DNA of 64,000 bases, taken from positions 434,001 through 498,000 of the forward strand of contig NZ_CP018097.1 of NCBI RefSeq assembly GCF_001886695.1, in the 5' to 3' direction. This DNA comes from Aurantiacibacter gangjinensis. GTDB lineage: Bacteria; Pseudomonadota; Alphaproteobacteria; Sphingomonadales; Sphingomonadaceae. Position 1 is the stretch's first letter. Every line of letters begins with the position of its first letter. This document shows positions 1 through 64,000 of the stretch, in pieces. The notes under the pieces were generated by a model. The model saw only the letters and a program-made list of their open reading frames with translations. It searched no databases and was not told the origin of the DNA. A program made the position numbers and the translations under genes.

Positions 1-1
1 G

Positions 2-1294
2 CCAACGCTCGGCTTCCTGCCCGCATGGCTGGCGCTGGCGCTTTACGCCTTGCTGCCCATTCTGCGCAACGCCGTGACCGCGATCACCAATATCGATCCC
101 GAACTGGTGGAAGCGGCGGACGGCCTGGGCATGACCGGATGGCAGAAATTACGCCTTGTCGAGGCTCCGCTGGCCGCGCCTTTTATCATGGCGGGCATCC
201 GCACGGCGAGCGTGTGGACCATCGGCGCGGGGACGCTGGCGACGACGATCGGACAACGCTCGCTGGGCGATCCGATCTTCGCCGGATTGCAGACGCAGAA
301 CTGGGCGCTGGTCCTGGCGGGCTGCATCGCCAGCGCCGGACTTGCCTTGACGGCAGACGCGTTGTTCGGGCTGGTCCAGCGCGGACTAGCCGAGCGACGC
401 CCCCGCCGCGTGCTGGCAGGCGCTTTGCTGGCGATTGGCGGCGTGGCCCTAGCCGCAGCATCGCTGGTCGATTGGCGCGGCGAGGATGCGGAGGAAACGG
501 TTGTGATCGGCGCGAAGGGCTTCTCGGAACAATATATTCTCGCCCGCGCCATCGGCATCACGCTGGAAGAGGCCGGCTATGCCGTGGAATATCGCGACGG
601 GCTGGGATCGGCGGTCGTCCACAACGCCGTCACCAGCGGGGCGATCGACATCGCCGTAGATTACACCGGCACGATCTGGACCAACCAGATGGGCCGCAGC
701 GATAATCCCGGCCGCGATGCGATGTATGATGCACTGGCTGCATGGGAAGCCGAAACCTCGGGCGCTCTGGTGCTGGGGCGGCTCGGCTTCGAAAATGCTT
801 ACGGACTGGCCGTGCGCGCAGAAACGGCGAACATGCGCGGTATCGAGACGATAACCGATCTCGCCAATGTCGCGGGCGAGATGACGATCGGCGGCGATCC
901 GGAGTTTTTCGAGCGGCCTGAATGGTTCGGCGTGCGCGACGCCTATGGCCTGCAATCTGCCGACCGGCGCAATTTCGCGCCGACTTTCATGTATAGCGCG
1001 CTCGGCTCGGGCGAGGCCGATGTGATCAGCGCCTATACGTCGGACGGGCGGATCGCTGCCGACGGGTTGAGGGTGCTGGACGATCCACTGGGCGCGTTCC
1101 CGAATTACGATGCGATCATTCTGCTCTCGCCCGACAGCGGTGCCAATGAGGCATTGGTGGAGGCGTTGCAGCCTCTTGTCGGCTCGGTCGATGTGGGGAC
1201 GATGCGGCAGGCCAACCTCATGGTCGACCGCGACGAGAACAAGCGCACCCCCCAGCAGGCTGCGCGCTGGTTGCTCGCGCAAATCGCGCGTTAA
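2..1294 (+). CDS. Glycine betaine/choline-type ABC transporter, permease fused to substrate-binding domain (5' end outside window)
   Basis: Osmoprotectant importer component. The frame is open to the left edge, so the start lies outside the window; 430 residues are visible. The first ~80 residues carry an ABC permease EAA-type loop (ADGLGMTGWQKLRLVEAPLA), followed by hydrophobic segments to about residue 155. From about residue 165 an OpuAC/ProX/OsmF-like periplasmic domain begins (VIGAKGFSEQYILARAIG) and runs to the end. Such permease-binding protein fusions are known in the OpuB/Bil/YehYZ-like transporters. The stop overlaps, tail to tail, the stop of the convergent methyltransferase gene. 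The exact substrate (betaine, choline or other quaternary amine) cannot be told from the sequence. Confidence 0.85.
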   Translation, partial: PTLGFLPAWLALALYALLPILRNAVTAITNIDPELVEAADGLGMTGWQKLRLVEAPLAAPFIMAGIRTASVWTIGAGTLATTIGQRSLGDPIFAGLQTQNWALVLAGCIASAGLALTADALFGLVQRGLAERRPRRVLAGALLAIGGVALAAASLVDWRGEDAEETVVIGAKGFSEQYILARAIGITLEEAGYAVEYRDGLGSAVVHNAVTSGAIDIAVDYTGTIWTNQMGRSDNPGRDAMYDALAAWEAETSGALVLGRLGFENAYGLAVRAETANMRGIETITDLANVAGEMTIGGDPEFFERPEWFGVRDAYGLQSADRRNFAPTFMYSALGSGEADVISAYTSDGRIAADGLRVLDDPLGAFPNYDAIILLSPDSGANEALVEALQPLVGSVDVGTMRQANLMVDRDENKRTPQQAARWLLAQIAR

Positions 1295-2367
1295 TCCGTC
1301 CCAAACCCGGCACCGTCGGGCCAATCCCGTCCGGCGAGGCCCATCACCTTGAACAGCTCACCCATCTGGTCCGGCGCGGTAAGGCGGTCTTTCGCGCGCA
1401 TCAGCGCCTCCCGGTGCTGCGGTGCAAACTCGGCAAGCGCCTCCGCGCGCTCGTCGATACCCAGCCGGGTGAGGAACTCGCCCTGCGTAACCGTGCCCAG
1501 CACGCGCGCATCGCGGGAGCGGGCGATCTGCGCCATTTGCGCAAAATCGACATGGGCGGTGATGTCGCTATCGCCCGGCGCATCGAAAATGCCGATCTTC
1601 CGGTGGTCCTTCACCGCCTGCACGCTCGAGCCGTGGCGTCCATCGGCGTGCCCGTAATCGATGAACAGCGCGGCACCGCCCTGTTCTTTCAGCCGGCCCG
1701 CAACTTCGAACAGCGCCGATGCCGATGCGGGCGATGTTTCAATCACCGAACCGGCGGGCAGATCGCGCTTCACCTCCGGAACCGCGCTGTCCATTACCTG
1801 CTGGCCGACCGTTTCGATGAACTTGTCACTGTCCAGCCCGACCATGACTTCGCGCCAGCCAGCGTCCGTCTTGACCAACTGGCGGACTGGCAGCGCGTCG
1901 AGAAACTCATTGGCGACGAGCAGGATCGGCCCCTGCATCGGCACGCGGGAGAGGTCGGGAAAATGGATGGCGTCGGGGATTGTCGCCAATTGCCGATCGC
2001 GCATGCGGCGGCTGGCTTCGATCAGGTAGATCTTCGGCACCAGCCCGTATCGCCGCATGGCCCGCTGCGCATCGCGCGCCAGCGTGCCATTGCCTGGGCC
2101 GAGCTCGACAAAATGCGCAGGTTCGGTCCGGCCTGCCCTGATCCACATATCGGCGAGCCACAGCCCGATCAGTTCGCCGAACATCTGGCTGATTTCCGGC
2201 GCGGTGACGAAATCGCCGCTGCTGCCCAACACGCGCTTGTCGTTGTAATAATGGGCGTTGGACTCGCCCATGTAATGCGCAAGGCTGATCGGCCCGGTGG
2301 CGTGGATCAGGCGGCGAAATGTCTCGCCAAGGTCACGGCGGCCTACCTCCTCGCGAAGATCGCTCAA
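1291..2367 (-). CDS. Class I SAM-dependent methyltransferase, MidA/NDUFAF7 family
   Basis: A 358-residue protein of the COG1565 family. Its eukaryotic member NDUFAF7 (MidA) methylates an arginine of a complex I subunit; bacterial members are presumed protein methyltransferases. The SAM-binding motif VELGPGNGTLARDA lies near residues 88-100, and the N-terminus (ISLAHYMGESNAHYY) is typical of the family. I chose a TTG start at 2367: its TTGA overlaps the TGA of lgt, and GGAGG sits four bases upstream, indicating translational coupling. The frame stays open far upstream through lgt, but that part is an out-of-frame shadow. Family assignment is firm; the target is unknown here. Confidence 0.85.
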   Translation of the reverse strand: MSDLREEVGRRDLGETFRRLIHATGPISLAHYMGESNAHYYNDKRVLGSSGDFVTAPEISQMFGELIGLWLADMWIRAGRTEPAHFVELGPGNGTLARDAQRAMRRYGLVPKIYLIEASRRMRDRQLATIPDAIHFPDLSRVPMQGPILLVANEFLDALPVRQLVKTDAGWREVMVGLDSDKFIETVGQQVMDSAVPEVKRDLPAGSVIETSPASASALFEVAGRLKEQGGAALFIDYGHADGRHGSSVQAVKDHRKIGIFDAPGDSDITAHVDFAQMAQIARSRDARVLGTVTQGEFLTRLGIDERAEALAEFAPQHREALMRAKDRLTAPDQMGELFKVMGLAGRDWPDGAGFGTD

Positions 2368-3275
2368 GACGCCTCCTGCGGCTGCGGCCTCTCGATCTTG
2401 TCGGCTCTCGTACCGCTGGCGAGAGCGGGGCGGCGTAGCGCCCAGATGACAAGACCTATGCCCACAAGGATCAGCGGAATGGTGAGCCACTGTCCGCGGC
2501 TCAAGCCGGTTTCCTCCACCACATGCACCAGATGGCTGTCCGGTTCGCGGAAGAACTCGACCACGAAGCGCGCGATGGAAATGATAGTAGTGAAGACGCC
2601 GACCAGCAGCGCAGGGCGGTAGCGCGCGCGTGTCAGCCAGAACAGGCAGAGCATGATGACGACGACCAGCAAGCCCTCGCCCAATGCCTGGTAAAGCTGG
2701 CTGGGATGGCGCGGTTCGGGTCCGGCGCCGGGAAAGGTCATGGCCCATGGCAAGGACGATTCCACAGGCCGCCCCCACAATTCGCCATTGATGAAATTGG
2801 CCAGCCGCCCGAACAGCATGCCGAAGCCGACATTGACGCTGATGTAATCGGCGACGCGGATGAAGGGCAGGCCGCCGCGCCAGCTGACCCATGCGATGGC
2901 CAGCACCACGCCGATCAGGCCGCCGTGAAAGCTCATCCCGCCGGTCCAGACTTGCGCCGCGCGCCAGGTGATGATGCCCTCTTCGCTGAAGCTCGTCAGC
3001 AGGCTCGGTTCGTAAAACAGCACATAGCCTGTGCGCCCGCCGAGGATTACGCCGAGCGTGCAGTAAAAGAAGAGATCGTCCACATGCAGCTGCGCCATCG
3101 GCGCGCCTGGGGTCTTTACCATTTTCGACAGGTGCCAATAGGCGATCAGAATGCCGGCAAGGTATGCCAGCGAATAGTATTTCAGCTCGAAAAAGCCGAG
3201 GTCGATGCCGCTCTGCAAGCGAAGATCGGACCAGCGTAATACCTCGCTGCCCGCTGCTGCCAACATGTCGATCAT
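2364..3275 (-). CDS. lgt: Prolipoprotein diacylglyceryl transferase
   Basis: Transfers diacylglycerol from phosphatidylglycerol to the lipobox cysteine of prolipoproteins at the inner membrane, the first step of lipoprotein maturation. The protein has 303 residues and about seven hydrophobic segments. The Lgt signature is visible as GRLANFINGELWG followed by the HPSQLYQALGEG segment. The gene ends in a TTGA overlap with the downstream methyltransferase, so the two are probably one transcript. It is divergent from glnD across a 117-bp gap. Several predicted lipoproteins in this window (near 38 and 39.5 kb) would be substrates. Confidence 0.95.
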   Translation of the reverse strand: MIDMLAAAGSEVLRWSDLRLQSGIDLGFFELKYYSLAYLAGILIAYWHLSKMVKTPGAPMAQLHVDDLFFYCTLGVILGGRTGYVLFYEPSLLTSFSEEGIITWRAAQVWTGGMSFHGGLIGVVLAIAWVSWRGGLPFIRVADYISVNVGFGMLFGRLANFINGELWGRPVESSLPWAMTFPGAGPEPRHPSQLYQALGEGLLVVVIMLCLFWLTRARYRPALLVGVFTTIISIARFVVEFFREPDSHLVHVVEETGLSRGQWLTIPLILVGIGLVIWALRRPALASGTRADKIERPQPQEAS

Positions 3276-3392
3276 TTTACCCGTGCTTCCCGAATTGCAG
3301 CGTCAGCACGCGCTTTGCCACAGGCTCTGCTGGCAGAAAACCCCTAGCGGCCCAGCGCGCCAAGCTTTGCATGTGCGCGCCGTGCGCCTATC

Positions 3393-6158
3393 TTGGCCGA
3401 TGTGAGCCTGCCCACCATCCCCCGCCAGCGCGCCATCATCTCGCGGCGCAAGGTCGCGTCCGCCATCGATGCAGTCGTGGCCGAGAAAGGCGCGACATCG
3501 GCCCGGCAGGAGATCGTGGAGATCCTGCGCGGTGCGCTGGATGCGGGCCGCGCGGAGCTGACTGCCCGTCTGGAAGAGAAGCCGGGAGCCGGGCATGCGA
3601 ACGCGCATGGCTACGCCTTCCTGATCGACCAGCTGATCCGCATCATTCACGACCACGTGGTCGAGGACATCTATCCCGCCGCGAACCGGACCTCCGGCGA
3701 GCGGCTCGCTTTGCTGGCGGTGGGTGGTTACGGGCGCGGCGAAATGTCGCCGCACAGCGATGTCGATATCGCTTTCGTCACGCCCGACAAGCCAACCAGC
3801 TGGTGCGAACAGGTGATCGAGGCGATCCTCTATTACCTATGGGACCTGGGCTTCACAGTCGGCCATTCCACACGCTCGCTCGCCGAAGTCACGCGGATGG
3901 CCACGGCCGACCTGACCGTGCGCACCGCACTGCTGGAGGCGCGCTTCCTGTGGGGCGACCGGGATATTTACGACGAAGCGAGCGCGCGATTCTGGGCCGA
4001 TGTCGTGCCGGGCACGCAAAGCCAATTCGTCGCCGAGAAGCTGGAAGAGCGCGATGCCCGCCACAAGCGCATGGGCGGCAGCCGCTATGTCGTCGAACCC
4101 AATGTGAAAGACGGCAAGGGAGGGTTACGCGACCTCCAGACCCTCTACTGGATCGGCAAATATCTGCACCGCGTGCGCAGCGCGCGCGAGCTTATCGAGA
4201 AAGGCCTTTTCACCCAGAAGGAATATCGCAGCTTCCGCCGTGCCGAACGCTTCCTGCTCGCCGTGCGCGCGCATCTTCACACGATTGCCGGTCGCGGCGA
4301 GGACAGGTTGACTTTCGACCTCCAGCGCGAAGTGGCTGCGCGGATGAATTATGCCGACCGCCCGGGCAAAAGCGCAGTCGAGCGATTCATGCAGTTCTAT
4401 TTTCTGCAGGCCAAGCATGTCGGGCAACTTAGCAGCATGTTCCTCTCACATCTGGAAGAAGAAACAGCGGAGCGCAGCCGCATCGGCGAGTTCATCGCAA
4501 ACCTCAAACCGACGCGCGAGGTGGATGGCTATCCGCTAGTAAACGGCGCGCTCGGCGCTCCGTCCGACGACTGGTTCCAGCAGGACCCCGCTCGCCTGCT
4601 GGAAATCTATGCCATTGCCGAGCGCGAAGGGCTGGAAGTGCATCCCTCCGCCAGCCGCATCATCCGCCGCGATGCCGGGCTGATCGATGCAAAACTGCGC
4701 AAGAACACCCTCGCTAACGACCTGTTTCTCTCCGTCCTCGCCGGTCGAAATGATCCCGAAACGGTGCTGCGCTGGATGAACGAGACCGGCGTATTCGGTC
4801 GCTTCGTACCCGATTTCGGCAAAGTCAACGCGCAGATGCAGTTCGACATGTATCACCACTACACCGTCGACGAGCACACCATCCGCGCGATAGGCCTGCT
4901 GAGCCAGATCGAACGCGGCGAGCTGGCCGACGATCATCCGCTGTCTACGGGCATGCTGCCGCTCATCAAGAACCGCCGCGTGCTGTACGCTTCGGTATTG
5001 CTGCATGATATCGCCAAGGGGCGCGGCGGCGATCATTCGGTGCTGGGCGCGGATGTCGCGAGACGCCTCTGCCCGAGACTCGGCTTGGATGCCCGCGAGA
5101 CTGAACTTGTCGCCTGGCTGGTGCGCTATCACCTGCTGATGAGCGCCACCGCTTTCAAGCGCGATCTGTCCGATCCCAAGACGATCGTCGATTTCGTGAG
5201 CGAAGTGCAGAGCCTCGAACGGCTGCGACTGCTGACGGTGCTGACCGTCGTAGACATCCGCGCCGTCGGCCCCGGCATCTGGAACAGCTGGAAGCGCCAG
5301 CTTATTAGTGACCTCTATGAGGCGGCCGTGGAGCGGCTACGCCTCGGTCACAAAGCGCGTGGCCGCGAGGAGCGGGTCGCGGCAAAGAAGGCGCAGGTTG
5401 CGGACATGCTTGGCGACAAAGGCAGCCTGGTGGAAGAGCTCGCAGACGCCTTTGACGATGCCTACTGGATTGCAGAGCCTGAGGACGTGATCGCCATCAA
5501 CCTGCCGCATTATGCCGCCGCCCAAGACATGGATCACTCGCTCTCGATCCACACCGAACCTTATGAGGAATTGGGTGCAACGCTCGTCACCGTCATCGCG
5601 GACGACCATCCCGGCCTGTTCTACCGTATAGCAGGGGCCATCAGCCTTGCAGGCGCGAACATCATCGATGCGCGCATCCACACGAATAGAGCAGGCAAGG
5701 GTGTCGACAATTTCCTGGTGCAGGATCCGATGTGCCAGCCCTTCAGTGAAGGGCAGCAGCTCAGCCGATTGCGCAAGAGCATCGAGGATGCGCTGCTCGG
5801 CAAGATCGACATGGTGCCCAGCCTCGCCAAGCGTCCGCTGAAACAGACCCGCGCAGAAAATTTCAGCATTGCGCCGCTAATCGTGTTCGATAACGATGCC
5901 TCCAACCGTTTCACGGTGATCGAAGTCAATGCGACGGACCGCCCCGCCCTGCTCAACCGCCTGACGCGGGCGATGTTCGAGCAAAGCCTCATCATCAATT
6001 CCGCCCATATCACGCATTATGGCGAGCGCGCGGTGGATACGTTTTACGTCACCGACTTGTTGGGCGACAAGATCGTGCGGCCCGAGAAGCTGGCGCGGAT
6101 CGAACAGGCACTGCTGGATGCCGTGGCGGCGGGCGAACCTGCCGCCAAGGCCGCCTGA
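3393..6158 (+). CDS. glnD: [Protein-PII] uridylyltransferase / uridylyl-removing enzyme
   Basis: Bifunctional nitrogen sensor that adds UMP to PII proteins under nitrogen limitation and removes it when glutamine is high. The 921 residues show the full family order: nucleotidyltransferase domain with GGYGRGEMSPHSDVDIAF at about 111-128, an HD hydrolase domain (LLHDIAKGRGGDHS) near residue 538, and two ACT domains starting near residues 726 and 839. The start taken here is a TTG at 3393; an in-frame GTG lies at 3402. There is no clear Shine-Dalgarno sequence, so the start is uncertain by a few codons. Functionally linked to gltBD at 52-59 kb. Confidence 0.95.
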   Translation: MADVSLPTIPRQRAIISRRKVASAIDAVVAEKGATSARQEIVEILRGALDAGRAELTARLEEKPGAGHANAHGYAFLIDQLIRIIHDHVVEDIYPAANRTSGERLALLAVGGYGRGEMSPHSDVDIAFVTPDKPTSWCEQVIEAILYYLWDLGFTVGHSTRSLAEVTRMATADLTVRTALLEARFLWGDRDIYDEASARFWADVVPGTQSQFVAEKLEERDARHKRMGGSRYVVEPNVKDGKGGLRDLQTLYWIGKYLHRVRSARELIEKGLFTQKEYRSFRRAERFLLAVRAHLHTIAGRGEDRLTFDLQREVAARMNYADRPGKSAVERFMQFYFLQAKHVGQLSSMFLSHLEEETAERSRIGEFIANLKPTREVDGYPLVNGALGAPSDDWFQQDPARLLEIYAIAEREGLEVHPSASRIIRRDAGLIDAKLRKNTLANDLFLSVLAGRNDPETVLRWMNETGVFGRFVPDFGKVNAQMQFDMYHHYTVDEHTIRAIGLLSQIERGELADDHPLSTGMLPLIKNRRVLYASVLLHDIAKGRGGDHSVLGADVARRLCPRLGLDARETELVAWLVRYHLLMSATAFKRDLSDPKTIVDFVSEVQSLERLRLLTVLTVVDIRAVGPGIWNSWKRQLISDLYEAAVERLRLGHKARGREERVAAKKAQVADMLGDKGSLVEELADAFDDAYWIAEPEDVIAINLPHYAAAQDMDHSLSIHTEPYEELGATLVTVIADDHPGLFYRIAGAISLAGANIIDARIHTNRAGKGVDNFLVQDPMCQPFSEGQQLSRLRKSIEDALLGKIDMVPSLAKRPLKQTRAENFSIAPLIVFDNDASNRFTVIEVNATDRPALLNRLTRAMFEQSLIINSAHITHYGERAVDTFYVTDLLGDKIVRPEKLARIEQALLDAVAAGEPAAKAA

Positions 6159-6161
6159 CCC

Positions 6162-6641
6162 CTACTGGACGCGCGCCACACGCAGATAGCCGCTGCGGCC
6201 CTCGAAGCGGATTTCATAAGCTCCGCTCCAATGGCGCGACACCTCGCCCTGCCAGCCCGCGCGCACGCGGTTCCGCAGTGTCGAGCCCGAAATTTCGCGC
6301 CAGAGCTGACCATTATCGAGCAGCAAAACCTGCGAACGCCGCGCGCCTTGCAACACCTCGGTGACGGTGATCGTCAGCGTGGCATCGTCATTCGCATCTT
6401 CCAGCGCGACATCCTCACCGCGGAATCCGAAAATTTCCTCTCGCGCTTGCTCTTCGGCCTCGGCGGCCTCAGCCATCACCACCTGCTGGCGGCTGAAGGT
6501 CTCATCGAAACAGGCGAGGCGCTGGGCGTCGTCAGCAATGGCGGCGCAGGAAGCGTAGGAATCGGCTGTCTCCTGCGCGTTGGCGGGCAGAGCCAGAAGA
6601 CTAGCGACGCAAAGCGTGACGGCGATTGGAAAATGCTTCAT
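6162..6641 (-). CDS. Conserved-type hypothetical periplasmic protein
   Basis: A 159-residue protein with a clear signal peptide (MKHFPIAVTLCVASLLALPANA, cut after about residue 22). The mature part has a Cys pair in the SYASCAAIADDAQRLACFDE region, resembling the start of small secreted proteins that begin with a residue-counting Cys-x-Ala helix, and a C-terminal beta-rich part with WREISGS and WQGEVSRHW. No catalytic motif is recognised. It converges on glnD with a 3-bp gap and follows the yggS gene on the same strand. Function unknown. Confidence 0.7.
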   Translation of the reverse strand: MKHFPIAVTLCVASLLALPANAQETADSYASCAAIADDAQRLACFDETFSRQQVVMAEAAEAEEQAREEIFGFRGEDVALEDANDDATLTITVTEVLQGARRSQVLLLDNGQLWREISGSTLRNRVRAGWQGEVSRHWSGAYEIRFEGRSGYLRVARVQ

Positions 6642-6698
6642 GATGTCGGGCCCGTGGCAATTGCTTTGAAGGGACGTGACGCGATTTCACCGTCCCCG

Positions 6699-7370
6699 TC
6701 AACCACCCCGCTCGCCGAACAGCGCCGTGCCGACGCGGATATGGGTTGCACCCAGCATGATGGCGGTGGGGTAGTCGCCGCTCATGCCCATGGAGCGGCC
6801 TTCGAGGCCATGATCGTCCGCAATCTTTGCCATGAGCGCAAAATAGGGCGCGGGCTCGATGCCGAAGGGCGGGACGCACATCAGGCCGGCGACCGGGATA
6901 TCAGCTCCGCGCGCCTGATCGAGCAGCGCGGGCAGGTCGGTGATGGCGCACCCGCCCTTCTGCTCTTCCTCGCCGATATCCACCTGTATGAAGCACGGCA
7001 ATTGGCGCGCCGCCTTGTCGAATGCCTTTGCCAGCGCTGTGACCAAGCTCGGGCGGTCGAGCGAGTGGATGCAATCGAACAGCGCGGCGGCATCCTCCGC
7101 CTTGTTGGACTGGAGCTGGCCGACCAAGTGCAGCTTTGCGTCGGGAAAACGCTCGCGCAATTCCGGCCATTTTCTCTGCGCTTCCTGCACCCGATTCTCG
7201 CCAAAAGCGCGTTGGCCCGCTTCCAGAAGGGGCATGATGCGCTCTGCCGGATGGGTCTTGCTGACCGCGATCAGCGTCACATCCTCCCGCTTGCGGCGGG
7301 CAATGGCGCAATGCTTCTTTATCTCTGCCTCGACGGCAGCAAGACGCGCTTCAGGGGTGCTTTCACTCAT
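6699..7370 (-). CDS. YggS family pyridoxal-5'-phosphate homeostasis protein
   Basis: A 223-residue fold-III PLP-binding protein of the YggS/PLPBP/YBL036C family, which binds PLP without known catalysis and affects B6 and amino-acid balance. The PLP lysine is in VTLIAVSKTHP (Lys38), and later motifs FGENRVQEAQRKW and HLVGQLQSNK are highly characteristic. Near the C-terminus, SMGMSGDYPTAI and GATHIRVGTALFG complete the phosphate-binding part. It is divergent from the thiamine-synthase-like gene, with about 23 bp between the starts. Confidence 0.93.
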   Translation of the reverse strand: MSESTPEARLAAVEAEIKKHCAIARRKREDVTLIAVSKTHPAERIMPLLEAGQRAFGENRVQEAQRKWPELRERFPDAKLHLVGQLQSNKAEDAAALFDCIHSLDRPSLVTALAKAFDKAARQLPCFIQVDIGEEEQKGGCAITDLPALLDQARGADIPVAGLMCVPPFGIEPAPYFALMAKIADDHGLEGRSMGMSGDYPTAIMLGATHIRVGTALFGERGG

Positions 7371-7393
7371 GCGGGCGCTATAGCGAAGCTGTG

Positions 7394-7960
7394 ATGACGC
7401 GCCACCTGTTACCTGATCTCTGGCTGCTATCGGACGAGCGCAATGCAGCCGTATTGGAGCGAGTGTTGCGAAACGCGCAGCAATCGATGGGCTTTATCTA
7501 CCGCCACTATCACCTGCCCGATCCACAGCGGCATGAGGAATTCCAGCGCCTGGCGCATGTCGCCCGGGCTGGCGGACATATCGTCATCCTCGCAGATAGC
7601 GCGCTCACGGCCCGTGAATGGGGGGCGGAGGGCATCTATGGCGCGCCGCTCGCCCTCTATCCCCGACGCAGCGACCTGATCCGCATCGCCACGGCGCACG
7701 ATATGCGTGAGATCGCACAGGCCAATCGGGTTGAGGCGAACGCCGTGATGCTTTCGCCGGTCTTTCCGACGCGCTCTCATCCGGGCGGGGCTGTGCTGGG
7801 CACCGCGCGATTTCGCACGCTGGCTGCACATGCGCAGATGCCGGTCATCGCGCTGGGCGGGATGAACAGGCAGACGGCGCAGCGCCTTGCTTGGCCCCGA
7901 TGGGCAGCCATCGACGGGCTATCACCCCTACCGAGCCGACGCCGCATACATCGCGAGTAA
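7394..7960 (+). CDS. Thiamine phosphate synthase-like (ThiE/TenI fold) protein
   Basis: A 188-residue TIM-barrel protein of the ThiE/TenI group, shorter than typical ThiE (about 210). Visible landmarks are the WLLSDERN start, AREWGAEGIYGAP in place of the usual GADG-HLGQ strand, the ATAHDMREI segment, the LSPVFPTRSHPG strand with the typical SPVFPT-S-PG motif, and PVIALGGMN. The normal Gln/Arg/Lys HMP-PP site after the first strand (YR-K) is replaced by IYRHYHLPD, so activity as a thiamine phosphate synthase is doubtful. The C-terminus is short and basic. A GTG at 7391 directly precedes the ATG used. Confidence 0.7.
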   Translation: MTRHLLPDLWLLSDERNAAVLERVLRNAQQSMGFIYRHYHLPDPQRHEEFQRLAHVARAGGHIVILADSALTAREWGAEGIYGAPLALYPRRSDLIRIATAHDMREIAQANRVEANAVMLSPVFPTRSHPGGAVLGTARFRTLAAHAQMPVIALGGMNRQTAQRLAWPRWAAIDGLSPLPSRRRIHRE

Positions 7961-8157
7961 AACGAGCGACCGAGCGCATGGCGCGATCCCCTTCGGCTGG
8001 CTGGCAAGCTAGCCGCTCAGGATAAACTTCGCGGGCGCAGCTTGCCTGCGCATCTAGCGAGGATGAAGCCGCGGATGCGGCTTCTCAACACAGACATTGA
8101 CCCCCGAGTCCCGCTGTGGGATTCTCGGCTTCGGGACGCATCGAGAGGGAAACCGTC
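7961..8157 (+). other. Intergenic region with repeat-like sequence
   Basis: About 200 bp between the thiamine-synthase-like gene and ftsK with no convincing gene. It starts with ACGAGCGACCG and contains a hairpin element at 8059-8084 that recurs almost exactly at 46980-47005. The start codon of ftsK at 8158 is preceded by GAGAGGGA. Confidence 0.6.
8059..8084 (+). repeat. Dispersed hairpin repeat, copy 1
   Basis: A 26-bp element beginning GAGGAT, then perfect 8-bp arms GAAGCCGC and GCGGCTTC around a 4-nt loop (GGAT). A second copy at 46980-47005 differs only in the first loop base. Both copies are followed by a short A-rich stretch. It could be a REP-like element or act in RNA end formation; there is no T-tract, so it is not a standard terminator. 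Confidence 0.7.
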
Positions 8158-10509
8158 ATGGCCACACGCGCCGCCAAACCGAACGCCGACTGGCGCGCCG
8201 CATTCCGGCGCTCGCTGGCGCGCAGCGCGCAATTGACCGGGGCCGGCCTGCTGTTCGCTTTCGCATTTTTCATGGCCCTCGCACTGGTCAGCCATAGCCA
8301 GACCGACCCCTCGCTTTCCACCGCCGCAGGAGACGTCGTCGACAATTGGATGGGCCGCCCTGGCGCATTCGTGGCCGACCTCGCTTTCACAGGCTTCGGC
8401 TTCGTCGCCATCCTGCTGCTGCCGCTGAGCTATGTGTTCGCGCGCAAGCTGTGGCGCGATGCCGATGAAGAAGAGCATTGGGATGGCGCATGGTGGCGCA
8501 CAGTGGGCGTGCTGCTGATCGCCATGACTCTGATCGCGACGGTGTTCGCGCTGGTCACCGATCCGCGCGAATGGTCGCTGCCTGCCGGAACGGGGGGGCT
8601 TGCCGGGCTGCTGGGCGCGCAGGGGATTACGGCACTGGCCGGATTGCTGCCCGAGACGGGACGCTTCTGGGCCATCCTGGCTGGCGGACTGACTTGCCTT
8701 GGCGCAGGGGCGCTGTTGGCTGGCAGGGTCTTCGCCGTAGATTGGGCCCGGCTTCTCACGATTCCTGACTGGTTCGGCAATTTGCCGCGGCTCTCTGCTC
8801 CGGCAAATCCGTTCAAACCGGACGAACCAAAACGGCGAACGAAGCGACAGGGCAAGGGCAAGACTGCTGACGGCGAGGAGTCCACCGTCCCCAATCCCTT
8901 CGCCGACCGCAAACCGCCCGAAATCGTCGACCCTGCCGCGCCCGCAGCCCGTGCGCGACCAGCAGCGAAAAAGCAGCAGAAAGACCTGTTCGCCGATTAC
9001 GAGCTGCCTGCGATCGACCTTCTTGAAGAAGGCGATTCCGACCAGGTGCCGGTGCTCGACAAGCTGGCGCTGGAGCGCAATGCACGTTTGCTGGAAACCG
9101 TGCTCGACGATTTCAACGTCAAAGGCGAAATCACGGCGGTCAAGACGGGCCCCGTCGTCACCATGTACGAGCTCGAACCGGCGCCCGGCATCAAGGCCAG
9201 CCGCGTGATTGGCCTGGCGGAAGACATCGCCCGCAATATGAGCGCGATCAGCGCACGCGTCTCACCCATTCCCGGCAAGACGGTGATGGGCATCGAGCTG
9301 CCCAATGCCGACCGGCAAACGGTCAATTTCCGCGAGATGGTCGAGAGCGAGGCTTTCGTCAGCCACAAGGGCAGCCTGCCAATCATTCTCGGCAAGGGCA
9401 TATCGGGCGATCCCATCGTGGAAGACCTTGCCGCCATGCCGCACCTGCTGGTGGCGGGCACCACCGGCTCGGGCAAGTCGGTGGGACTTAACACGGTTCT
9501 GCTGAGCCTGCTCTATCGCTTCACGCCTGCCGAATGCCGTCTCATCCTGATCGATCCCAAGGTGCTGGAGCTGAAGAGCTACGACGATATTCCGCACCTG
9601 CTCGCACCCGTGGTCACCGAGCCGCACAAATCGGTGCGCAGCCTGAAATGGGCGGTCGAGGAAATGGAAAAGCGTTACCGCATGATGAGCGAAATCGGCG
9701 CGCGCAATCTGGCCGGCTTCAACGAGCGTGTCGCCGCAGCAGCGGCCAAGGGCAAACCGCTTAAGCGCACCGTGCAGACCGGCTACGATCCGGAAACGGG
9801 CGAAGCCATCGTGGAAGAGGCCGAGCTCGATTATGAAGTTCTGCCCAAGATCGTACTGATCGTGGACGAGCTGGCCGACCTGATGGTCGTCGTCGGCAAG
9901 GAAATCGAAGTGCTGATCCAGCGACTCAGCCAGAAATCTCGCGCGGCGGGTATCCACCTGATCATGGCTACGCAGCGCCCGTCGGTCGACGTCATCACCG
10001 GCGTGATCAAGGCGAACCTGCCCACGCGCATCAGCTTCAACGTCACCAGCCGCATCGACAGCCGCACCATTCTGGGCGAACAGGGTGCGGAGCAACTGCT
10101 GGGCAAAGGCGACATGCTGTACAAGCCCAATACCGGTGCCATTAAACGTGTGCACGGTCCCTTCGTGTCGGATGAAGAGGTGGAGAAAGTTGCCACCCAT
10201 TGGCGCGGCCAGGGCGAGCCGGCCTATGTCGATTCCGTTACCGAGGAGCCGGAAGATGGCGGCGGCTTCGGCTTCGATGACGAGCTGACCGCCTCCGACA
10301 ATCCGGAAGAGCGCAAATATCGGCAGGCGATCCAGATCGTGTGCGAGAACCAGAAGGCCAGCGGATCCTGGCTACAGCGCCAGCTCGGCGTAGGCTACAA
10401 CACGGCGGCCAAGCTGATCGAGCGGATGGAGGAAGAAGGTATTGTCGGCCCTGCCAACCACGTCGGCAGACGAGAAATCTTCCGCGATCGCGACGGCAAC
10501 CCGCTGTAA
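8158..10509 (+). CDS. ftsK: DNA translocase FtsK/SpoIIIE
   Basis: Septum-located DNA pump that clears and aligns sister chromosomes at division. The 783 residues show an N-terminal membrane domain of about four helices (to roughly residue 200), a charged linker, a RecA-like motor with Walker A GTTGSGKSVGLN at about 435 and Walker B IVLIVDELADLMVV near 566, and a C-terminal winged-helix gamma domain (QLGVGYNTAAKLIERMEEEG) that reads KOPS sites. I chose the ATG at 8158 because AGAGGGA precedes it; a GTG at 8116 is in frame but has no such support. Length is typical of the alphaproteobacterial protein. Confidence 0.96.
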   Translation: MATRAAKPNADWRAAFRRSLARSAQLTGAGLLFAFAFFMALALVSHSQTDPSLSTAAGDVVDNWMGRPGAFVADLAFTGFGFVAILLLPLSYVFARKLWRDADEEEHWDGAWWRTVGVLLIAMTLIATVFALVTDPREWSLPAGTGGLAGLLGAQGITALAGLLPETGRFWAILAGGLTCLGAGALLAGRVFAVDWARLLTIPDWFGNLPRLSAPANPFKPDEPKRRTKRQGKGKTADGEESTVPNPFADRKPPEIVDPAAPAARARPAAKKQQKDLFADYELPAIDLLEEGDSDQVPVLDKLALERNARLLETVLDDFNVKGEITAVKTGPVVTMYELEPAPGIKASRVIGLAEDIARNMSAISARVSPIPGKTVMGIELPNADRQTVNFREMVESEAFVSHKGSLPIILGKGISGDPIVEDLAAMPHLLVAGTTGSGKSVGLNTVLLSLLYRFTPAECRLILIDPKVLELKSYDDIPHLLAPVVTEPHKSVRSLKWAVEEMEKRYRMMSEIGARNLAGFNERVAAAAAKGKPLKRTVQTGYDPETGEAIVEEAELDYEVLPKIVLIVDELADLMVVVGKEIEVLIQRLSQKSRAAGIHLIMATQRPSVDVITGVIKANLPTRISFNVTSRIDSRTILGEQGAEQLLGKGDMLYKPNTGAIKRVHGPFVSDEEVEKVATHWRGQGEPAYVDSVTEEPEDGGGFGFDDELTASDNPEERKYRQAIQIVCENQKASGSWLQRQLGVGYNTAAKLIERMEEEGIVGPANHVGRREIFRDRDGNPL

Positions 10510-10636
10510 CAGGTTCTCTTTTCCGACCAAAAAAACCTATTTGGTTTCAATTTAGAGCGCCGCTAGACTTCGCCCACCAATCCTTTCGAGACAGGGTTAG
10601 CAAAGTCTAAACCATTGCCTGCGTAATTCCCCGCAT

Positions 10637-11602
10637 ATGCAGGGGATAGAGCCTTTTTGCGCCATACGGCGCGTATTTACCTTCGTTTTCGCCATGTGCG
10701 CGGCGGCTATGCTGGCCATGCCGGTGGCCGCGCAGGATCACGGTCCCGGCGATGGGACGCAATGGAAGCTCGACCCATTCGCGCGCGTCGAACTCGGCAT
10801 TGTCAGCGCCGAGAGCAGCGACCGCGAGGAGGAGCTAATCGTCAATGGCGATGGCGGCTTCCTGCGCGCGCAGGCCGGTGTCGAATTCGGCAATCACGAT
10901 ACGCAAATCCGCTTCGAGGCCGACCGTATCTTCGTTGAGCGTTTCGGCTCCGCTACCGGCCGCGACAGTTTCGACCGCGACCGCCTCACTGTCTCGCTCG
11001 ACCAAAAGCTTGGCGAGGATTTCGAGGTCCAGCTGCGTGCCCGCGCCTATGACGACCTCGTCACCATCGAGAGCGCCGATACGGATGAGCGGCAGGCGGC
11101 CCTTCGGCTCGAATATGAGCCGGTTCTCGATCACCGCGCCCGCGTGCAGGTGACCTGGCGGGACCGCGAATATGACGATGGCCAGGGGCCGGACGGATCA
11201 TCTTCGCAAGGCGACGGATGGCGCGTTGATGGCGAATACCGCCACCGCATTGGCCGCTACCACTATGTCAATTTCGACCTGCGCGCCGAGGAAATCAACT
11301 CCGACAACCCGCTGCGCAGCTATACTCGCGAGTCCGCTTCCGTCTCCTACACCCGCCCCATCACGCGGGACCTGCGCGTGCGGCCTGCGCTGGAAGTGCG
11401 CCATACGCGTTTCGAGGGACGAATCACGCCATCGGGCGATCCGCGCGAGGATACGCAGATCGTGCCCGAAGTGGAGCTACTCTATTGGCCCGGCGATTGG
11501 CGTATCGAGGCCGAGGCCAAATACATCTTCAGCGCTAGCAACGATCCGGTCCGCGACCGGCAGGGCTATCGCCTCAGCCTGACAGTCGGATATGTTTTCT
11601 GA
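10637..11602 (+). CDS. Predicted outer-membrane beta-barrel protein, first gene of 7TM/ATP-grasp operon
   Basis: A 321-residue secreted protein. After a hydrophobic signal segment ending in MPVAAQ (about residue 33), the mature part is rich in alternating polar/hydrophobic strands with many Arg/Asp/Glu (e.g. VQVTWRDREYDD, YHYVNFDLRAEEINSD) and ends in a C-terminal phenylalanine (LSLTVGYVF), the classical BAM recognition signature. No porin family could be named. It overlaps the next gene (7TM protein) by 11 bp, so they are probably co-translated. The role of an outer-membrane partner for a 7TM/ATP-grasp pair is an open question. Confidence 0.75.
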   Translation: MQGIEPFCAIRRVFTFVFAMCAAAMLAMPVAAQDHGPGDGTQWKLDPFARVELGIVSAESSDREEELIVNGDGGFLRAQAGVEFGNHDTQIRFEADRIFVERFGSATGRDSFDRDRLTVSLDQKLGEDFEVQLRARAYDDLVTIESADTDERQAALRLEYEPVLDHRARVQVTWRDREYDDGQGPDGSSSQGDGWRVDGEYRHRIGRYHYVNFDLRAEEINSDNPLRSYTRESASVSYTRPITRDLRVRPALEVRHTRFEGRITPSGDPREDTQIVPEVELLYWPGDWRIEAEAKYIFSASNDPVRDRQGYRLSLTVGYVF

Positions 11603-13061
11603 CCGGCTAGCATTCCTTAAAGAGGCGATCGCGCGCTCCACGCCGCAGATCAAACGGCCTGCCCTTATCGGCACGGCCGTTTTGTGCTCTCTCGGTGCGC
11701 TGGTGGCTGCCGGCCTCGTCAACACGACCAATCCGCTTTCGATGCCCTCGCAGCTGGGCGGGATCGCGGTGTCGCAGGCGGTATGGGGGCTTCGCCCGTC
11801 AAACCTCCTGATGGTGCTGCCCATCGGCAGCTTCCTGGTGGTTCTGGCGCGCAGCTTTATCGGCATGCGTGCCTTTGGCCTGTTTACCCCCATGCTGATC
11901 GCACTGGCTTTCCTGCAGATCGGCCCGATCTACGGCCCGCTGACGATGATCGCTGCCGTTACCGTTGGCATGATCGTGGCGCCCAGCCTGCTGAAGCTGC
12001 GCATGACCCGTGTGGGCTTTCTCGGCGTGCTGATTTCGCTCGTGGTGTTCGTGCTCGCGCTGCTCCAGATGGTGCTCGATACGCAGTTGCAGGTCGATGC
12101 CATGCCGGTGGTGGTGACCGCGCTGATTGTCGAGCGCTGGTGGCGCCAGTGGGAAAAGGACGGCTATTTCGATGCCGCCCGCATTGCCGCCAATACGATG
12201 GTGCTGGCGCTGGCAATCCAGTTCGTGATGGTCAGCCACTTTGCGCTGATGCTGATCGAGGTTTCGCCGCTTCTGCTGCCTGGCTTCTGCGCCATCGCGA
12301 TCGCTATCCTGGGACGGTATCGTGGATTGCGCCTAACAGAAATTCCGCGCTTCATGCCGATCTGGTACGAAGGCTGGAAGCAAAAGATGCGTGTGGGCGA
12401 GACTGCCCCCGAGGCGGTCGACGAAGTGCTGAATGCCCGCGCCGCGATCGACCTGAACGCTGCTGAAGATGCGGCGATGGAAGCTGCTGCCGCTTTGGCC
12501 GATGATGGCAAGGCCGCCGAATTGGCGACGGGCCTTCCGCAGCCGGAAATCGCCATCGAAGATATGCCCGGCGAGCCCGCGGCATTGCCTGTGGACGCTG
12601 GAACGCCGCAGGATATCGAGCCGGCGATCGCTCGCGTGTCCGAACCCGAAACTGCCCGAGCCGCCACCACGGACTCCGCCACGCCCTCGCTGCGCCCCGT
12701 CGATTGGGACCGTGTGCGCGCCGAACTGAACCTGCCCCCTGAAAGACCAAGCCATGCTGAATCCCTTGAACCTGCTGCGGCGACCGAAGACGAGTCCCTT
12801 TCCGCGTTCTTCACACGACGGCGTATCGCGGATCGCCTCATTGAACCAGGGCTCCTTGGCTTCCTCGATGCCGGTCGATCAGATCCTGGGGATCAATATG
12901 CGCAACGCGCTGATCGCGAAGTACAATCCGCGCGAGGCGATCGAGCGGGCGCGCGACAAGGTGGCGGCCAAGGTCGCGCTAAACGCGCAGGGGATCGCGA
13001 CGACGGGCACAATCTGCGTTATCTCAGAATATGGGGAGCTGATGCGGTTCGATCCGCATAA
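11592..13061 (+). CDS. 7TM protein related to the inactive-transglutaminase-associated 7TM family
   Basis: The first ~245 residues hold about seven hydrophobic segments and resemble the 7TM part (Pfam 7TM_transglut type) found with ATP-grasp ligases; see MRAFGLFTPMLIALAFLQ. The transglutaminase-like domain that usually precedes it is absent. After residue ~250 the protein is an Ala/Glu-rich cytoplasmic tail. As sequenced, the frame runs 308 bp into the ATP-grasp gene. One extra C in the C5 tract at 12735-12739 would instead stop it at LNLPP, 11 bp before the next ATG, giving 383 residues. So the last ~105 residues may be a sequencing or mutation artefact. The family role is unproven. Confidence 0.72.
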   Translation: MFSDRLAFLKEAIARSTPQIKRPALIGTAVLCSLGALVAAGLVNTTNPLSMPSQLGGIAVSQAVWGLRPSNLLMVLPIGSFLVVLARSFIGMRAFGLFTPMLIALAFLQIGPIYGPLTMIAAVTVGMIVAPSLLKLRMTRVGFLGVLISLVVFVLALLQMVLDTQLQVDAMPVVVTALIVERWWRQWEKDGYFDAARIAANTMVLALAIQFVMVSHFALMLIEVSPLLLPGFCAIAIAILGRYRGLRLTEIPRFMPIWYEGWKQKMRVGETAPEAVDEVLNARAAIDLNAAEDAAMEAAAALADDGKAAELATGLPQPEIAIEDMPGEPAALPVDAGTPQDIEPAIARVSEPETARAATTDSATPSLRPVDWDRVRAELNLPPERPSHAESLEPAAATEDESLSAFFTRRRIADRLIEPGLLGFLDAGRSDPGDQYAQRADREVQSARGDRAGARQGGGQGRAKRAGDRDDGHNLRYLRIWGADAVRSA

Positions 13062-13734
13062 GGTCCTGCCCGATCAGTGGGCGATCAAGCCCGCGCGCGG
13101 ATCGCAGGGCGACGGTATCCTGCTCTCGGTCGGCAAGAAGGATGGACACTGGCTGAAAGGCTCGGGCGCGCCGCTCACCACCGACTATGTGATGAACCAC
13201 ATCCGCCGCATCGTGGATGGCCAGTTCTCGGGCGACAGCGCAGCTGAAGATGCCGCGCTGATCGAGCCGCTGATCCAGGCAGACCCGCGCTTTTCCAGCA
13301 TCGCCGATGGCGGCCTGCCGGATTTGCGGATGATCTGCCTCGGCACCGAACCGCTGATGGCGATGGCGCGCTTTCCCACCGACGAATCCGATGGGAAGGC
13401 GAACCTGCACCAGGGCGGGATCGGTGCCGGCATCAGGCTCGATACCGGCGTGATCCATCGCGCCATGCAGGGCAAGAAGGTGATGACCCACCATCCCGAC
13501 ACGGGCCGCCCCATCGTCGGCTACCAGATCCCGGGCTGGGATGTCTGTCTCGAACTGGCATCCAAATGCGGCAAGGCCATCGGGCTCGGATATTGCGGGG
13601 TCGATATCGTTCTCGACAGGAACGATGGGCCGCTGGTGATCGAAGTGAATGCCCATCCGGGCCTCGAGATCCAGAATACCAATCTGCACGGCCTCAAGGG
13701 CCTGATGGAATTGTGCGGTGAAAAACTCGGTTGA
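12754..13734 (+). CDS. Sugar-transfer/RimK-associated ATP-grasp (alpha-L-glutamate ligase-like) protein
   Basis: A 326-residue ATP-grasp enzyme expected to join a carboxylate to an amine or to act in a sugar-linked pathway. ATP-grasp features: QWAIKPARGSQGDGILL (P-loop-like lysine strand), ALIEPLI, DLRMICLGTEPLMAMAR, and the metal site VDIVLDRNDGPLVIEVNAHP with the conserved D/E and N. GLEIQNTN near the end is typical of the alpha-L-glutamate ligase-like group that neighbours 7TM_transglut proteins. It is the last gene of a three-gene operon with the beta-barrel and 7TM genes. The substrate is unknown. Confidence 0.85.
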   Translation: MLNPLNLLRRPKTSPFPRSSHDGVSRIASLNQGSLASSMPVDQILGINMRNALIAKYNPREAIERARDKVAAKVALNAQGIATTGTICVISEYGELMRFDPHKVLPDQWAIKPARGSQGDGILLSVGKKDGHWLKGSGAPLTTDYVMNHIRRIVDGQFSGDSAAEDAALIEPLIQADPRFSSIADGGLPDLRMICLGTEPLMAMARFPTDESDGKANLHQGGIGAGIRLDTGVIHRAMQGKKVMTHHPDTGRPIVGYQIPGWDVCLELASKCGKAIGLGYCGVDIVLDRNDGPLVIEVNAHPGLEIQNTNLHGLKGLMELCGEKLG

Positions 13735-13843
13735 CCGGCGCGCGTAGGGCGACACTTCGCTTGACGCTTCTGGCGCACGGGTGTTTGACGCCCGCGCGAC
13801 ACGCGACTCGTTGCGCGTGCAACTTTCTACCGGAGACCACCCG

Positions 13844-14959
13844 ATGCGCATTGGCTGCCCACGTGAGATCAAGAACCGCGAATATCGCGTCGGCCTGACG
13901 CCGGAAAGCGCGAAGGAACTGGTTGCCAATGGGCACGACGTCTGGATCGAAAGCGGCGCCGGCGAAGGCATCGGCGCTTACGACGCGCAGTATAGCGATG
14001 CCGGCGCGAAAGTGATCGACGATGTCGAAAAGCTGTTCGCCGAGTGCGAAATGATCGTGAAGGTGAAAGAGCCGCAGGCGGGCGAGATCGCCATGCTGCG
14101 CGAAGGCCAGATCCTCTATACCTACCTGCACCTTGCACCCGACCCGGAACAGACCGCTGGCCTCGTCGCGTCCGGCTGTACCGCTATCGCCTATGAAACG
14201 GTCACCGGCCATCGCGGCGGGCTGCCGCTGCTCACGCCGATGAGCCAGGTCGCAGGCCGGATGAGTATCCAGGCGGGCGCGACGGCGCTGGAGAAAGCGC
14301 ATGGCGGCCGCGGCGTGCTGCTGGGCGGCGTGCCGGGTGTGATGCCGGGCAAGGTCGTCATCATCGGCGGCGGCGTGGTCGGCTTCAACGCTGCGCAGAT
14401 GGCAGCAGGGCTCGGCGCGGACACTATCATCATGGACCTCGACCCCGTGGTGCTGGAAAAGGTCGGCACCCATTTCGAGGCGCGCGCTTCCACCCGTTTC
14501 GCCAGCCGTGCGAACGTCGAAGAGGCGGTGTGCGAGGCCGATCTTGTCGTCGGCGCCGTGCTGGTGCCGGGCGCCGCCGCACCCAAGCTGGTGAGCCGCG
14601 ACATGCTCAAATGCATGAAGCCGGGCGCAGTGCTGGTGGATGTCGCCATCGACCAGGGCGGTTGCTTCGAAACGAGCCGCCCCACCACGCATGACGACCC
14701 GACCTATGTGATCGACGACATCGTGCATTATTGCGTCGCCAACATGCCAGGCGCGGTCAGCCGCACCAGCACCTATGCGCTCAATAACGTGACGCTTCCG
14801 CATGCGCTGCGCATCGCCAATCTCGGATGGAAGGAAGCGATGCGCCGCGATCCGCATCTCGCGCAGGGGCTGAACGTGCATGCAGGCCGCGTGACCTACC
14901 CTGCGGTCGCGACCGAACTTGGCTATGACGAGCTGCCGATACTGGAAGCGATCGCCTGA
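13844..14959 (+). CDS. ald: Alanine dehydrogenase
   Basis: Converts L-alanine and NAD+ to pyruvate, NADH and ammonia. The 371-residue length is typical. Visible: the N-terminal start MRIGCPREIKNREYRVGLTP, the substrate lysine in IVKVKEP, the catalytic histidine in LYTYLHLAPD, and the Rossmann fold VVIIGGGVVGFNAAQMAAGLG near residue 171. I chose the ATG at 13844, which is preceded by GGAGACC; the frame is open further upstream. It stands alone between the ATP-grasp operon and the GGDEF gene. Confidence 0.95.
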   Translation: MRIGCPREIKNREYRVGLTPESAKELVANGHDVWIESGAGEGIGAYDAQYSDAGAKVIDDVEKLFAECEMIVKVKEPQAGEIAMLREGQILYTYLHLAPDPEQTAGLVASGCTAIAYETVTGHRGGLPLLTPMSQVAGRMSIQAGATALEKAHGGRGVLLGGVPGVMPGKVVIIGGGVVGFNAAQMAAGLGADTIIMDLDPVVLEKVGTHFEARASTRFASRANVEEAVCEADLVVGAVLVPGAAAPKLVSRDMLKCMKPGAVLVDVAIDQGGCFETSRPTTHDDPTYVIDDIVHYCVANMPGAVSRTSTYALNNVTLPHALRIANLGWKEAMRRDPHLAQGLNVHAGRVTYPAVATELGYDELPILEAIA

Positions 14960-15031
14960 CCCCGGGACACGGCGCGAAATCTTGCCGCAGCGTTTACCGT
15001 AAAATCATAAGAGCGATTTACGGCATGGCCC

Positions 15032-16754
15032 ATGGCGGTCCACCGTGCCCTGTTCCTGCTGGCTGCGCTTCTGTGCGCGCTAGGCCTTGTCGCTCCGGCC
15101 ACAGTCGGGGCGCAAGAGCGTGCGGGCTCTACCTGCCATGCCTATTCCGATACTGCTTTGCCTTTCGAGGCCGCACTGCAGCAGCTGGAATGGTCTTGCG
15201 GAGACCGTGACTGGCAGGATGGCCGCGCCCACACCTATCTGCGGTTCGACACCAATGGTCACGGTGGCGCCGAGCTCGAATTGACCAGCAGGCTCACGGT
15301 CTTTCGCGGTTTGCTGATCGGGACCGTGGATCGGGACCGTGGATCGGGACGGGTCGATTTCGACGACGGCCTTCCGCCCGGACGATGCCGTCGCCGTGCC
15401 CGCGGGTCCGGCCTTCTCCGTTCCGGTGCCGAACCTGCAAATCGACACGGCAGCGGTGCTAGTGCGCATCGACAAACCCCATTCCGTGACCGTGGCTTCG
15501 GAAGCCCGGCTCACGCAAAATGCCGCTTTCGAGGATGGCGCGCTCGCCTCGACCATCTTCCTCGCAATGGTCGTGGGCATGCTGGCCATGCCGCTCTTGT
15601 TCGACACGATGTTCTTCATTGTCCTGCGCGAGAAGTTCGTGCTGCTTCATGCCGGCATGACGATAGCCATGGCGACCTATGTGATGACAGCGGGCGGGGT
15701 CATCTCGGCCTTCATCGCCCTTCCGATCGATGTGCTTGCGCGTATCCCTGCGCTTGTCTGGGCCATCGGCGTCGGTTTCGGCGCTTTGTTCATCGCAGGC
15801 TTTGTCGAAAAGGGAGTTTACAAAGATGGCGAGCGGAAACTGCTGAGGCTGCTGGCGGCGTGGACGATGATCGTACCCGGCTTCGCCGCGCTCCAGCTGG
15901 AGGCCACGCAAAGCTTCGACAACCAGCTCTACTTCTACGCTTTCATGCCGATCATTCCGGCCCTGGTCGCCATGATTGCGCTTGCCGTGTGGCGCGGCAG
16001 TCGCGGCGCGCGTTTTCTCGCAGTAGCCTGGACACCTGTGGTGCTCGCATCGATCGACCGCTTGCTCAAGGGCATGGGCGTCTATGCGGCATCCGATTCC
16101 ATAGACCTATGGCTTTTCTTCGCCCTCGCATTCGAAGTGCTGGTGGTGGCCCTGGCCATCGCCGACCGGTTCCTTGCGCTGCGCCGCGAGAGGGACGTCG
16201 CACTGAGCGAGGCGCGCACACTGGAAGAACTCTCGGAGCGCGATGCGCTGACCGGACTTCTCAACCGCCGCGTCATCGAAGAGCGTTTCGAATTCCTGCG
16301 AGCCGAGGGCTTCACCACGCTCGCTTTGATCGACCTCGATCATTTCAAGGTGGTCAATGACGAGCATGGCCATCTGGCAGGCGACGCCGTGCTGAAATGC
16401 GTCGCGGCAGCGCTGCGCGGGGATGACGACAACATGCTCGCCTTCCGCATTGGCGGCGAGGAATTTGCCCTGTTGCTGCGCGGCGAGAACGGGCTGGAGC
16501 GCGCCGAGCAGCGGCGCATCGCCATCACGCCCAAGATCGCGGAAGTCCGGCCTGTTCCCGACATGATCACAGCTAGCATGGGGGTTGTCGAAGCGCCTGC
16601 GGATACGCTGAGCGACGCAAGCTTCGAAGCGCTCTACAGCCGCGCAGACAGGCTGCTTTATCAGGCCAAGGCATCGGGCCGCGACCGGACCATGGCCGAG
16701 CGGCTCAAAGTTTTCCGCCCGCGCCGTATGCAGGAACCGCGCAGGGCAGCCTAG
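15032..16754 (+). pseudogene. 7TM sensor diguanylate cyclase (GGDEF), frameshifted by a 13-bp tandem duplication
   Basis: The first part (from ATG 15032) encodes a signal peptide (ending ATVGAQ) and an extracytoplasmic domain; the second part, in the next frame, encodes about seven membrane helices and a GGDEF domain. The frame breaks at 15316-15350, where the unit GATCGGGACCGTG is present twice plus nine bases. Removing one unit gives an uninterrupted 569-residue protein (ex-LIGTVDRDGSISTT). The cyclase part has IDLDHFKVVNDEHGH and an active-site RIGGEEFA; the usual RxxD inhibitory site nine residues upstream is absent (DDNM instead). A c-di-GMP sensor that is off now but could revert by slippage or recombination. 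Confidence 0.85.
15316..15350 (+). repeat. 13-bp tandem duplication causing a frameshift
   Basis: Two perfect copies of GATCGGGACCGTG (15316-15328 and 15329-15341) followed by a third partial copy of nine bases (15342-15350). The partial copy belongs to the unduplicated sequence, since it leads directly into GGGTCGATTTCG. The 13-bp unit shifts the reading frame by one base. Confidence 0.95.
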
Positions 16755-17158
16755 AGCAGGTCCGCCGGAAGGAACGGCGCGGCAATCTCGTGCGTAATTC
16801 GCACCGGCTTGCCCTTGCCCAGATCGATCATCGCCCACAGCGATTGCGCCTGCACCAGCACGCGCCCGGCCTCATCCGCAAAACGGTAATGCCGCATGAA
16901 ACGCGCGCCTTTCGGGCGGTCGCGAAGGGTTGTCACGCCGGTCACCCTTGCACCCTCGCCGACATTGCTACGAAAGTCGATCTCGTGCCGGGTGACGACC
17001 CAGCTATAGAGGTCACGGTGATGATCGCGCGCATCGCGTCGCCAGTGGCGCGCCGCCAGCTCCTCCATCCACTGCACCCAAACCGCATTGTTCACATGGC
17101 CATTGGCATCGATATGCGCCGCCTCGGCTGTGAAGACGTGGGTGAATTGGTGGCTCAC
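16751..17158 (-). CDS. Acyl-CoA thioesterase, 4HBT/YbgC-type hotdog fold
   Basis: A 135-residue hotdog thioesterase likely to hydrolyse acyl-CoA or 4-hydroxybenzoyl-type thioesters. The key motif HIDANGHVNNAVWVQWMEE contains the Asp and HVNN typical of the YbgC/FcbC family. I chose the GTG at 17158: its GTGA overlaps the TGA of the upstream peptidase gene, a usual coupling signal; a GTG at 17179 is in frame too. The stop overlaps the last four bases of the convergent GGDEF gene (16751-16754). Substrate not determinable. Confidence 0.85.
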   Translation of the reverse strand: MSHQFTHVFTAEAAHIDANGHVNNAVWVQWMEELAARHWRRDARDHHRDLYSWVVTRHEIDFRSNVGEGARVTGVTTLRDRPKGARFMRHYRFADEAGRVLVQAQSLWAMIDLGKGKPVRITHEIAAPFLPADLL

Positions 17159-19323
17159 TCGGTCAGGCCGAGCTGCCACAGTATGAAGGCGGCTTCCTCG
17201 GCCGTTTCACGCAGGCCTTCGAACCTGCCGGAGCGCCCGCCATGGCCTGCGCCCATATTGGTCTTCAGGAGCAGGATGTTGTCGTCGGTCCTGTATTCGC
17301 GCAGCTTGGCGACCCATTTCGCAGGCTCCCAATAGGTGACGCGCGGGTCATTGAGGCCGGCGGTCACCAGCATGGGCGGATAGTCCTGACGGCTCACCTG
17401 GTCGTAAGGCGAATAGCTCAGGATGTGAGTGAAAGCGGCCTTGCTCTCGATAGGATTGCCCCATTCCGGCCACTCGCCCGGGGTCAGCGGCAGGGTATCG
17501 TCGAGCATGGTGTTGAGCACATCGACGAACGGCACATGCGCCACAACCGCGCCATAAAGCTCCGGCGCCTGGTTGACGACCGCGCCCATCAGCTCACCGC
17601 CGGCAGAGCCGCCGCTCGCCGAGATCATGCCTTCCGATGTGTAGCCAAGTTCGATCAGCCCGCGCCCGACATCGACGAAATCGTTGAACGTGTTTGTCCG
17701 CTCTTCCATCTTGCCTTGCAGATACCAGTTGCGGCCCAGATCGTCGCCGCCGCGGATATGCGCGATGGCATAGGCGACGCCCCGATCAATGAGCGAGAAG
17801 CGCGTGGTCGAAAAGTTGGGCGGATAGGCAAAGCCGTATGCGCCATAGGCATACATGTGCAGCGCGCCGCCGGTCCGCTCGTTGATGGCGTCGCGGTCGG
17901 TGCGATAGACCAGCGTGGTCGGCACCATCGTGCCGTCGCGCGCGCGGATTTCCAGGCGTTCCACCGTGTAGAGCGAGGGGTCGAAGCCACTCGGGATTTC
18001 CTGGACCTTGAGCGTTTCCAGCTCTTGGCTGGCGACGTGGTAATCATACACCGTGTCGGGCGTAATCGGGCTTTCATAGCTCAGCCGCAGCCGGTCCATC
18101 GCCCATTCGGGATTGTTGCCGAGGCCCGCCGAATAGGATGCCTCCGGAAAGCTGATCGTCTCGATACGCGCGTCATCGTCGTAATAGCGCACCTGCACCT
18201 GGTCGAGCCCGGCAAGGCGGCCCTCCGTCACGTAGAAGTCGCGGAAAAGATCGAAATCGGTGAGGTAGAATTCGTCCGAACCGGCAATCTGCTCCGTCCA
18301 GACCTGTGTGTTGGTTATCGGGGCGGTGAACAGGCTGAAATTCACATGGTCGCGATTGCTCAGGATAAAGAGTGTGTCGCCGCGCATGTCGACGTCATAT
18401 TCGACGCCGGTCTCGCGCGGACGCACGATCTGCAATTCGCTGAACGGATCCTGCGCGGACACGAAGCGCACTTCGCTCGTCTCGTTATCGCCTGCCGAAA
18501 TGATCAGCCATTCGCGGTTGGAGGAAAGCGCGGGTTGCGCGGTGAAGCCCAGCTGTTCCTCGTGATAGAGGAGCACCTGGCTATCCGCAGGCCGGCCGAT
18601 GCTGTGGGTGTAGATGCGGTCGACGCGCCAATTCTCGTTCGCCCGGCCGAATACCAGCATGGTGTCGCTGGCAGTCCAGATCAGCCCGGAATTGACGTTC
18701 TCGATACGGTCGGGAAGCAGCTCTCCGGTCTCGAGATCCTTGATGAAGACGGTGTAGAATTCGCCGCCGGTCGTGTCAGTCGAGTAAGCGAGATAGCGAC
18801 CGTTCTCGCTAACCGACATCGCGCCGAGGCTGAAATATTCGAGGCCGTCTGCCAGCGCCGGACCATCGAGGATCAGCTCGCGCTCATCGCTGCCTGCCGG
18901 ACGGCGGTAGTATTTGCGGTACTGGCCGCCTTCTTCGAATTCGGACCAGTATTCGTAATCGCCATCGCGCTGAGGAACGGTGGAATCGTCTTCCTTGATG
19001 CGGCCGCGCATCTCGGCGAACAATTCGTTCACCAGCGCCTGCTGCGGGGCCATCTGCGCTTCGAAATAGGCGTTTTCGGCGCGCACGTAATCGAGCACGT
19101 CCTCATCATCGATCGTCGGATAGCTTTCGTCGCGCAGCCAGTTCCACGGATCGGAGATGGTGATGCCGTGATGCGTGTATGTGTGCTCGCGCTGCTCGGC
19201 GCGCGGCGGCTGGATACTGGTGTCGTAATTCACTTGGTCGCTTTCATCTGTCTGGGCGATGCCGGGCGACGCGGTCGCGACAATGGCCAACGCGGCTATG
19301 GCGGTGTTTCGAAGCAATTTCAT
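17155..19323 (-). CDS. Secreted S9 family peptidase (oligopeptidase B / PtrB-like)
   Basis: A 722-residue prolyl-oligopeptidase-family serine peptidase. The N-terminus is a signal peptide (MKLLRNTAIAALAIVATASP, cut near GIAQ), so it acts in the periplasm or outside. A propeller-like N-terminal domain is followed by the alpha/beta hydrolase domain. The catalytic serine is in SASGGSAGGE (about residue 570), Asp in LNDPRVTYWEP (about 659) and His in GAGHGGRSGR (about 693). The start AEQREHTYTHHGITISDPWNWLRD (in short: HGITISDPWNWLRD) is typical of oligopeptidase B, which cuts after Arg/Lys; specificity here is inferred. Confidence 0.9.
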   Translation of the reverse strand: MKLLRNTAIAALAIVATASPGIAQTDESDQVNYDTSIQPPRAEQREHTYTHHGITISDPWNWLRDESYPTIDDEDVLDYVRAENAYFEAQMAPQQALVNELFAEMRGRIKEDDSTVPQRDGDYEYWSEFEEGGQYRKYYRRPAGSDERELILDGPALADGLEYFSLGAMSVSENGRYLAYSTDTTGGEFYTVFIKDLETGELLPDRIENVNSGLIWTASDTMLVFGRANENWRVDRIYTHSIGRPADSQVLLYHEEQLGFTAQPALSSNREWLIISAGDNETSEVRFVSAQDPFSELQIVRPRETGVEYDVDMRGDTLFILSNRDHVNFSLFTAPITNTQVWTEQIAGSDEFYLTDFDLFRDFYVTEGRLAGLDQVQVRYYDDDARIETISFPEASYSAGLGNNPEWAMDRLRLSYESPITPDTVYDYHVASQELETLKVQEIPSGFDPSLYTVERLEIRARDGTMVPTTLVYRTDRDAINERTGGALHMYAYGAYGFAYPPNFSTTRFSLIDRGVAYAIAHIRGGDDLGRNWYLQGKMEERTNTFNDFVDVGRGLIELGYTSEGMISASGGSAGGELMGAVVNQAPELYGAVVAHVPFVDVLNTMLDDTLPLTPGEWPEWGNPIESKAAFTHILSYSPYDQVSRQDYPPMLVTAGLNDPRVTYWEPAKWVAKLREYRTDDNILLLKTNMGAGHGGRSGRFEGLRETAEEAAFILWQLGLTE

Positions 19324-19409
19324 TCTGGCTCACCCGTCTCGGTTTGCGTGCCGGACGTGCGTAACGCCTCACCGAGCCCGCGCAAACGGGAAATGCCAAA
19401 GATGTGCGG

Positions 19410-20145
19410 TTAATGGTCCAGTTTGGACATCGGCACAGCGCATTCGACAGCCAGCTGGGCCATAGCGGCGGGGTCGGCCGCCTGCTTGCCCGCATCTATC
19501 ACGCGTTGCAGCGCGAAACCGAAGGCTGCCGGGCGTTGCTGCAGCGGCACCTCATACGTATCCAACGCTTCGGCGCAGGGGCCTTTCGCTACTTCGACCA
19601 AGCGCGCGGGTCGCTCGCTGATGCTCATGCCGGGCACGTCTCGGGGGCACGCCGAATTCGGGCGTGCCGACGGTCGAAGCCACATGACCCATCGCTTGTT
19701 CGACCATTTGCGCAGAGACATTCCCGCCCGCATCCTGCGCCGCGCCCAGCGCAAGGCTCAAAAGCGATGCGGGATTTTCCCAAAGGTAGAAATTCGGCGC
19801 ATCCTCGTAATAGTAGGTCTGCCCGTCCGCACCTTCCATCACGTAAAAGCCTGCGTCTTCCAGCGTCTTGCCTTGCTGCTTCACCGCATCGAAGGCAGCT
19901 TGCAGGCAGGCTGCGCCGCCACAGCTGGCAAGAGCTGCCACAAGGCTGTCGACATGCACGCCCCGCTCGTCATTCATCATACGCAGCGACAGATCGAACA
20001 GTATGCGTCCTGCCATCTGCGCGCGCTGGTGCGGCTTATCCGCCTCCTCCCGGTCAAGCAGTTCCAGGACATGGCGATGCCCGTCCGGAACGCCCGGTCG
20101 CGCCTTCACATTTGCAGCGGTGGTGCCTTTTCGACCAAAAACCAT
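19410..20145 (-). pseudogene. Conserved-type hypothetical protein, frameshifted at a G5/C5 run
   Basis: The gene begins with ATG (MVFGRKGTTAANVKARPGVP) at 20145 and runs 165 or so codons before shifting frame at the run of five Gs at 19643-19647 (five Cs on the coding strand). With four bases there the protein continues as GVPRDVPGMSISERPARLVE to the stop at 19410, giving 244 residues. Predicted features: no signal peptide, a mid part with two cysteines (ALASCGGAACLQAAFD) and many alanines. No family was recognised. A single-base sequencing error is as likely as a true mutation. Confidence 0.6.
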
Positions 20146-20243
20146 ATATGCTCCCCAATCGCGCGAAGCGTATAGACTGGAGTCCTTGGATTTCGGTCAA
20201 TGCGAGTCGCCGAAAACTTGTACTGGAACAGACGGATACACTC

Positions 20244-22049
20244 ATGCTGATGCACACCCACGAAGCCCGCCTCGATGCCCTGAGAAAGGAGCTGGCGAAG
20301 CGCGATCTCGATGGCTTCGTGGTGCCGATCAGTGACGAGCACTTGTCCGAATATGTGGGTGCCTATGCCCAGCGGCTGGCATGGCTGACGGGCTTCGGCG
20401 GCAGCGCAGGCAGCGCGGCGGTGCTGGCGCACACCGCGGCGATGTTTGTGGACGGGCGCTACACGCTACAGGTGCGCGAGCAGGTGTCTGGCGAGCTCTA
20501 CGAATGCAAATCCGTGCCGGACGATTCCATGGCGGACTGGCTGGCCGGGAATGTGCAGGAAGGCGCGCGCATCGGGTTCGACCCGTGGCTGCATACGCGC
20601 GGCTGGGCAAAGGCGGTCGGCAAGAAGCTGGAAGCGGTCGGCGCGCAGCTTGTGCCGACCGATGGCAATCCCATCGATGCCGTATGGGAAGACCAGCCCG
20701 AGCGCAGCATGGCCCCCGCTTTCGTGCAGGACGAGGCCAATGCTGGCCGCTCCAGCGCGGAGAAGCGCGGCGAGATTGCCGAGTGGCTGAAAGCCGAGAA
20801 GCTGGATGCCGTCGTCATCAGCGCGCTCGACTCCGTTGCATGGACACTCAACATTCGCGGCGCGGATGTCGACCATACGCCCGTAGCACTATCCTACCTG
20901 ATGGTGCAGGCAGACGGCACGGCGGATTGGTTCATCGCGCCCGAGAAAGTGCCCGGCGACGTGGCGCAGGCGCTGGGCAATGCGGTGCGTATCCGTTCAA
21001 ACGACGAGTTTTCCGCCGCCTTCGCGGAACTGGCAGGCAAGCGCGTCGCCTCGGACCCGGCGCGCAACGTCGCCGCCATTTTCGAGCGGCTGAACGAAGT
21101 GGGTGCCGAAATCGTCAGTACGGACGATCCCGTGGTATTGCCCAAGGCAATCAAGAACGCCGCTGAACAGCAGGGCCACCGCGACGCGCAGCACCGCGAT
21201 GCGGCGGCCATCGCCAAGTTCCTGCACTGGCTGAGCGTCGAAGCGCCGACCGGCAGCGTCGACGAACTCTCCGCCGTTGACCGGCTCGCCGATTTCCGCC
21301 GCGAGAGTGACCTGCTGCGCGATCTCTCCTTCGACACGATTTCTGGCGCAGGGCCGAACGGTGCCAGCCCGCATTACCGCGTGGACGAAGACAGCAATCG
21401 CCAGCTGGAGCCGAACAGCGTCTACCTCGTCGATAGCGGCGGGCAATATCCCGACGGCACGACCGATATTACCCGCACCATCTGGGTGGGGCCGGACAGC
21501 CCGCCCGACGAGGTTTGCGACCGCTTCACCCGTGTGCTGAAGGGCCACATTGCACTCGATGTGCAGACTTTCCCACCGGGCACGCCGGGCAGCGCGCTCG
21601 ATGGTTTTGCCCGGCAACATCTGTGGATGGCGGGCCTCGATTACGCGCATGGCACCGGACACGGCGTCGGTAGCTTCCTCGGCGTGCATGAAGGGCCGCA
21701 GCGCATCGCCAAGCCGCGCGGCGCGCAAAGCGGCACGGACCAGCCGCTCATGGCCGGGATGATCCTCTCCAACGAGCCCGGCTATTACAAGGCGGGCGAA
21801 TACGGCATCCGCATCGAGAACCTGGTGCTCGTCGAAGAACGGCAGATCGAAGGCGGTGAAGGCGAATGGCTCGGTTTCGAGACGCTGACATTCGCGCCGA
21901 TCGATCGCACTCTGGTAAGGCGCGAGCTGCTGTCCGAAGCGGAGATTGCATGGTGGAACGGCTATCACGCCAAGGTGCGCGACATCATCGCACCGCAGGT
22001 GGATGGCGATGTGCTGGCCTGGCTTGAGCAGGCGTGCGAACCGCTTTGA
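20244..22049 (+). CDS. pepP: Xaa-Pro aminopeptidase, M24B family
   Basis: A 601-residue metalloaminopeptidase that removes N-terminal residues before proline. It has two creatinase-like N-terminal domains and a C-terminal pita-bread domain. Metal ligands are visible: Asp in VDSGGQYPDGTTDITRTIW (both Asp), His in HGTGHGVGSFLGVHEGPQ, Glu in LSNEPGYY and Glu in IRIENLV. The start MLMHTHEARLDALRKELAK at ATG 20244 (a second ATG at 20250) matches the family; the open frame upstream overlaps an opposite-strand gene and is not part of it. Length fits the long, two-N-domain (APP1-like) members. Confidence 0.93.
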   Translation: MLMHTHEARLDALRKELAKRDLDGFVVPISDEHLSEYVGAYAQRLAWLTGFGGSAGSAAVLAHTAAMFVDGRYTLQVREQVSGELYECKSVPDDSMADWLAGNVQEGARIGFDPWLHTRGWAKAVGKKLEAVGAQLVPTDGNPIDAVWEDQPERSMAPAFVQDEANAGRSSAEKRGEIAEWLKAEKLDAVVISALDSVAWTLNIRGADVDHTPVALSYLMVQADGTADWFIAPEKVPGDVAQALGNAVRIRSNDEFSAAFAELAGKRVASDPARNVAAIFERLNEVGAEIVSTDDPVVLPKAIKNAAEQQGHRDAQHRDAAAIAKFLHWLSVEAPTGSVDELSAVDRLADFRRESDLLRDLSFDTISGAGPNGASPHYRVDEDSNRQLEPNSVYLVDSGGQYPDGTTDITRTIWVGPDSPPDEVCDRFTRVLKGHIALDVQTFPPGTPGSALDGFARQHLWMAGLDYAHGTGHGVGSFLGVHEGPQRIAKPRGAQSGTDQPLMAGMILSNEPGYYKAGEYGIRIENLVLVEERQIEGGEGEWLGFETLTFAPIDRTLVRRELLSEAEIAWWNGYHAKVRDIIAPQVDGDVLAWLEQACEPL

Positions 22050-22236
22050 TAACAGGCGTGTGAACGTCTTGGCCGCAGCGCGACAAATTGCGACAAATCA
22101 TCCCGTATCTGGCAAATCTCTGCGACATCGCGCCCATAGAAGGGCAGGCAAGAGTAACGGGGCGTTTGCATCGTGATCCGGTCCCCCCTTCAAGCGGACG
22201 CCTCGTTGCTCTAACCACTGAGTTGGAGAAAACGAG

Positions 22237-22770
22237 ATGACCAAGACACTCACCCTTGCCCTGGCCGCTGCCGGGCTGACAGTCAGCGGCGCTGCCGTCG
22301 CGCAGGAACGCGGCGGCGACATCACCCGCGCCGAGGCGGAAGCCCGCGCGGCCGAGCGGTTCGAACGCATGGATGCCAACAATGACGGCGTGCTGAGCGA
22401 AGAAGACCGCGAAGCCCGCGAACGCGAACGCTTCGCCGAAGCCGATACCAATGGCGATGGCCAGCTGAGCTTCGCCGAGATGCAGTCCGCCCGCGAAGAC
22501 CGACTCTCCCAGCGGCAGGAGCGCATGGCCGAGCGAGGCGATCGCCGAGGTGGCCGGATGGCCCGTCGTGGTGGTCGCGGCGGCGGCGAGGGCGCGATGA
22601 TGCAGCGCGCCGATAGCAATGGCGATGGCGCCATTTCGCAGGCCGAGTTCACCACCGCCATGCTTACCCGGTTCGACCGTGTCGATGCCAATGGCGACGG
22701 CGTGGTGACGGCGGATGAGCGCCGCACCCAGCGGCAGCAACGTCGCGGCGGTCGCACCGGACGCCGATGA
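22237..22770 (+). CDS. Secreted EF-hand calcium-binding protein
   Basis: A 177-residue periplasmic protein: signal peptide ending near ALAAAGLTVSGAAVAQ (about residue 23), then four DxDxDG loops at residues 46-57 (DANNDGVLSEED), 70-81 (DTNGDGQLSFAE), 126-137 (DSNGDGAISQAE) and 150-161 (DANGDGVVTADE). An Arg/Gly-rich stretch (about 100-119) links loops two and three. A GGAG Shine-Dalgarno precedes the ATG. The stop overlaps the next gene by ATGA, so it is the first gene of an operon with a response regulator and histidine kinase. A role in calcium sensing is inferred. Confidence 0.85.
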   Translation: MTKTLTLALAAAGLTVSGAAVAQERGGDITRAEAEARAAERFERMDANNDGVLSEEDREARERERFAEADTNGDGQLSFAEMQSAREDRLSQRQERMAERGDRRGGRMARRGGRGGGEGAMMQRADSNGDGAISQAEFTTAMLTRFDRVDANGDGVVTADERRTQRQQRRGGRTGRR

Positions 22771-23513
22771 GCGAAACACCGGTCCATCTGTTGCTCGTCG
22801 ATGACGAGCCGACCTTGCGCGAACCCCTGGCCGACTACCTGTCGCGCCAGGGGTTTACCGTTACCGAGGCGGAAAGCGCGGCCAAGGCGCGCACGGCCTT
22901 GCAGGACCATGCGCCAGATCTTGCGCTGCTCGACATCATGATGCCGGGCGAGGACGGGTTGTCGCTGTGCCGCCACCTGGTGGAGGCGAAGGACATTCCT
23001 GTCATCCTTCTTACCGCGAAAGGCGAAGCGACGGACCGCATAGTCGGGCTGGAAATCGGCGCGGACGATTACGTCGTCAAACCCTTCGAACCGCGCGAAC
23101 TGGTGGCGCGCATCCGGTCCGTGTTGCGGCGGGCATCCAGAGGCGCTGCGCCCGCTGCCGAGGAAGACGCGCTGTACGAATTCGACGGCTGGCAGCTCGA
23201 TCCGCTGAAGCGCCGCCTGACCGACCCTGAAGGAACGGTCGTGCCGATTTCTTCTGCCGAGTTCCGCCTGCTGATCGCTCTGCTCGACCATCCCCGACAG
23301 GTGATGGACCGCGACCGACTGCTCGATCTGGTACAGGGGCGCGAGGCGCATCTGTTCGACCGTGCGGTCGATAATCAGGTCAGCCGTCTGCGCCGCAAGA
23401 TCGAAACCGATAGCCGCGATCCCAAGCTGATCCAGACGGTGTGGGGCGGTGGTTATCGGCTCGCTTGCGACGTGAAACGCCGCGCGCCTCCACAGGATGC
23501 CAGCGAAGGCTGA
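22767..23513 (+). CDS. OmpR-family response regulator
   Basis: A 248-residue two-component regulator. Receiver domain: acidic pair DDE at 12-14, phospho-acceptor Asp56 (LALLDIMMPGEDG), the conserved threonine in LLTAKGE and lysine in YVVKPFEPRE. The C-terminal winged helix (SSAEFRLLIALLDHPRQVMDRDRL, short: LLIALLDHP, then DNQVSRLRRKIE and GGGYRLACDV) binds DNA. It starts with ATGA overlapping the EF-hand gene, and the kinase follows 9 bp after its stop, so all three are one operon. Confidence 0.93.
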   Translation: MSETPVHLLLVDDEPTLREPLADYLSRQGFTVTEAESAAKARTALQDHAPDLALLDIMMPGEDGLSLCRHLVEAKDIPVILLTAKGEATDRIVGLEIGADDYVVKPFEPRELVARIRSVLRRASRGAAPAAEEDALYEFDGWQLDPLKRRLTDPEGTVVPISSAEFRLLIALLDHPRQVMDRDRLLDLVQGREAHLFDRAVDNQVSRLRRKIETDSRDPKLIQTVWGGGYRLACDVKRRAPPQDASEG

Positions 23514-23522
23514 CAGGCTTCG

Positions 23523-24902
23523 ATGATGCTGCGCCTCTACCCCAGAAGCCTGCACGGCCAGATGCTGCTCGCCGTGGCGCTGGCATTGCTGGTGGCTCAG
23601 GTGATTGCGGGCGTGCTGATCCTGCGCGCCGACCGCGAAAGGGCGGAGGCGAGACTGGTCGATACTCTGGCTTTCCAATTGCTTGCACCGCCAGCCGAGA
23701 TCGAGCGAGCAGGACGACCCGGCAGGAACATCCGCGATGGCCGCGTGCGTGCCCGGCTCGAGCAGCTGTTGCAGAACCCCGATGCGATTGCCCAATGGCG
23801 CGACCCGCTGCGTGAGCAGCGCCTGGCCTCTCTTCTAGAGAGTCGCGGCTTTGCTCCCGGCAACCTTGTTGTCGTCACCCGCCCCCCGCCGCCGCGTGCG
23901 CAGCAGGCGTTTGCGCTGCCGGAGACCGAGCTGGCCGGCGCGAGGTGGGTCATCGCCGGGCGGCAAACGGCGAACGGTCGCTGGAGCATTGCGCGCACAC
24001 CCGAGCCACGCCGCGGCGATGGCCCGCTACGCGCGATGATTTTCCAGTCGCTGGTTCTCTACGCAGTCCTTGTCGGCGGGCTTGCCCTGCTGCTGCGGCG
24101 CATTACCCGTCCGCTGGCGCAGCTGACTCGGCGCGTCGAGAACTTCAGCGGCAGCGGCACGCCGCCTGCTCCGATGGAGCCGGTCGGCCCCGACGACACC
24201 CGCCGCCTGATCGCGGCGCATAATGCGATGGAGCAGCGCATCGCCGCCTTGCTGGACGAGAAAGACGTGATGCTCGGCGCAATCGGGCATGACCTCAAGA
24301 CGCCGCTGGCCGCGCTGCGCGTGCGGATCGAAAATGTCGAAAACGATGCCGAACGTGCCAAGATGGCTGCCGGCATCGAAGACATCACCAGTTCGCTCGA
24401 CGACATCCTCTCGCTCGCCCGCGTCGGAAGGCCCAGCGATCCGCTGGAAAAAACGGACCTGTCTGCGCTCGTTGCCTCGGTCGTGGCGGAATATGAAGAC
24501 ATGGGCCGCAATGTCGCGCTGGGCGAGACGCCGCGTATCGTGATGGACCTTCGCTCCACATGGCTGCGCCGGGCCTTACGTAATCTTATCTCCAACGCCC
24601 TTCGCTATGGCAACCAAGCCCGTGTCTCCCTGTCGCGCGAAGGGGAGACAGCCATCATCCGCATAGCCGATAAGGGCCCCGGCATTCCGGACGACCAGAT
24701 CGCCGCCATGCTGGAGCCGTTCACCCGCGGCGAGGCTTCGCGCAACCGGGCGACCGGCGGGGCCGGTCTCGGCCTCACGCTGGCCCGTGCCATCGCCGAG
24801 CAGCACGGCGGTTCGCTGCACCTGGCCAACCGCATCGACGAAGACGGGCGTGTGGCCGGACTGCTGGCGGAATTGCGGCTGCCGGTCGGCGAGAACGGCT
24901 AG
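23523..24902 (+). CDS. Sensor histidine kinase of the EF-hand/OmpR operon
   Basis: A 459-residue membrane histidine kinase. Two hydrophobic segments (about residues 13-33 and 165-185) flank a periplasmic domain of ~130 residues that is Arg-rich and without a known fold. A HAMP-like linker (RRITRPLAQLTRRVENF) precedes the dimerisation/phospho-acceptor site GHDLKTPLAALRVRIEN with the reactive His. ATP-binding parts are the N box (LRNLISNALRYGNQ), DKGPGIPDDQI and GGAGLGLTLARAIAE. It is partner of the regulator upstream. The stop overlaps, tail to tail, the convergent gene by four bases. Confidence 0.92.
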   Translation: MMLRLYPRSLHGQMLLAVALALLVAQVIAGVLILRADRERAEARLVDTLAFQLLAPPAEIERAGRPGRNIRDGRVRARLEQLLQNPDAIAQWRDPLREQRLASLLESRGFAPGNLVVVTRPPPPRAQQAFALPETELAGARWVIAGRQTANGRWSIARTPEPRRGDGPLRAMIFQSLVLYAVLVGGLALLLRRITRPLAQLTRRVENFSGSGTPPAPMEPVGPDDTRRLIAAHNAMEQRIAALLDEKDVMLGAIGHDLKTPLAALRVRIENVENDAERAKMAAGIEDITSSLDDILSLARVGRPSDPLEKTDLSALVASVVAEYEDMGRNVALGETPRIVMDLRSTWLRRALRNLISNALRYGNQARVSLSREGETAIIRIADKGPGIPDDQIAAMLEPFTRGEASRNRATGGAGLGLTLARAIAEQHGGSLHLANRIDEDGRVAGLLAELRLPVGENG

Positions 24903-25312
24903 CGCGATTTCCAGTAAGCGAAAGCGCGCTTTTGCAGCGTCGCCACGAAACGCTGTGCTTGCGCCCCGGTCCATTCGCCTTTGTAATCCTCGCGCCCGGT
25001 CCACCAGCCCTGCCCCGGCAGGCCGTCGCTTTCGCGCACGACCAGCACGGCCAGTTCCGGCTCTCCGGCAGCGCGCGCATCGGTATCGACCGCGTCCAGC
25101 GTCTTGCACAGCGCGCGCATCTTCGGCCTTGTGAAGCGGAAGCCGAGCTTGCCCAGCGCTTCGGAATAGCTGAGCGCGTGGCCCGCGCGCGCCGCGTCCA
25201 GCATCATCGCCCGGATGCGTGGCACATCGTAAAGCGCGCTCCAGTCAGCATCGTCGGAAAGCCCGCTCGCGGCGAGAAACTCTCCCAGGGAGCCATCGGG
25301 AGAGCGCGCCAT
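24899..25312 (-). CDS. Hypothetical protein coupled to HerA-like ATPase
   Basis: A 137-residue soluble protein that I do not recognise with confidence. It has a helical N-half (GFRFTRPKMRALCKTLDAVD) and a C-half with PGQGWWTGREDYKGEWTG, a rather conserved-looking segment. It starts one base after the stop of the HerA-like gene, indicating a shared transcript and possibly a joint role in DNA handling. Small proteins with this pattern in related genomes may carry misleading labels, so I give no function. Confidence 0.65.
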   Translation of the reverse strand: MARSPDGSLGEFLAASGLSDDADWSALYDVPRIRAMMLDAARAGHALSYSEALGKLGFRFTRPKMRALCKTLDAVDTDARAAGEPELAVLVVRESDGLPGQGWWTGREDYKGEWTGAQAQRFVATLQKRAFAYWKSR

Positions 25313-25313
25313 A

Positions 25314-26840
25314 TCAGCGCATCAGCCCGCCGATAATGTTGCGCACGAACGCGGTCGCGCCGGTGCGCAGCGGATTGGCGCGGCTGCGCCGACCCATGGC
25401 CGCGCCAACGGCAATCGAGGTAAGCGAACCGGCAGCGGCGCGCGCGGCGGCCTTGCCTGCCTTGCTCCAGATATTGGGCGATTTGCGCTCTTGCTTGCGC
25501 ACTTCCTCTTCGCCCTTTTCTTCGACTTCCTTGGCGGTCGCTTCCGCATCGACGGCTTTCTGCGCCAGCACTTCGGCGGCACTCTCACGGTCGACGCGCT
25601 CGTCATATTTGCCCTCATGCGGGCTAATCGACTGGATGATCGCGCGCTCCTTGGCCGTCAGCGGGCCGAGGCGGCTGCGCGGAGGCTTGACGAGCGTACG
25701 CTGCGTCACCGTGGGCGCACCGTCCTCGTCCAGCGTGGAGACCAGCGCTTCACCGACACGTAGCTGCGTCATCACCTCGGCAATATCGAGACCCGGGTTC
25801 TCGCGGAAATTGGCCGCCGCCGCGCGGATCGCCTTGCGGTCGTTGGCGGTGAACGCGCGCAAAGCGTGCTGCACGCGGCTGCCAAGCTGGCCGGCGATCT
25901 CGTCGGGAATATCCGCCGGGTTCTGTGTCACGAAAAAAACGCCGACGCCCTTCGACCGGATAAGCCGGACCACCCGCTCGATCGTCTCTTCCAGCGCCTT
26001 GGGCGCATCGTCGAATAGCAGGTGAGCCTCGTCGAAGAAGAACACCAGCTGGGGCTTCTCCGGGTCGCCGACTTCGGGCAGCGTTTCGAACAGTTCGGCC
26101 AGCAGCCACAGCAGGAAGGTGGCGTAGAGCTTGGGGCTGCGCATCAGCCTGTCCGCCGCCAGCACGTTGACGACGCCGCGCCCCTGCTCATTCACAGTCA
26201 GGAAGTCGGCGATTTCTAGCGCAGGCTCACCGAAGAAATTGTCCGCGCCCTGGCTTTCGAAACTGAGCAATTGGCGCTGGATCGCGCCGACCGATTGCTT
26301 CGACACATTGCCGTATTCGCCCGAAAGCTCCTTCGAATTGTCATAGGCCCATTCCAGCATGGCGCGCAGGTCTTCGAAATCGAGAAGCAGCAGCTGGTTC
26401 TCGTCGGCATGGCGGAAAACGATCTGCAGCACGCCTTCCTGCGTATCGTTCAGGTCCAGCAGGCGCGAGAGCAGCAAGGGCCCCATCTCGGACACCGTGG
26501 TGCGGATCGGGTGCCCCTGCTCGCCATACAGGTCCCAGAACACGGCCGGATTGTCGGAATAGGCATAGTCTTCCATGCCCAATTCCCTAGCGCGCCCTTC
26601 CAGCTTGTCGGCATGCTTGAACGTGGGGGAGCCCGGCATGGCAATACCCGACAAATCCCCTTTCACATCGGCGACGAATACCGGGACGCCCTGCGCGGAG
26701 AAACTCTCGGCCATACCCTGCAACGTCACGGTCTTGCCGGTGCCGGTCGCGCCCGCGATCAGGCCGTGGCGGTTGGCGCGCGACAGGTCCAGCGCCTGGC
26801 GGTTACCGGCAAGGTCGTTGCCCAGAAAGATATCGGCCAT
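25314..26840 (-). CDS. HerA-like helicase/ATPase (DUF853/YjgR type)
   Basis: A 508-residue HerA/FtsK-superfamily ATPase. Walker A is GATGTGKTVTLQGMAES (about 30-46), the Walker B/arginine-type segment is LVFFFDEAHLLFDDAP near residue 275, and GVGVFFVTQNPADIPDE is the sensor-like strand. The C-terminal 100 residues are Lys/Glu/Ala rich. Members of this family pump or remodel DNA; the exact job of the bacterial DUF853 group is unsettled. Start ATG at 26840, divergent from pabBC across about 59 bp; the small downstream gene is coupled with a 1-bp gap. Confidence 0.85.
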   Translation of the reverse strand: MADIFLGNDLAGNRQALDLSRANRHGLIAGATGTGKTVTLQGMAESFSAQGVPVFVADVKGDLSGIAMPGSPTFKHADKLEGRARELGMEDYAYSDNPAVFWDLYGEQGHPIRTTVSEMGPLLLSRLLDLNDTQEGVLQIVFRHADENQLLLLDFEDLRAMLEWAYDNSKELSGEYGNVSKQSVGAIQRQLLSFESQGADNFFGEPALEIADFLTVNEQGRGVVNVLAADRLMRSPKLYATFLLWLLAELFETLPEVGDPEKPQLVFFFDEAHLLFDDAPKALEETIERVVRLIRSKGVGVFFVTQNPADIPDEIAGQLGSRVQHALRAFTANDRKAIRAAAANFRENPGLDIAEVMTQLRVGEALVSTLDEDGAPTVTQRTLVKPPRSRLGPLTAKERAIIQSISPHEGKYDERVDRESAAEVLAQKAVDAEATAKEVEEKGEEEVRKQERKSPNIWSKAGKAAARAAAGSLTSIAVGAAMGRRSRANPLRTGATAFVRNIIGGLMR

Positions 26841-26899
26841 GGCTGCCCCTCGAAATTCGCGTGTTGCGGTTAGTTTGCGCGGAAACTAGAGCCACGACG

Positions 26900-28693
26900 A
26901 TGGATGGCAAGTCCCCCTTCGTATTGCTCGACGATGCGCGTGAGAGCGGCGCGAGCGATGCGCAGTATTTTACCGGTCCGAGCCAGGTTTTCGTGGCGCG
27001 CCGTCCCGGGGATGTGGAGCGCGTTCTGGCACAGGCGGAAGCCGCGCGCTCGGAGAGCGGCAAGCATCTGGCTGGCTACATCGCTTATGAAGCAGGCCTT
27101 GCGCTGGAAGAGCGGTTGCAAGGGCTTGCAGCGAAGCGTTCCGGGGGTGACGGGCCGCTGGTCTGGCTGGGCCTGTTCGACGCGCCCGGGACCATTCCTG
27201 CCGCCGACATGCCGGACTGGCTGGCCGCGCGTGCCGGCGGGCGGGCGAGCATCGGCCCGCTCGATCCGCAAATCTCGACCGGCGCCTATCTCGATGCCTT
27301 CGACCGCCTGCAGGAGGCGATCCGCGCGGGCGATATCTACCAGGCCAATCTCACTTTCCCGCTGGCCGGACCGGCGCGTGGGCACCCTGCCGCGATCTAT
27401 GCCGCAATCCGCCCGGATGCGGCGGCGGGCTATGGCGGACTGATCTTCGACGGGTCGGACTGGCTGCTATCCTTCAGCCCCGAACTGTTCGTGTCGCTTA
27501 AGGGCAAGAGCGCGCGGGTCAAGCCGATGAAAGGCACGCGGCCGCGCGCTGCCGATGCGGCGCAGGACCGCGCCATGGCGGAAGAGCTGGCACATTCCGC
27601 CAAGGACAAGGCCGAGAACCTGATGATCGTCGACCTGATGCGCAATGATCTTTCCCGCGTGGCCGAGCCGGGCAGCGTGCAGGTCGAGGCGCCCTTCGCG
27701 GTAGAGAGCTATCCCACGGTGCACCAGATGGTCAGCACCGTCCACGCCACGCTGGCGGAAGGCAAAGGCGCGATGGACATGGTGCGCGCGCTGTTTCCCT
27801 GCGGCTCCATCACCGGCACGCCCAAGATCCGCGCCATGGAACTGATCGCCGAAGTCGAACGCGATCCGCGCGGCCCATATTGCGGCGCAATCGGACGCAT
27901 CGATCCCAATGGCCATGCCGCGTTCAATGTCGCCATCCGCACCATCCGCCTGACGCCGGGCGAGAACGAGCGCCACAAGGCGGTACTCGGTGTGGGCGGA
28001 GCGATCGTGGCCGATAGCGACGGCATGGAGGAATGGCGCGAGTGTCTCGTCAAAGGTGCATTCGTGCGCGGCGCTGCGGGCGGGCACGACCTGATCGAGA
28101 CGATGCGCTTTTCCGCCGTGGACGGCATGCCGCTGCTGGAACTGCATCTGGAGCGCATGAAGGAAAGCGCTGCGGCGCTGGGCTTTGCTTTCGACCGGCA
28201 TGAAACGCGCAACCGTATCCAGGCGCTCTGCTTCGAGCTTGAAAAGGACGCAAAGCTGCGGCTGCTCCTCTCTCGCTCCGGCGCGACGTCGCTCGAAGCG
28301 CATCCCATGCCCGACGCTTTGACGGAGCCTGTGCGGTGTATCGCCTTGCCGCACCCGACCGTACCGCATGACTGGCGCTTGCGGCACAAGAGCACCGACC
28401 GGCACTTCTATGACGATGCGCTGTCCGTCGCGCGCGACGCCGGAACCGAGGAGGCCCTGCTGGTGCGGGAGGACGGCCTGCTGACCGAAGGCTGCTGGAC
28501 CAACATCTTCATCAAGCGCGACGACATACTGTTGACCCCGCCGCTTGCACTGGGCTTGCTGCCGGGCGTGTTGCGCCGCTCGCTGATCGAGGATGGCCGA
28601 GCGCGTGAGGCGGAACTCAGGCTTGAAGATCTGGCGGATGGCTTCTTTATCGGGAACGCCCTGCGTGGGCTGCTGCCTGCCGCGCTGATTTGA
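26900..28693 (+). CDS. pabB: Aminodeoxychorismate synthase component I fused to aminodeoxychorismate lyase (PabB-PabC)
   Basis: Makes p-aminobenzoate for folate from chorismate in two steps. In about the first 385 residues is the PabB/TrpE-like chorismate domain: KGTRPRAADAAQDRAMAEEL, FPCGSITGTPKIRAMEL and GPYCGAIGRIDPNGHAAFNV. From about residue 390 the PLP fold-IV (PabC) domain starts (GHDLIETMRFSAVDGMPLL), with RHKSTDRHFYDDA holding the PLP lysine and GCWTNIFIKRDDILLTPPL and GLLPGVLR. Such fusions are common in alphaproteobacteria. Start taken at ATG 26900 (MDGKSPFVLLDDARESG); a GTG at 26861 is in frame. Confidence 0.92.
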   Translation: MDGKSPFVLLDDARESGASDAQYFTGPSQVFVARRPGDVERVLAQAEAARSESGKHLAGYIAYEAGLALEERLQGLAAKRSGGDGPLVWLGLFDAPGTIPAADMPDWLAARAGGRASIGPLDPQISTGAYLDAFDRLQEAIRAGDIYQANLTFPLAGPARGHPAAIYAAIRPDAAAGYGGLIFDGSDWLLSFSPELFVSLKGKSARVKPMKGTRPRAADAAQDRAMAEELAHSAKDKAENLMIVDLMRNDLSRVAEPGSVQVEAPFAVESYPTVHQMVSTVHATLAEGKGAMDMVRALFPCGSITGTPKIRAMELIAEVERDPRGPYCGAIGRIDPNGHAAFNVAIRTIRLTPGENERHKAVLGVGGAIVADSDGMEEWRECLVKGAFVRGAAGGHDLIETMRFSAVDGMPLLELHLERMKESAAALGFAFDRHETRNRIQALCFELEKDAKLRLLLSRSGATSLEAHPMPDALTEPVRCIALPHPTVPHDWRLRHKSTDRHFYDDALSVARDAGTEEALLVREDGLLTEGCWTNIFIKRDDILLTPPLALGLLPGVLRRSLIEDGRAREAELRLEDLADGFFIGNALRGLLPAALI

Positions 28694-28723
28694 ACGACCG
28701 CCCCGAGCGTGTAAGGGGCTGGG

Positions 28724-29380
28724 GTGACTCACATTCCCATCCTCTTCGAAGACGGCGAAGCGCTCGTCATCGACAAGCCTGCCGGCCTTCCCATCGAGAC
28801 GCCGCGCAAGGGCGGACCTGCGCTCACCGACCATCTCGATAGCTTGCGCCTCGGCTTCCAGCGCCAGCCCGTGCCGGTGCACAGGCTCGATACCGATACG
28901 TCGGGCTGCCTGCTGCTCGCGCGCAATCCCAAGGCGCTCAAACGCTTCAACCGGGCCTTCGAGGAAAAGGCCGTTACCAAGACCTATCTCGGCATTGTGG
29001 CCGGGCCGGTGGAGGGTGAAGAAGGCACGATCGACATCGCGCTCGCCAAGGTCAGCAGCGAGGCGCGCGGCTGGCGGATGATACCGGCGAAGAAGGGCAA
29101 GCCCTCCATCACGCACTGGACCAAGCGGGCCGAACTGCCCGGCGGGCTGACGCTGGTGGAGTTTCGCCCCGAAACAGGTCGCACGCACCAGATCCGCGTT
29201 CATGCGGAGCACACCTTCAAACGCTCGCTGCTGGGCGATCCGGTCTATGGCCACAAGGATGCGCGGGTCGGCCGCACCATGCTTCATGCCAGCGCGCTGG
29301 TAATCACGCGCGAGGGCAAGCCGGACATTACTGCCGAGGCACCGCTCCCGGCAGACTTCGCGGGCCTTGGGGCCGAATAA
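28724..29380 (+). CDS. RluA-family RNA pseudouridine synthase
   Basis: A 218-residue pseudouridine synthase. The catalytic motif HRLDTDTSGCLLLARN (with the nucleophilic Asp) is intact, and GRTHQIRVHAEHT near residue 145-160 is the family second motif. No S4 domain is seen, as in the compact RluA/TruC-like members. Its stop overlaps the start of arfB (ATAATGG), pointing to an operon. The RNA target (tRNA or 23S rRNA position) cannot be told from the sequence. Confidence 0.92.
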   Translation: MTHIPILFEDGEALVIDKPAGLPIETPRKGGPALTDHLDSLRLGFQRQPVPVHRLDTDTSGCLLLARNPKALKRFNRAFEEKAVTKTYLGIVAGPVEGEEGTIDIALAKVSSEARGWRMIPAKKGKPSITHWTKRAELPGGLTLVEFRPETGRTHQIRVHAEHTFKRSLLGDPVYGHKDARVGRTMLHASALVITREGKPDITAEAPLPADFAGLGAE

Positions 29381-29784
29381 TGGGCGACATCCTCGATAAG
29401 GCGAATGCCCTTGCCGAGGAGAGCTTTATCGCCGCGTCGGGCCCGGGCGGACAAAACGTCAACAAGGTGGCGACCGCGGTGCAGCTGCGCGTCAACATCT
29501 ACGCTCTAGGCCTGCCGCCGCGCGTCTTCCACCGGCTGAAGGACCTGGCCGGCAACCGCCTCAACATCGCGGGCGAAATCGTGATCGATGCGCGCAATCA
29601 CCGTACGCAGGAAGCGAATCGGCGCGAGGCGCGCGAAAGGCTCGCCCAGCTAATCGAAGATGCGCTGAAAGAGCCGAAGAAACGCGCCCGTACCCGCGTC
29701 AATCGCGTCGGCAAGACCAAGCGGCTCGCCAGCAAGAAGGCGCGCGGGGAGAAAAAGGCGCTGCGCGGCAAGATCGAGATGTAG
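29380..29784 (+). CDS. arfB: Peptidyl-tRNA hydrolase / alternative ribosome-rescue factor ArfB
   Basis: A 134-residue class I release-factor-like protein that frees stalled ribosomes by hydrolysing peptidyl-tRNA. The GGQ motif is in SGPGGQNVNKVATAVQLRVN, and the C-terminal tail is basic (ARTRVNRVGKTKRLASKK, KKALRGK), as needed to reach into the empty mRNA channel. Its ATG overlaps the stop of the preceding pseudouridine synthase gene. The length matches E. coli YaeJ (about 140). Confidence 0.93.
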   Translation: MGDILDKANALAEESFIAASGPGGQNVNKVATAVQLRVNIYALGLPPRVFHRLKDLAGNRLNIAGEIVIDARNHRTQEANRREARERLAQLIEDALKEPKKRARTRVNRVGKTKRLASKKARGEKKALRGKIEM

Positions 29785-29916
29785 CAGGCGCGGCTCGTCA
29801 CGCTTGACTTTTCCCCGATTCTCTCCCATTGGCGCGCCCTTGAAGGGCGGCGCGCTGCGTCGCCTGTATTTTTTCCGGACCGCTATGGTCCCTCACCAGT
29901 TTTCGAAGGCAAGACC

Positions 29917-30084
29917 ATGGCGAAGCCCGCAACCATCAAGATCCGTCTTAACTCGACCGCGGATACCGGCCACTTCTATGTGACCAAGAAGAACCCGCGC
30001 AACCACACCGAGAAGTTCGTCTTCCGCAAGTACGACCCGATCGCGAAGAAGCACGTCGAGTACAAGGAAGGCAAGATCAAGTAA
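29917..30084 (+). CDS. rpmG: 50S ribosomal protein L33
   Basis: A 55-residue ribosomal protein reading [20 protein letters not shown] through [17 protein letters not shown]. The long-known L33 features RLVSTA-like strand, [10 protein letters not shown] and KKYDPIARKH-type end are all present; it has no zinc-binding cysteines, so it is the Cys-less form. ATG at 29917, stop TAA at 30082-30084. The 132 bp before it contain TTGACT at 29804-29809, a possible -35 box, but no confident -10. Confidence 0.95.
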
Positions 30085-30183
30085 GCCGGCTTGGCCGCGC
30101 CCACTGATCGCCGGATTTGCTGAATGGCGGGAACCACCGCAATTCAGTGACGGTTCAAAGCTCCGCCACTATTGGCATGGAGT

Positions 30184-30849
30184 ATGACCACCGTGAAAAA
30201 TCTTTTCCGCAAGCCCGTGACCGCCGCAATCGTCGGCTCGCTGGCGCTTGCCGTCCCCGCATCGCTGGCCGTGCCCGCGCAGACAGCCATTGCGCAGTCG
30301 CAGACGGACCAGCTCGACCGTGCGACCCGCGCCCTGCGCGCCATCACCACGATGCGCGCCGATTTCACGCAGACAGACCGCGCCGGCAATGTCGTTGCCG
30401 GAGAGCTGACGCTGAAGAACCCGGGCAAGATCCGCTTCGAATATAGCGACGATGTCAACATGCTCGTCGTCTCCAACGGGCGTTCGCTGACACTGGTGGA
30501 TTACGACGTGAACCAGGTCGAACGCTGGCCGATCAGCGACTCGCCGCTTGGCGCACTGCTCGATCCGAACCGCGACATGCGCCGCTATGGCCGTGTGGTC
30601 GAAGCGCGCAGCGGCGCCATCAGCATCGAAGTCGCCGACCCCTCGCGCCCCGAATTCGGGACCATCCGCCTGATTTTCGTCGAAAGCGGCGGAGCGCCCG
30701 GTGGTCTGGAACTGACAAGCTGGGTAGCGCTGGATGCACAAAACGAGCGCACGACCGTGCGCTTGCGCAATCATCGTTATGGCATGAGCGTTTCCGATAG
30801 CGAATTCCGCTATCGCGATCCGCGCCGTTCCACTCGTCGCCCCGGCTGA
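30184..30849 (+). CDS. lolA: Outer-membrane lipoprotein carrier LolA-like protein
   Basis: A 221-residue periplasmic protein that carries lipoproteins from the LolCDE exporter to LolB. It has a hydrophobic signal stretch (AAIVGSLALAVPASLAVPA), cut before QTAIAQ. The LolA pattern is visible as RADFTQTDRAGNVVAGELTL, with PGKIRFEYSDDVNMLVVSNG and ALLDPNRD. Start ATG 30184 (MTTVKNLFRKP); a TTG at 30172 is also in frame. Located alone between rpmG and the exonuclease III gene. Confidence 0.85.
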   Translation: MTTVKNLFRKPVTAAIVGSLALAVPASLAVPAQTAIAQSQTDQLDRATRALRAITTMRADFTQTDRAGNVVAGELTLKNPGKIRFEYSDDVNMLVVSNGRSLTLVDYDVNQVERWPISDSPLGALLDPNRDMRRYGRVVEARSGAISIEVADPSRPEFGTIRLIFVESGGAPGGLELTSWVALDAQNERTTVRLRNHRYGMSVSDSEFRYRDPRRSTRRPG

Positions 30850-31171
30850 TCGGGCAGCCGCCCAGCGGTTGTATATTTACGACAAAACGCGCGCGAAATT
30901 CATTGGCGGGACAGGGAAATAGGCGTAATTTCTTAATCATAGATACGCGGTGAGGCGGGTTTCCCCCCTGTTGCTCGATCCTCGAAAGCCTGCGTGTCTT
31001 GTGAAGCGTGACGAACGCTCAATAGGAACCCCTGTCGCATATGCCCCCGCGACAGGGGTTTTTATGTGCTCGTAATCCGGGCGCGATGACAGGCCACATC
31101 CATGCCATGCCGCGATGTCGTGTCCTACCGGCACTGGACCGGGCGAGGATGGCCCCCTAGATGCTTCGGCC
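30850..31171 (+). other. Intergenic region with leader/attenuator-like structure before exonuclease III
   Basis: About 320 bp without a gene. It contains a strong intrinsic terminator (31027-31063) placed roughly 110 bp before the exonuclease start. At 30965-30974 is CCCCTGTTGC, nearly the same as the left terminator arm CCCCTGTCGC (31029-31038), so either could pair with the right arm GCGACAGGGG. The pattern fits a transcription attenuator or a small RNA with terminator; no known riboswitch was recognised (an FMN riboswitch was looked for and not found). Confidence 0.5.
31027..31063 (+). terminator. Intrinsic terminator
   Basis: Perfect 12-bp stem: AACCCCTGTCGC (31027-31038) and GCGACAGGGGTT (31049-31060), with a 10-nt loop and a run of Ts ending at 31063. 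It may end the lolA transcript or a leader/small RNA starting after 30850. Confidence 0.88.
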
Positions 31172-31963
31172 ATGGTTTCTGTCGCGTCCTGGAATATCAA
31201 CTCCGTCCGCCTGCGCATGCCCATTGTGGCGCGCTACCTGAAAGAGCACGCGCCCGACGTGCTGTGCCTTCAGGAGATCAAATGTCAGGAGGACCAGTTC
31301 CCCTACAAGGCCTTCGCCGAACTGGGGTACGAGCACACTGCGGTGCATGGGCAAAAGGGCTATCACGGCGTTGCCACGGTCAGCCGCGTGCCGATCCAAG
31401 AATTTTCGCGCCATGACTGGCAGGACAATGGCGAGGCGCGCCATGTCGGCGTGGAACTGCCCGAGCATGACGGCATGATCGTCGAGAATGTCTACGTGCC
31501 CGCAGGCGGCGACATTCCCGACCGCGAGCAGAACGTGAAGTTTGGCCAGAAACTCGATTTCCTCGAGCGCATGACACGCTGGGCCGACACGGTGGACCGG
31601 CCCACGCTGATCGTCGGCGATTTCAACATCGCGCCGCTCGAAAGCGATGTGTGGAGCCACAAGCAGCTGCTGAAAGTCGTCAGCCATACGCCCGTCGAAG
31701 TCGAAAGCCTGCAGCGCTTCATGGATGCGCATGGGTGGGACGACATCGGCCGCCAGCATATTCCCGATCCGGAGCGCTATTACAGCTGGTGGAGCTATCG
31801 CTCGAAAGACTGGAAAGTGAACGATCGCGGGCGGCGGCTCGATCATATGTGGGCGTCACCCGAACTGGCAAAGCAGGCGACCGCGCACAGCGTGCTGGAG
31901 GAAGCGCGCGACTGGGAAAAGCCGAGCGACCACGTGCCGCTGCTGACGGAGTTCGACATCTGA
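31172..31963 (+). CDS. xth: Exodeoxyribonuclease III
   Basis: AP endonuclease/3'-exonuclease of base excision repair. The 263-residue protein has the ExoIII motifs: WNINSVRLRMPIV, LCLQEIKCQEDQFP (metal Glu), GDFNIAP (catalytic Asp/Asn) and SDHVPLLTEFD (His-Asp) at the end. ATG at 31172 (MVSVASWNIN) is chosen; the frame is open upstream to 31115 without support. The stop overlaps a possible CTG start of ribA, and the two genes are likely one transcript behind the terminator at 31027. Confidence 0.95.
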   Translation: MVSVASWNINSVRLRMPIVARYLKEHAPDVLCLQEIKCQEDQFPYKAFAELGYEHTAVHGQKGYHGVATVSRVPIQEFSRHDWQDNGEARHVGVELPEHDGMIVENVYVPAGGDIPDREQNVKFGQKLDFLERMTRWADTVDRPTLIVGDFNIAPLESDVWSHKQLLKVVSHTPVEVESLQRFMDAHGWDDIGRQHIPDPERYYSWWSYRSKDWKVNDRGRRLDHMWASPELAKQATAHSVLEEARDWEKPSDHVPLLTEFDI

Positions 31964-31995
31964 GCGAGCTCGATGCCTCCGCTGCGCAGCGCCGC

Positions 31996-33030
31996 GTGGC
32001 GCAGGCCGTGGATGCGCTGCGCCATGGCTGGCCGATCCGCATCGGCGATACGCCGGTGCTGCTGCCGGTCGAAACGGCGTCGGGCGATGCAGCATCCGAC
32101 CACCTGTTGGTTTCCGCCGCGCGCGCGCAGACGCTTAAGCTGGCGAACCAGCGCGATGCGGCGGACGGGCATTCGCCGGTGCTGATGCGCGCAGCCGATG
32201 CGCTGGACCTCGCCGCCGCCCTGCCGGTCGCCGATCCGGCGCTCGATCCGGTCAACCCGCTGAAAGGTCCGTTCCGCGCGGAGCCGCTGGCGTGGTTGCA
32301 CGCAGCCGAAACCGCGATGGAACTGGCACGCATCGCCGGGATCCTGCCCGCCTTTCTCGTCGATCCGGCATCCGGTGACGCGCCGGTCATGTTGCAGCCG
32401 GACGATCTCGAGCTCTGGGCCGATCCGGCGAATCTACGCATTGCCACGCGCGCGCGCCTCCCCATTGCTGCGGAGGAGGAGGCTGAAATCATCGCCTTCC
32501 GCTCACCCGGCGACATGCGCGAGCATGTCGCGCTGGTCCTCGGCCATCGCACAAGCGAGCGTGTGCCGCTGGTGCGGCTGCATTCCGAATGCCTCACGGG
32601 CGACATTTTCGGCAGCCTCAAATGCGATTGCGGACCGCAGCTCGACGCGGCCCTTGCCGCCATGTCGGCCGAGGCAAGCAAGGGTGGATGGGGCGTGCTC
32701 CTCTACATGCGGCAGGAAGGGCGCGGCATCGGCATCATCAACAAGCTGCGCGCCTATCGCTTGCAGGATGAAGGTTTCGATACGCTGGAAGCTAACCGCC
32801 GCCTCGGCCTGCCCGAAGAAGCGCGCGATTTTCCGCTCGCCGCGCGCATGCTCTATCTGATGGGCGTGGGTGACGTACGGCTGATGACCAACAATCTGGA
32901 AAAGGTCGTGGCGCTGGAGGATGCCGGCGTGCGCGTAAGCGAACGGGTGCCGCACGAACTGCCCGCCAATCCGCACAACCGCCGCTATCTCGATACCAAG
33001 CGCGACCGCGCCGGGCACTTGCTGGCCTAG
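31996..33030 (+). CDS. ribA: GTP cyclohydrolase II
   Basis: First step of riboflavin synthesis: GTP to diaminohydroxyphosphoribosylaminopyrimidine. Zinc cysteines and catalytic segment are visible in HSECLTGDIFGSLKCDCG and MRQEGRGIGIINKLRAYRLQ, then ANRRLGLPEEARDF and VRLMTNNLEKV. It has an N-terminal extension of unknown role before the core (about 150 residues), as seen in sphingomonads. Start uncertain: GTG 31996 is the first conventional codon, but the frame runs unbroken from a CTG at 31960 overlapping the xth stop (CTGA), which would add SELDASAAQRR, a plausible N-terminus. Confidence 0.88.
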   Translation: MAQAVDALRHGWPIRIGDTPVLLPVETASGDAASDHLLVSAARAQTLKLANQRDAADGHSPVLMRAADALDLAAALPVADPALDPVNPLKGPFRAEPLAWLHAAETAMELARIAGILPAFLVDPASGDAPVMLQPDDLELWADPANLRIATRARLPIAAEEEAEIIAFRSPGDMREHVALVLGHRTSERVPLVRLHSECLTGDIFGSLKCDCGPQLDAALAAMSAEASKGGWGVLLYMRQEGRGIGIINKLRAYRLQDEGFDTLEANRRLGLPEEARDFPLAARMLYLMGVGDVRLMTNNLEKVVALEDAGVRVSERVPHELPANPHNRRYLDTKRDRAGHLLA

Positions 33031-33875
33031 CCGGCCCAGCGCCCCAGCGACTGGCCCATGCGCACGCTGTCGCCAGCCTTCAGCGAGCCGTCCCATGTGA
33101 GTTTGCCCGGCTCGAACAGCAGCACGACAGTCGAGCCGAGGAAGAAGCGGCCCATCTCCGCACCCGCTGCCAGCGTTCGCTCGCCATCGGCAAAGTCGCG
33201 GCGGATGACTTCCGGGTGATGCGTTTCGGTGCGGCCCTGCCACACCGTCTCGATCCCGGCGACGATCATCGCGCCCACCATTACGCTGGCGAATTGCCCG
33301 TGAGCCCCGCCATCGAATTGGCAGGCCAGCCGTTCATTACGCGCAAACAGCCCGTCAACATTCTCCGCCGTCACCGTATTCACGCTGAACAGGTCGCCCG
33401 GAACATAGACGGTCGACTGCAGATCGCCGTCGGCAGGCATGTGGACGCGGTGATAGTCTTTCGGCGAGAGGTAGATCGTGGCGAAATGTCCGCCCGCAAA
33501 GCGCGCCGCAGCGGCATCATCGCCGCCGAGCAGCTGTGCAGCGGTGAAATGCCTGCCTTTCGCCTGGAAGATCCTGCCATCCTCGATCCGGCCAATCTGG
33601 CTGATGGCACCGTCCGCCGGACTGAGCACGTTGTCGCGCGCATCGGCGAGCGGGCGCGCGCCCGGCTTCAGCTCCCGCATGAAGAAATCGTTGAAGCTCG
33701 CATAAGCCTCGATGGGCCGCGCCGCCTCGCTCATATCGACATCGTATGATGCGATGAAACGGCGGATCAACCGATCCTTCAGCCATGGCTTTTGCGAACC
33801 AGCAAACCGGCCAGCGAAGCGCGACACGGCATGGTGAGGGACGATTTTCTGGAAGGCGATGAATGGCTTGGACAT
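33027..33875 (-). CDS. psd: Phosphatidylserine decarboxylase
   Basis: Makes phosphatidylethanolamine from phosphatidylserine. The 282-residue precursor carries the self-cleavage site LGST (GRFFLGSTVVLL, about residue 243), where the serine becomes the pyruvoyl group. Preceding features are SPADGAISQIG and KDYHRVHMPADG. ATG start (MSKPFIAFQKIVPHH) at 33875. The stop overlaps that of ribA. It lies 9 bp after the TraR/DksA-like gene, so they form one unit. Confidence 0.94.
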   Translation of the reverse strand: MSKPFIAFQKIVPHHAVSRFAGRFAGSQKPWLKDRLIRRFIASYDVDMSEAARPIEAYASFNDFFMRELKPGARPLADARDNVLSPADGAISQIGRIEDGRIFQAKGRHFTAAQLLGGDDAAAARFAGGHFATIYLSPKDYHRVHMPADGDLQSTVYVPGDLFSVNTVTAENVDGLFARNERLACQFDGGAHGQFASVMVGAMIVAGIETVWQGRTETHHPEVIRRDFADGERTLAAGAEMGRFFLGSTVVLLFEPGKLTWDGSLKAGDSVRMGQSLGRWAG

Positions 33876-33884
33876 TGGCGGGCC

Positions 33885-34148
33885 TTAGCGCAGCTGGCTG
33901 TCTTTGGAACCTCTGCGATTGATGGCCGAATGGCGCACTGCGGAATCGCGGCCCGATTGGCAGGGCACGCAGGTGCGCACACCGGGCACGGCCATGCGGC
34001 GCTTCTCCGGAATGTCCTCTCCGCAAATATCGCAAAATTCGGCGCTTTCGCCCCGGGGCAACCGTGCGCGGGCCGCGGCCACCGCGTCACTCACCGTATC
34101 GTCGATCTGATCCTGCACCGCGCCATCGCGCGACCATCCGCCTGCCAT
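33885..34148 (-). CDS. TraR/DksA family zinc-finger protein
   Basis: A small (87 residues) DksA/TraR-type protein. It has the four-cysteine zinc finger as C-x2-C and C-x2-C: EFCDICGEDIPEKR, then TCVPCQSGRD. The long coiled-coil tip of full DksA is missing, so it is more like YbiI/TraR forms. Those bind the RNA polymerase secondary channel or are of unknown role. It precedes psd in an operon with a 9-bp gap. Confidence 0.87.
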   Translation of the reverse strand: MAGGWSRDGAVQDQIDDTVSDAVAAARARLPRGESAEFCDICGEDIPEKRRMAVPGVRTCVPCQSGRDSAVRHSAINRRGSKDSQLR

Positions 34149-34198
34149 TGCATCGCTCCTTGCCCAGATAACGGGCGAAGACAGCGGCGCGTTCCGGC

Positions 34199-34915
34199 CT
34201 AGCGGCAGAGCCTGCGATAGCGCGCCCGTTCGCGCTCCGCCGCGGCATCGGACACCAGCCAGCTATTGGCTCGGGCGCAATTCAACGCGTTTTCCCATTC
34301 CGGGCCAGACGGACGCTCGATCACGCCTGTATCGAGGTTCAGCGTGACTTCGATACCGCCGTCGCGCATGGCCCGCTGCATGTCGCCATCCCGGTCGGGC
34401 TTGAGGACGGATATGATGGCGCGGCGCGTCCCCGGCTCGATCCGCGGCGCCTCACCCCACCAACGCAGCGTTGCAGCGGTGCGCGGCAAACCGGCGATGT
34501 AGTCTTCGGGCAGGATGTCGGTCAGCGCATGGCGCGCGATCACCGCGCCCTCGCCATCATAGACGACGAGCGTGTTGTAGCCAAAGCCTGCAGATGCATA
34601 ATCGTCTACCGTCAGCAGCCGCTGGCCATCGTCGGTGACGAGAACCCAGTTCGGCGCTTCCACGTTAAGCAGGCGGATCGTGCGGGAATTGCCGCGATAA
34701 TCGCCGAAAACACGCTCCACGATCGCGCGGGCGGCTGGCGTGCAATCGGCTTCTCCGGGCGCGCATGACAACATCGTGGGTATGACGGTGACGACAACCT
34801 GCCCATTGGCGGAGCGATACTCCTGCACCGAAGGGGGCATGAAGCTGTCGGCCAGGGCCGGCGCGCCGAGCGCGATGGCAGCTGCGGCAATCGTCAATGA
34901 GAGGCGGCGAAACAT
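34199..34915 (-). CDS. Hypothetical secreted protein
   Basis: A 238-residue exported protein. Signal peptide LSLTIAAAAIALGAPALADS, cut near residue 22. The mature protein has three cysteines or more (TMLSCAPGEADCTPAARA, NALNCARANS, RRLC at the C-end), so disulfides are likely. It has no recognised domain. It is on the same strand, 50 bp upstream of the TraR/psd unit and 44 bp after the beta-helix gene, and may share a transcript. Confidence 0.65.
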   Translation of the reverse strand: MFRRLSLTIAAAAIALGAPALADSFMPPSVQEYRSANGQVVVTVIPTMLSCAPGEADCTPAARAIVERVFGDYRGNSRTIRLLNVEAPNWVLVTDDGQRLLTVDDYASAGFGYNTLVVYDGEGAVIARHALTDILPEDYIAGLPRTAATLRWWGEAPRIEPGTRRAIISVLKPDRDGDMQRAMRDGGIEVTLNLDTGVIERPSGPEWENALNCARANSWLVSDAAAERERARYRRLCR

Positions 34916-34959
34916 GACATCAAAATGCCGCCAAGTGGCTTTCCCGATTCTGAACGCCG

Positions 34960-35946
34960 TTATCGCACTTCGTAGCGGGTCAGGCGGCTATCGAGCGTGT
35001 TTTCGCCCACACCGCCCATGTCGCCGGACCAGTCGGCCACGAATACCGAATTGCGGTCTACGCCGGTAGCGAAGCGGGCATCGTTACCGGTGACGTTGAG
35101 GCCGGAGCTGTCGCGCGTACGCCCTTCGGCGGCCACCGCGATGAAGGCGGAGTAATTCTCCTTGTCGGCCCCTTGCACGAACCAGTTATTGCTGATCTGG
35201 CCCGACGCGCCGCCGGGCAGGTCGATCATGTAATTGGTGCCGCGCCCCGCCGCATCGTCGAAGCTGGAAGAGGCGATGTCGACGCGCGCGGCGCGCGATT
35301 TGACGTAATGCCCGCCTCGCCCTTCCTCGAAACGGGATCGGGTGATGCGGACATGGCCGTAATCGCCGGTATAGACCGAGTGGGCGCAGCCACCATGGCC
35401 CTCGCACGTGCCCAGACGCGTGAAGGTGGACCGGTCGATGACCAACTGGCCGGAAGGGTCCTGCGCCGTCAGGATGCCCTGCTGGCTATCGCGGAACCAG
35501 CTTTCGGCGATGGTCAGATTGCCGCGTTCCAGCCGGATGCCGGCCCCGTTGAAATCGGGCACGCGCATGTTCTGGAAGATGATCCCGGCGACTTCCGCAC
35601 TGCGTCCGCGCAGCACGAGCGCGGCCTTGCCCTCGCAGGTCACGCCATCAAAAATCACGCTACCGGGTTCGGTCGCAAGGAAGGACACTTCGCCTGCGCC
35701 CTGCACAGCGCATTGCTCGTACCGGCCCGGCGCGATGGCAATTGTGCCGCGCGCATCGCCGATGGCATCGACCGCATCTTGCAGGCGGGTAAAGCGCTGG
35801 TCCGTTTCCACCACCGTGAACGGGGCGGCGCGCTCCTGCGCGAACAGCGCCGCTACCGGGATCGCTGCCACGGCCAAAGCCGATATCGCGCCGATCAACC
35901 GGATTGGAAGGCGGGCGGCGTGCGGGCGTACGGATTGCGTCATCAT
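34960..35946 (-). CDS. Right-handed parallel beta-helix (pectate-lyase-like) exported protein
   Basis: A 328-residue protein: a hydrophobic N-terminal segment (LIGAISALAVAAIPVAALFAQ) and then repeated short strands typical of the parallel beta-helix fold, e.g. LQDAVDAIGDARGTIAIAPG, GIIFQNMRVPDFNGAGI, LTIAESWFRDSQQGIL, VRITRSRFEEGRGGHY. DUF1565-like carbohydrate-binding or lyase function is possible, but no catalytic triad is evident. Ends just upstream of the exported protein gene at 34915. Confidence 0.75.
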   Translation of the reverse strand: MMTQSVRPHAARLPIRLIGAISALAVAAIPVAALFAQERAAPFTVVETDQRFTRLQDAVDAIGDARGTIAIAPGRYEQCAVQGAGEVSFLATEPGSVIFDGVTCEGKAALVLRGRSAEVAGIIFQNMRVPDFNGAGIRLERGNLTIAESWFRDSQQGILTAQDPSGQLVIDRSTFTRLGTCEGHGGCAHSVYTGDYGHVRITRSRFEEGRGGHYVKSRAARVDIASSSFDDAAGRGTNYMIDLPGGASGQISNNWFVQGADKENYSAFIAVAAEGRTRDSSGLNVTGNDARFATGVDRNSVFVADWSGDMGGVGENTLDSRLTRYEVR

Positions 35947-35997
35947 GGACGCTAGCCGTAGCCGCGAATGGTTAACGGCCTGCTAAACCTTTGCCGC

Positions 35998-37791
35998 TCA
36001 ATTGTCGCGAATGGCCTTGAGGAAAGCGTCGCCATAAGCGGCCAGCTTCTTCTCGCCGATACCGGGGATCTGGCTCATTTCAGAAAGATTGGCTGGCCGC
36101 CCCGCTGCCATCGCGCGCAAGGCCGCGTCGTGGAACACCACGTAAGGCGGCACGCCTGCATCCGCAGCCAGGTCGCGACGCAACGCCCGCAGTGCATCGA
36201 ACAGCGGATCGCCCACCGGATTGGGCGTGCTGTCACCGCGCCGTCTGCGCCCGCGCCCGCGCTCCGGCGGTTTCGCGATGACGACGTCCGTATTTCCGGC
36301 AAGTATCTCGCGCACATCGCCCGACAGACAGAGGCCGCCATGCTCTGTCTGCGTCAGGTCGCCGCGCACTTGCAACGCCCTCGCCACCGGCTGCAACAGC
36401 CGTGCATCCTCGCCATCGACGATGCCATAGACCGACAGCTTGTCATGCCCGCGCTGGGTCACGCGCTCATCGGCAGAACCGGTCAGCACTTTCTGGATAT
36501 GTCCGAAGCCGTAACTCTGCCCGGTGCGATAGACGGCGGAGAGGAATTTGCGCGCCAGCTCGGTTACGTCGATCACGCTTGGGGGATCGAGGCAATTGTC
36601 GCAATTGCCGCAGGTTTCAGGAGGATTCTCGCCAAAATGGCGCAGCAGCACAGCGCGGCGGCAGCCCGGGGTTTCCACCAGTCCCGCCAGCGCGTCCAGC
36701 CGCTGGCGTTCGCCTTGCTGGCGCGCACTGCCGACTTCGCCCAATCGCATGCGCGCCTGCGCAAAATCGCCCGCGCTCCAGAGCATGACCGCCTCTGCCG
36801 GATCGCCATCGCGGCCCGCGCGGCCTGTTTCCTGATAATAGGCCTCGATACTCTTGGGCACGCCAGCATGGGCGACGAAGCGCACATCGGGCTTGTCGAT
36901 CCCCATGCCGAAAGCGATGGTGGCGACGATCACCATGTCCTCGCTGGCGACGAAGGCGGACTGGTTTTTTGCGCGCACATCTGCCGGAAGACCGGCGTGA
37001 TACGGCAGCACGGGCCTGCCGGTCAGCTCGGCCAATTGCTCGGCCAATTGCTCCACCTTCCGCCGCGTGGGCGCGTAGACGATGCCCGGACCCGGCGTTT
37101 CCGCGCATAGCCGCGCAAGCTGGCGGGGCAGCGCCTCGCGCGGATTGATGCGGTAGCGGATATTAGGTCTGTCGAAGCCCGCGACCACCAGCCCTTCTTC
37201 CGGAATGCCGAGCTGGGCGAGGATGTCGGCGCGTGTATGTTCGTCCGCCGTCGCCGTCAGCGCGAGGCGCGGCACGTCGGGGAAAGCGTCCATCAGCGGG
37301 CGCAGCTGACGATAATCCGGGCGGAAATCGTGTCCCCATTCGGAAACGCAATGCGCCTCGTCCACGGCGAAGAGAGACAGCTTTGCGCTGGAGAGCAAAT
37401 CGCGAAAGCCCTGCTGGCTTGCACGCTCGGGCGCGACATAAAGCAAGTCCAGCTCGCTTGCGCGAAATGCGTCCAGCGTTTCGCGCCAGTCCTCGTCCAC
37501 GCTGGTGAGCGTGGCGGCGCTGATGCCATTGGCGCGCGCGCTGCGCAGCTGGTCGTGCATCAGTGCAATCAGCGGAGAGATGACGACGCATGTGCCTTCC
37601 AGCAGCGTGGCGGGCAGCTGGTAGGTGAGCGACTTGCCCGCGCCTGTCGGCATGACCGCGAGAGTGCTCTGGCCCGCCAGCACGCGCGCGATCACGTCGG
37701 CTTGACGCCCGCGAAAATCGGCAAAGCCATAAATGCGGCGTAGCGCGTCTCGCGCCGCCTCCATATCCACTGCCGGAGCCATGGCCTGCAT
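35998..37791 (-). CDS. recQ: ATP-dependent DNA helicase RecQ
   Basis: A 597-residue 3'-5' helicase of recombination and fork repair. Motif I MPTGAGKSLTYQLPA, motif II DEAHCVSEWGHDFRPDY, motif VI-like YQETGRAGRDGDPAEAVM, RecQ-C-terminal zinc cysteines in ETCGNCDNC, a winged helix and a C-terminal HRDC domain (ALRRDLAADAGVPPYVVF). Start chosen at ATG 37791 (MQAMAPAVDMEAA); ATG 37782 is a close alternative. The open frame upstream to 37845 has no support. Confidence 0.94.
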   Translation of the reverse strand: MQAMAPAVDMEAARDALRRIYGFADFRGRQADVIARVLAGQSTLAVMPTGAGKSLTYQLPATLLEGTCVVISPLIALMHDQLRSARANGISAATLTSVDEDWRETLDAFRASELDLLYVAPERASQQGFRDLLSSAKLSLFAVDEAHCVSEWGHDFRPDYRQLRPLMDAFPDVPRLALTATADEHTRADILAQLGIPEEGLVVAGFDRPNIRYRINPREALPRQLARLCAETPGPGIVYAPTRRKVEQLAEQLAELTGRPVLPYHAGLPADVRAKNQSAFVASEDMVIVATIAFGMGIDKPDVRFVAHAGVPKSIEAYYQETGRAGRDGDPAEAVMLWSAGDFAQARMRLGEVGSARQQGERQRLDALAGLVETPGCRRAVLLRHFGENPPETCGNCDNCLDPPSVIDVTELARKFLSAVYRTGQSYGFGHIQKVLTGSADERVTQRGHDKLSVYGIVDGEDARLLQPVARALQVRGDLTQTEHGGLCLSGDVREILAGNTDVVIAKPPERGRGRRRRGDSTPNPVGDPLFDALRALRRDLAADAGVPPYVVFHDAALRAMAAGRPANLSEMSQIPGIGEKKLAAYGDAFLKAIRDN

Positions 37792-37900
37792 GTGGCAGGT
37801 CCCGCGCCTGCCGCATACCGCCGACAAGCGCATTTCCACCTGCAAAATGCTCGGCTATGGGATGGCTTGGAAATCTTGGACCGAAGGGAATCGATTACTC

Positions 37901-38206
37901 ATGAAGAAACTTGCTTTCATCGCGGCTGCGTCCGCCTTCGCACTCGCCGGTTGTGGCGACACCACCGATGCATCGGAAGAGGCGACGGCCGATACGGTCG
38001 AAGTCCCGGCTGACGATGCCATGGCCGATGCGCCCGATCCGGTCGCCGATGAAGACGCCGCTATGAGCGACGAGGACATCGAGGCCGAAATGAATGTCGC
38101 AGAGGAAGAGGCCGAAGAGGCTGCCGACGCTGCACAGGCCACCGTCGACGATGCACTCGCCGCCGCCGAAGAGGCGCAGGCGACGATGGACAACGCTGCC
38201 GAGTGA
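37901..38206 (+). CDS. Small acidic lipoprotein
   Basis: A 101-residue predicted lipoprotein: MKKLAFIAAASAFALAGCGD with lipobox ALAGC. The mature part is extremely acidic and Ala-rich (DAAMSDEDIEAEMNVAEEEA, then AEEAQATMDNAAE), probably a helical/coiled form. A purine-rich GAAGGGAA stretch precedes the ATG. Its TGA overlaps the next lipoprotein start (GTGA). Function unknown. Confidence 0.75.
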   Translation: MKKLAFIAAASAFALAGCGDTTDASEEATADTVEVPADDAMADAPDPVADEDAAMSDEDIEAEMNVAEEEAEEAADAAQATVDDALAAAEEAQATMDNAAE

Positions 38207-38418
38207 TTTCGATCGGCACGACGAAAAAATGTGGCCGGGCCTTGGCAGGTCCGGCCCTTCTTATTTGCGCGCTGGCCGCATGCAGCGATAGCGAGTCTCG
38301 CGGTCCGACACCTGCCAGCGAAGGCGAGCAGGCTGCGCTGGACGATGCCGCCGAGATGCTGTCGGAGCGGCCCGAGGATGGCGGCGATGCATCGGCCCAG
38401 CCGGACGCAACCGATTGA
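38203..38418 (+). CDS. Second small acidic lipoprotein
   Basis: A 71-residue predicted lipoprotein starting with GTG in a GTGA overlap with the gene before. Lipobox LICALAACS, followed by an acidic stretch (EGEQAALDDAAEMLSERPED). Its mature part resembles the previous gene only in composition. It lies 46 bp upstream of phhA. Function unknown. Confidence 0.6.
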   Translation: MISIGTTKKCGRALAGPALLICALAACSDSESRGPTPASEGEQAALDDAAEMLSERPEDGGDASAQPDATD

Positions 38419-38464
38419 TTGCAAATGTGGCGCGCTTCCGGAGGCTGTGCTAAATACTGCGACC

Positions 38465-39436
38465 ATGAGTGATACCGCCGAACTGGCTCGCCCGAGCGAT
38501 GAAACCGGCAGCAATGCCGAACACGATTATTCCGCGCTTCCCGAAGTCGCGGATAGTGTCTTCACGGCGCCTCTGCAGCGCCCCGACCATATCGGCGAAG
38601 ACTGGCTGGAACCCGCCCAGACCGACTATTCCACCGAAGACGATTCCGTTTGGGACGACCTGTTCGCCCGCCAGATGGACATACTGCCCGGCCGGGCATG
38701 CTCTGCCATGTTGCGGGGGCTGGAGAAGCTCGATTTGGGCAAGGGCGGCGTGCCCGATTTCGGTCGCTTGTCGGAGGAGCTTGGCGCGATGACCGGATGG
38801 AGCGTGGTGCCTGTGCCCATGCTGATCCCCGATCACGTGTTCTTCTGGCACCTTGCCAATCGCCGCTTCCCCGCCGGCAATTTCATCCGCACGCGCGAAA
38901 CGTTCGATTACATCCAGGAACCCGACGTGTTCCACGACGTGTTCGGCCACGTGCCGCTGCTGACCGATCCTACCTTTGCCGATTACATGCAGGAATATGG
39001 CCGCGCCGGATGGAAGGCGATGCGCTATAACAAGCTGAAAGCGCTGGGCTCGCTCTATTGGTACACGGTGGAATTCGGCCTCATCATGGAAGAGAACGAG
39101 CCGCGCATTTACGGCGCCGGCATCCTCTCCGGCCCGCAGGAAGCGATTTTCGCGCTGGAGGGGCAATCGCCCAATCGCATCATGATGAATGTCGATCGCG
39201 TCATGCGTACCGATTACGTCATCAGCGACCTGCAACCGACCTATTTCGTGATCGAAAGCTTCGACGATCTCTATCGCCAGACGGTGGAGCGCGATTTCGA
39301 CCGGCTGTACCGCAATCTTGGCGCAGGCTTCACCTATGCTAATTCTGCGGTGATCGATGTCGATAACGTGCTGCATCGCGGCACACAGGAATATTTCCTG
39401 CGCGGCGGCAGGGGCAGCAGCGCAAAACCGGTCTAG
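38465..39436 (+). CDS. phhA: Phenylalanine 4-monooxygenase
   Basis: Oxidises phenylalanine to tyrosine with tetrahydropterin and iron. The 323-residue protein has an acidic N-terminal tail and the hydroxylase core. The iron ligands are seen as the two His in HDVFGHVPLL and the Glu of WYTVEFGLIMEENEPR. Also PDVFHDVFG and IYGAGILSGPQEAI match the family. ATG at 38465. Followed by a perfect bidirectional terminator. Upstream are two small lipoprotein genes; downstream a third runs convergently. Confidence 0.93.
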   Translation: MSDTAELARPSDETGSNAEHDYSALPEVADSVFTAPLQRPDHIGEDWLEPAQTDYSTEDDSVWDDLFARQMDILPGRACSAMLRGLEKLDLGKGGVPDFGRLSEELGAMTGWSVVPVPMLIPDHVFFWHLANRRFPAGNFIRTRETFDYIQEPDVFHDVFGHVPLLTDPTFADYMQEYGRAGWKAMRYNKLKALGSLYWYTVEFGLIMEENEPRIYGAGILSGPQEAIFALEGQSPNRIMMNVDRVMRTDYVISDLQPTYFVIESFDDLYRQTVERDFDRLYRNLGAGFTYANSAVIDVDNVLHRGTQEYFLRGGRGSSAKPV

Positions 39437-39454
39437 GGCGCTTCTTTCTAAGCC

Positions 39455-39499
39455 AAAAAAAGACCGGCGCTGGATCGCTCCAGCGCCGGTCCTTTTTTT
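39455..39499. terminator. Bidirectional intrinsic terminator between phhA and an acidic lipoprotein gene
   Basis: Perfect 13-bp stem GACCGGCGCTGGA (39462-39474) with TCCAGCGCCGGTC (39479-39491), a TCGC tetraloop, seven As before and seven Ts after. Works for phhA on the + strand and for the convergent lipoprotein gene on the - strand. Confidence 0.95.
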
Positions 39500-39516
39500 G
39501 CTCGTTCGAGCGAGAC

Positions 39517-39762
39517 TTACATCTCGTCGATTTCGTCAGCCGATTCTTCCATGTTTTCTTCCATGGCATCGGTTTCGTCATCCATGGCGTCAGCCTGCTC
39601 GTCGGTGATTTCACCGCTGGCTTCCATGTCGTTGACCATGGCGTCACGGTTGTCTTCCATCTCTTCGATGTTTTCTTCCGCTTCGTTTTCAGCGGCGGAG
39701 TCGCATGCGGCGACGCCCAGGCCCAGAGCTGCGGCAGATGCGAAAGCAATGATCTTCTTCAT
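39517..39762 (-). CDS. Small highly acidic lipoprotein
   Basis: An 81-residue predicted lipoprotein: MKKIIAFASAAALGLGVAAC with lipobox GVAAC. The mature part is composed almost wholly of Glu/Asp/Met/Ala (DSAAENEAEENIEEMEDNRD and later acidic repeats). It is a separate small-lipoprotein gene near two similar ones at 37.9-38.4 kb. It converges on phhA and uses the bidirectional terminator. Function unknown. Confidence 0.75.
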   Translation of the reverse strand: MKKIIAFASAAALGLGVAACDSAAENEAEENIEEMEDNRDAMVNDMEASGEITDEQADAMDDETDAMEENMEESADEIDEM

Positions 39763-39845
39763 GTGTATTCCCCTTCATTAGGTGAGGGCCTGTCCGAATC
39801 AATTCGGCGGCCCCATCGAATGTCCCTGAGGCATTCCCAGCCTGC

Positions 39846-40115
39846 TTAACGCATATCGCTGGATTGCAACAGCTTTGTTGCGAGGAGCATCAACAGCGCC
39901 CCGGCACAGGACAAGACGAGCAGGGCGACCGAATAGTTCCCGGCCAGCAAGTCGCCTTCCACCACGAGCGGGCCGATCAATCCACCGGCAAGCAGCGCCC
40001 CAGCGATACCGAGCGCGATATTGCGCAGCAGCACGCGATGCGATGTCAGCTCGCTCATGAATGCGGCAAGCCATCCACTGATGGCCCCCACCAGTATCAT
40101 GAAAACAAAGCCCAC
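39846..40115 (-). CDS. GlsB/YeaQ/YmgE family membrane protein
   Basis: An 89-residue protein with three hydrophobic helices of the transglycosylase-associated (GlsB/YeaQ/YmgE) family: MGFVFMILVGAISGWLAAFM, NIALGIAGALLAGGLIG, and a third near the end (VALLVLSCAGALLMLLATKL). Such proteins are stress-linked but not enzymes. It lies between the acidic lipoprotein gene and uppP on the same strand. Confidence 0.8.
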   Translation of the reverse strand: MGFVFMILVGAISGWLAAFMSELTSHRVLLRNIALGIAGALLAGGLIGPLVVEGDLLAGNYSVALLVLSCAGALLMLLATKLLQSSDMR

Positions 40116-40267
40116 TTTTCCAGCGCCTCTCGATGCGTTTCAGTACATCGATTCAACGGGACCAAAGTCCATGTTGTTCCCCCGCGGCGCGCAGTTTCAG
40201 GCGGTATTTGTCCGGACCAATCGCGTAAGATGCTGATTCCTTGGCGCGAAAATTTCTACACTTATGT

Positions 40268-41113
40268 TTAGAAAAGCCAGAGCAGCACCACGCCCATGGC
40301 GATGCGGTAGATGACGAAGACCATCATCGAAGCGCGCTTCAGGAAGTTCATCAGGAACGCCATCGTGGCGAAGGCTGCGATGAAGGTCAGCACGCCGGTG
40401 ATGAAGGCTTCGCGCACCATGTCGCTGCCCGCATCCATCAGGTCGGGGACGATCAGCACGCCTGCGCCCGCCACGGCAGGAATGGAAAGCAGGAAGGAGA
40501 AGCGCGCCGCCTCCACCCGTCCGAAGCCGAGCGTGCGTGCGGCGGTCATAGTTACGCCCGACCGGCTGGTGCCGGGGATCAGCGCCAGCGCCTGCGCAAG
40601 ACCGACCAGCAAGCCATCCCGCCAGGTCATATCCTCGTAATTGCGATCCTCGCGCCCGAACTTGTCGGCCAGGCCCAGCAGGATGCCGTAGAAGATCAGG
40701 TTGAAGGCGATGAGGTCGGTGAGCCGCAGCGAAGCGAGAAGGTCGTCATCGACCAGCGTGATGCCGAACCAGCCGACCGCCAGATCGTTTAACGCGCCCG
40801 ACTTAATGGCAAGACCCGCCAGCACGGCAGGGATGGTGCCGAGGATGATCCACCAGAACAGCTTGCGCTCGGCAGGCGCGGTGCCGATGCCCACCGTCGC
40901 GAAGCCGCCGCGCGCCAGACCCCAAACATCGCGGAAGAAATACACCATGATCGCCAGCAGCGATCCGATATGCACGGCGATATCGATCATCGGGCCCTGA
41001 TCTTCCGCACCGGTGAAGACCGGCACCAGGATGAGGTGGCCCGAAGACGAGATCGGCAGGAATTCGGTGATCCCCTGCACAATGGCGAGGATCAGCATTT
41101 CGAGGAAGGTCAT
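40268..41113 (-). CDS. uppP: Undecaprenyl-diphosphatase
   Basis: Dephosphorylates undecaprenyl pyrophosphate to recycle the lipid carrier for peptidoglycan and glycans. The 281-residue polytopic protein holds both BacA/UppP signatures: QGITEFLPISSSGHLIL near residue 15 and IPGTSRSGVTMTAARTLG near 170. Start at ATG 41113 (MTFLEMLILAIVQG). It supports bacitracin tolerance and carrier supply for the O-ligase locus further on. Confidence 0.95.
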   Translation of the reverse strand: MTFLEMLILAIVQGITEFLPISSSGHLILVPVFTGAEDQGPMIDIAVHIGSLLAIMVYFFRDVWGLARGGFATVGIGTAPAERKLFWWIILGTIPAVLAGLAIKSGALNDLAVGWFGITLVDDDLLASLRLTDLIAFNLIFYGILLGLADKFGREDRNYEDMTWRDGLLVGLAQALALIPGTSRSGVTMTAARTLGFGRVEAARFSFLLSIPAVAGAGVLIVPDLMDAGSDMVREAFITGVLTFIAAFATMAFLMNFLKRASMMVFVIYRIAMGVVLLWLF

Positions 41114-41217
41114 GCGGCGGTCTGCATCCCGAAGAGGTGAAGTGGTGCACGCCTTCAACGAGAAGGGGGCGAAGTCAAGACCGACTCCGCCCCCCTGAAT
41201 GTTTCGATGAGAAGTGC

Positions 41218-43398
41218 TTACCAGATACGGATGCGATCTTCCGGTGCGAGATACAGATCGTCGCCTTCGGTCACGCCGAACGCTTCGTACCAGGCATCGG
41301 TATGGCGCACAGCGTTGTTGAGGCGGAACTCGCCCGGCGGGTGGTTCGCCGTCATCACGCGGTTGCGCAGCGATTCCTCACGCTCCATGCCCCGCCAAAT
41401 CTGGGCGTAACCGAGGAAGAAGCGCTGGTCGCCGGTCAAGCCGTCGATCACCGGCGCTTCCTCGCCATTGAGCGAAAGCTGGTAGGCGCGGTAGGCCATC
41501 TGCAGGCCCACCACATCGCCAAGCGTTTCGCCCATCGACTGGCGTGCGCGCAGGCACACCGGCCCTTCGGCACTGTCGACCGGGCAGTAGGATTCGATGA
41601 ATTCGCCCATGCGCTGGGTGAACGCCTCGAAGCCCTCGCGGTCGCTATCCTGCCACCAATTGCGCAGCGTGCCCGTGGCATCGAACTGCGAGCCTTGGTC
41701 ATCATAGCCGTGGCCGATTTCGTGACCGATGACGGCACCGATGCCGCCATAGTTCACCGCCGGGTCTGCCGACGCATTGAAGAAGGGCGGCTGCAGGATG
41801 GCAGCGGGGAAGACGATGCGGTTCGTCAGCGGCGAATAATAGGCATTCACCGTCTGTGGCAGCATGCCCCATTCGGTCGGGTCCACTTGCGTGCCGAGGC
41901 GCGCGCGGTTGTCCGCAATGCCCCATGCGGCTGTCGCCATGCGGTTGGCAAGCGGGTCGCTCGCGCTGATTTCGAGGCCGTCATAGGTCTCGAACTCGTC
42001 GGGATAACCGATCATCGGCACGAAGCCTTCCAGCTTGGTGCGTGCTTCGGCCAGCGTGTCGGCAGTCATCCACTCGTTTTCGTCCAGAGCCATGCTCATG
42101 GCGCGCGAGAGATTGGCCACCAGCTCATCCATCTGCGCCTTGCTCTCGGGCGGGAAATACTGCTCCACATACAGCGCGCCCAGCTGCTCGCCCAGCATGC
42201 CTTCGACAGTGGAGATGCCCCGCTTCCAGCGAGCTTCCTGCTCTTCCGCGCCGCTGATGGTGCGACCGTAGAAATCGAACTGGGCGGCATCGAGCTCGGT
42301 CGATAGGACGGATGCGTTGCTGGCGAGGAAATTGCGCGCCATGTGCGCCTGCAGCGTGGCGAGCGGCGTTTCGGTGAGTAGCTCCATCATCGCGGGCAGG
42401 CCGCCGCCGATCATGCCCAGCTGCTCTTCCGTCAGGCCAAGCTCTTCGATTTCCTCATCGGTAGGCGGCAGCTGGCTAGCGAGGAACCGGTCTTCCCCGG
42501 CGAAATCGCCCGCTTCCAGCAGGGCTGCAACCGGGAAATCGCCCGCCAGCGCTTCCAGCTCGTCGCGGCTCAACACATTGTAGGTGAGCTGCGGGATGCG
42601 AAACATCTGGCGCGCCCATTCCAGCTCGGCAATATCGCGCTCGAAGGCATAGACGGCGCGGGCCGTTGCGGCGGGATCGGCATAGCCCGCAGCCTCGAAC
42701 ATCGTTTCCATATATTCGAGATACTTCTCGCGGATCTCGAGATTGCTCTCCGAGTCGACGAGGTAATAATCGCGGTCGGGCAGGCCGATACCGCCGAACC
42801 CGATGGACACGGCATAATCGGTAGGATTGCGCGCATCGATGCCGACACCCGCCGAAACGAGGCTGGGCATGCCGGGCTGTTCCATCAGGCGCACCAGCGC
42901 CTCCAGGTCGGGCGCGTCGAAGATCTGCTGCAGATAGGGATAGGCCGGAGCGAGACCGGACGCATCGATAGCGTCGGTGTCGACGAAGGCATTATACGCA
43001 TCGACGATGCGGCGTGCTGCCGTGCCTTCAGCCGGATCGGACGCGATCAGGTCTGCCATCAGCGTCTGGACATCCACTACCGATTGTTCGCGCAGCATAT
43101 CGAACGCGCCGTAGCGCTGGCGATCTGCCGGAATCTCGTTGGTGCTGGTCCAGATACCGTTGGCATAGGCATTGAAATCGTCACCCGGATCGACGGTATT
43201 GTCGAGATAATCGAGGCCCACGCCCCACGTGCCGAAATCCATCGTCGGCGCTTCGGTCGCGCTGTCCGTGTCGTTCACGATGTCATCGTGCACCACGCCG
43301 TGATTGTGGCCGTCATGCGCGTCTTCATTCGCGAGCGCGGGCGATGCGGCGGCAAGGCCGATGGCCGATACCGATGTAATCAGAATATTGCGGATCAT
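41218..43398 (-). CDS. M13 family metallopeptidase (neprilysin/PepO type)
   Basis: A 726-residue secreted zinc endopeptidase. Signal peptide SVSAIGLAAASPALAN, then a His/Asp-rich N-terminus (AHDGHNHGVVHDD). Zinc site is GHEIGHGYDDQG (HExxH) with the third ligand in GETLGDVVGLQMAYRAY. The C-terminus is the M13 mark ...APEDRIRIW. Many aquatic Erythrobacteraceae carry such peptidases for peptide use. ATG at 43398 with alternative codons far upstream unsupported. Confidence 0.92.
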   Translation of the reverse strand: MIRNILITSVSAIGLAAASPALANEDAHDGHNHGVVHDDIVNDTDSATEAPTMDFGTWGVGLDYLDNTVDPGDDFNAYANGIWTSTNEIPADRQRYGAFDMLREQSVVDVQTLMADLIASDPAEGTAARRIVDAYNAFVDTDAIDASGLAPAYPYLQQIFDAPDLEALVRLMEQPGMPSLVSAGVGIDARNPTDYAVSIGFGGIGLPDRDYYLVDSESNLEIREKYLEYMETMFEAAGYADPAATARAVYAFERDIAELEWARQMFRIPQLTYNVLSRDELEALAGDFPVAALLEAGDFAGEDRFLASQLPPTDEEIEELGLTEEQLGMIGGGLPAMMELLTETPLATLQAHMARNFLASNASVLSTELDAAQFDFYGRTISGAEEQEARWKRGISTVEGMLGEQLGALYVEQYFPPESKAQMDELVANLSRAMSMALDENEWMTADTLAEARTKLEGFVPMIGYPDEFETYDGLEISASDPLANRMATAAWGIADNRARLGTQVDPTEWGMLPQTVNAYYSPLTNRIVFPAAILQPPFFNASADPAVNYGGIGAVIGHEIGHGYDDQGSQFDATGTLRNWWQDSDREGFEAFTQRMGEFIESYCPVDSAEGPVCLRARQSMGETLGDVVGLQMAYRAYQLSLNGEEAPVIDGLTGDQRFFLGYAQIWRGMEREESLRNRVMTANHPPGEFRLNNAVRHTDAWYEAFGVTEGDDLYLAPEDRIRIW

Positions 43399-43530
43399 GT
43401 CCGTCCAGTCCTCTCGTATGATTTTGAATAGGTTACGACCATTCTCGCACAGCAGTGCGCGCCGGTTTCTGTCGTTACCATATCGATTAAACGTCGACTC
43501 GCTTCGACGCAAGTCAACCCGCCAGAAGGC

Positions 43531-45327
43531 TCAACTCAGCGCAGGCTCGTCGAATTGCAGCGAAGCGAGCCGCGCATACAGACCGCCTTTAGCCGTCAGG
43601 CTGGCGTGGTCGCCTTCCTCTGCGATGCGGCCATCCTCCATCACGATGATCCGGTCCGCCGCGCGCACGGTGGCGAGGCGATGGGCGATCACCAGCGTGG
43701 TGCGGTCTGCCATCAGGCGTTCGAGCGCATCCTGGACCAGTCGCTCGCTTTCCGCATCGAGCGCACTGGTCGCCTCGTCCAGCAACAGGATCGGTGCGTT
43801 GCGCAGCAGCGCACGCGCAATGGCGATGCGCTGGCGCTGTCCGCCCGAAAGGCGCGCGCCGCCTTCGCCGAGGAAAGTATCCAGCCCGTCGGGCAAATCG
43901 CGCAGGAAGCCTTCCGCATTGGCGGCGCGCGCAGCGTCCCAGATCGCCTGGTCATCCGCGTCCCAAGCACCGTAGCGCAGATTGTCGCGGGCATTGGCGG
44001 CGAACAATATGCCTTCCTGCGGCACCAGCGCCATGCGGCGACGGATGGTGGCGGGATCGGCCTGTGTCAGCGGAACGCCGTCGAGGCGGACGGTGCCTTC
44101 CTGCGGATCATAAAATCGCTCTGCCAACTGAAAGATGGTCGACTTGCCCGCACCCGACGGGCCGACGATTGCCACGGTCTCTCCCGGTTCGACCGTCAGG
44201 GAGAAATCGGCGATAGCGCGCTCTTCGGGCCGGGTCGGATAGCAGAACGTCACATTGCTGAAGGCAAGGCTGCCGCGCGGCGGTTCGGGCAATTGCTGCG
44301 GACGGGCAGGCGGCACGATATCGGGCTCTGCATCGAGCAGTTCGCGCAGGCGGCTGGCCGCGCCCGCGCCGCGCAGCAAATCGCCGAAGACTTCGGTCAG
44401 CGCCCCGGCGGAGCCTACCACGACAATACTGGCAAATACGAAAGCCGTTATTGTGCCGCCGGTTATCACGTCGTCGCGGACCAGCACCGCGCCGCGCCAC
44501 AACAGCAAGGTGACCGCGCCCATGATGAGCGTCATCAGGATGGCAGTCATCAGCGCGCGGATCATGATGCGGCTGCGCGCAACGTCGAAGGTTTTCTCGA
44601 CCGCTCCGGTGAAGCGCCCGCCTTCGCGCCGCTCCTGGTTGAAGCCCTGCACGATCTTCATCGCCGAAAGCGTTTCGGTCACCATCGCACCGACATCGGC
44701 GACACGGTCCTGGCTGGTGCGGCTGATATCGCGCAACCGCCGTCCGAAGACGAGGATCGGTATCACGAGCAGCGGAATGCTCGCCAGCAGCCACACGGCC
44801 AGCTGTGGCGCCAGCCAGAACAGCGCGACAGTTCCAAGCACCGCCGTGATACCGTTGCGCAGCGCAACCGAGACCGTCGTGCCCACCACCATCTCGATGA
44901 CAGCAGTATCGGCGACCATGCGGCTGGAAATCTCCTTGGGGCTGTTCTCTTCGAAAAAGCCCGGCGAGAGCCGCAGGAGATTGTCATACACCTTGGCGCG
45001 GATGTCGGCGACCACCCGCTCTCCGAGCCAGCTGACGAAATAGAAGCGGACCGCCGTCGCCACGCCGAATAGGCCGACCAGCCCGAGCAGGTAAGTGAAC
45101 CAGCGATCGATATCGCCGCCATCCGAAAAGCCGCGATCCACGATAAGACGGAGGGCATTGGGCAAAGCGAGCGAGAAGATCGTGGCCGAAACCACCAGCG
45201 CGACCAGCGCCATCGCGACACGCCCGGGATATTTCTTCGCCTCGACATAGATCATCGTCAGCGGGGCTAGGCTCTTTGCCTTCGCACCTTGTGTCGGAAT
45301 GTCGGAAGCGTCGTCGGGAGAGGCCAT
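43531..45327 (-). CDS. ABC exporter half-transporter (MsbA/LmrA-like)
   Basis: A 598-residue transporter: six membrane helices (about 35-330) then an ATPase domain with Walker A VGPSGAGKSTIFQLAERF, signature LSGGQRQRIAIARALL and Walker B PILLLDEATSALDAESERL. Walker A position is about residue 395. Such exporters act as homodimers on lipids or drugs; the substrate here cannot be told. Start at ATG 45327 (MASPDDASDIPTQG); it stands alone. Confidence 0.88.
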   Translation of the reverse strand: MASPDDASDIPTQGAKAKSLAPLTMIYVEAKKYPGRVAMALVALVVSATIFSLALPNALRLIVDRGFSDGGDIDRWFTYLLGLVGLFGVATAVRFYFVSWLGERVVADIRAKVYDNLLRLSPGFFEENSPKEISSRMVADTAVIEMVVGTTVSVALRNGITAVLGTVALFWLAPQLAVWLLASIPLLVIPILVFGRRLRDISRTSQDRVADVGAMVTETLSAMKIVQGFNQERREGGRFTGAVEKTFDVARSRIMIRALMTAILMTLIMGAVTLLLWRGAVLVRDDVITGGTITAFVFASIVVVGSAGALTEVFGDLLRGAGAASRLRELLDAEPDIVPPARPQQLPEPPRGSLAFSNVTFCYPTRPEERAIADFSLTVEPGETVAIVGPSGAGKSTIFQLAERFYDPQEGTVRLDGVPLTQADPATIRRRMALVPQEGILFAANARDNLRYGAWDADDQAIWDAARAANAEGFLRDLPDGLDTFLGEGGARLSGGQRQRIAIARALLRNAPILLLDEATSALDAESERLVQDALERLMADRTTLVIAHRLATVRAADRIIVMEDGRIAEEGDHASLTAKGGLYARLASLQFDEPALS

Positions 45328-45536
45328 CGCGGCGCGCTCTAGCCCAAAGCCGCGCAGCTTTGAAGCAGCCGCGCACGACAAACCGCCGGTTTGCCCACAA
45401 GCAGGCTTCGCCTAATCCCTTTTGCCGCATTGCAACATCGCCGCAAAAGAGGCATGTCCTGCGTTCTTTTGCGGGACATGCGGCAATCGCGGACCGCCTT
45501 GATGCACCCGAACCGGTGCGATGCAGGGGACGCTAA

Positions 45537-46766
45537 GTGCTTTACAACGCCTATGAAATGCAGCGCGCGTGGATGACCACGGCCAGCAATTGGGCATCCG
45601 TCGGGGCGGAATTGCTGAATAATCCGGCGCTGCCCATGGGCTATATGGGCATGGGCCCTGCCGCCGCATCGGCGCTCAAAGTGTTTGCGCATGTCTATGA
45701 AGAGCGCGGCAAGCCCGAATTCAACATCCAGCCGGTAGAGACCGATGACGGGCTCAAGCCGGTCAGCGAAACCGTGGTGCTAGAAAAGCCCTTCGGCAGC
45801 CTGCGCCGCTTCATGCGTGACGATCTGCCCGAAGATGCGCCAAAGCTGCTGATCGTTGCGCCCATGAGCGGGCATTTCGCCACGCTGCTTCGCGGCACGG
45901 TCCAGCGCATGGTCGAAAACCAGCAGGTGTGGATCACCGACTGGGCGGATGCGCGGCTGGTGCCGACCGAGGCGGGCCCTTTCGACCTCGATGATTACAT
46001 CGATTACCTGATCGAATTCCTGCAATTCATCGGGCCGGACACGCATATGCTGGCCGTGTGCCAGCCCTCCGTGCCCGCTTTTGCCGCAACTGCGGTGATG
46101 GCGGCGGAAAAGGATCCATGCCGCCCGGCGTCGCTCACCATGATGGGCGGCCCGATCGACACGCGCGCCAGCCCCACCGGCGTGAACGACCTGGCGATGG
46201 AAAAGCCGCTGAGCTGGTTCCGCAACAATGTGATCGCCACCGTGCCGCTCAACTATCCGGGCGCGGGCCGCCGCGTCTATCCCGGCTTCCTGCAGCTGGC
46301 CGGTTTCATCTCCATGAACCTCTCCGATCACATGATGAGCCATTACGAGATGTTCAAACACCTGACGCTGGGCGACCAGGAAAGCGCGGACAAGACCAAG
46401 CAGTTCTACGATGAATATCTGTCTGTCTGCGACATGACAGCCGAATTCTACCTCCAGACCATCGAGCATGTGTTCCAGGAACACTCGCTGCCGAAGGGCG
46501 AGTTCGTGCATCGCGGGAAGGCCATCGATCCCGATGCCATTCGCGACACCGCGCTGCTGGCGATCGAGGGCGAGCGCGACGATATTTCCGGCATCGGCCA
46601 GACCTGCGCGGCGCTCGACATTGCCGAACACCTGCCCATGGCGAAGAAGAAGTACCACCTTGCCCGCGAGGTCGGCCATTACGGTATTTTCAACGGCAGC
46701 AAGTGGCGCAACCGGATTGCACCGGTGGTGGAGGAATGGATGAGAGCTAATCCTTCTGTAGGTTAG
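45537..46766 (+). CDS. phaZ: Intracellular polyhydroxyalkanoate depolymerase
   Basis: A 409-residue alpha/beta hydrolase that degrades intracellular PHB/PHA granules. The family nucleophile is a cysteine (as in Cupriavidus PhaZa1), here Cys175 in LAVCQPSVPAFA, with likely acid and His in the GERDDISGIGQT and REVGHYGIFNG segments. N-terminus LYNAYEMQRAWMTTASNWAS is characteristic of PhaZ. It starts with GTG at 45537. No PHA synthase lies in the window. Confidence 0.93.
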   Translation: MLYNAYEMQRAWMTTASNWASVGAELLNNPALPMGYMGMGPAAASALKVFAHVYEERGKPEFNIQPVETDDGLKPVSETVVLEKPFGSLRRFMRDDLPEDAPKLLIVAPMSGHFATLLRGTVQRMVENQQVWITDWADARLVPTEAGPFDLDDYIDYLIEFLQFIGPDTHMLAVCQPSVPAFAATAVMAAEKDPCRPASLTMMGGPIDTRASPTGVNDLAMEKPLSWFRNNVIATVPLNYPGAGRRVYPGFLQLAGFISMNLSDHMMSHYEMFKHLTLGDQESADKTKQFYDEYLSVCDMTAEFYLQTIEHVFQEHSLPKGEFVHRGKAIDPDAIRDTALLAIEGERDDISGIGQTCAALDIAEHLPMAKKKYHLAREVGHYGIFNGSKWRNRIAPVVEEWMRANPSVG

Positions 46767-47018
46767 TTTTTCGATCCGGCATCCGCCGGATCGTCCTCGC
46801 TAGACGCACTCCGCTGCGCTGCGTGCCCGCTGCGGGCGGGCGTTCGCCCTTGCCGCCCTATCGGGCGGAGTTCTGCAGTAAACTTACAGGATTGCGCTGG
46901 TTTCGGTCGCGACTAGCGACCGACAGAGTCCGAACGAGCGACCGCAGGTGCCCCGCAGCGAAGCGGAGGGAACAGCACCGAGGATGAAGCCGCAGATGCG
47001 GCTTCGCAAAACAGAAGA
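46767..47018 (+). other. Intergenic region with hairpins and dispersed repeat
   Basis: About 250 bp between the convergent phaZ and DUF4126 genes, without a gene. It has a 9-bp hairpin (46772-46793, arms CGATCCGGC and GCCGGATCG), a run of inverted repeats up to 46870 and a second copy of the dispersed element at 46980-47005. No T-tract terminator is seen. Confidence 0.55.
46980..47005 (+). repeat. Dispersed hairpin repeat, copy 2
   Basis: Second copy of the 26-bp hairpin element described at 8059-8084, differing by one loop base (A instead of G). Followed by GCAAAAC. It lies between convergent gene ends. Upstream, ACGAGCGACCG also matches the start of the copy-1 region. Confidence 0.7.
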
Positions 47019-47648
47019 TCACTCCGTTCTTGGCGCGACATTCTTTGGCTCACGTTTGAAAAACCGCCGCACCATGTTCCGCAGCGCCAGTATCAGACCG
47101 ATGGCGAGCGCCAGCAGCACCGCTGCCACGCCTGCCGCGGCCCATGGGTATTCGTAGACGAACCACAGCGCGCCCACGGTGGCGATATCCTCCGCCGTAG
47201 AAGCGACCACGTTAGAAACGGGTTCGGGCGAAGTATTGATCGCCGCCCGCGCACCTGCCTTGCCGCCATGCGCCACCAGCGCGCCGCCGCCGCCCAGCAG
47301 GAAGGCAATCACCTGCATCGCCGGATCGCCCGGGTCGACGATGGCGAGCGCCAGCAGCGCACCGCCGATGGGACGCACCAGCGTGTGCACCGTGTCCCAG
47401 GCGCTATCGAGCCATGCGACCTTGTCGGCGAAAAACTCTGCCAGCGCGCCGAAACCGGCAATGCCGATGACCCACGGATTGGCGAACACCTGCAACGCAT
47501 CCAGCTGCTCGGGCAAAGGTACGAAGCCGCTGCGCATGGCCAGCCCGGTCGCCAGCACGACGAGGTAGAGCCGCCAGCCCGCCAGCAGGCTGGCGCTGCC
47601 GGCCAGCCCGATTATCTCGATAGCAGAAAGGGTTGCGGCTGTTTCCAT
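47019..47648 (-). CDS. DUF4126 family membrane protein
   Basis: A 209-residue membrane protein of the DUF4126 family. Signs of the family: GWRLYLVVLATGLAMR near the start, then ANPWVIGIAGFGALAEFFAD and a DSAWDTVHTLVRPIGGALLA stretch. About four to five helices. Function of the family is unknown. It is followed on the same strand by nothing else; the O-ligase gene ends 49 bp upstream. Confidence 0.85.
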   Translation of the reverse strand: METAATLSAIEIIGLAGSASLLAGWRLYLVVLATGLAMRSGFVPLPEQLDALQVFANPWVIGIAGFGALAEFFADKVAWLDSAWDTVHTLVRPIGGALLALAIVDPGDPAMQVIAFLLGGGGALVAHGGKAGARAAINTSPEPVSNVVASTAEDIATVGALWFVYEYPWAAAGVAAVLLALAIGLILALRNMVRRFFKREPKNVAPRTE

Positions 47649-47696
47649 GGCAGCCGGTTATCCTCCCGCCGCCGCCATTTGTCGAGAGCCACCGCT

Positions 47697-49064
47697 TTAC
47701 GCCATCGCCTCGCGCCGGGCGTCGGCCAGTTTCTGCGCGGCGGGCGATAGCTTGAAGCCGTGGCGCAAGCGCCGCCATTGGCTCCATAGCGCCGCCTGGA
47801 AAGCCAACAGGATGAAGACGAATGACTGGAACGCGATGCCGACGAACAGCGCGCCGACAAGGAAGATGATCTGCGCGTGTTGCAGCGCTGTCGCCATGTC
47901 GAACATCGCGATGTCGCGATCCGCGCGCTTGGGCCCCTCGCGCCGCCTTATCCGCTCCATCTGGTAGAGCCCCAGCCCCTGCAAGGACAGCCACAGGAAC
48001 AGCCCGAGCCAGCCCTGCTCGCCCAGCACCTCGAAATAGCTGGAGTGGTAAGCGCGCGCCTGATCGGTCACTTCGCGATAGGTGATGCGGCGGTTATTGC
48101 CCTCGCCTTCGATCTCCGGGATCTCGTAAGTGAAGCTGTTGCCGCGATAGGCATCGAAGCCGCCGCCGGTCGGGTTGGCCTTGGCGTAGTCGACGGTCCA
48201 GCGCCAAACCTCCAGCCGCGTCGAGGCGCTTTCATCGGAGCGGAAACCGGCGATAGTCTCCATGCGCTGGGTATATTCCGCAGGCAGGAAAGGCAGCGCC
48301 GCGAAGAAGAGCACGCCGCCCAGCCCTGCCATCAGGAAGCGGTATTTCACCTGCCGCAGCAGCAACACGAAGAAGACCGCGATGCAGACGAGGCCGGTGC
48401 GCGCGCCTGTGCCGATGGGGATCAGCATACAGGCCGCTATCAGCGCGACGGCGAAGGTCCAGACGGTCCAGTGCGAAGGGAAGATCGTGCCGCGCCGCGC
48501 AAGGAAGAAGATGAGCGGGATGGTGGCGATGGCCGCGGTCGACATGATCGAGCCTTCGTAAAGGCCCGAATCCATCTGTACGAGCAGCACCAGCTGCCCG
48601 TATCCGCCGCCGCCGAACACCGTCTTGATGCCGCCCGTAATGGCATTCGCCCCGATGCTGAGCACGAATACCACCAGCGCCGCTTCCAGCCGCAGGCGCG
48701 TGCGCAGCGTCAGCGGCAGAAAGGCGGCGAAGAAGATGCTCTTCCACACCCAGTCCCATTTCGCCCAGGCGAATTCCTGGAAAGCCGCGCCAATGGTCGT
48801 GTAGCCGCACCACACCAGCAACGCCGCCATAATGGCTTGCGTGATCGTGAAGCGGCTGCCTTCCTTGCTGTCGAGCAGCACGTAGCCGACAAAGGCGGCG
48901 ATAAAGGCGACTAGCGAGAGATGCAGGCTGCGGATGAACCCCCAGCCGATCAGCTGCGGCGATACGATATCGACATAAATATACAGCAGCACCCACAGGA
49001 ACGGGCGCTTGAATCCCATCGCCAGCACGATGGCGATGAACAGGAACAGGACGATGTCACGCAT
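47697..49064 (-). CDS. Putative O-glycosylation ligase, exosortase A-associated type
   Basis: A 455-residue polytopic Wzy/O-antigen-ligase-like protein. About ten helices plus a large periplasmic loop with MDSGLYEGSIMS, STRLEVWRWTVDYAKANPTG and AYHSSYFEVLGEQGWLGL, which match the exosortase-A-associated ligase pattern. It would join a glycan to a carrier or protein at the periplasmic side. The small ORF at 49057 overlaps its start by 8 bp. ATG start (MRDIVLFLFIAIVLAMG). Confidence 0.82.
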   Translation of the reverse strand: MRDIVLFLFIAIVLAMGFKRPFLWVLLYIYVDIVSPQLIGWGFIRSLHLSLVAFIAAFVGYVLLDSKEGSRFTITQAIMAALLVWCGYTTIGAAFQEFAWAKWDWVWKSIFFAAFLPLTLRTRLRLEAALVVFVLSIGANAITGGIKTVFGGGGYGQLVLLVQMDSGLYEGSIMSTAAIATIPLIFFLARRGTIFPSHWTVWTFAVALIAACMLIPIGTGARTGLVCIAVFFVLLLRQVKYRFLMAGLGGVLFFAALPFLPAEYTQRMETIAGFRSDESASTRLEVWRWTVDYAKANPTGGGFDAYRGNSFTYEIPEIEGEGNNRRITYREVTDQARAYHSSYFEVLGEQGWLGLFLWLSLQGLGLYQMERIRRREGPKRADRDIAMFDMATALQHAQIIFLVGALFVGIAFQSFVFILLAFQAALWSQWRRLRHGFKLSPAAQKLADARREAMA

Positions 49065-49215
49065 CGCCGTGCGGCTCCTGCTGCTTCTTGAGCCAAGGTC
49101 GCTCTGGCTTGCTGTCCGCCGCGCCCTCCTCGTCGAGCTCGGGCCGCATCATGACGCGCCACATCGCGGCCAGTATAAGGCCGTGCGACAGGGCGATGGA
49201 AAACAAGTCGATCAC
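49057..49215 (-). CDS. Small single-helix protein upstream of the O-ligase gene
   Basis: A 52-residue ORF starting with GTG: MIDLFSIALSHGLILAAMWR, one membrane helix, then the acidic-basic tail KPERPWLKKQQEPHGDA. It overlaps the next gene by 8 bp, which favours translation coupling. Divergent from the glycosyltransferase gene across 92 bp. No family is recognised; it may be a membrane accessory subunit of the glycan locus. Confidence 0.5.
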   Translation of the reverse strand: MIDLFSIALSHGLILAAMWRVMMRPELDEEGAADSKPERPWLKKQQEPHGDA

Positions 49216-49307
49216 GTGGGCGTTTCGTCCGCGAAGCTTCGGAGCATCGCCATTAGGGCAAAGCTCTTGACGGCCCGTTAAGCACGTTGCCGCTATGCGC
49301 TGCGGCG

Positions 49308-50537
49308 ATGACACGGATTCTGCACGTCCTCGACCATTCGCTGCCCATGCATAGCGGCTATACCTTTCGCACGCGGGCGATCCTGCGGGCGCAGGCAGCG
49401 TCCGGACTCGAGGTGCGCGGCATCACCGGCCAGCGGCATACGGAGGAAGGACCGTCGGTCGAGGAAGTCGATGGTCTTATATTCCACCGCACGCTGGGCG
49501 CATCTTCGGGGCCTGCAGGCCTGAAGGAATGGCGCGAGATCGATGCGCTCTGCAATGCCATCGTCGCGCTCGCCGATGACTGGCGGCCCGACATCCTTCA
49601 CGCACACTCGCCCGCGCTGGACGGGCTGGCCGCGATCCGCGCCGGAAAACGGCTGGGCATTCCCGTCGTTTATGAAATACGCGCTTTTTGGGAGGATGCC
49701 GCCGTCGGCAATCTGACTGGGCGCGAAGGATCGCTCAAATACCGCCTTACCCGGCACGTGGAGAACCTCGCCGTGCGTGGGGCCGATGCGGTGATGACGA
49801 TCTGCCACGGGCTGAAGGACGATCTGGTGGCGCGCGGTTTTCCTGCGGACAAGATCGGCATCATGCCCAATGGCGTAGACCTGACGACCTTTGGAGAGCC
49901 CGCAAGACGCGACGATGCGCTCGCCGCCGAACTCGGCATCGGGGATGGGCCCGTGATCGGTTTCATCGGCAGCTTCTACGATTACGAAGGGTTGGACGAC
50001 CTCATCGCGGCGATGTCAATGCTGGTGGAAAGGCACGCAGGCGCGCATCTGTTGCTGGTCGGCGGCGGACCGATGGATCGGGCTTTGCGTGCGCAGGTCG
50101 CTGCATCGCCCGTGGCAGACCGCATCCATTTCACCGGCCGCGTGCCGCATGCCGAAGTGGAGCGCTATTACGCCCTCACCGACATCATGGCCTATCCGCG
50201 CAAGAAGAGCCGGCTCACCGATCTCGTCACGCCGCTCAAACCGCTGGAAGCCAATGCGCAGATGCAGCTCGTCGCCGCCAGCGATGTGGGCGGCCACCGC
50301 GAGCTGATCCGTAATGGCGAAACTGGGGTTCTCTTCGCGCCTGACGATCCCGCCGCCTGCGCGCAGGCCCTTGCCGATCTCGTCGACCGCCGCGACGAGT
50401 GGAATGCCATCCGGCAGGCAGCGCGCGCGCATGTTCGGGCGAACCATGACTGGGCGACGAATGTTCAACGTTATCAGGTCGTTTACCAACGCCTGCTAGG
50501 CGGACCCTCGAACAGCCGTATGCCGGACGCCGCCTAG
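49308..50537 (+). CDS. GT4 glycosyltransferase, exosortase A-associated type
   Basis: A 409-residue glycosyltransferase. The N-terminus ILHVLDHSLPMHSGYTFRT is distinctive of the exosortase-A-associated (Daro_2409-like) group. GT4 features: YEIRAFWEDAA, IGFIGSFYDYEGLDDLI, KKSRLTDLVTPLKPLEA with the ExxxxxxxE-like acid pair, and NGETGVLFAPDDP. ATG at 49308 preferred over a TTG at 49287. It lies divergent to the O-ligase gene. Acts in EPS or glycoprotein assembly together with the ligase; no exosortase itself is in the window. Confidence 0.85.
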   Translation: MTRILHVLDHSLPMHSGYTFRTRAILRAQAASGLEVRGITGQRHTEEGPSVEEVDGLIFHRTLGASSGPAGLKEWREIDALCNAIVALADDWRPDILHAHSPALDGLAAIRAGKRLGIPVVYEIRAFWEDAAVGNLTGREGSLKYRLTRHVENLAVRGADAVMTICHGLKDDLVARGFPADKIGIMPNGVDLTTFGEPARRDDALAAELGIGDGPVIGFIGSFYDYEGLDDLIAAMSMLVERHAGAHLLLVGGGPMDRALRAQVAASPVADRIHFTGRVPHAEVERYYALTDIMAYPRKKSRLTDLVTPLKPLEANAQMQLVAASDVGGHRELIRNGETGVLFAPDDPAACAQALADLVDRRDEWNAIRQAARAHVRANHDWATNVQRYQVVYQRLLGGPSNSRMPDAA

Positions 50538-50553
50538 CTTGCGCGGCGCCTAG

Positions 50554-52458
50554 GTGAAAACACGGCGCAACGAACAGGAACCGCACGTGGCAACCAGCCC
50601 CGAGCACATCGATGGAACCGCGCGCGCAAAGCCGCCGATCACTGCCAGCCCGGCATTCCCGCTGGTGGTGGGCCTGTGGTTCGCCGCGCTTTTCGGCATT
50701 GGCAGCATGATCGTGCCGACCGTTCTGCTCGAACAGGTTGTCATGGCCACCGGGCTTCCCTCCCTCATCCCGCAAATGGCCCCGCCGCTGGGTCTGACGG
50801 CCAAGGGGCTGATCGCGCTTGCCGGCACGGTGCTGGGCGGGCTGCTGGGCTTCGTGCTGGCGAAGCGTATTGCGGCGCCTGCGAAAAATGTTGCGCTTGT
50901 CCCTCCCCAACGCCGCGCTCCGCTGAGCGCCTATGAGGAGCTGGACGCCGACCAGATTGGCGAGGCCGATGGCGGTGAACCGGTCGCTGCCGAACCCGCA
51001 GAGCCGGTTCGCACGGGCCGCCGCCGCGCTCTGGCGATCGAGGAAGAGGAAGGCCACAGCGATTTCCTCAATGTCGCGCCGCTGCCCGGCGCGTCTGAAA
51101 TTGCAGCCGACGACCATGCTACGCTGGCGGGCCAACAGCTTGAAGCCGAAGAACAGCCCGCCGGGCAAGACGACACTTTCGAGTTGGAAGCGAGCGCCGA
51201 ATTAACGGAAGAGCAAGAGCTGCCTGCGCATGAGGCTCCGGCACACGAGCTCGTCGAGGCGGCACCGCCGGAAGAGCGGCAGGAGTGCATCCCGATCGCG
51301 TCGGTGGAGCCGACCACCGCTGTAGAAGCCGCGCAGAAGGATGGCGAAGCGGCGCCTGTCGTGGAACCGCTGGCATTCTCACCGCCTAGCATGGCGCGAA
51401 CGGATTTCGACTGGGGCGATATGCCGCCGGACACGGATAGCGCTCACGACGGTGACGAGACAGATGAGGACGATGTGATCGACAAGCAGACTTTCGATGC
51501 TCCCGAAGCCTATCCGGTCACAGAGGACGACTACGAAGAGGACATGGCGTTTGCGCCGCCACTGGAGGGCGACGACACCTCTCCACGCGCCGAAGCCATG
51601 CCTGCGCACGACGATGACGATGATGATGACAGCGGCGAAGGACTCGTCCAGCTGGTGCAGCGCCTAGGCTCGACGCTCGACAAGCATCGCGAATGGTCGG
51701 CGCGCATGGCAGCCGAAAAAGCCGCGCGCGATGCCGCCGAGGCGGAGGCCGAGCGCGTTTCGATCGCAGCAGAAGCCGAGTCCGAGAAAGCTCCGCCGGT
51801 TCCGCAGGAATTCGATGCCGCCGAAGCGGATGACGCTGCCGAGGCCATGGCCGCCTATTTCGGCGGCAGCGGCGTGGCCCGTCATGCCGAAGACGCGCCA
51901 GCCCCGACCGAAACCGATCACGCGCCCGATGAAGCAGGCCGTCACTACAAGCCGTTCGACGCCAAGCTGTTGCAGGTCGATGACGAAGAGGACGAAGCCG
52001 AGGACGACCTGTCGGCAAGCTTCACCCTGCCGCTCTCTGCGAACAAGGCTGCGATCCAGCAGGCGGCTGAGCGGCCCGCATTCGATGTTCCGACCGCGGT
52101 TGCGGCACCTGCTCCCGAACCCGAGGTCGACGAGGACGCAGGCGAAGAGGCCGACAGCGAGGCCGATTTTGCTTCGCTCAATCCGTTCAAGCAGGCGGCA
52201 TCCGAATTCGTTCGGATCGACGAGCCGGAAGATACCTCCGGCGCGGCCCAGCCTGCGGTGCTGTTCCCCAACCAGCAGGCTCGCAAGCCCATTGCGCCTC
52301 AGGCCGATGCCATGCGTCCTTTCGACGCTCCCGCTGGCCCGACCGACGCGGCCGACAGCAGCGCGGCCCATCGCGCCCCGCGCCCCCAGCCGTCCAACGA
52401 TGACAATGAGCGGGCCTTGCGCGAGGTGTTGATGAACCTGCAGCGCATGGGCAAGTAA
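50554..52458 (+). CDS. Large acidic membrane-anchored hypothetical protein
   Basis: A 634-residue protein with two N-terminal hydrophobic helices (about 30-60 and 80-105), then a long acidic, Ala-rich, low-complexity region (to about 600), e.g. EELDADQIGEADGGEPVAAE and DDDDDDDSGEGLVQLVQRLG. Four or more acidic clusters and an interior EWSARMAAEKAARDAAEAEA helix. The C-end contains RALREVLMNLQRMGK, the only part resembling a compact domain. GTG start at 50554; GTG 50587 is a second option. It is 16 bp after the glycosyltransferase, so may share its transcript. Unknown function. Confidence 0.6.
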   Translation: MKTRRNEQEPHVATSPEHIDGTARAKPPITASPAFPLVVGLWFAALFGIGSMIVPTVLLEQVVMATGLPSLIPQMAPPLGLTAKGLIALAGTVLGGLLGFVLAKRIAAPAKNVALVPPQRRAPLSAYEELDADQIGEADGGEPVAAEPAEPVRTGRRRALAIEEEEGHSDFLNVAPLPGASEIAADDHATLAGQQLEAEEQPAGQDDTFELEASAELTEEQELPAHEAPAHELVEAAPPEERQECIPIASVEPTTAVEAAQKDGEAAPVVEPLAFSPPSMARTDFDWGDMPPDTDSAHDGDETDEDDVIDKQTFDAPEAYPVTEDDYEEDMAFAPPLEGDDTSPRAEAMPAHDDDDDDDSGEGLVQLVQRLGSTLDKHREWSARMAAEKAARDAAEAEAERVSIAAEAESEKAPPVPQEFDAAEADDAAEAMAAYFGGSGVARHAEDAPAPTETDHAPDEAGRHYKPFDAKLLQVDDEEDEAEDDLSASFTLPLSANKAAIQQAAERPAFDVPTAVAAPAPEPEVDEDAGEEADSEADFASLNPFKQAASEFVRIDEPEDTSGAAQPAVLFPNQQARKPIAPQADAMRPFDAPAGPTDAADSSAAHRAPRPQPSNDDNERALREVLMNLQRMGK

Positions 52459-52481
52459 ACACGCCAGTCGCGCTTGCCACG

Positions 52482-52498
52482 TGCAAAGATATTTTGCA
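52482..52498. promoter_or_regulatory. NtrC-like palindrome upstream of gltB
   Basis: A 17-bp dyad TGCAAA-N5-TTTGCA, 170 bp before gltB. The half sites and spacing resemble the NtrC consensus TGCACC-N5-GGTGCA, but the outer pairs differ. A possible nitrogen-control operator; not proven. A weak sigma54-like element sits on the opposite strand. Confidence 0.35.
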
Positions 52499-52668
52499 GC
52501 GCACCATACTTGCCAAAATAGTATCCTGTCGCCATGAGGGCGCTTCGCGACATTTTCGTGCAGCATCCCGGGCTGCGAAGTCGCGTTTCGTTACCGTTGC
52601 AACCAACTCGGCTGCGGCGGGATCGAGGCGCGAAACGCCTCCGGCCCGGCAACAGGACATGAGACGAC

Positions 52669-55600
52669 TTGACTGAATACCCCAGCGCCCGCGGCCTTTA
52701 CGACAGCGTCAACGAGCATGATTCCTGCGGTGTGGGCTTCGTCGCCCATATTAAGGGAAAGCCCTCGCACGCCATCGTTACGCAGGCGCTGGAAATCCTC
52801 GCCAATCTCGATCACCGCGGCGCGGTTGGCGCCGATCCGCTGCTCGGCGATGGCGCAGGCATTCTCATGCAGATCCCCGATGCGCTCTACCGCAAATGGG
52901 CGGATGGCGCGGGGCTGGCCCTGCCACCGGCGGGCGATTACGCCGTGGCCATGTGCTTCATGCCGCAAGAGGGCGAAGCGCGCGATTTCATCACCGAGCA
53001 GTTCGAGAAGTTCATCGCCAAGGAAGGCCAGCGCCTGATCGGCTGGCGCGATGTGCCGACCACGACGGATGGCCTTGGCAAGGCTGTGCTGGAGACCATG
53101 CCTGTCATCCGCCAGTGCTTCATCGCCCGCGGGGAGAATTGCGCCGACCAGGATGCCTTCGAGCGCAAGCTGATCGTCATCCGCAAGCAAACGCAAAACC
53201 CGCTGGCCGAGCTCGCCGAAAAGCATGACATGCCGGGCCTCACCAAGCTCTACATGCCCAGCTTTTCCAGCCGGACCATCGTGTACAAGGGGCTGCTGCT
53301 GGCAACGCAGGTGGGCAGCTTTTACGATGATTTGCGCGACCCCGATTGCCAGAGCGCGCTCGGCCTCGTGCACCAGCGCTTCTCCACCAACACCTTCCCC
53401 AGCTGGCGCCTCGCCCAGCCCTTCCGCCTGATCGCCCACAACGGCGAGATCAACACGGTGCGCGGCAATGTGAACTGGATGGAAGCGCGCCGCCGCACGA
53501 TGGAAAGCGACCTGCTGGGCGCTGATCTCGACAAGCTGTGGCCCATCATTCCGCACGGGCAGAGCGATACGGCCTGCCTCGACAATGCGCTCGAGCTGCT
53601 ATTGCTCGGCGGATACAGCCTCGCCCATGCGATGATGATGCTGATCCCTGAGGCATGGAGCGGCAACGACTTGATGGATCCGTCGCGGCGCGCCTTCTAC
53701 GAATATCACGCTGCGCTAATGGAGCCATGGGATGGCCCCGCCGGCGTTGCCTTCACAGATGGCCGTCAGATTGCCGCCACGCTGGATCGCAATGGCCTGC
53801 GCCCGGCGCGTTATTGCGTGACGAAGGACGATCTTTGCATCCTGGCTTCGGAAAGCGGCGTGCTGCCGGTGGCGGAGAAAGACATCGTTCGAAAATGGCG
53901 CCTGCAGCCCGGGCGCATGCTGCTGATCGACCTCGAACAGGGCCGCATCGTCGAGGACGAGGAACTGAAAGCCGAGCTTTCCGCAGCGCACCCCTATGCC
54001 GAATGGCTCGAAAAGGCGCAGTACAAGCTCAAAGACCTGGAAACTATCGAGACTGACGAGGATGCCGTGCAGGAGCACGACGTCAGCCTGCTCGATCGCC
54101 AGCAGGCCTTCGGCTACACGCAGGAGGACATCTCCCGCTTCCTGGAACCGATGGCTGTCAACGGCGACGATCCCATCGGCTCCATGGGCACCGATACGCC
54201 GATTGCCGTGCTGTCTGCCCGCAGCCGCCTGCTTTACGATTATTTCAAGCAGAACTTCGCGCAGGTTACCAACCCGCCCATCGACCCGATCCGCGAGGAA
54301 CTGGTGATGAGCCTTACCTCCATGGTCGGGCCGCGCCCAAACTTGCTGGGACGCGAGGCAGGCACGCATAAGCGCCTTGAGATCAGCCAGCCCATCCTCA
54401 CCAATCGCGGGATGGAGAAAATCCGCTCGGTCGAAGCGAGCCTCGATGGCGCGTTCCGCACTGCGACGGTCGACATCACATGGGATGCGGCAAGCGGGGC
54501 TGACGGCCTCGAAATGGCGATCAAGGAAATGTGCTGGGCCGCCACCGAGGCGGTGCTGCAGGACAAGAACATCCTCATCCTGTCCGACCGCAAGCAGGGG
54601 CCGGACCGCATTCCCATGCCTGCACTGCTCGCCACGGCAGCGGTGCATCACCAGCTCGTGCGCCAGGGTCTTCGTATGCAGACCGGCATCGTGGTGGAAA
54701 GCGGCGAGCCGCGCGAAGTGCACCATTTCTGCGTGCTGGCGGGGTACGGCGCGGAAGCCATCAACCCTTATCTCGCCTTCGAAACGCTGGAAGATATCCG
54801 CCAGAAGAAAGCCCCCGAACTCGGGCCCGAAGAGGTCGAGCAGAACTACATCAAGGCGGTCGGCAAGGGCATCCGCAAGGTCATGTCCAAGATGGGCATC
54901 TCCACCTACCAGTCCTATTGCGGGGCGCAGATCTTCGATGCAGTCGGCCTCTCCAGCGACTTCATCGACACCTATTTCAAGCGCACCGCGACCAGCATCG
55001 AGGGCATCGGGCTGCCGCAGGTCGCGGACGAAACGGTGCGCCGCCATGCCATGGCCTATGGCGACAATCCGATCTATGCCAACATGCTGGATGTGGGCGG
55101 CATGTACCAATACCGCCTGCGCGGCGAGGAGCACGCCTGGACGCCCGGCAATGTCGCGCAATTGCAGCACGCCGTGCGCAGCGAGCCCGGTGCGAGCGCG
55201 CAGGAGCAATACGATGCCTTCGCTGCCAGCGTGAACGAACAGAGCGAGCGGCTGCTGACCATTCGCGGGCTGATGGAGCTGAGAAAAACCGACACGCCCA
55301 TCCCGCTGGAAGAGGTCGAACCTGCCGCCGACATCGTGAAGCGCTTCTCCACCGGCGCGATGAGTTTCGGCAGTATCAGCCACGAAGCGCACTCCACGCT
55401 CGCCATCGCCATGAACCGCATCGGCGCGCGGTCCAATACCGGCGAGGGCGGGGAGGAGCCGGAGCGCTTCAAGCCACTCGATAACGGCGACACGATGCGT
55501 AGCCGGATTAAGCAGGTGGCTAGCGGGCGCTTCGGCGTCACGACCGAATATCTGGTCAATGCGGACGATATCCAGATCAAGATGGCGCAGGGCGCGAAAC

Positions 55601-57324
55601 CCGGCGAAGGTGGCCAGCTGCCGGGCCACAAGGTGGACAAGCGCATCGGCAAGGTGCGCCACTCCACGCCGGGCGTTGGGCTCATCAGCCCGCCGCCGCA
55701 CCACGATATCTATTCGATCGAGGATCTCGCCCAGCTGATCCACGATCTGAAGAACGTGCAGCCGGCAGCGCGCATTTCGGTGAAGCTGGTGAGCGAGGTG
55801 GGGGTCGGCACGGTCGCGGCTGGTGTATCGAAGTGCAAGGCCGATCATGTCACCATATCGGGCTATGAAGGCGGCACGGGCGCGTCGCCTCTCACCAGCC
55901 TTACCCATGCGGGGAGCCCGTGGGAAATCGGCCTTGCCGAAACGCAGCAGACGTTGCTGCTCAACGACCTTCGCAGCCGCATCGCAGTGCAGGTGGATGG
56001 CGGGCTTCGCACGGGGCGGGACGTGGCCATCGGGGCCTTGCTGGGGGCGGACGAGTTCGGCTTTGCCACCGCGCCTTTGATCGCGGCAGGCTGCATCATG
56101 ATGCGCAAATGCCATCTTAACACCTGCCCCGTGGGCGTCGCCACGCAGAACCCTGAGCTGCGCAAACGCTTCGTCGGCACGCCGGAGCATGTGATCAACT
56201 ACTTCTTCTTCGTCGCCGAGGAACTGCGCGCCATCATGGCGGAGATGGGCTTCCGCACCATCGACGAGATGGTAGGCCGGGTGGACCGGATCGACATGAA
56301 CCGCGCCATCCGCCACTGGAAAGCGGACGGGGTGGACCTGTCTAGGCTACTCCACACCATCGACCTCGCCGATGGACAGACCTATCGCCATACCGAGGGG
56401 CAGGATCACGGCTTGCTGACGGCGCTCGACAACCAGCTGATTGCCGATTGCGAAGCTGCCATCCAGCGCGGCGAGCCGGTGCAGCTTGCCTACGACATCC
56501 GCAACCGCAACCGCACCACCGGCACCATGCTATCGGGCCGGATTGCAGAGGCGCATGGCCATAAGGGACTTCCTGCCGATACCATCCGCATCGACTTTAC
56601 CGGCACGGCCGGCCAGAGCTTTGCGGCATGGCTCGCCCATGGCGTGACGCTCAACCTCGTGGGCGATGCAAACGATTATGTCGGCAAGGGCCTGTCGGGC
56701 GGGCGGGTCATCGTGCGCCAGCCGGATGGGGTGGCTCGCGACCCGCGCAAGAACATCATCGTCGGCAATACCTGTCTCTACGGCGCGATTGCGGGCGAAG
56801 CCTATTTCAGCGGCGTTGCGGGTGAACGCTTCGCCGTGCGCAATTCGGGCGCGGTCGCCGTGGTCGAGGGCGCGGGCGACCATGCCTGCGAATACATGAC
56901 CGGCGGCGTGGTTGCCGTACTGGGCCGGACGGGACGCAATTTCGCTGCGGGGATGAGCGGGGGCGTTGCCTATGTCTACGATCCCAAAGGCACCTTCCAC
57001 CAGCGCTGCAACATGGCGCAGGTCGACTTGCTGAAGCTGGGCGACGGCGCAGAGGATCCGGAAGGCACGGGCCTTCCGCAACAGCGCCCCTCGCACGTGG
57101 ACGACATGGGCATGGGCGACCCGCTCTATCACGATGCCGCGCGCCTGCGCGTGCTTCTGGAACGGCACAAGCTCCACACCGGATCGGCGCGCGCTGCGGC
57201 CATGCTCAAGGATTGGGAAGCCACGCTCTCCAAATTCGTGAAGGTCATGCCGAAGGATTACGCACGCGCGCTCAAGCTGCTTGAGGCCGAGCGCGAACAA
57301 GCCGCCAGCGTGGCGGCGGAATGA
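52669..57324 (+). CDS. gltB: Glutamate synthase large subunit
   Basis: NADPH-dependent GOGAT, 1551 residues, making two glutamates from glutamine and 2-oxoglutarate. The mature N-terminal nucleophile is Cys20 ([16 protein letters not shown]), so the first 19 residues are the propeptide. The amidotransferase, central, FMN and beta-helix domains are present; 3Fe-4S cysteines are in [15 protein letters not shown]. The TTG at 52669 is the most likely start. The gltD gene lies 132 bp downstream, separated by an inverted-repeat element. Confidence 0.96.
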
Positions 57325-57333
57325 ATGGCATTA

Positions 57334-57435
57334 CGTCATCGCGAGCGGAGCGACGCGATCCATGGTGCACCGTATCGCCTTTGCGCATCGTTCGACCATG
57401 GATTGCCGCGGCGCCTACGGCCCCTCGCAATGACG
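57334..57435. repeat. Imperfect inverted-repeat element between gltB and gltD
   Basis: A ~100-bp palindrome-like unit. Left arm 57334-57365 (CGTCATCGCGAGCGGAGCG... CCATGG) and right arm 57396-57435 (CCATGG... CCTCGCAATGACG) pair with several mismatches and a bulge; the ends CGTCAT and ATGACG are exact inverted copies. The pattern is that of a MITE/REP-type element. Inside an expected two-gene operon it could end, fold or process the mRNA. Confidence 0.7.
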
Positions 57436-57456
57436 GATTGAGGACGAAGTAAGAAT

Positions 57457-58893
57457 ATGGGAAAAGAAACCGGCTTTCTCGAAATCGAGCGCGAGGATCG
57501 CAGTTATGCCGATCCGGCGGAGCGGCTGACGCATTACCGCGAATTCACCATCCAGCCGACTGAGGAGAAGCTGCAGAACCAGGCAGCGCGCTGCATGAAT
57601 TGCGGCATTCCGTACTGTCACAACGGCTGCCCGGTGAACAATATCATCCCGGACTGGAACCACCTCGTTTACGAAGGCGACTGGAAGAACGCGCTCGAAG
57701 TGCTGCATTCCACCAACAACTTTCCCGAATTCACCGGTCGCATCTGCCCCGCGCCATGCGAGGCGAGCTGCACGCTCAACATCACGGACGAGCCGGTGAC
57801 GATCAAGAGCATCGAATGTGCCATCATAGATCGCGGCTGGAAGGAAGGCTGGGTGGCGCCGCAGCCGCCTGAACGCCAGACCGGCAAGAGCGTCGCCGTC
57901 GTCGGGAGCGGGCCTGCCGGCATGGCCTGCGCCCAACAGCTGGCGCGCGCCGGGCACAGTGTTACCGTGTTCGAGAAGAGCGACCGGGTGGGCGGCCTGC
58001 TGCGCTACGGCATTCCCGACTTCAAGATGGAGAAAAGCCTCATCAACCGCCGCGCGGTGCAGATGGAGGCGGAAGGCGTCACGTTCAAAACCAGCACCGA
58101 GGTCGGCGTCGACGTGTCGGTGAAATCGCTGAAAGAGAATTTCGATGCCATCGTGCTGGCAGGCGGCGCGGAGAATGCGCGCCCGCTGCAGATTCCCGGC
58201 GCGGAACTGCCCGGCGTGCGCCTAGCCATGGAATTCCTCACCCAGCAGAACAAGCGCAATGCGGGCGACGATGAAACCCGCGCCGCCCCGCGCGGCACGC
58301 TGACGGCGACCGGCAAGCATGTGATCGTGATCGGCGGCGGCGATACCGGCAGCGATTGCGTGGGCACCAGCAATCGGCAGGGCGCGAAAAGCGTAACCCA
58401 GATCGAAATCATGCCCCAGCCGCCCGAACGCGAAAACAAGCTGCTCACCTGGCCCGATTGGCCGATGAAGCTGCGAACGTCCTCTAGTCACGAGGAAGGC
58501 GTCGACCGCGACTGGGCCGTGCTGACCAAGGAAGTGGTGGGCACGGATGGCGAAGTCACCGGCCTGAAATGCGTGCGCGCCGACTGGTCGGATGGCCGCT
58601 TGCAGGAAGTGCCGGACAGCGAATTCACCCTGCCTGCCGATCTCATCCTGCTGGCCATGGGCTTTCTCGGCCCGCGCAAGCAGGGAATGCTGGATCAGAC
58701 CGGAGTGCAACTGACGGATCGCGGCAATGTCGACGCCGACACTCGAGACTACCGCACCAGCAAGGCGCAGGTCTGGGCGTGCGGAGACATGCGGCGCGGG
58801 CAATCGCTTGTCGTCTGGGCCATCCGCGAGGGCCGCCAATGCGCGGCGAGCGTGGACGAAGCGCTGATGGGAACGACGCAGATGCCGCGCTAG
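57457..58893 (+). CDS. gltD: Glutamate synthase small subunit
   Basis: A 478-residue NADPH-flavin-iron-sulfur subunit that feeds electrons to GltB. 4Fe-4S cysteines in [17 protein letters not shown] and [12 protein letters not shown] Rossmann fold [23 protein letters not shown] fold [19 protein letters not shown] and the [16 protein letters not shown] end. ATG at 57457 is preceded by GAGGACGAAG. Partner gltB lies upstream. Confidence 0.96.
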
Positions 58894-58929
58894 GCACTCG
58901 CAGGGTCTGGCGGGGAAACCGCCGGTGCG

Positions 58930-60018
58930 TCAGGCCAGGCCGTTGGCACGCAGCGACGAAGAAATATGCGCGCAGATCGTCGCACCGGTCCATTCGTCCC
59001 GGCGATCCGGAATCTCCAGATAACCTTCGTGCAGTTGCGCAATTCGCTGGCATTGCACCAGGCCCAGGCCGTATCCGTCGCCATGCCCACCCTCGACGCG
59101 GGAAAATGGCTTCATCAGTTCGGCGCGCTTTTCTTGCGGGATACCCGGGCCGTTATCGAAAAAGCTGAACACGAATTCGCCTTCACTCTCCGAGCATCGC
59201 AATTTCACGACCGGGCGATCGACACCTGAATGCCGCACGGCATTCTCGATGAGGCTTTGCAGCATCTGGCGGAACAGCGTGGGCTCTACCACCGCTTCGG
59301 GCAGGCGATTGGATTGCAGGGTCGCATTTTTCGTGATCAGCAGGGCGGAGAGATTGAAGCGCACCTCTTCCAGCAGCATGTTCAAATCGGTCTGGACGAA
59401 GCGCAGCCCCGCGCTGTCGGACTGGGCGGCATCCAGCATCGATGTCAGATGATTGGACATGCCATGCGCGCTATCCTTCATCGCCTCGGCGACCATCTCC
59501 GCACGTTCGCTCAGCTTGGAATTGGGATCGCGCTCGATAATGCTGACGCCGCTGATGACCGCAGCAATGGGCGTTCGCAGATCATGCGCGACGGAGCGGG
59601 CGTAGTCGCGCAATTGCCGGTTCGCCCGGGTCAGGGCCTTTTCGCGGCCTCGCAGCTCGGTCATGTCGATGGAAATGCCCAGCAGCAATTGCTCTCCCTC
59701 GCTAGAGGTATAGACGACCTTGCGCGAACAGAGATGGCGCCGTTCACCGCGCCAATCGGTGATCTCCTCCACGATCTCTGTCTCGCCTTCTTCGAATGCG
59801 CGCCTGTCTTCTGCGAGAAACAGCTCCGCCTCGGCTTCGGTAAAGTTTTCCGTCGTGGTCGAACCGATGACCTTGTCGCGCTCTCCGGGCGCGTAGAATT
59901 CCAGAAAGGCATCGTTGGCAAAGACGATCCGGCTTTCCCGATCCTTCACATAGATCAGGCTTTTGTCATTGGAGAGGATGGCCTCAACGAGTTTTGGATC
60001 GAGCGCGTCCCGGTTCAC
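58930..60018 (-). CDS. Soluble PAS-domain histidine kinase
   Basis: A 362-residue histidine kinase with no membrane helix. PAS domain at about 15-125 (LIYVKDRESRIVFANDAFLEF), linker, then dimerisation/phospho-acceptor site SVAHDLRTPIAAVISGV near 145, and the ATPase domain with the N box LIENAVRHSGVD, DNGPGIPQEKRAELM and GYGLGLVQCQRI. No response regulator is adjacent. The signal sensed by the PAS domain is unknown. Confidence 0.88.
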   Translation of the reverse strand: MNRDALDPKLVEAILSNDKSLIYVKDRESRIVFANDAFLEFYAPGERDKVIGSTTTENFTEAEAELFLAEDRRAFEEGETEIVEEITDWRGERRHLCSRKVVYTSSEGEQLLLGISIDMTELRGREKALTRANRQLRDYARSVAHDLRTPIAAVISGVSIIERDPNSKLSERAEMVAEAMKDSAHGMSNHLTSMLDAAQSDSAGLRFVQTDLNMLLEEVRFNLSALLITKNATLQSNRLPEAVVEPTLFRQMLQSLIENAVRHSGVDRPVVKLRCSESEGEFVFSFFDNGPGIPQEKRAELMKPFSRVEGGHGDGYGLGLVQCQRIAQLHEGYLEIPDRRDEWTGATICAHISSSLRANGLA

Positions 60019-60393
60019 ATTCCCCCCTCGCGCGAAAGCAAATCCCCGACCTGCAAAAATCCCGCTCTAACCAACTGATTTTTTAAGACCTACTTCGGCA
60101 CTAAGAGTCAAGTGTAGAGCTAAGGGCCGGGGGCAGAAAGGAGGCTGGCGCGAGCTGGCCGCAGCGCGCCGCATCCATCCATATCCAGCGTTCGATGGCT
60201 ATTTCCTACTGCGCACGTTTCTTGTCACAAGCGAAGCATGTCGAACTTGCCCTTCCTGCTCTACGCCCCGCACAGCCGTTCTTGCGGAAGGTTACAGCCT
60301 TCCCGCCGTTTTGTGCGTTATGTGCCTGGTTTTGCTCGAAACAACGGAGAGGCGAATTTTCTAAAATGGCGCTTTATGTGTTACGCATTACGC
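60019..60393. other. Intergenic region, nothing recognised
   Basis: About 375 bp between the divergently placed... kinase start and the ung stop. The sequence has no convincing gene, repeat or terminator. A TTTTTT stretch at 60078-60084 and an A/T-richer part near 60350-60390 are the only notable compositions; promoters for the kinase gene would lie here. Confidence 0.5.
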
Positions 60394-61077
60394 TCAAATC
60401 CGCCAGTCGACGCTCCCCCGCCCGGCGCTTTCCAGAAAGGCATTCGCCTGCGAAAAGGGCCGCGAGCCGAAGAAGCCGCGATGGGCCGAGAGCGGGCTTG
60501 GATGCGGGCTGGCGATCAACAAATGGCGATCCGTGTCGCCAAGTTCTGCGATGCGCGCGGCCTTGGCCTGTGCGTGCGCGCCCCACAGGATGAAGACGGT
60601 CGGCGTGTCGGCACGGGCTACTTCGGCAATGCAGGCGCCGGTGATGGCGTCCCACCCCTTGCCCGTGTGGCTTCCAGCCTTGCCCTCTTCCACCGTCAGC
60701 GTGTTGTTGAGCAGCAGCACACCCTGCCGCGCCCAGCTTTCCAGATTGCCATGCAGCGGCGGCGCCATGCCCAGATCGCTCTGCAATTCCTTTGCTATGT
60801 TGCGCAAGGAAGGCGGCAGCTTTTGTCCATACGGCACGGAAAAAGCGAGACCGTGTGCCTGCCCTTCGCCATGATAGGGATCCTGCCCCAGTACCACGGC
60901 GCGTACATCCTGCGGCGCAGTCAGTTCCAGCGCGCGAAGACGATCCGCCTCTGCAGGGTAGATGCGCTTGCCTGCCGCTTCCTCCGCATCCAGCCAGCTT
61001 GCCAGCTTACGCGCTTGCGGTGTGGCGAGTACCGGCTCCAGCACCGGTGCCCAGCTGGCGGGGATGGTTTCGATCAT
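60394..61077 (-). CDS. ung: Uracil-DNA glycosylase, family 1
   Basis: Removes uracil from DNA. The 227-residue protein carries the water-activating loop GQDPYHGEGQAHGLAFSV and the leucine/DNA-intercalation loop SPHPSPLSAHRGFFGSRPFS with the catalytic His. GVLLLNNTLTVEEGKAGSH is the middle family block. ATG at 61077 (MIETIPASWAPVL) chosen; the frame is open to 61113. Divergent from the RNase D gene. Confidence 0.94.
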   Translation of the reverse strand: MIETIPASWAPVLEPVLATPQARKLASWLDAEEAAGKRIYPAEADRLRALELTAPQDVRAVVLGQDPYHGEGQAHGLAFSVPYGQKLPPSLRNIAKELQSDLGMAPPLHGNLESWARQGVLLLNNTLTVEEGKAGSHTGKGWDAITGACIAEVARADTPTVFILWGAHAQAKAARIAELGDTDRHLLIASPHPSPLSAHRGFFGSRPFSQANAFLESAGRGSVDWRI

Positions 61078-61157
61078 GGCAGGCAGCGTTACGCCCGGGC
61101 GCGCGCCTTGCAAAGCGACCCTTCCCTCCCATCCCCGATGCGCCTAAGGAGGCGCGG

Positions 61158-61778
61158 ATGACAGTCCACTATCATGAAGAAGACCTGCCCGCAGGCGTGC
61201 TGGCCGATGGCGACGTCGCCGTCGATACCGAAACCATGGGCCTCGTGACACATCGCGACAGGCTCTGCGTTGTGCAGATCAGCGACGGCAATGGGGACGA
61301 GCACCTCGTGCGCTTCGCCAAGGGCAGCAGCTACGATGCGCCCAATCTGAAGGCCGTTCTGGCAGACCCGAACCGCGTGAAGATCTATCACTTCGCCCGC
61401 TTCGACCTGGCGGCCATCGAATATTATCTTGGCGTCACCGCCGCGCCGGTGTTCTGCACCAAGATCGCCAGCAAGATGACGCGCACCTATACCGATCGCC
61501 ACGGCCTCAAAAACCTGATCGACGAGATGCTGGGCGAGACGATTTCCAAGCAGCAGCAATCGAGCGATTGGGGCGGCGACGAATTGAGCGAAGCGCAACG
61601 CGAATATGCAGCTTCCGATGTGCGCTACCTCCATCGCCTGCGCGACTTGCTGATCCCGCGGCTTGAGCGTGAGGGGCGGCTGGACATGGCGCAGGCGTGT
61701 TTCGATTTCCTCCCCACCCGCGCCCGCCTCGACATGGCGGGCTGGGCAGACAAGGACATATTTAGCCACGAATCCTAG
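61158..61778 (+). CDS. Ribonuclease D-like 3'-5' exonuclease (DEDD family)
   Basis: A 206-residue exonuclease with only the catalytic domain (no HRDC). The DEDDy motifs are Exo I VAVDTETMGL, Exo II HFARFDLAAIEYY and Exo III EYAASDVRYLHRL. An ideal AAGGAGG lies 5 nt before the ATG at 61158. It comes just before lptC and lptA; this arrangement is commonly seen in sphingomonads. Acts in RNA or tRNA 3'-end processing. Confidence 0.88.
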   Translation: MTVHYHEEDLPAGVLADGDVAVDTETMGLVTHRDRLCVVQISDGNGDEHLVRFAKGSSYDAPNLKAVLADPNRVKIYHFARFDLAAIEYYLGVTAAPVFCTKIASKMTRTYTDRHGLKNLIDEMLGETISKQQQSSDWGGDELSEAQREYAASDVRYLHRLRDLLIPRLEREGRLDMAQACFDFLPTRARLDMAGWADKDIFSHES

Positions 61779-61800
61779 GTTCGGGCGTTAGACAGACACT

Positions 61801-62457
61801 ATGACCGCCGCCGCCGACCGTATGCGCACCAAGCGCCAGGCTTTTGCCGCACCGGGCAGTTCGCTCGACCGGATCGTGCGCCTGTTGGCGGTCGGCCTGC
61901 CTGCACTGGTGGGCGTTGTCGCGGCGATGATGCTGATTACCCCGCTTTCCCCGCGCGGCGAGATCAGCTTCCTGCTGGATCGCAACAAGGTGGCGATCGC
62001 CGATGATCGCATGCGGGTGGACGATGCCATGTACCGCGGCAGTGACGCGCAAGGCCGGCCCTTCTCGCTCGTTGCGGGCGAAGCCGTGCAGCGGAGCAAC
62101 ACCGTGCCGCTGGTGGAAATGCAGGAATTGACCGCGCGCATCGTGCTGAGCGGCGGGCCTGCCGTGCTCAGCGCGCCGCAGGGCACCTACGCCATCGACG
62201 AGGAGCAGATCGGCATACCCGGTATGCTGCAATTCACCGCCGCCGACGGTTACGAAATCGCCGCGCGCAACGTCACCGTGGACCTCCCCAGCCAGACATT
62301 GCTGGGCAATGGCCGCATCAGTGGCGTGATCCCGGCTGGCGTGTTCTCCGCCAATTCGATCCGCGCCGATCTGGAAAACCGCACCATTGCCCTCGTCGGC
62401 AATGCACGTCTCACCATGACGCCGGGCCGCCTGCAACTGCCTGCGGAAATGCGCTGA
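61801..62457 (+). CDS. lptC: LPS export ABC transporter periplasmic protein LptC
   Basis: A 218-residue bitopic protein of the LPS transport bridge. One N-terminal membrane helix (LLAVGLPALVGVVAAMMLI), then the periplasmic beta-jellyroll (ISFLLDRNKVAIADDRMRVD, ALNRGSDA-like, LQFTAADGYEIAARNVTVDL). 23 bp after the RNase D gene and 10 bp before lptA, so one transcript. Role: extracts and hands LPS to LptA. Confidence 0.85.
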   Translation: MTAAADRMRTKRQAFAAPGSSLDRIVRLLAVGLPALVGVVAAMMLITPLSPRGEISFLLDRNKVAIADDRMRVDDAMYRGSDAQGRPFSLVAGEAVQRSNTVPLVEMQELTARIVLSGGPAVLSAPQGTYAIDEEQIGIPGMLQFTAADGYEIAARNVTVDLPSQTLLGNGRISGVIPAGVFSANSIRADLENRTIALVGNARLTMTPGRLQLPAEMR

Positions 62458-62467
62458 GAACAATGCC

Positions 62468-63043
62468 ATGACAAAAGAGGCCGATATGACTGTTCCTGCC
62501 CGCCAATCTTCGCTGAAGGCTCTCGCCACGCGCGGGCTGGTTGGCGGCCTCATCGCCGGTGGCCTTGCGTCGCTGGCTTTCGGCTCGGTCGCAGGCGCGC
62601 AGTCGATTGCCGGGTTCAATTCGAACCAGCCCGTGAATTACGCCGCCGATCGGATCGAATTGCAAGACCGGCAGAACCGCGTCGTACTGTCGGGCGATGT
62701 CGTGATCGACCAGGGCGATTTGCGTATGACCGCAGGCCGCACGACCGTCGCCTATACCGATAGCGGCACGCTGCGCATCCAGCGCATCGATGCGACGGGC
62801 GGCGTAACGGTCACCCGCGGGAACGAGCGGGCGAGTGGGGATACCGCCGTCTACGATTTCAATCGCCGCGTGATCGTGCTGTCGGGCGGAGTGGCGCTGC
62901 GCCGTGGCTCCGACACACTGGATGGCGGGCGACTGACCATCGATCTCAATTCGGGCTTGTCCAGCGTCGATGGGCGCGGCTCGCGCGCGGGCGAGAATTC
63001 GGGCCGCGTGTCGGGCACCTTCGCCGTGCCGCAGGGCGACTGA
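62468..63043 (+). CDS. lptA: LPS export periplasmic protein LptA (OstA-like)
   Basis: A 191-residue periplasmic protein of the LPS bridge. A long signal region (LVGGLIAGGLASLAFGSVAG, cut near AQ), then the OstA-like strand repeats: NYAADRIELQDRQNRVVLSG, DLRMTAGRTTVAYTDSG, TAVYDFNRRVIVLSGGVALR. Ten bases after lptC. The usual following ATPase gene lptB is not here: the next gene is on the other strand. Confidence 0.85.
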   Translation: MTKEADMTVPARQSSLKALATRGLVGGLIAGGLASLAFGSVAGAQSIAGFNSNQPVNYAADRIELQDRQNRVVLSGDVVIDQGDLRMTAGRTTVAYTDSGTLRIQRIDATGGVTVTRGNERASGDTAVYDFNRRVIVLSGGVALRRGSDTLDGGRLTIDLNSGLSSVDGRGSRAGENSGRVSGTFAVPQGD

Positions 63044-63052
63044 GCGAAAGCG

Positions 63053-63763
63053 TTAGGCGGGGCAGTCGCCCGGCCAGAACCGCGCCGCGGCAGCCTCTTC
63101 GCCATCCCGGCGATACTGCTCCGCCAAGGCCCGTAGCTGTCCGCACGGCAGATCGGCATCGAGTTCCAAAGCCTGCTGCATTACGTCGGCGAACAGGTCC
63201 GGCGTGACCGCCGCTGCGGCAAGGGGAATGGAATTTACCTGCCAGTGCCCGGCAGCCGCATAGCGCTCAGCCATGGCGCGGCGGCCGTCAGGTGTGCGCA
63301 CCAGCCGCCCGAAGAGGTCCAGCGCCTGCGGTTGCAGGTCGCCGGTCGCCAGAAGGGCCGCGACGCGCCCTGCCGCTGCCTCGACATCGCCCGATTGCAG
63401 AGCGCCTTCCCCGGCCGCCAGTTGCGCCAGCGGATCGCGCCAACCTCGCCGCGCCGCCTCTTCAAGCGCGGCGAGTGCCATGTCGCTATCGCCTGAAAGA
63501 TTGGCTGCGACAGCTAGCATGGACAAGCTCTCGGCAGGAATCGGACGCAGCCGGATCTGCTGGCGCGCGGCAGCCAGAGCAGCCTCCGTCTCACCTGCCA
63601 GCACCGCCTGCTCTACCCGCAGACCCGATGCATTGGCTGCAAACGCATCGGGAATTGTCGAAGCCAAATGTGGCTCGCTGCGCGATGCGCGGTCGAGCTG
63701 CGCCATGGTGAGCGCGCACGCCAGAACTATTAGCGATGCGATAAAAGCTATGCGTGCCATCAT
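63053..63763 (-). CDS. Hypothetical exported/membrane-anchored protein, TPR-like
   Basis: A 236-residue protein. N-terminal hydrophobic segment (MARIAFIASLIVLACALTMA) then Ala-rich helical pairs of tetratricopeptide-like type (AALAAARQQIRLRPIPAESL, DMALAALEEAARRGWRDPL). The mature region ends with a two-cysteine tail (LPCGQLRAL, FWPGDCPA). The ATG at 63763 has GGAGG at a good distance and overlaps the stop of the O-antigen-ligase-like gene by four bases (ATGA), so they are co-transcribed. Confidence 0.7.
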   Translation of the reverse strand: MMARIAFIASLIVLACALTMAQLDRASRSEPHLASTIPDAFAANASGLRVEQAVLAGETEAALAAARQQIRLRPIPAESLSMLAVAANLSGDSDMALAALEEAARRGWRDPLAQLAAGEGALQSGDVEAAAGRVAALLATGDLQPQALDLFGRLVRTPDGRRAMAERYAAAGHWQVNSIPLAAAAVTPDLFADVMQQALELDADLPCGQLRALAEQYRRDGEEAAAARFWPGDCPA

Positions 63764-64000
63764 ACCGCCTCCTCCCGCGAGGCGGTCAGCAGCATCAGCG
63801 CCAAGATCGCCGAAATGCACAGCAGCGTTTGCGCGCGTAGCGGATAATCGAGGAGGGATTGCGCAGCGATACAGGCGATCCCGAGGGCAGCAGCGAAGCC
63901 TTGCCATTCGCGCTTTCGCAATGCCGCAATAGTTGCCCAAACCAGCCAGAGCAGAGCCAACGCCAATCCCGGCACACCGGCCTCCAGCGCCAGCTCCAGA
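63760..64000 (-). CDS. C-terminal end of an O-antigen ligase/polymerase-like membrane protein (start outside window)
   Basis: The last ~79 residues of a polytopic protein, with the frame open to the right edge. Two to three hydrophobic helices (LALALLWLVWATIAALR, FAAALGIACIAAQSLLDYPL) and LRAQTLLCISAILALMLL, a C-end often seen in O-antigen ligase/Wzy proteins. The stop overlaps the start of the TPR-like gene by ATGA. Confidence 0.6.
   Translation of the reverse strand, partial: LELALEAGVPGLALALLWLVWATIAALRKREWQGFAAALGIACIAAQSLLDYPLRAQTLLCISAILALMLLTASREEAV

Follow-up and report, generated by a model that had tools for sequence, protein, structure and literature searches.

The gene of a 7TMR-DISM/GGDEF diguanylate cyclase (15032-16754) of Aurantiacibacter gangjinensis is interrupted by a tandem array of a 13-bp unit, such that, in the assembly, the gene is divided between two reading frames and exceeds the unbroken form, which is the rule in the genus, by 13 bases. 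Probably, the array goes back to a one-off and recent slipped-strand event, by which 13 bp within the gene were duplicated. All positions refer to the window, i.e., the whole stretch of 64,000 nucleotides that was analysed (GC content 64%), unless another sequence is named; the features of the gene are listed in Table 1.

Table 1. Features of the interrupted cyclase gene and their positions in the window
Feature	Position	Strand	Remarks
Tandem array, 13-bp unit GATCGGGACCGTG, 2.7 copies	15316-15350	+	derived; 13 bases added, frame change
Upstream frame, 442 aa	15032-16360	+	native to about 15340, out of frame beyond
Downstream frame, 471 aa from GTG	15339-16754	+	remainder of periplasmic domain, 7TM, and GGDEF; free of further stops
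7TMR-DISM_7TM (PF07695)	15552-16169	+	Pfam, residues 72-277 of downstream frame, E 1.5e-20
GGDEF (PF00990)	16239-16688	+	Pfam, residues 301-450 of downstream frame, E 7.9e-27
Stretch between the codons of the first and second invariant cysteine (residues 35, 56)	15134-15199	+	upstream of the break

Structure of the tandem array

The 35 bases of the array consist of two units of GATCGGGACCGTG and a further nine bases, with no mismatch between the copies, and its Tandem Repeats Finder score of 70 is the highest of the 32 rows obtained for the window; the perfect copies thus lie exactly where the earlier note had placed them. Regarded as a perfect self-match at an offset of 13, the array measures 22 bases and exceeds every other perfect tandem match of the window; in a further 420 kb of the same genome (21 stretches), the longest comparable run reaches 21 bases. 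This self-match exceeds chance: among 60 Markov-resampled windows (memory of three bases), none contains a run of at least 22 at periods of 4-60, and even runs of at least 16 at these periods occur there at a mean of only 0.03 per window. Within the 2.72-Mb genome, the 22-base core is found at up to two mismatches at no place besides its own two registers.

The sequence GATCGGGAC recurs at an offset of 13, such that the single unit is bordered on either side by a direct repeat, the arrangement by which tandem duplications of the slippage type are recognized; the new and the old copy are indistinguishable. Direct repeats of at least nine bases are common in the window, being present 48 times at offsets of 10-60 and eight times at offsets of 10-20 (the array site's own counted in each case). 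Concerning a possible DNA hairpin at the array, the fold of an 85-base strand is not superior to those of its shuffled versions (z -0.20).

The two reading frames and their domains

The upstream frame opens at the ATG at 15032 with a start that, judged by eye, resembles a signal peptide. Its native part comprises this signal peptide and the beginning of the periplasmic domain, in which two invariant cysteines are situated, and Pfam yields no domain above the cut-off in the upstream 103 residues. The downstream frame, open between a TGA at 15315 and its stop codon at 16752-16754, contains the active-site motif GGEEF at 16452-16466, before which RxxD, the motif of the inhibition site, is not seen. 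Signal peptide and GGDEF domain are situated in different reading frames, in line with the frame break described in the earlier note; the 7TM part, however, which had been assigned there to the upstream piece, is placed by Pfam together with GGDEF in the downstream frame, such that the 7TM follows the break. The length of 1710 bp and 569 residues that had been calculated for the gene after deletion of one unit agrees with 1723 minus 13 as well as with the 569 and 568 aa found in two close relatives.

With the 7TMR-DISM sensor diguanylate cyclases (PF07695 and PF00990), the gene shares the GGEEF motif and the domain order, 7TM being followed by GGDEF in the downstream frame. However, the single continuous frame that belongs to this class, signal peptide and periplasmic domain included, is lacking here, the additional 13 bases splitting it ahead of the 7TM, within the periplasmic domain. 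In an AlphaFold model of the protein of the intact relative L003 (16 sequences, mean pLDDT 86), several beta strands are predicted before the 7TM, and the array site, as counted from the alignment, maps to a turn between strands 93-100 and 105-111. The two cysteines (residues 35 and 56 of L003), which are invariant in 25 complete relatives and situated upstream of the array site, perhaps form a disulphide of the sensor. The genome contains 11 GGDEF matches in total, and the other ten are found in open frames of 395-947 aa.

Comparison with other genomes of the genus

The comparison comprises 40 genomes of the genus, including the present one, by which the species is represented once. At a threshold of E 1e-60, a homologue is present in 26 of the 39 other genomes (27 of 40 with the own one), which together possess 28 such genes; among the genomes of at least 90% completeness, it is present in 23 of 33. 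Matches below the threshold were left out, namely a further fragment in G009 (E 1.4e-60) and those in G016 and G032 (E 1e-41 to 1e-43). At this threshold, 13 of the 40 genomes lack the homologue, among them 10 of the 33 with a completeness of at least 90%; judging from this distribution, the sensor cyclase gene is probably dispensable.

The 28 homologous genes (25 complete, three cut by contig ends) are without exception free of inner stops and broken frames, and 26 of them cover the site of the array. In the 25 complete relatives, the second invariant cysteine is separated by 124-131 codons from a leucine that is likewise invariant and lies close to where the 7TM begins. In the five nearest (L003, L004, L005, L006, L036) this spacing is 124 codons or 372 nt, and in the broken gene it is 385 nt, i.e., longer by exactly 13. 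A tandem run of at least 13 at periods of 4-60 is not found at the site in any of the 28 genes scanned; the sole run of this kind, with a period of 27, is situated elsewhere in the gene of L005. A two-unit length common to all relatives, which the earlier note had named as an observation that would speak against its reading, is therefore not found in the genus. The same two domains are present in the three intact homologues that were scanned for them, and in G013, G011, and G029 the intact homologues adjoin the same neighbour matches as the broken gene does.

Age of the lesion

The 25 complete relatives share 48 invariant columns, and the broken gene, whose two pieces were analysed apart, has retained every one of them; therefore, the lesion is either recent or not biological. 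Decay beyond the first lesion, i.e., another stop or a lost invariant column, is not found, and as a pseudogene the broken gene would be very young at most.

In the downstream part, the broken gene exhibits identities of 57.0, 52.7, 54.4, 45.9, 43.7, and 40.2% to L005, L006, L036, L007, L008, and L010, respectively, and L003 exhibits 55.7, 53.5, 56.7, 46.8, 43.3, and 43.0% to the same outgroups. For the upstream part (around 100 columns), the values of the broken gene and L003 are, in the same order, 40.0/44.0, 31.7/38.0, 29.4/34.0, 24.2/22.2, 24.0/27.0, and 27.8/26.8. In each part, the broken gene is further than L003 from four of the six outgroups (downstream by 0.8 to 2.8 points, upstream by 3 to 6.3) and nearer to the other two. 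These distances could hint at some relaxation of the broken gene; its divergence does not appear to have run strongly ahead, although a slight advance is possible.

Origin of the duplication and alternative explanations

Slippage between direct repeats is an established mechanism by which one unit is gained or lost. In the ancestral one-unit form, two copies of GATCGGGAC would already have been present at a distance of 13 bases, and one unit would have been added when replication slipped from one of these 9-base repeats to the other. As a consequence, the full-length sensor would not be made, given that a ribosome starting at 15032 would translate about 100 native codons and then continue out of frame to 16360. 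The sequenced clone would thereby have lost one sensor arm of its c-di-GMP signalling, with ten other GGDEF genes remaining. Loss of one unit by the same kind of slippage might bring about reversion, such that the change would be reversible in principle without being an evolved switch. Tandem duplications, by recombination, and simple sequence repeats are counted among the major routes of localised hypermutation in the available part of PMC4235727, and promoter repeats of Mycobacterium tuberculosis are described in that of PMC12817950 as varying within isogenic populations. The event in the cyclase gene appears to be an ordinary one, for which switching is possible but unsupported. Accordingly, of the two alternatives in the earlier note, a switchable or a recently broken sensor, the latter holds for the assembled sequence (no broken gene among the 28, exactly 13 excess bases, all 48 columns kept) and the former is not supported, the repeat having been found in the own genome only.

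The main competing explanation is an error of assembly or finishing, in which case the second unit would be absent from the DNA of the organism. The frame break is indeed a singleton with respect to the 28 genes of the relatives, and the conservation of all 48 invariant columns is what would be expected if the gene were truly intact. Since frame changes that are limited to one genome and confirmed by comparison are expected to represent sequencing errors rather than mutations (PMC3711429, in the part available), this explanation is retained, albeit as a rather unlikely one. Against it stand the 9-base repeat, which offers a ready mutational cause, and the absence of N bases from the window and from the further 420 kb of own sequence. 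Moreover, the array of 35 bases is shorter than a usual read, and assemblers tend to collapse rather than to expand such arrays. Finally, no other frame break judged to be real is found among the frames matched between the window and its relatives, which number 28 for G013 (1-37.6 kb, with none at 10.6-13.8), 29 for G011 (1-31.8 kb), and 10 for G029 (5.8-21.4 kb) and include some antisense shadows, such that the true gene numbers are lower. The cyclase gene is split in comparison to all three genomes and constitutes the only break judged real in the matched parts of 1-37.6 kb; an assembly with many frame errors is not seen in these matched frames.

It is also conceivable, but improbable, that the gene is partly functional, with an internal start (GTG 15339 or a later one) leading to a protein without signal peptide and conserved cysteines, i.e., an unsensed and perhaps constitutive cyclase. 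The downstream frame is open and contains the 7TM, GGDEF, and GGEEF, and among 18 in-frame candidates in 15318-15700, GTG 15339 exhibits the best anti-SD pairing (-4.4 kcal/mol, compared to -2.7 at the native start 15032 and an average of -2.5 over 400 random positions). However, the value of -4.4 falls between the 5th (-6.5) and the 25th (-3.5) percentile of the random positions, so that the pairing is weak or moderate at best. Furthermore, GTG 15339 would be present in the unbroken frame as well, and the lesion would therefore bring no gain; because the upstream frame continues to 16360, there is no nearby stop for reinitiation; and the first TM may insert wrongly if the signal peptide is missing. 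A similar situation is described in the available part of PMC11327459 for the degenerate cyclases of Shigella flexneri: although stops precede GGDEF in dgcE, dgcQ, and dgcN, these genes still give rise to c-di-GMP, and there, too, the lesion is situated upstream of an intact GG[DE]EF and alternative starts exist in the downstream frame. In Shigella, however, the lesions are nonsense mutations and activity was measured, whereas the present lesion is a tandem duplication known from sequence alone. Given the intact catalytic part, a shortened protein could still be made and be under selection.

Phase variation, in which the sensor would be turned on and off within the population as slippage changes the array from one to two (or four) units and back, is a quite improbable explanation. 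The repeat is perfect, changes the frame, and lies within a signalling gene, and the removal of one unit leads to the spacing of the nearest relatives. Reversible sequence duplications have been reported for pneumococcal capsule genes (PMC4243769, in the part available, citing Waite et al. 2001, 2003, with one title referring to a duplication within an open reading frame); like the present case, they concern spontaneous duplications inside a gene that are potentially revertible, but they are described as reversible, whereas the cyclase array is known from a single assembled genome. Furthermore, the array contains only 2.7 copies and occurs in one genome only, and the relatives' genes exhibit no comparable run apart from the one of L005 outside the site. 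Equally, a recurrence of the repeat or of the frame change, as would mark a phase-variable locus, is not found in the homologues (none of 28 broken, with 26 covering the site), and the phase-variation class of PMC3711429, as defined in the part available, needs at least five homologues with a changed frame, compared to one here. An evolved switch is thus unlikely. Still further down ranks a two-state allele, which we consider extremely improbable: with one unit, it would encode a periplasmically sensed cyclase, and with two units, a version that is translated from an internal start, shortened at the N-terminus, and unsensed; within a clone, these modes of c-di-GMP production would be exchanged by slippage.

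A recent slippage duplication in the cyclase gene would illustrate that a single step at a short direct repeat within a coding sequence suffices to inactivate one c-di-GMP sensor among several, and that the sensor may perhaps be regained by way of the repeat. For annotation, the two frames are to be read as one disrupted sensor cyclase and not as two genes. The case has no bearing on any long-standing open question. Among the literature matches listed, no title deals with this gene, and none of the papers searched combines '13-bp duplication' with 'diguanylate cyclase'.

Other frames and repeats

In the comparison with the relatives, a second row with two frames (G013, window 3529-2406) was judged to result from an overlong N-terminal start antisense to the gene at 3384-6125; a frame of G011 matches 3275-2367 in one piece. 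Further two-frame rows in the unfiltered comparison were attributed to antisense shadows of other genes. Two long frames of the same strand, 11592-13061 and 12754-13734, share about 300 bases (12754-13061); a second frameshift was considered at this place and rejected, the overlap being also present in G011 (L043).

Among the perfect tandem matches of the window, the second in length (37026-37053) consists of 2.3 copies of the 12-bp unit GCTCGGCCAATT; its repeat length is a multiple of three, and it is situated inside a long minus-strand frame (35998-37845), which by eye we take to be RecQ-like. Near the start of contig 1 of the same genome, a 21-base repeat with a period of 34 bases is found (L045, 6961-7015).
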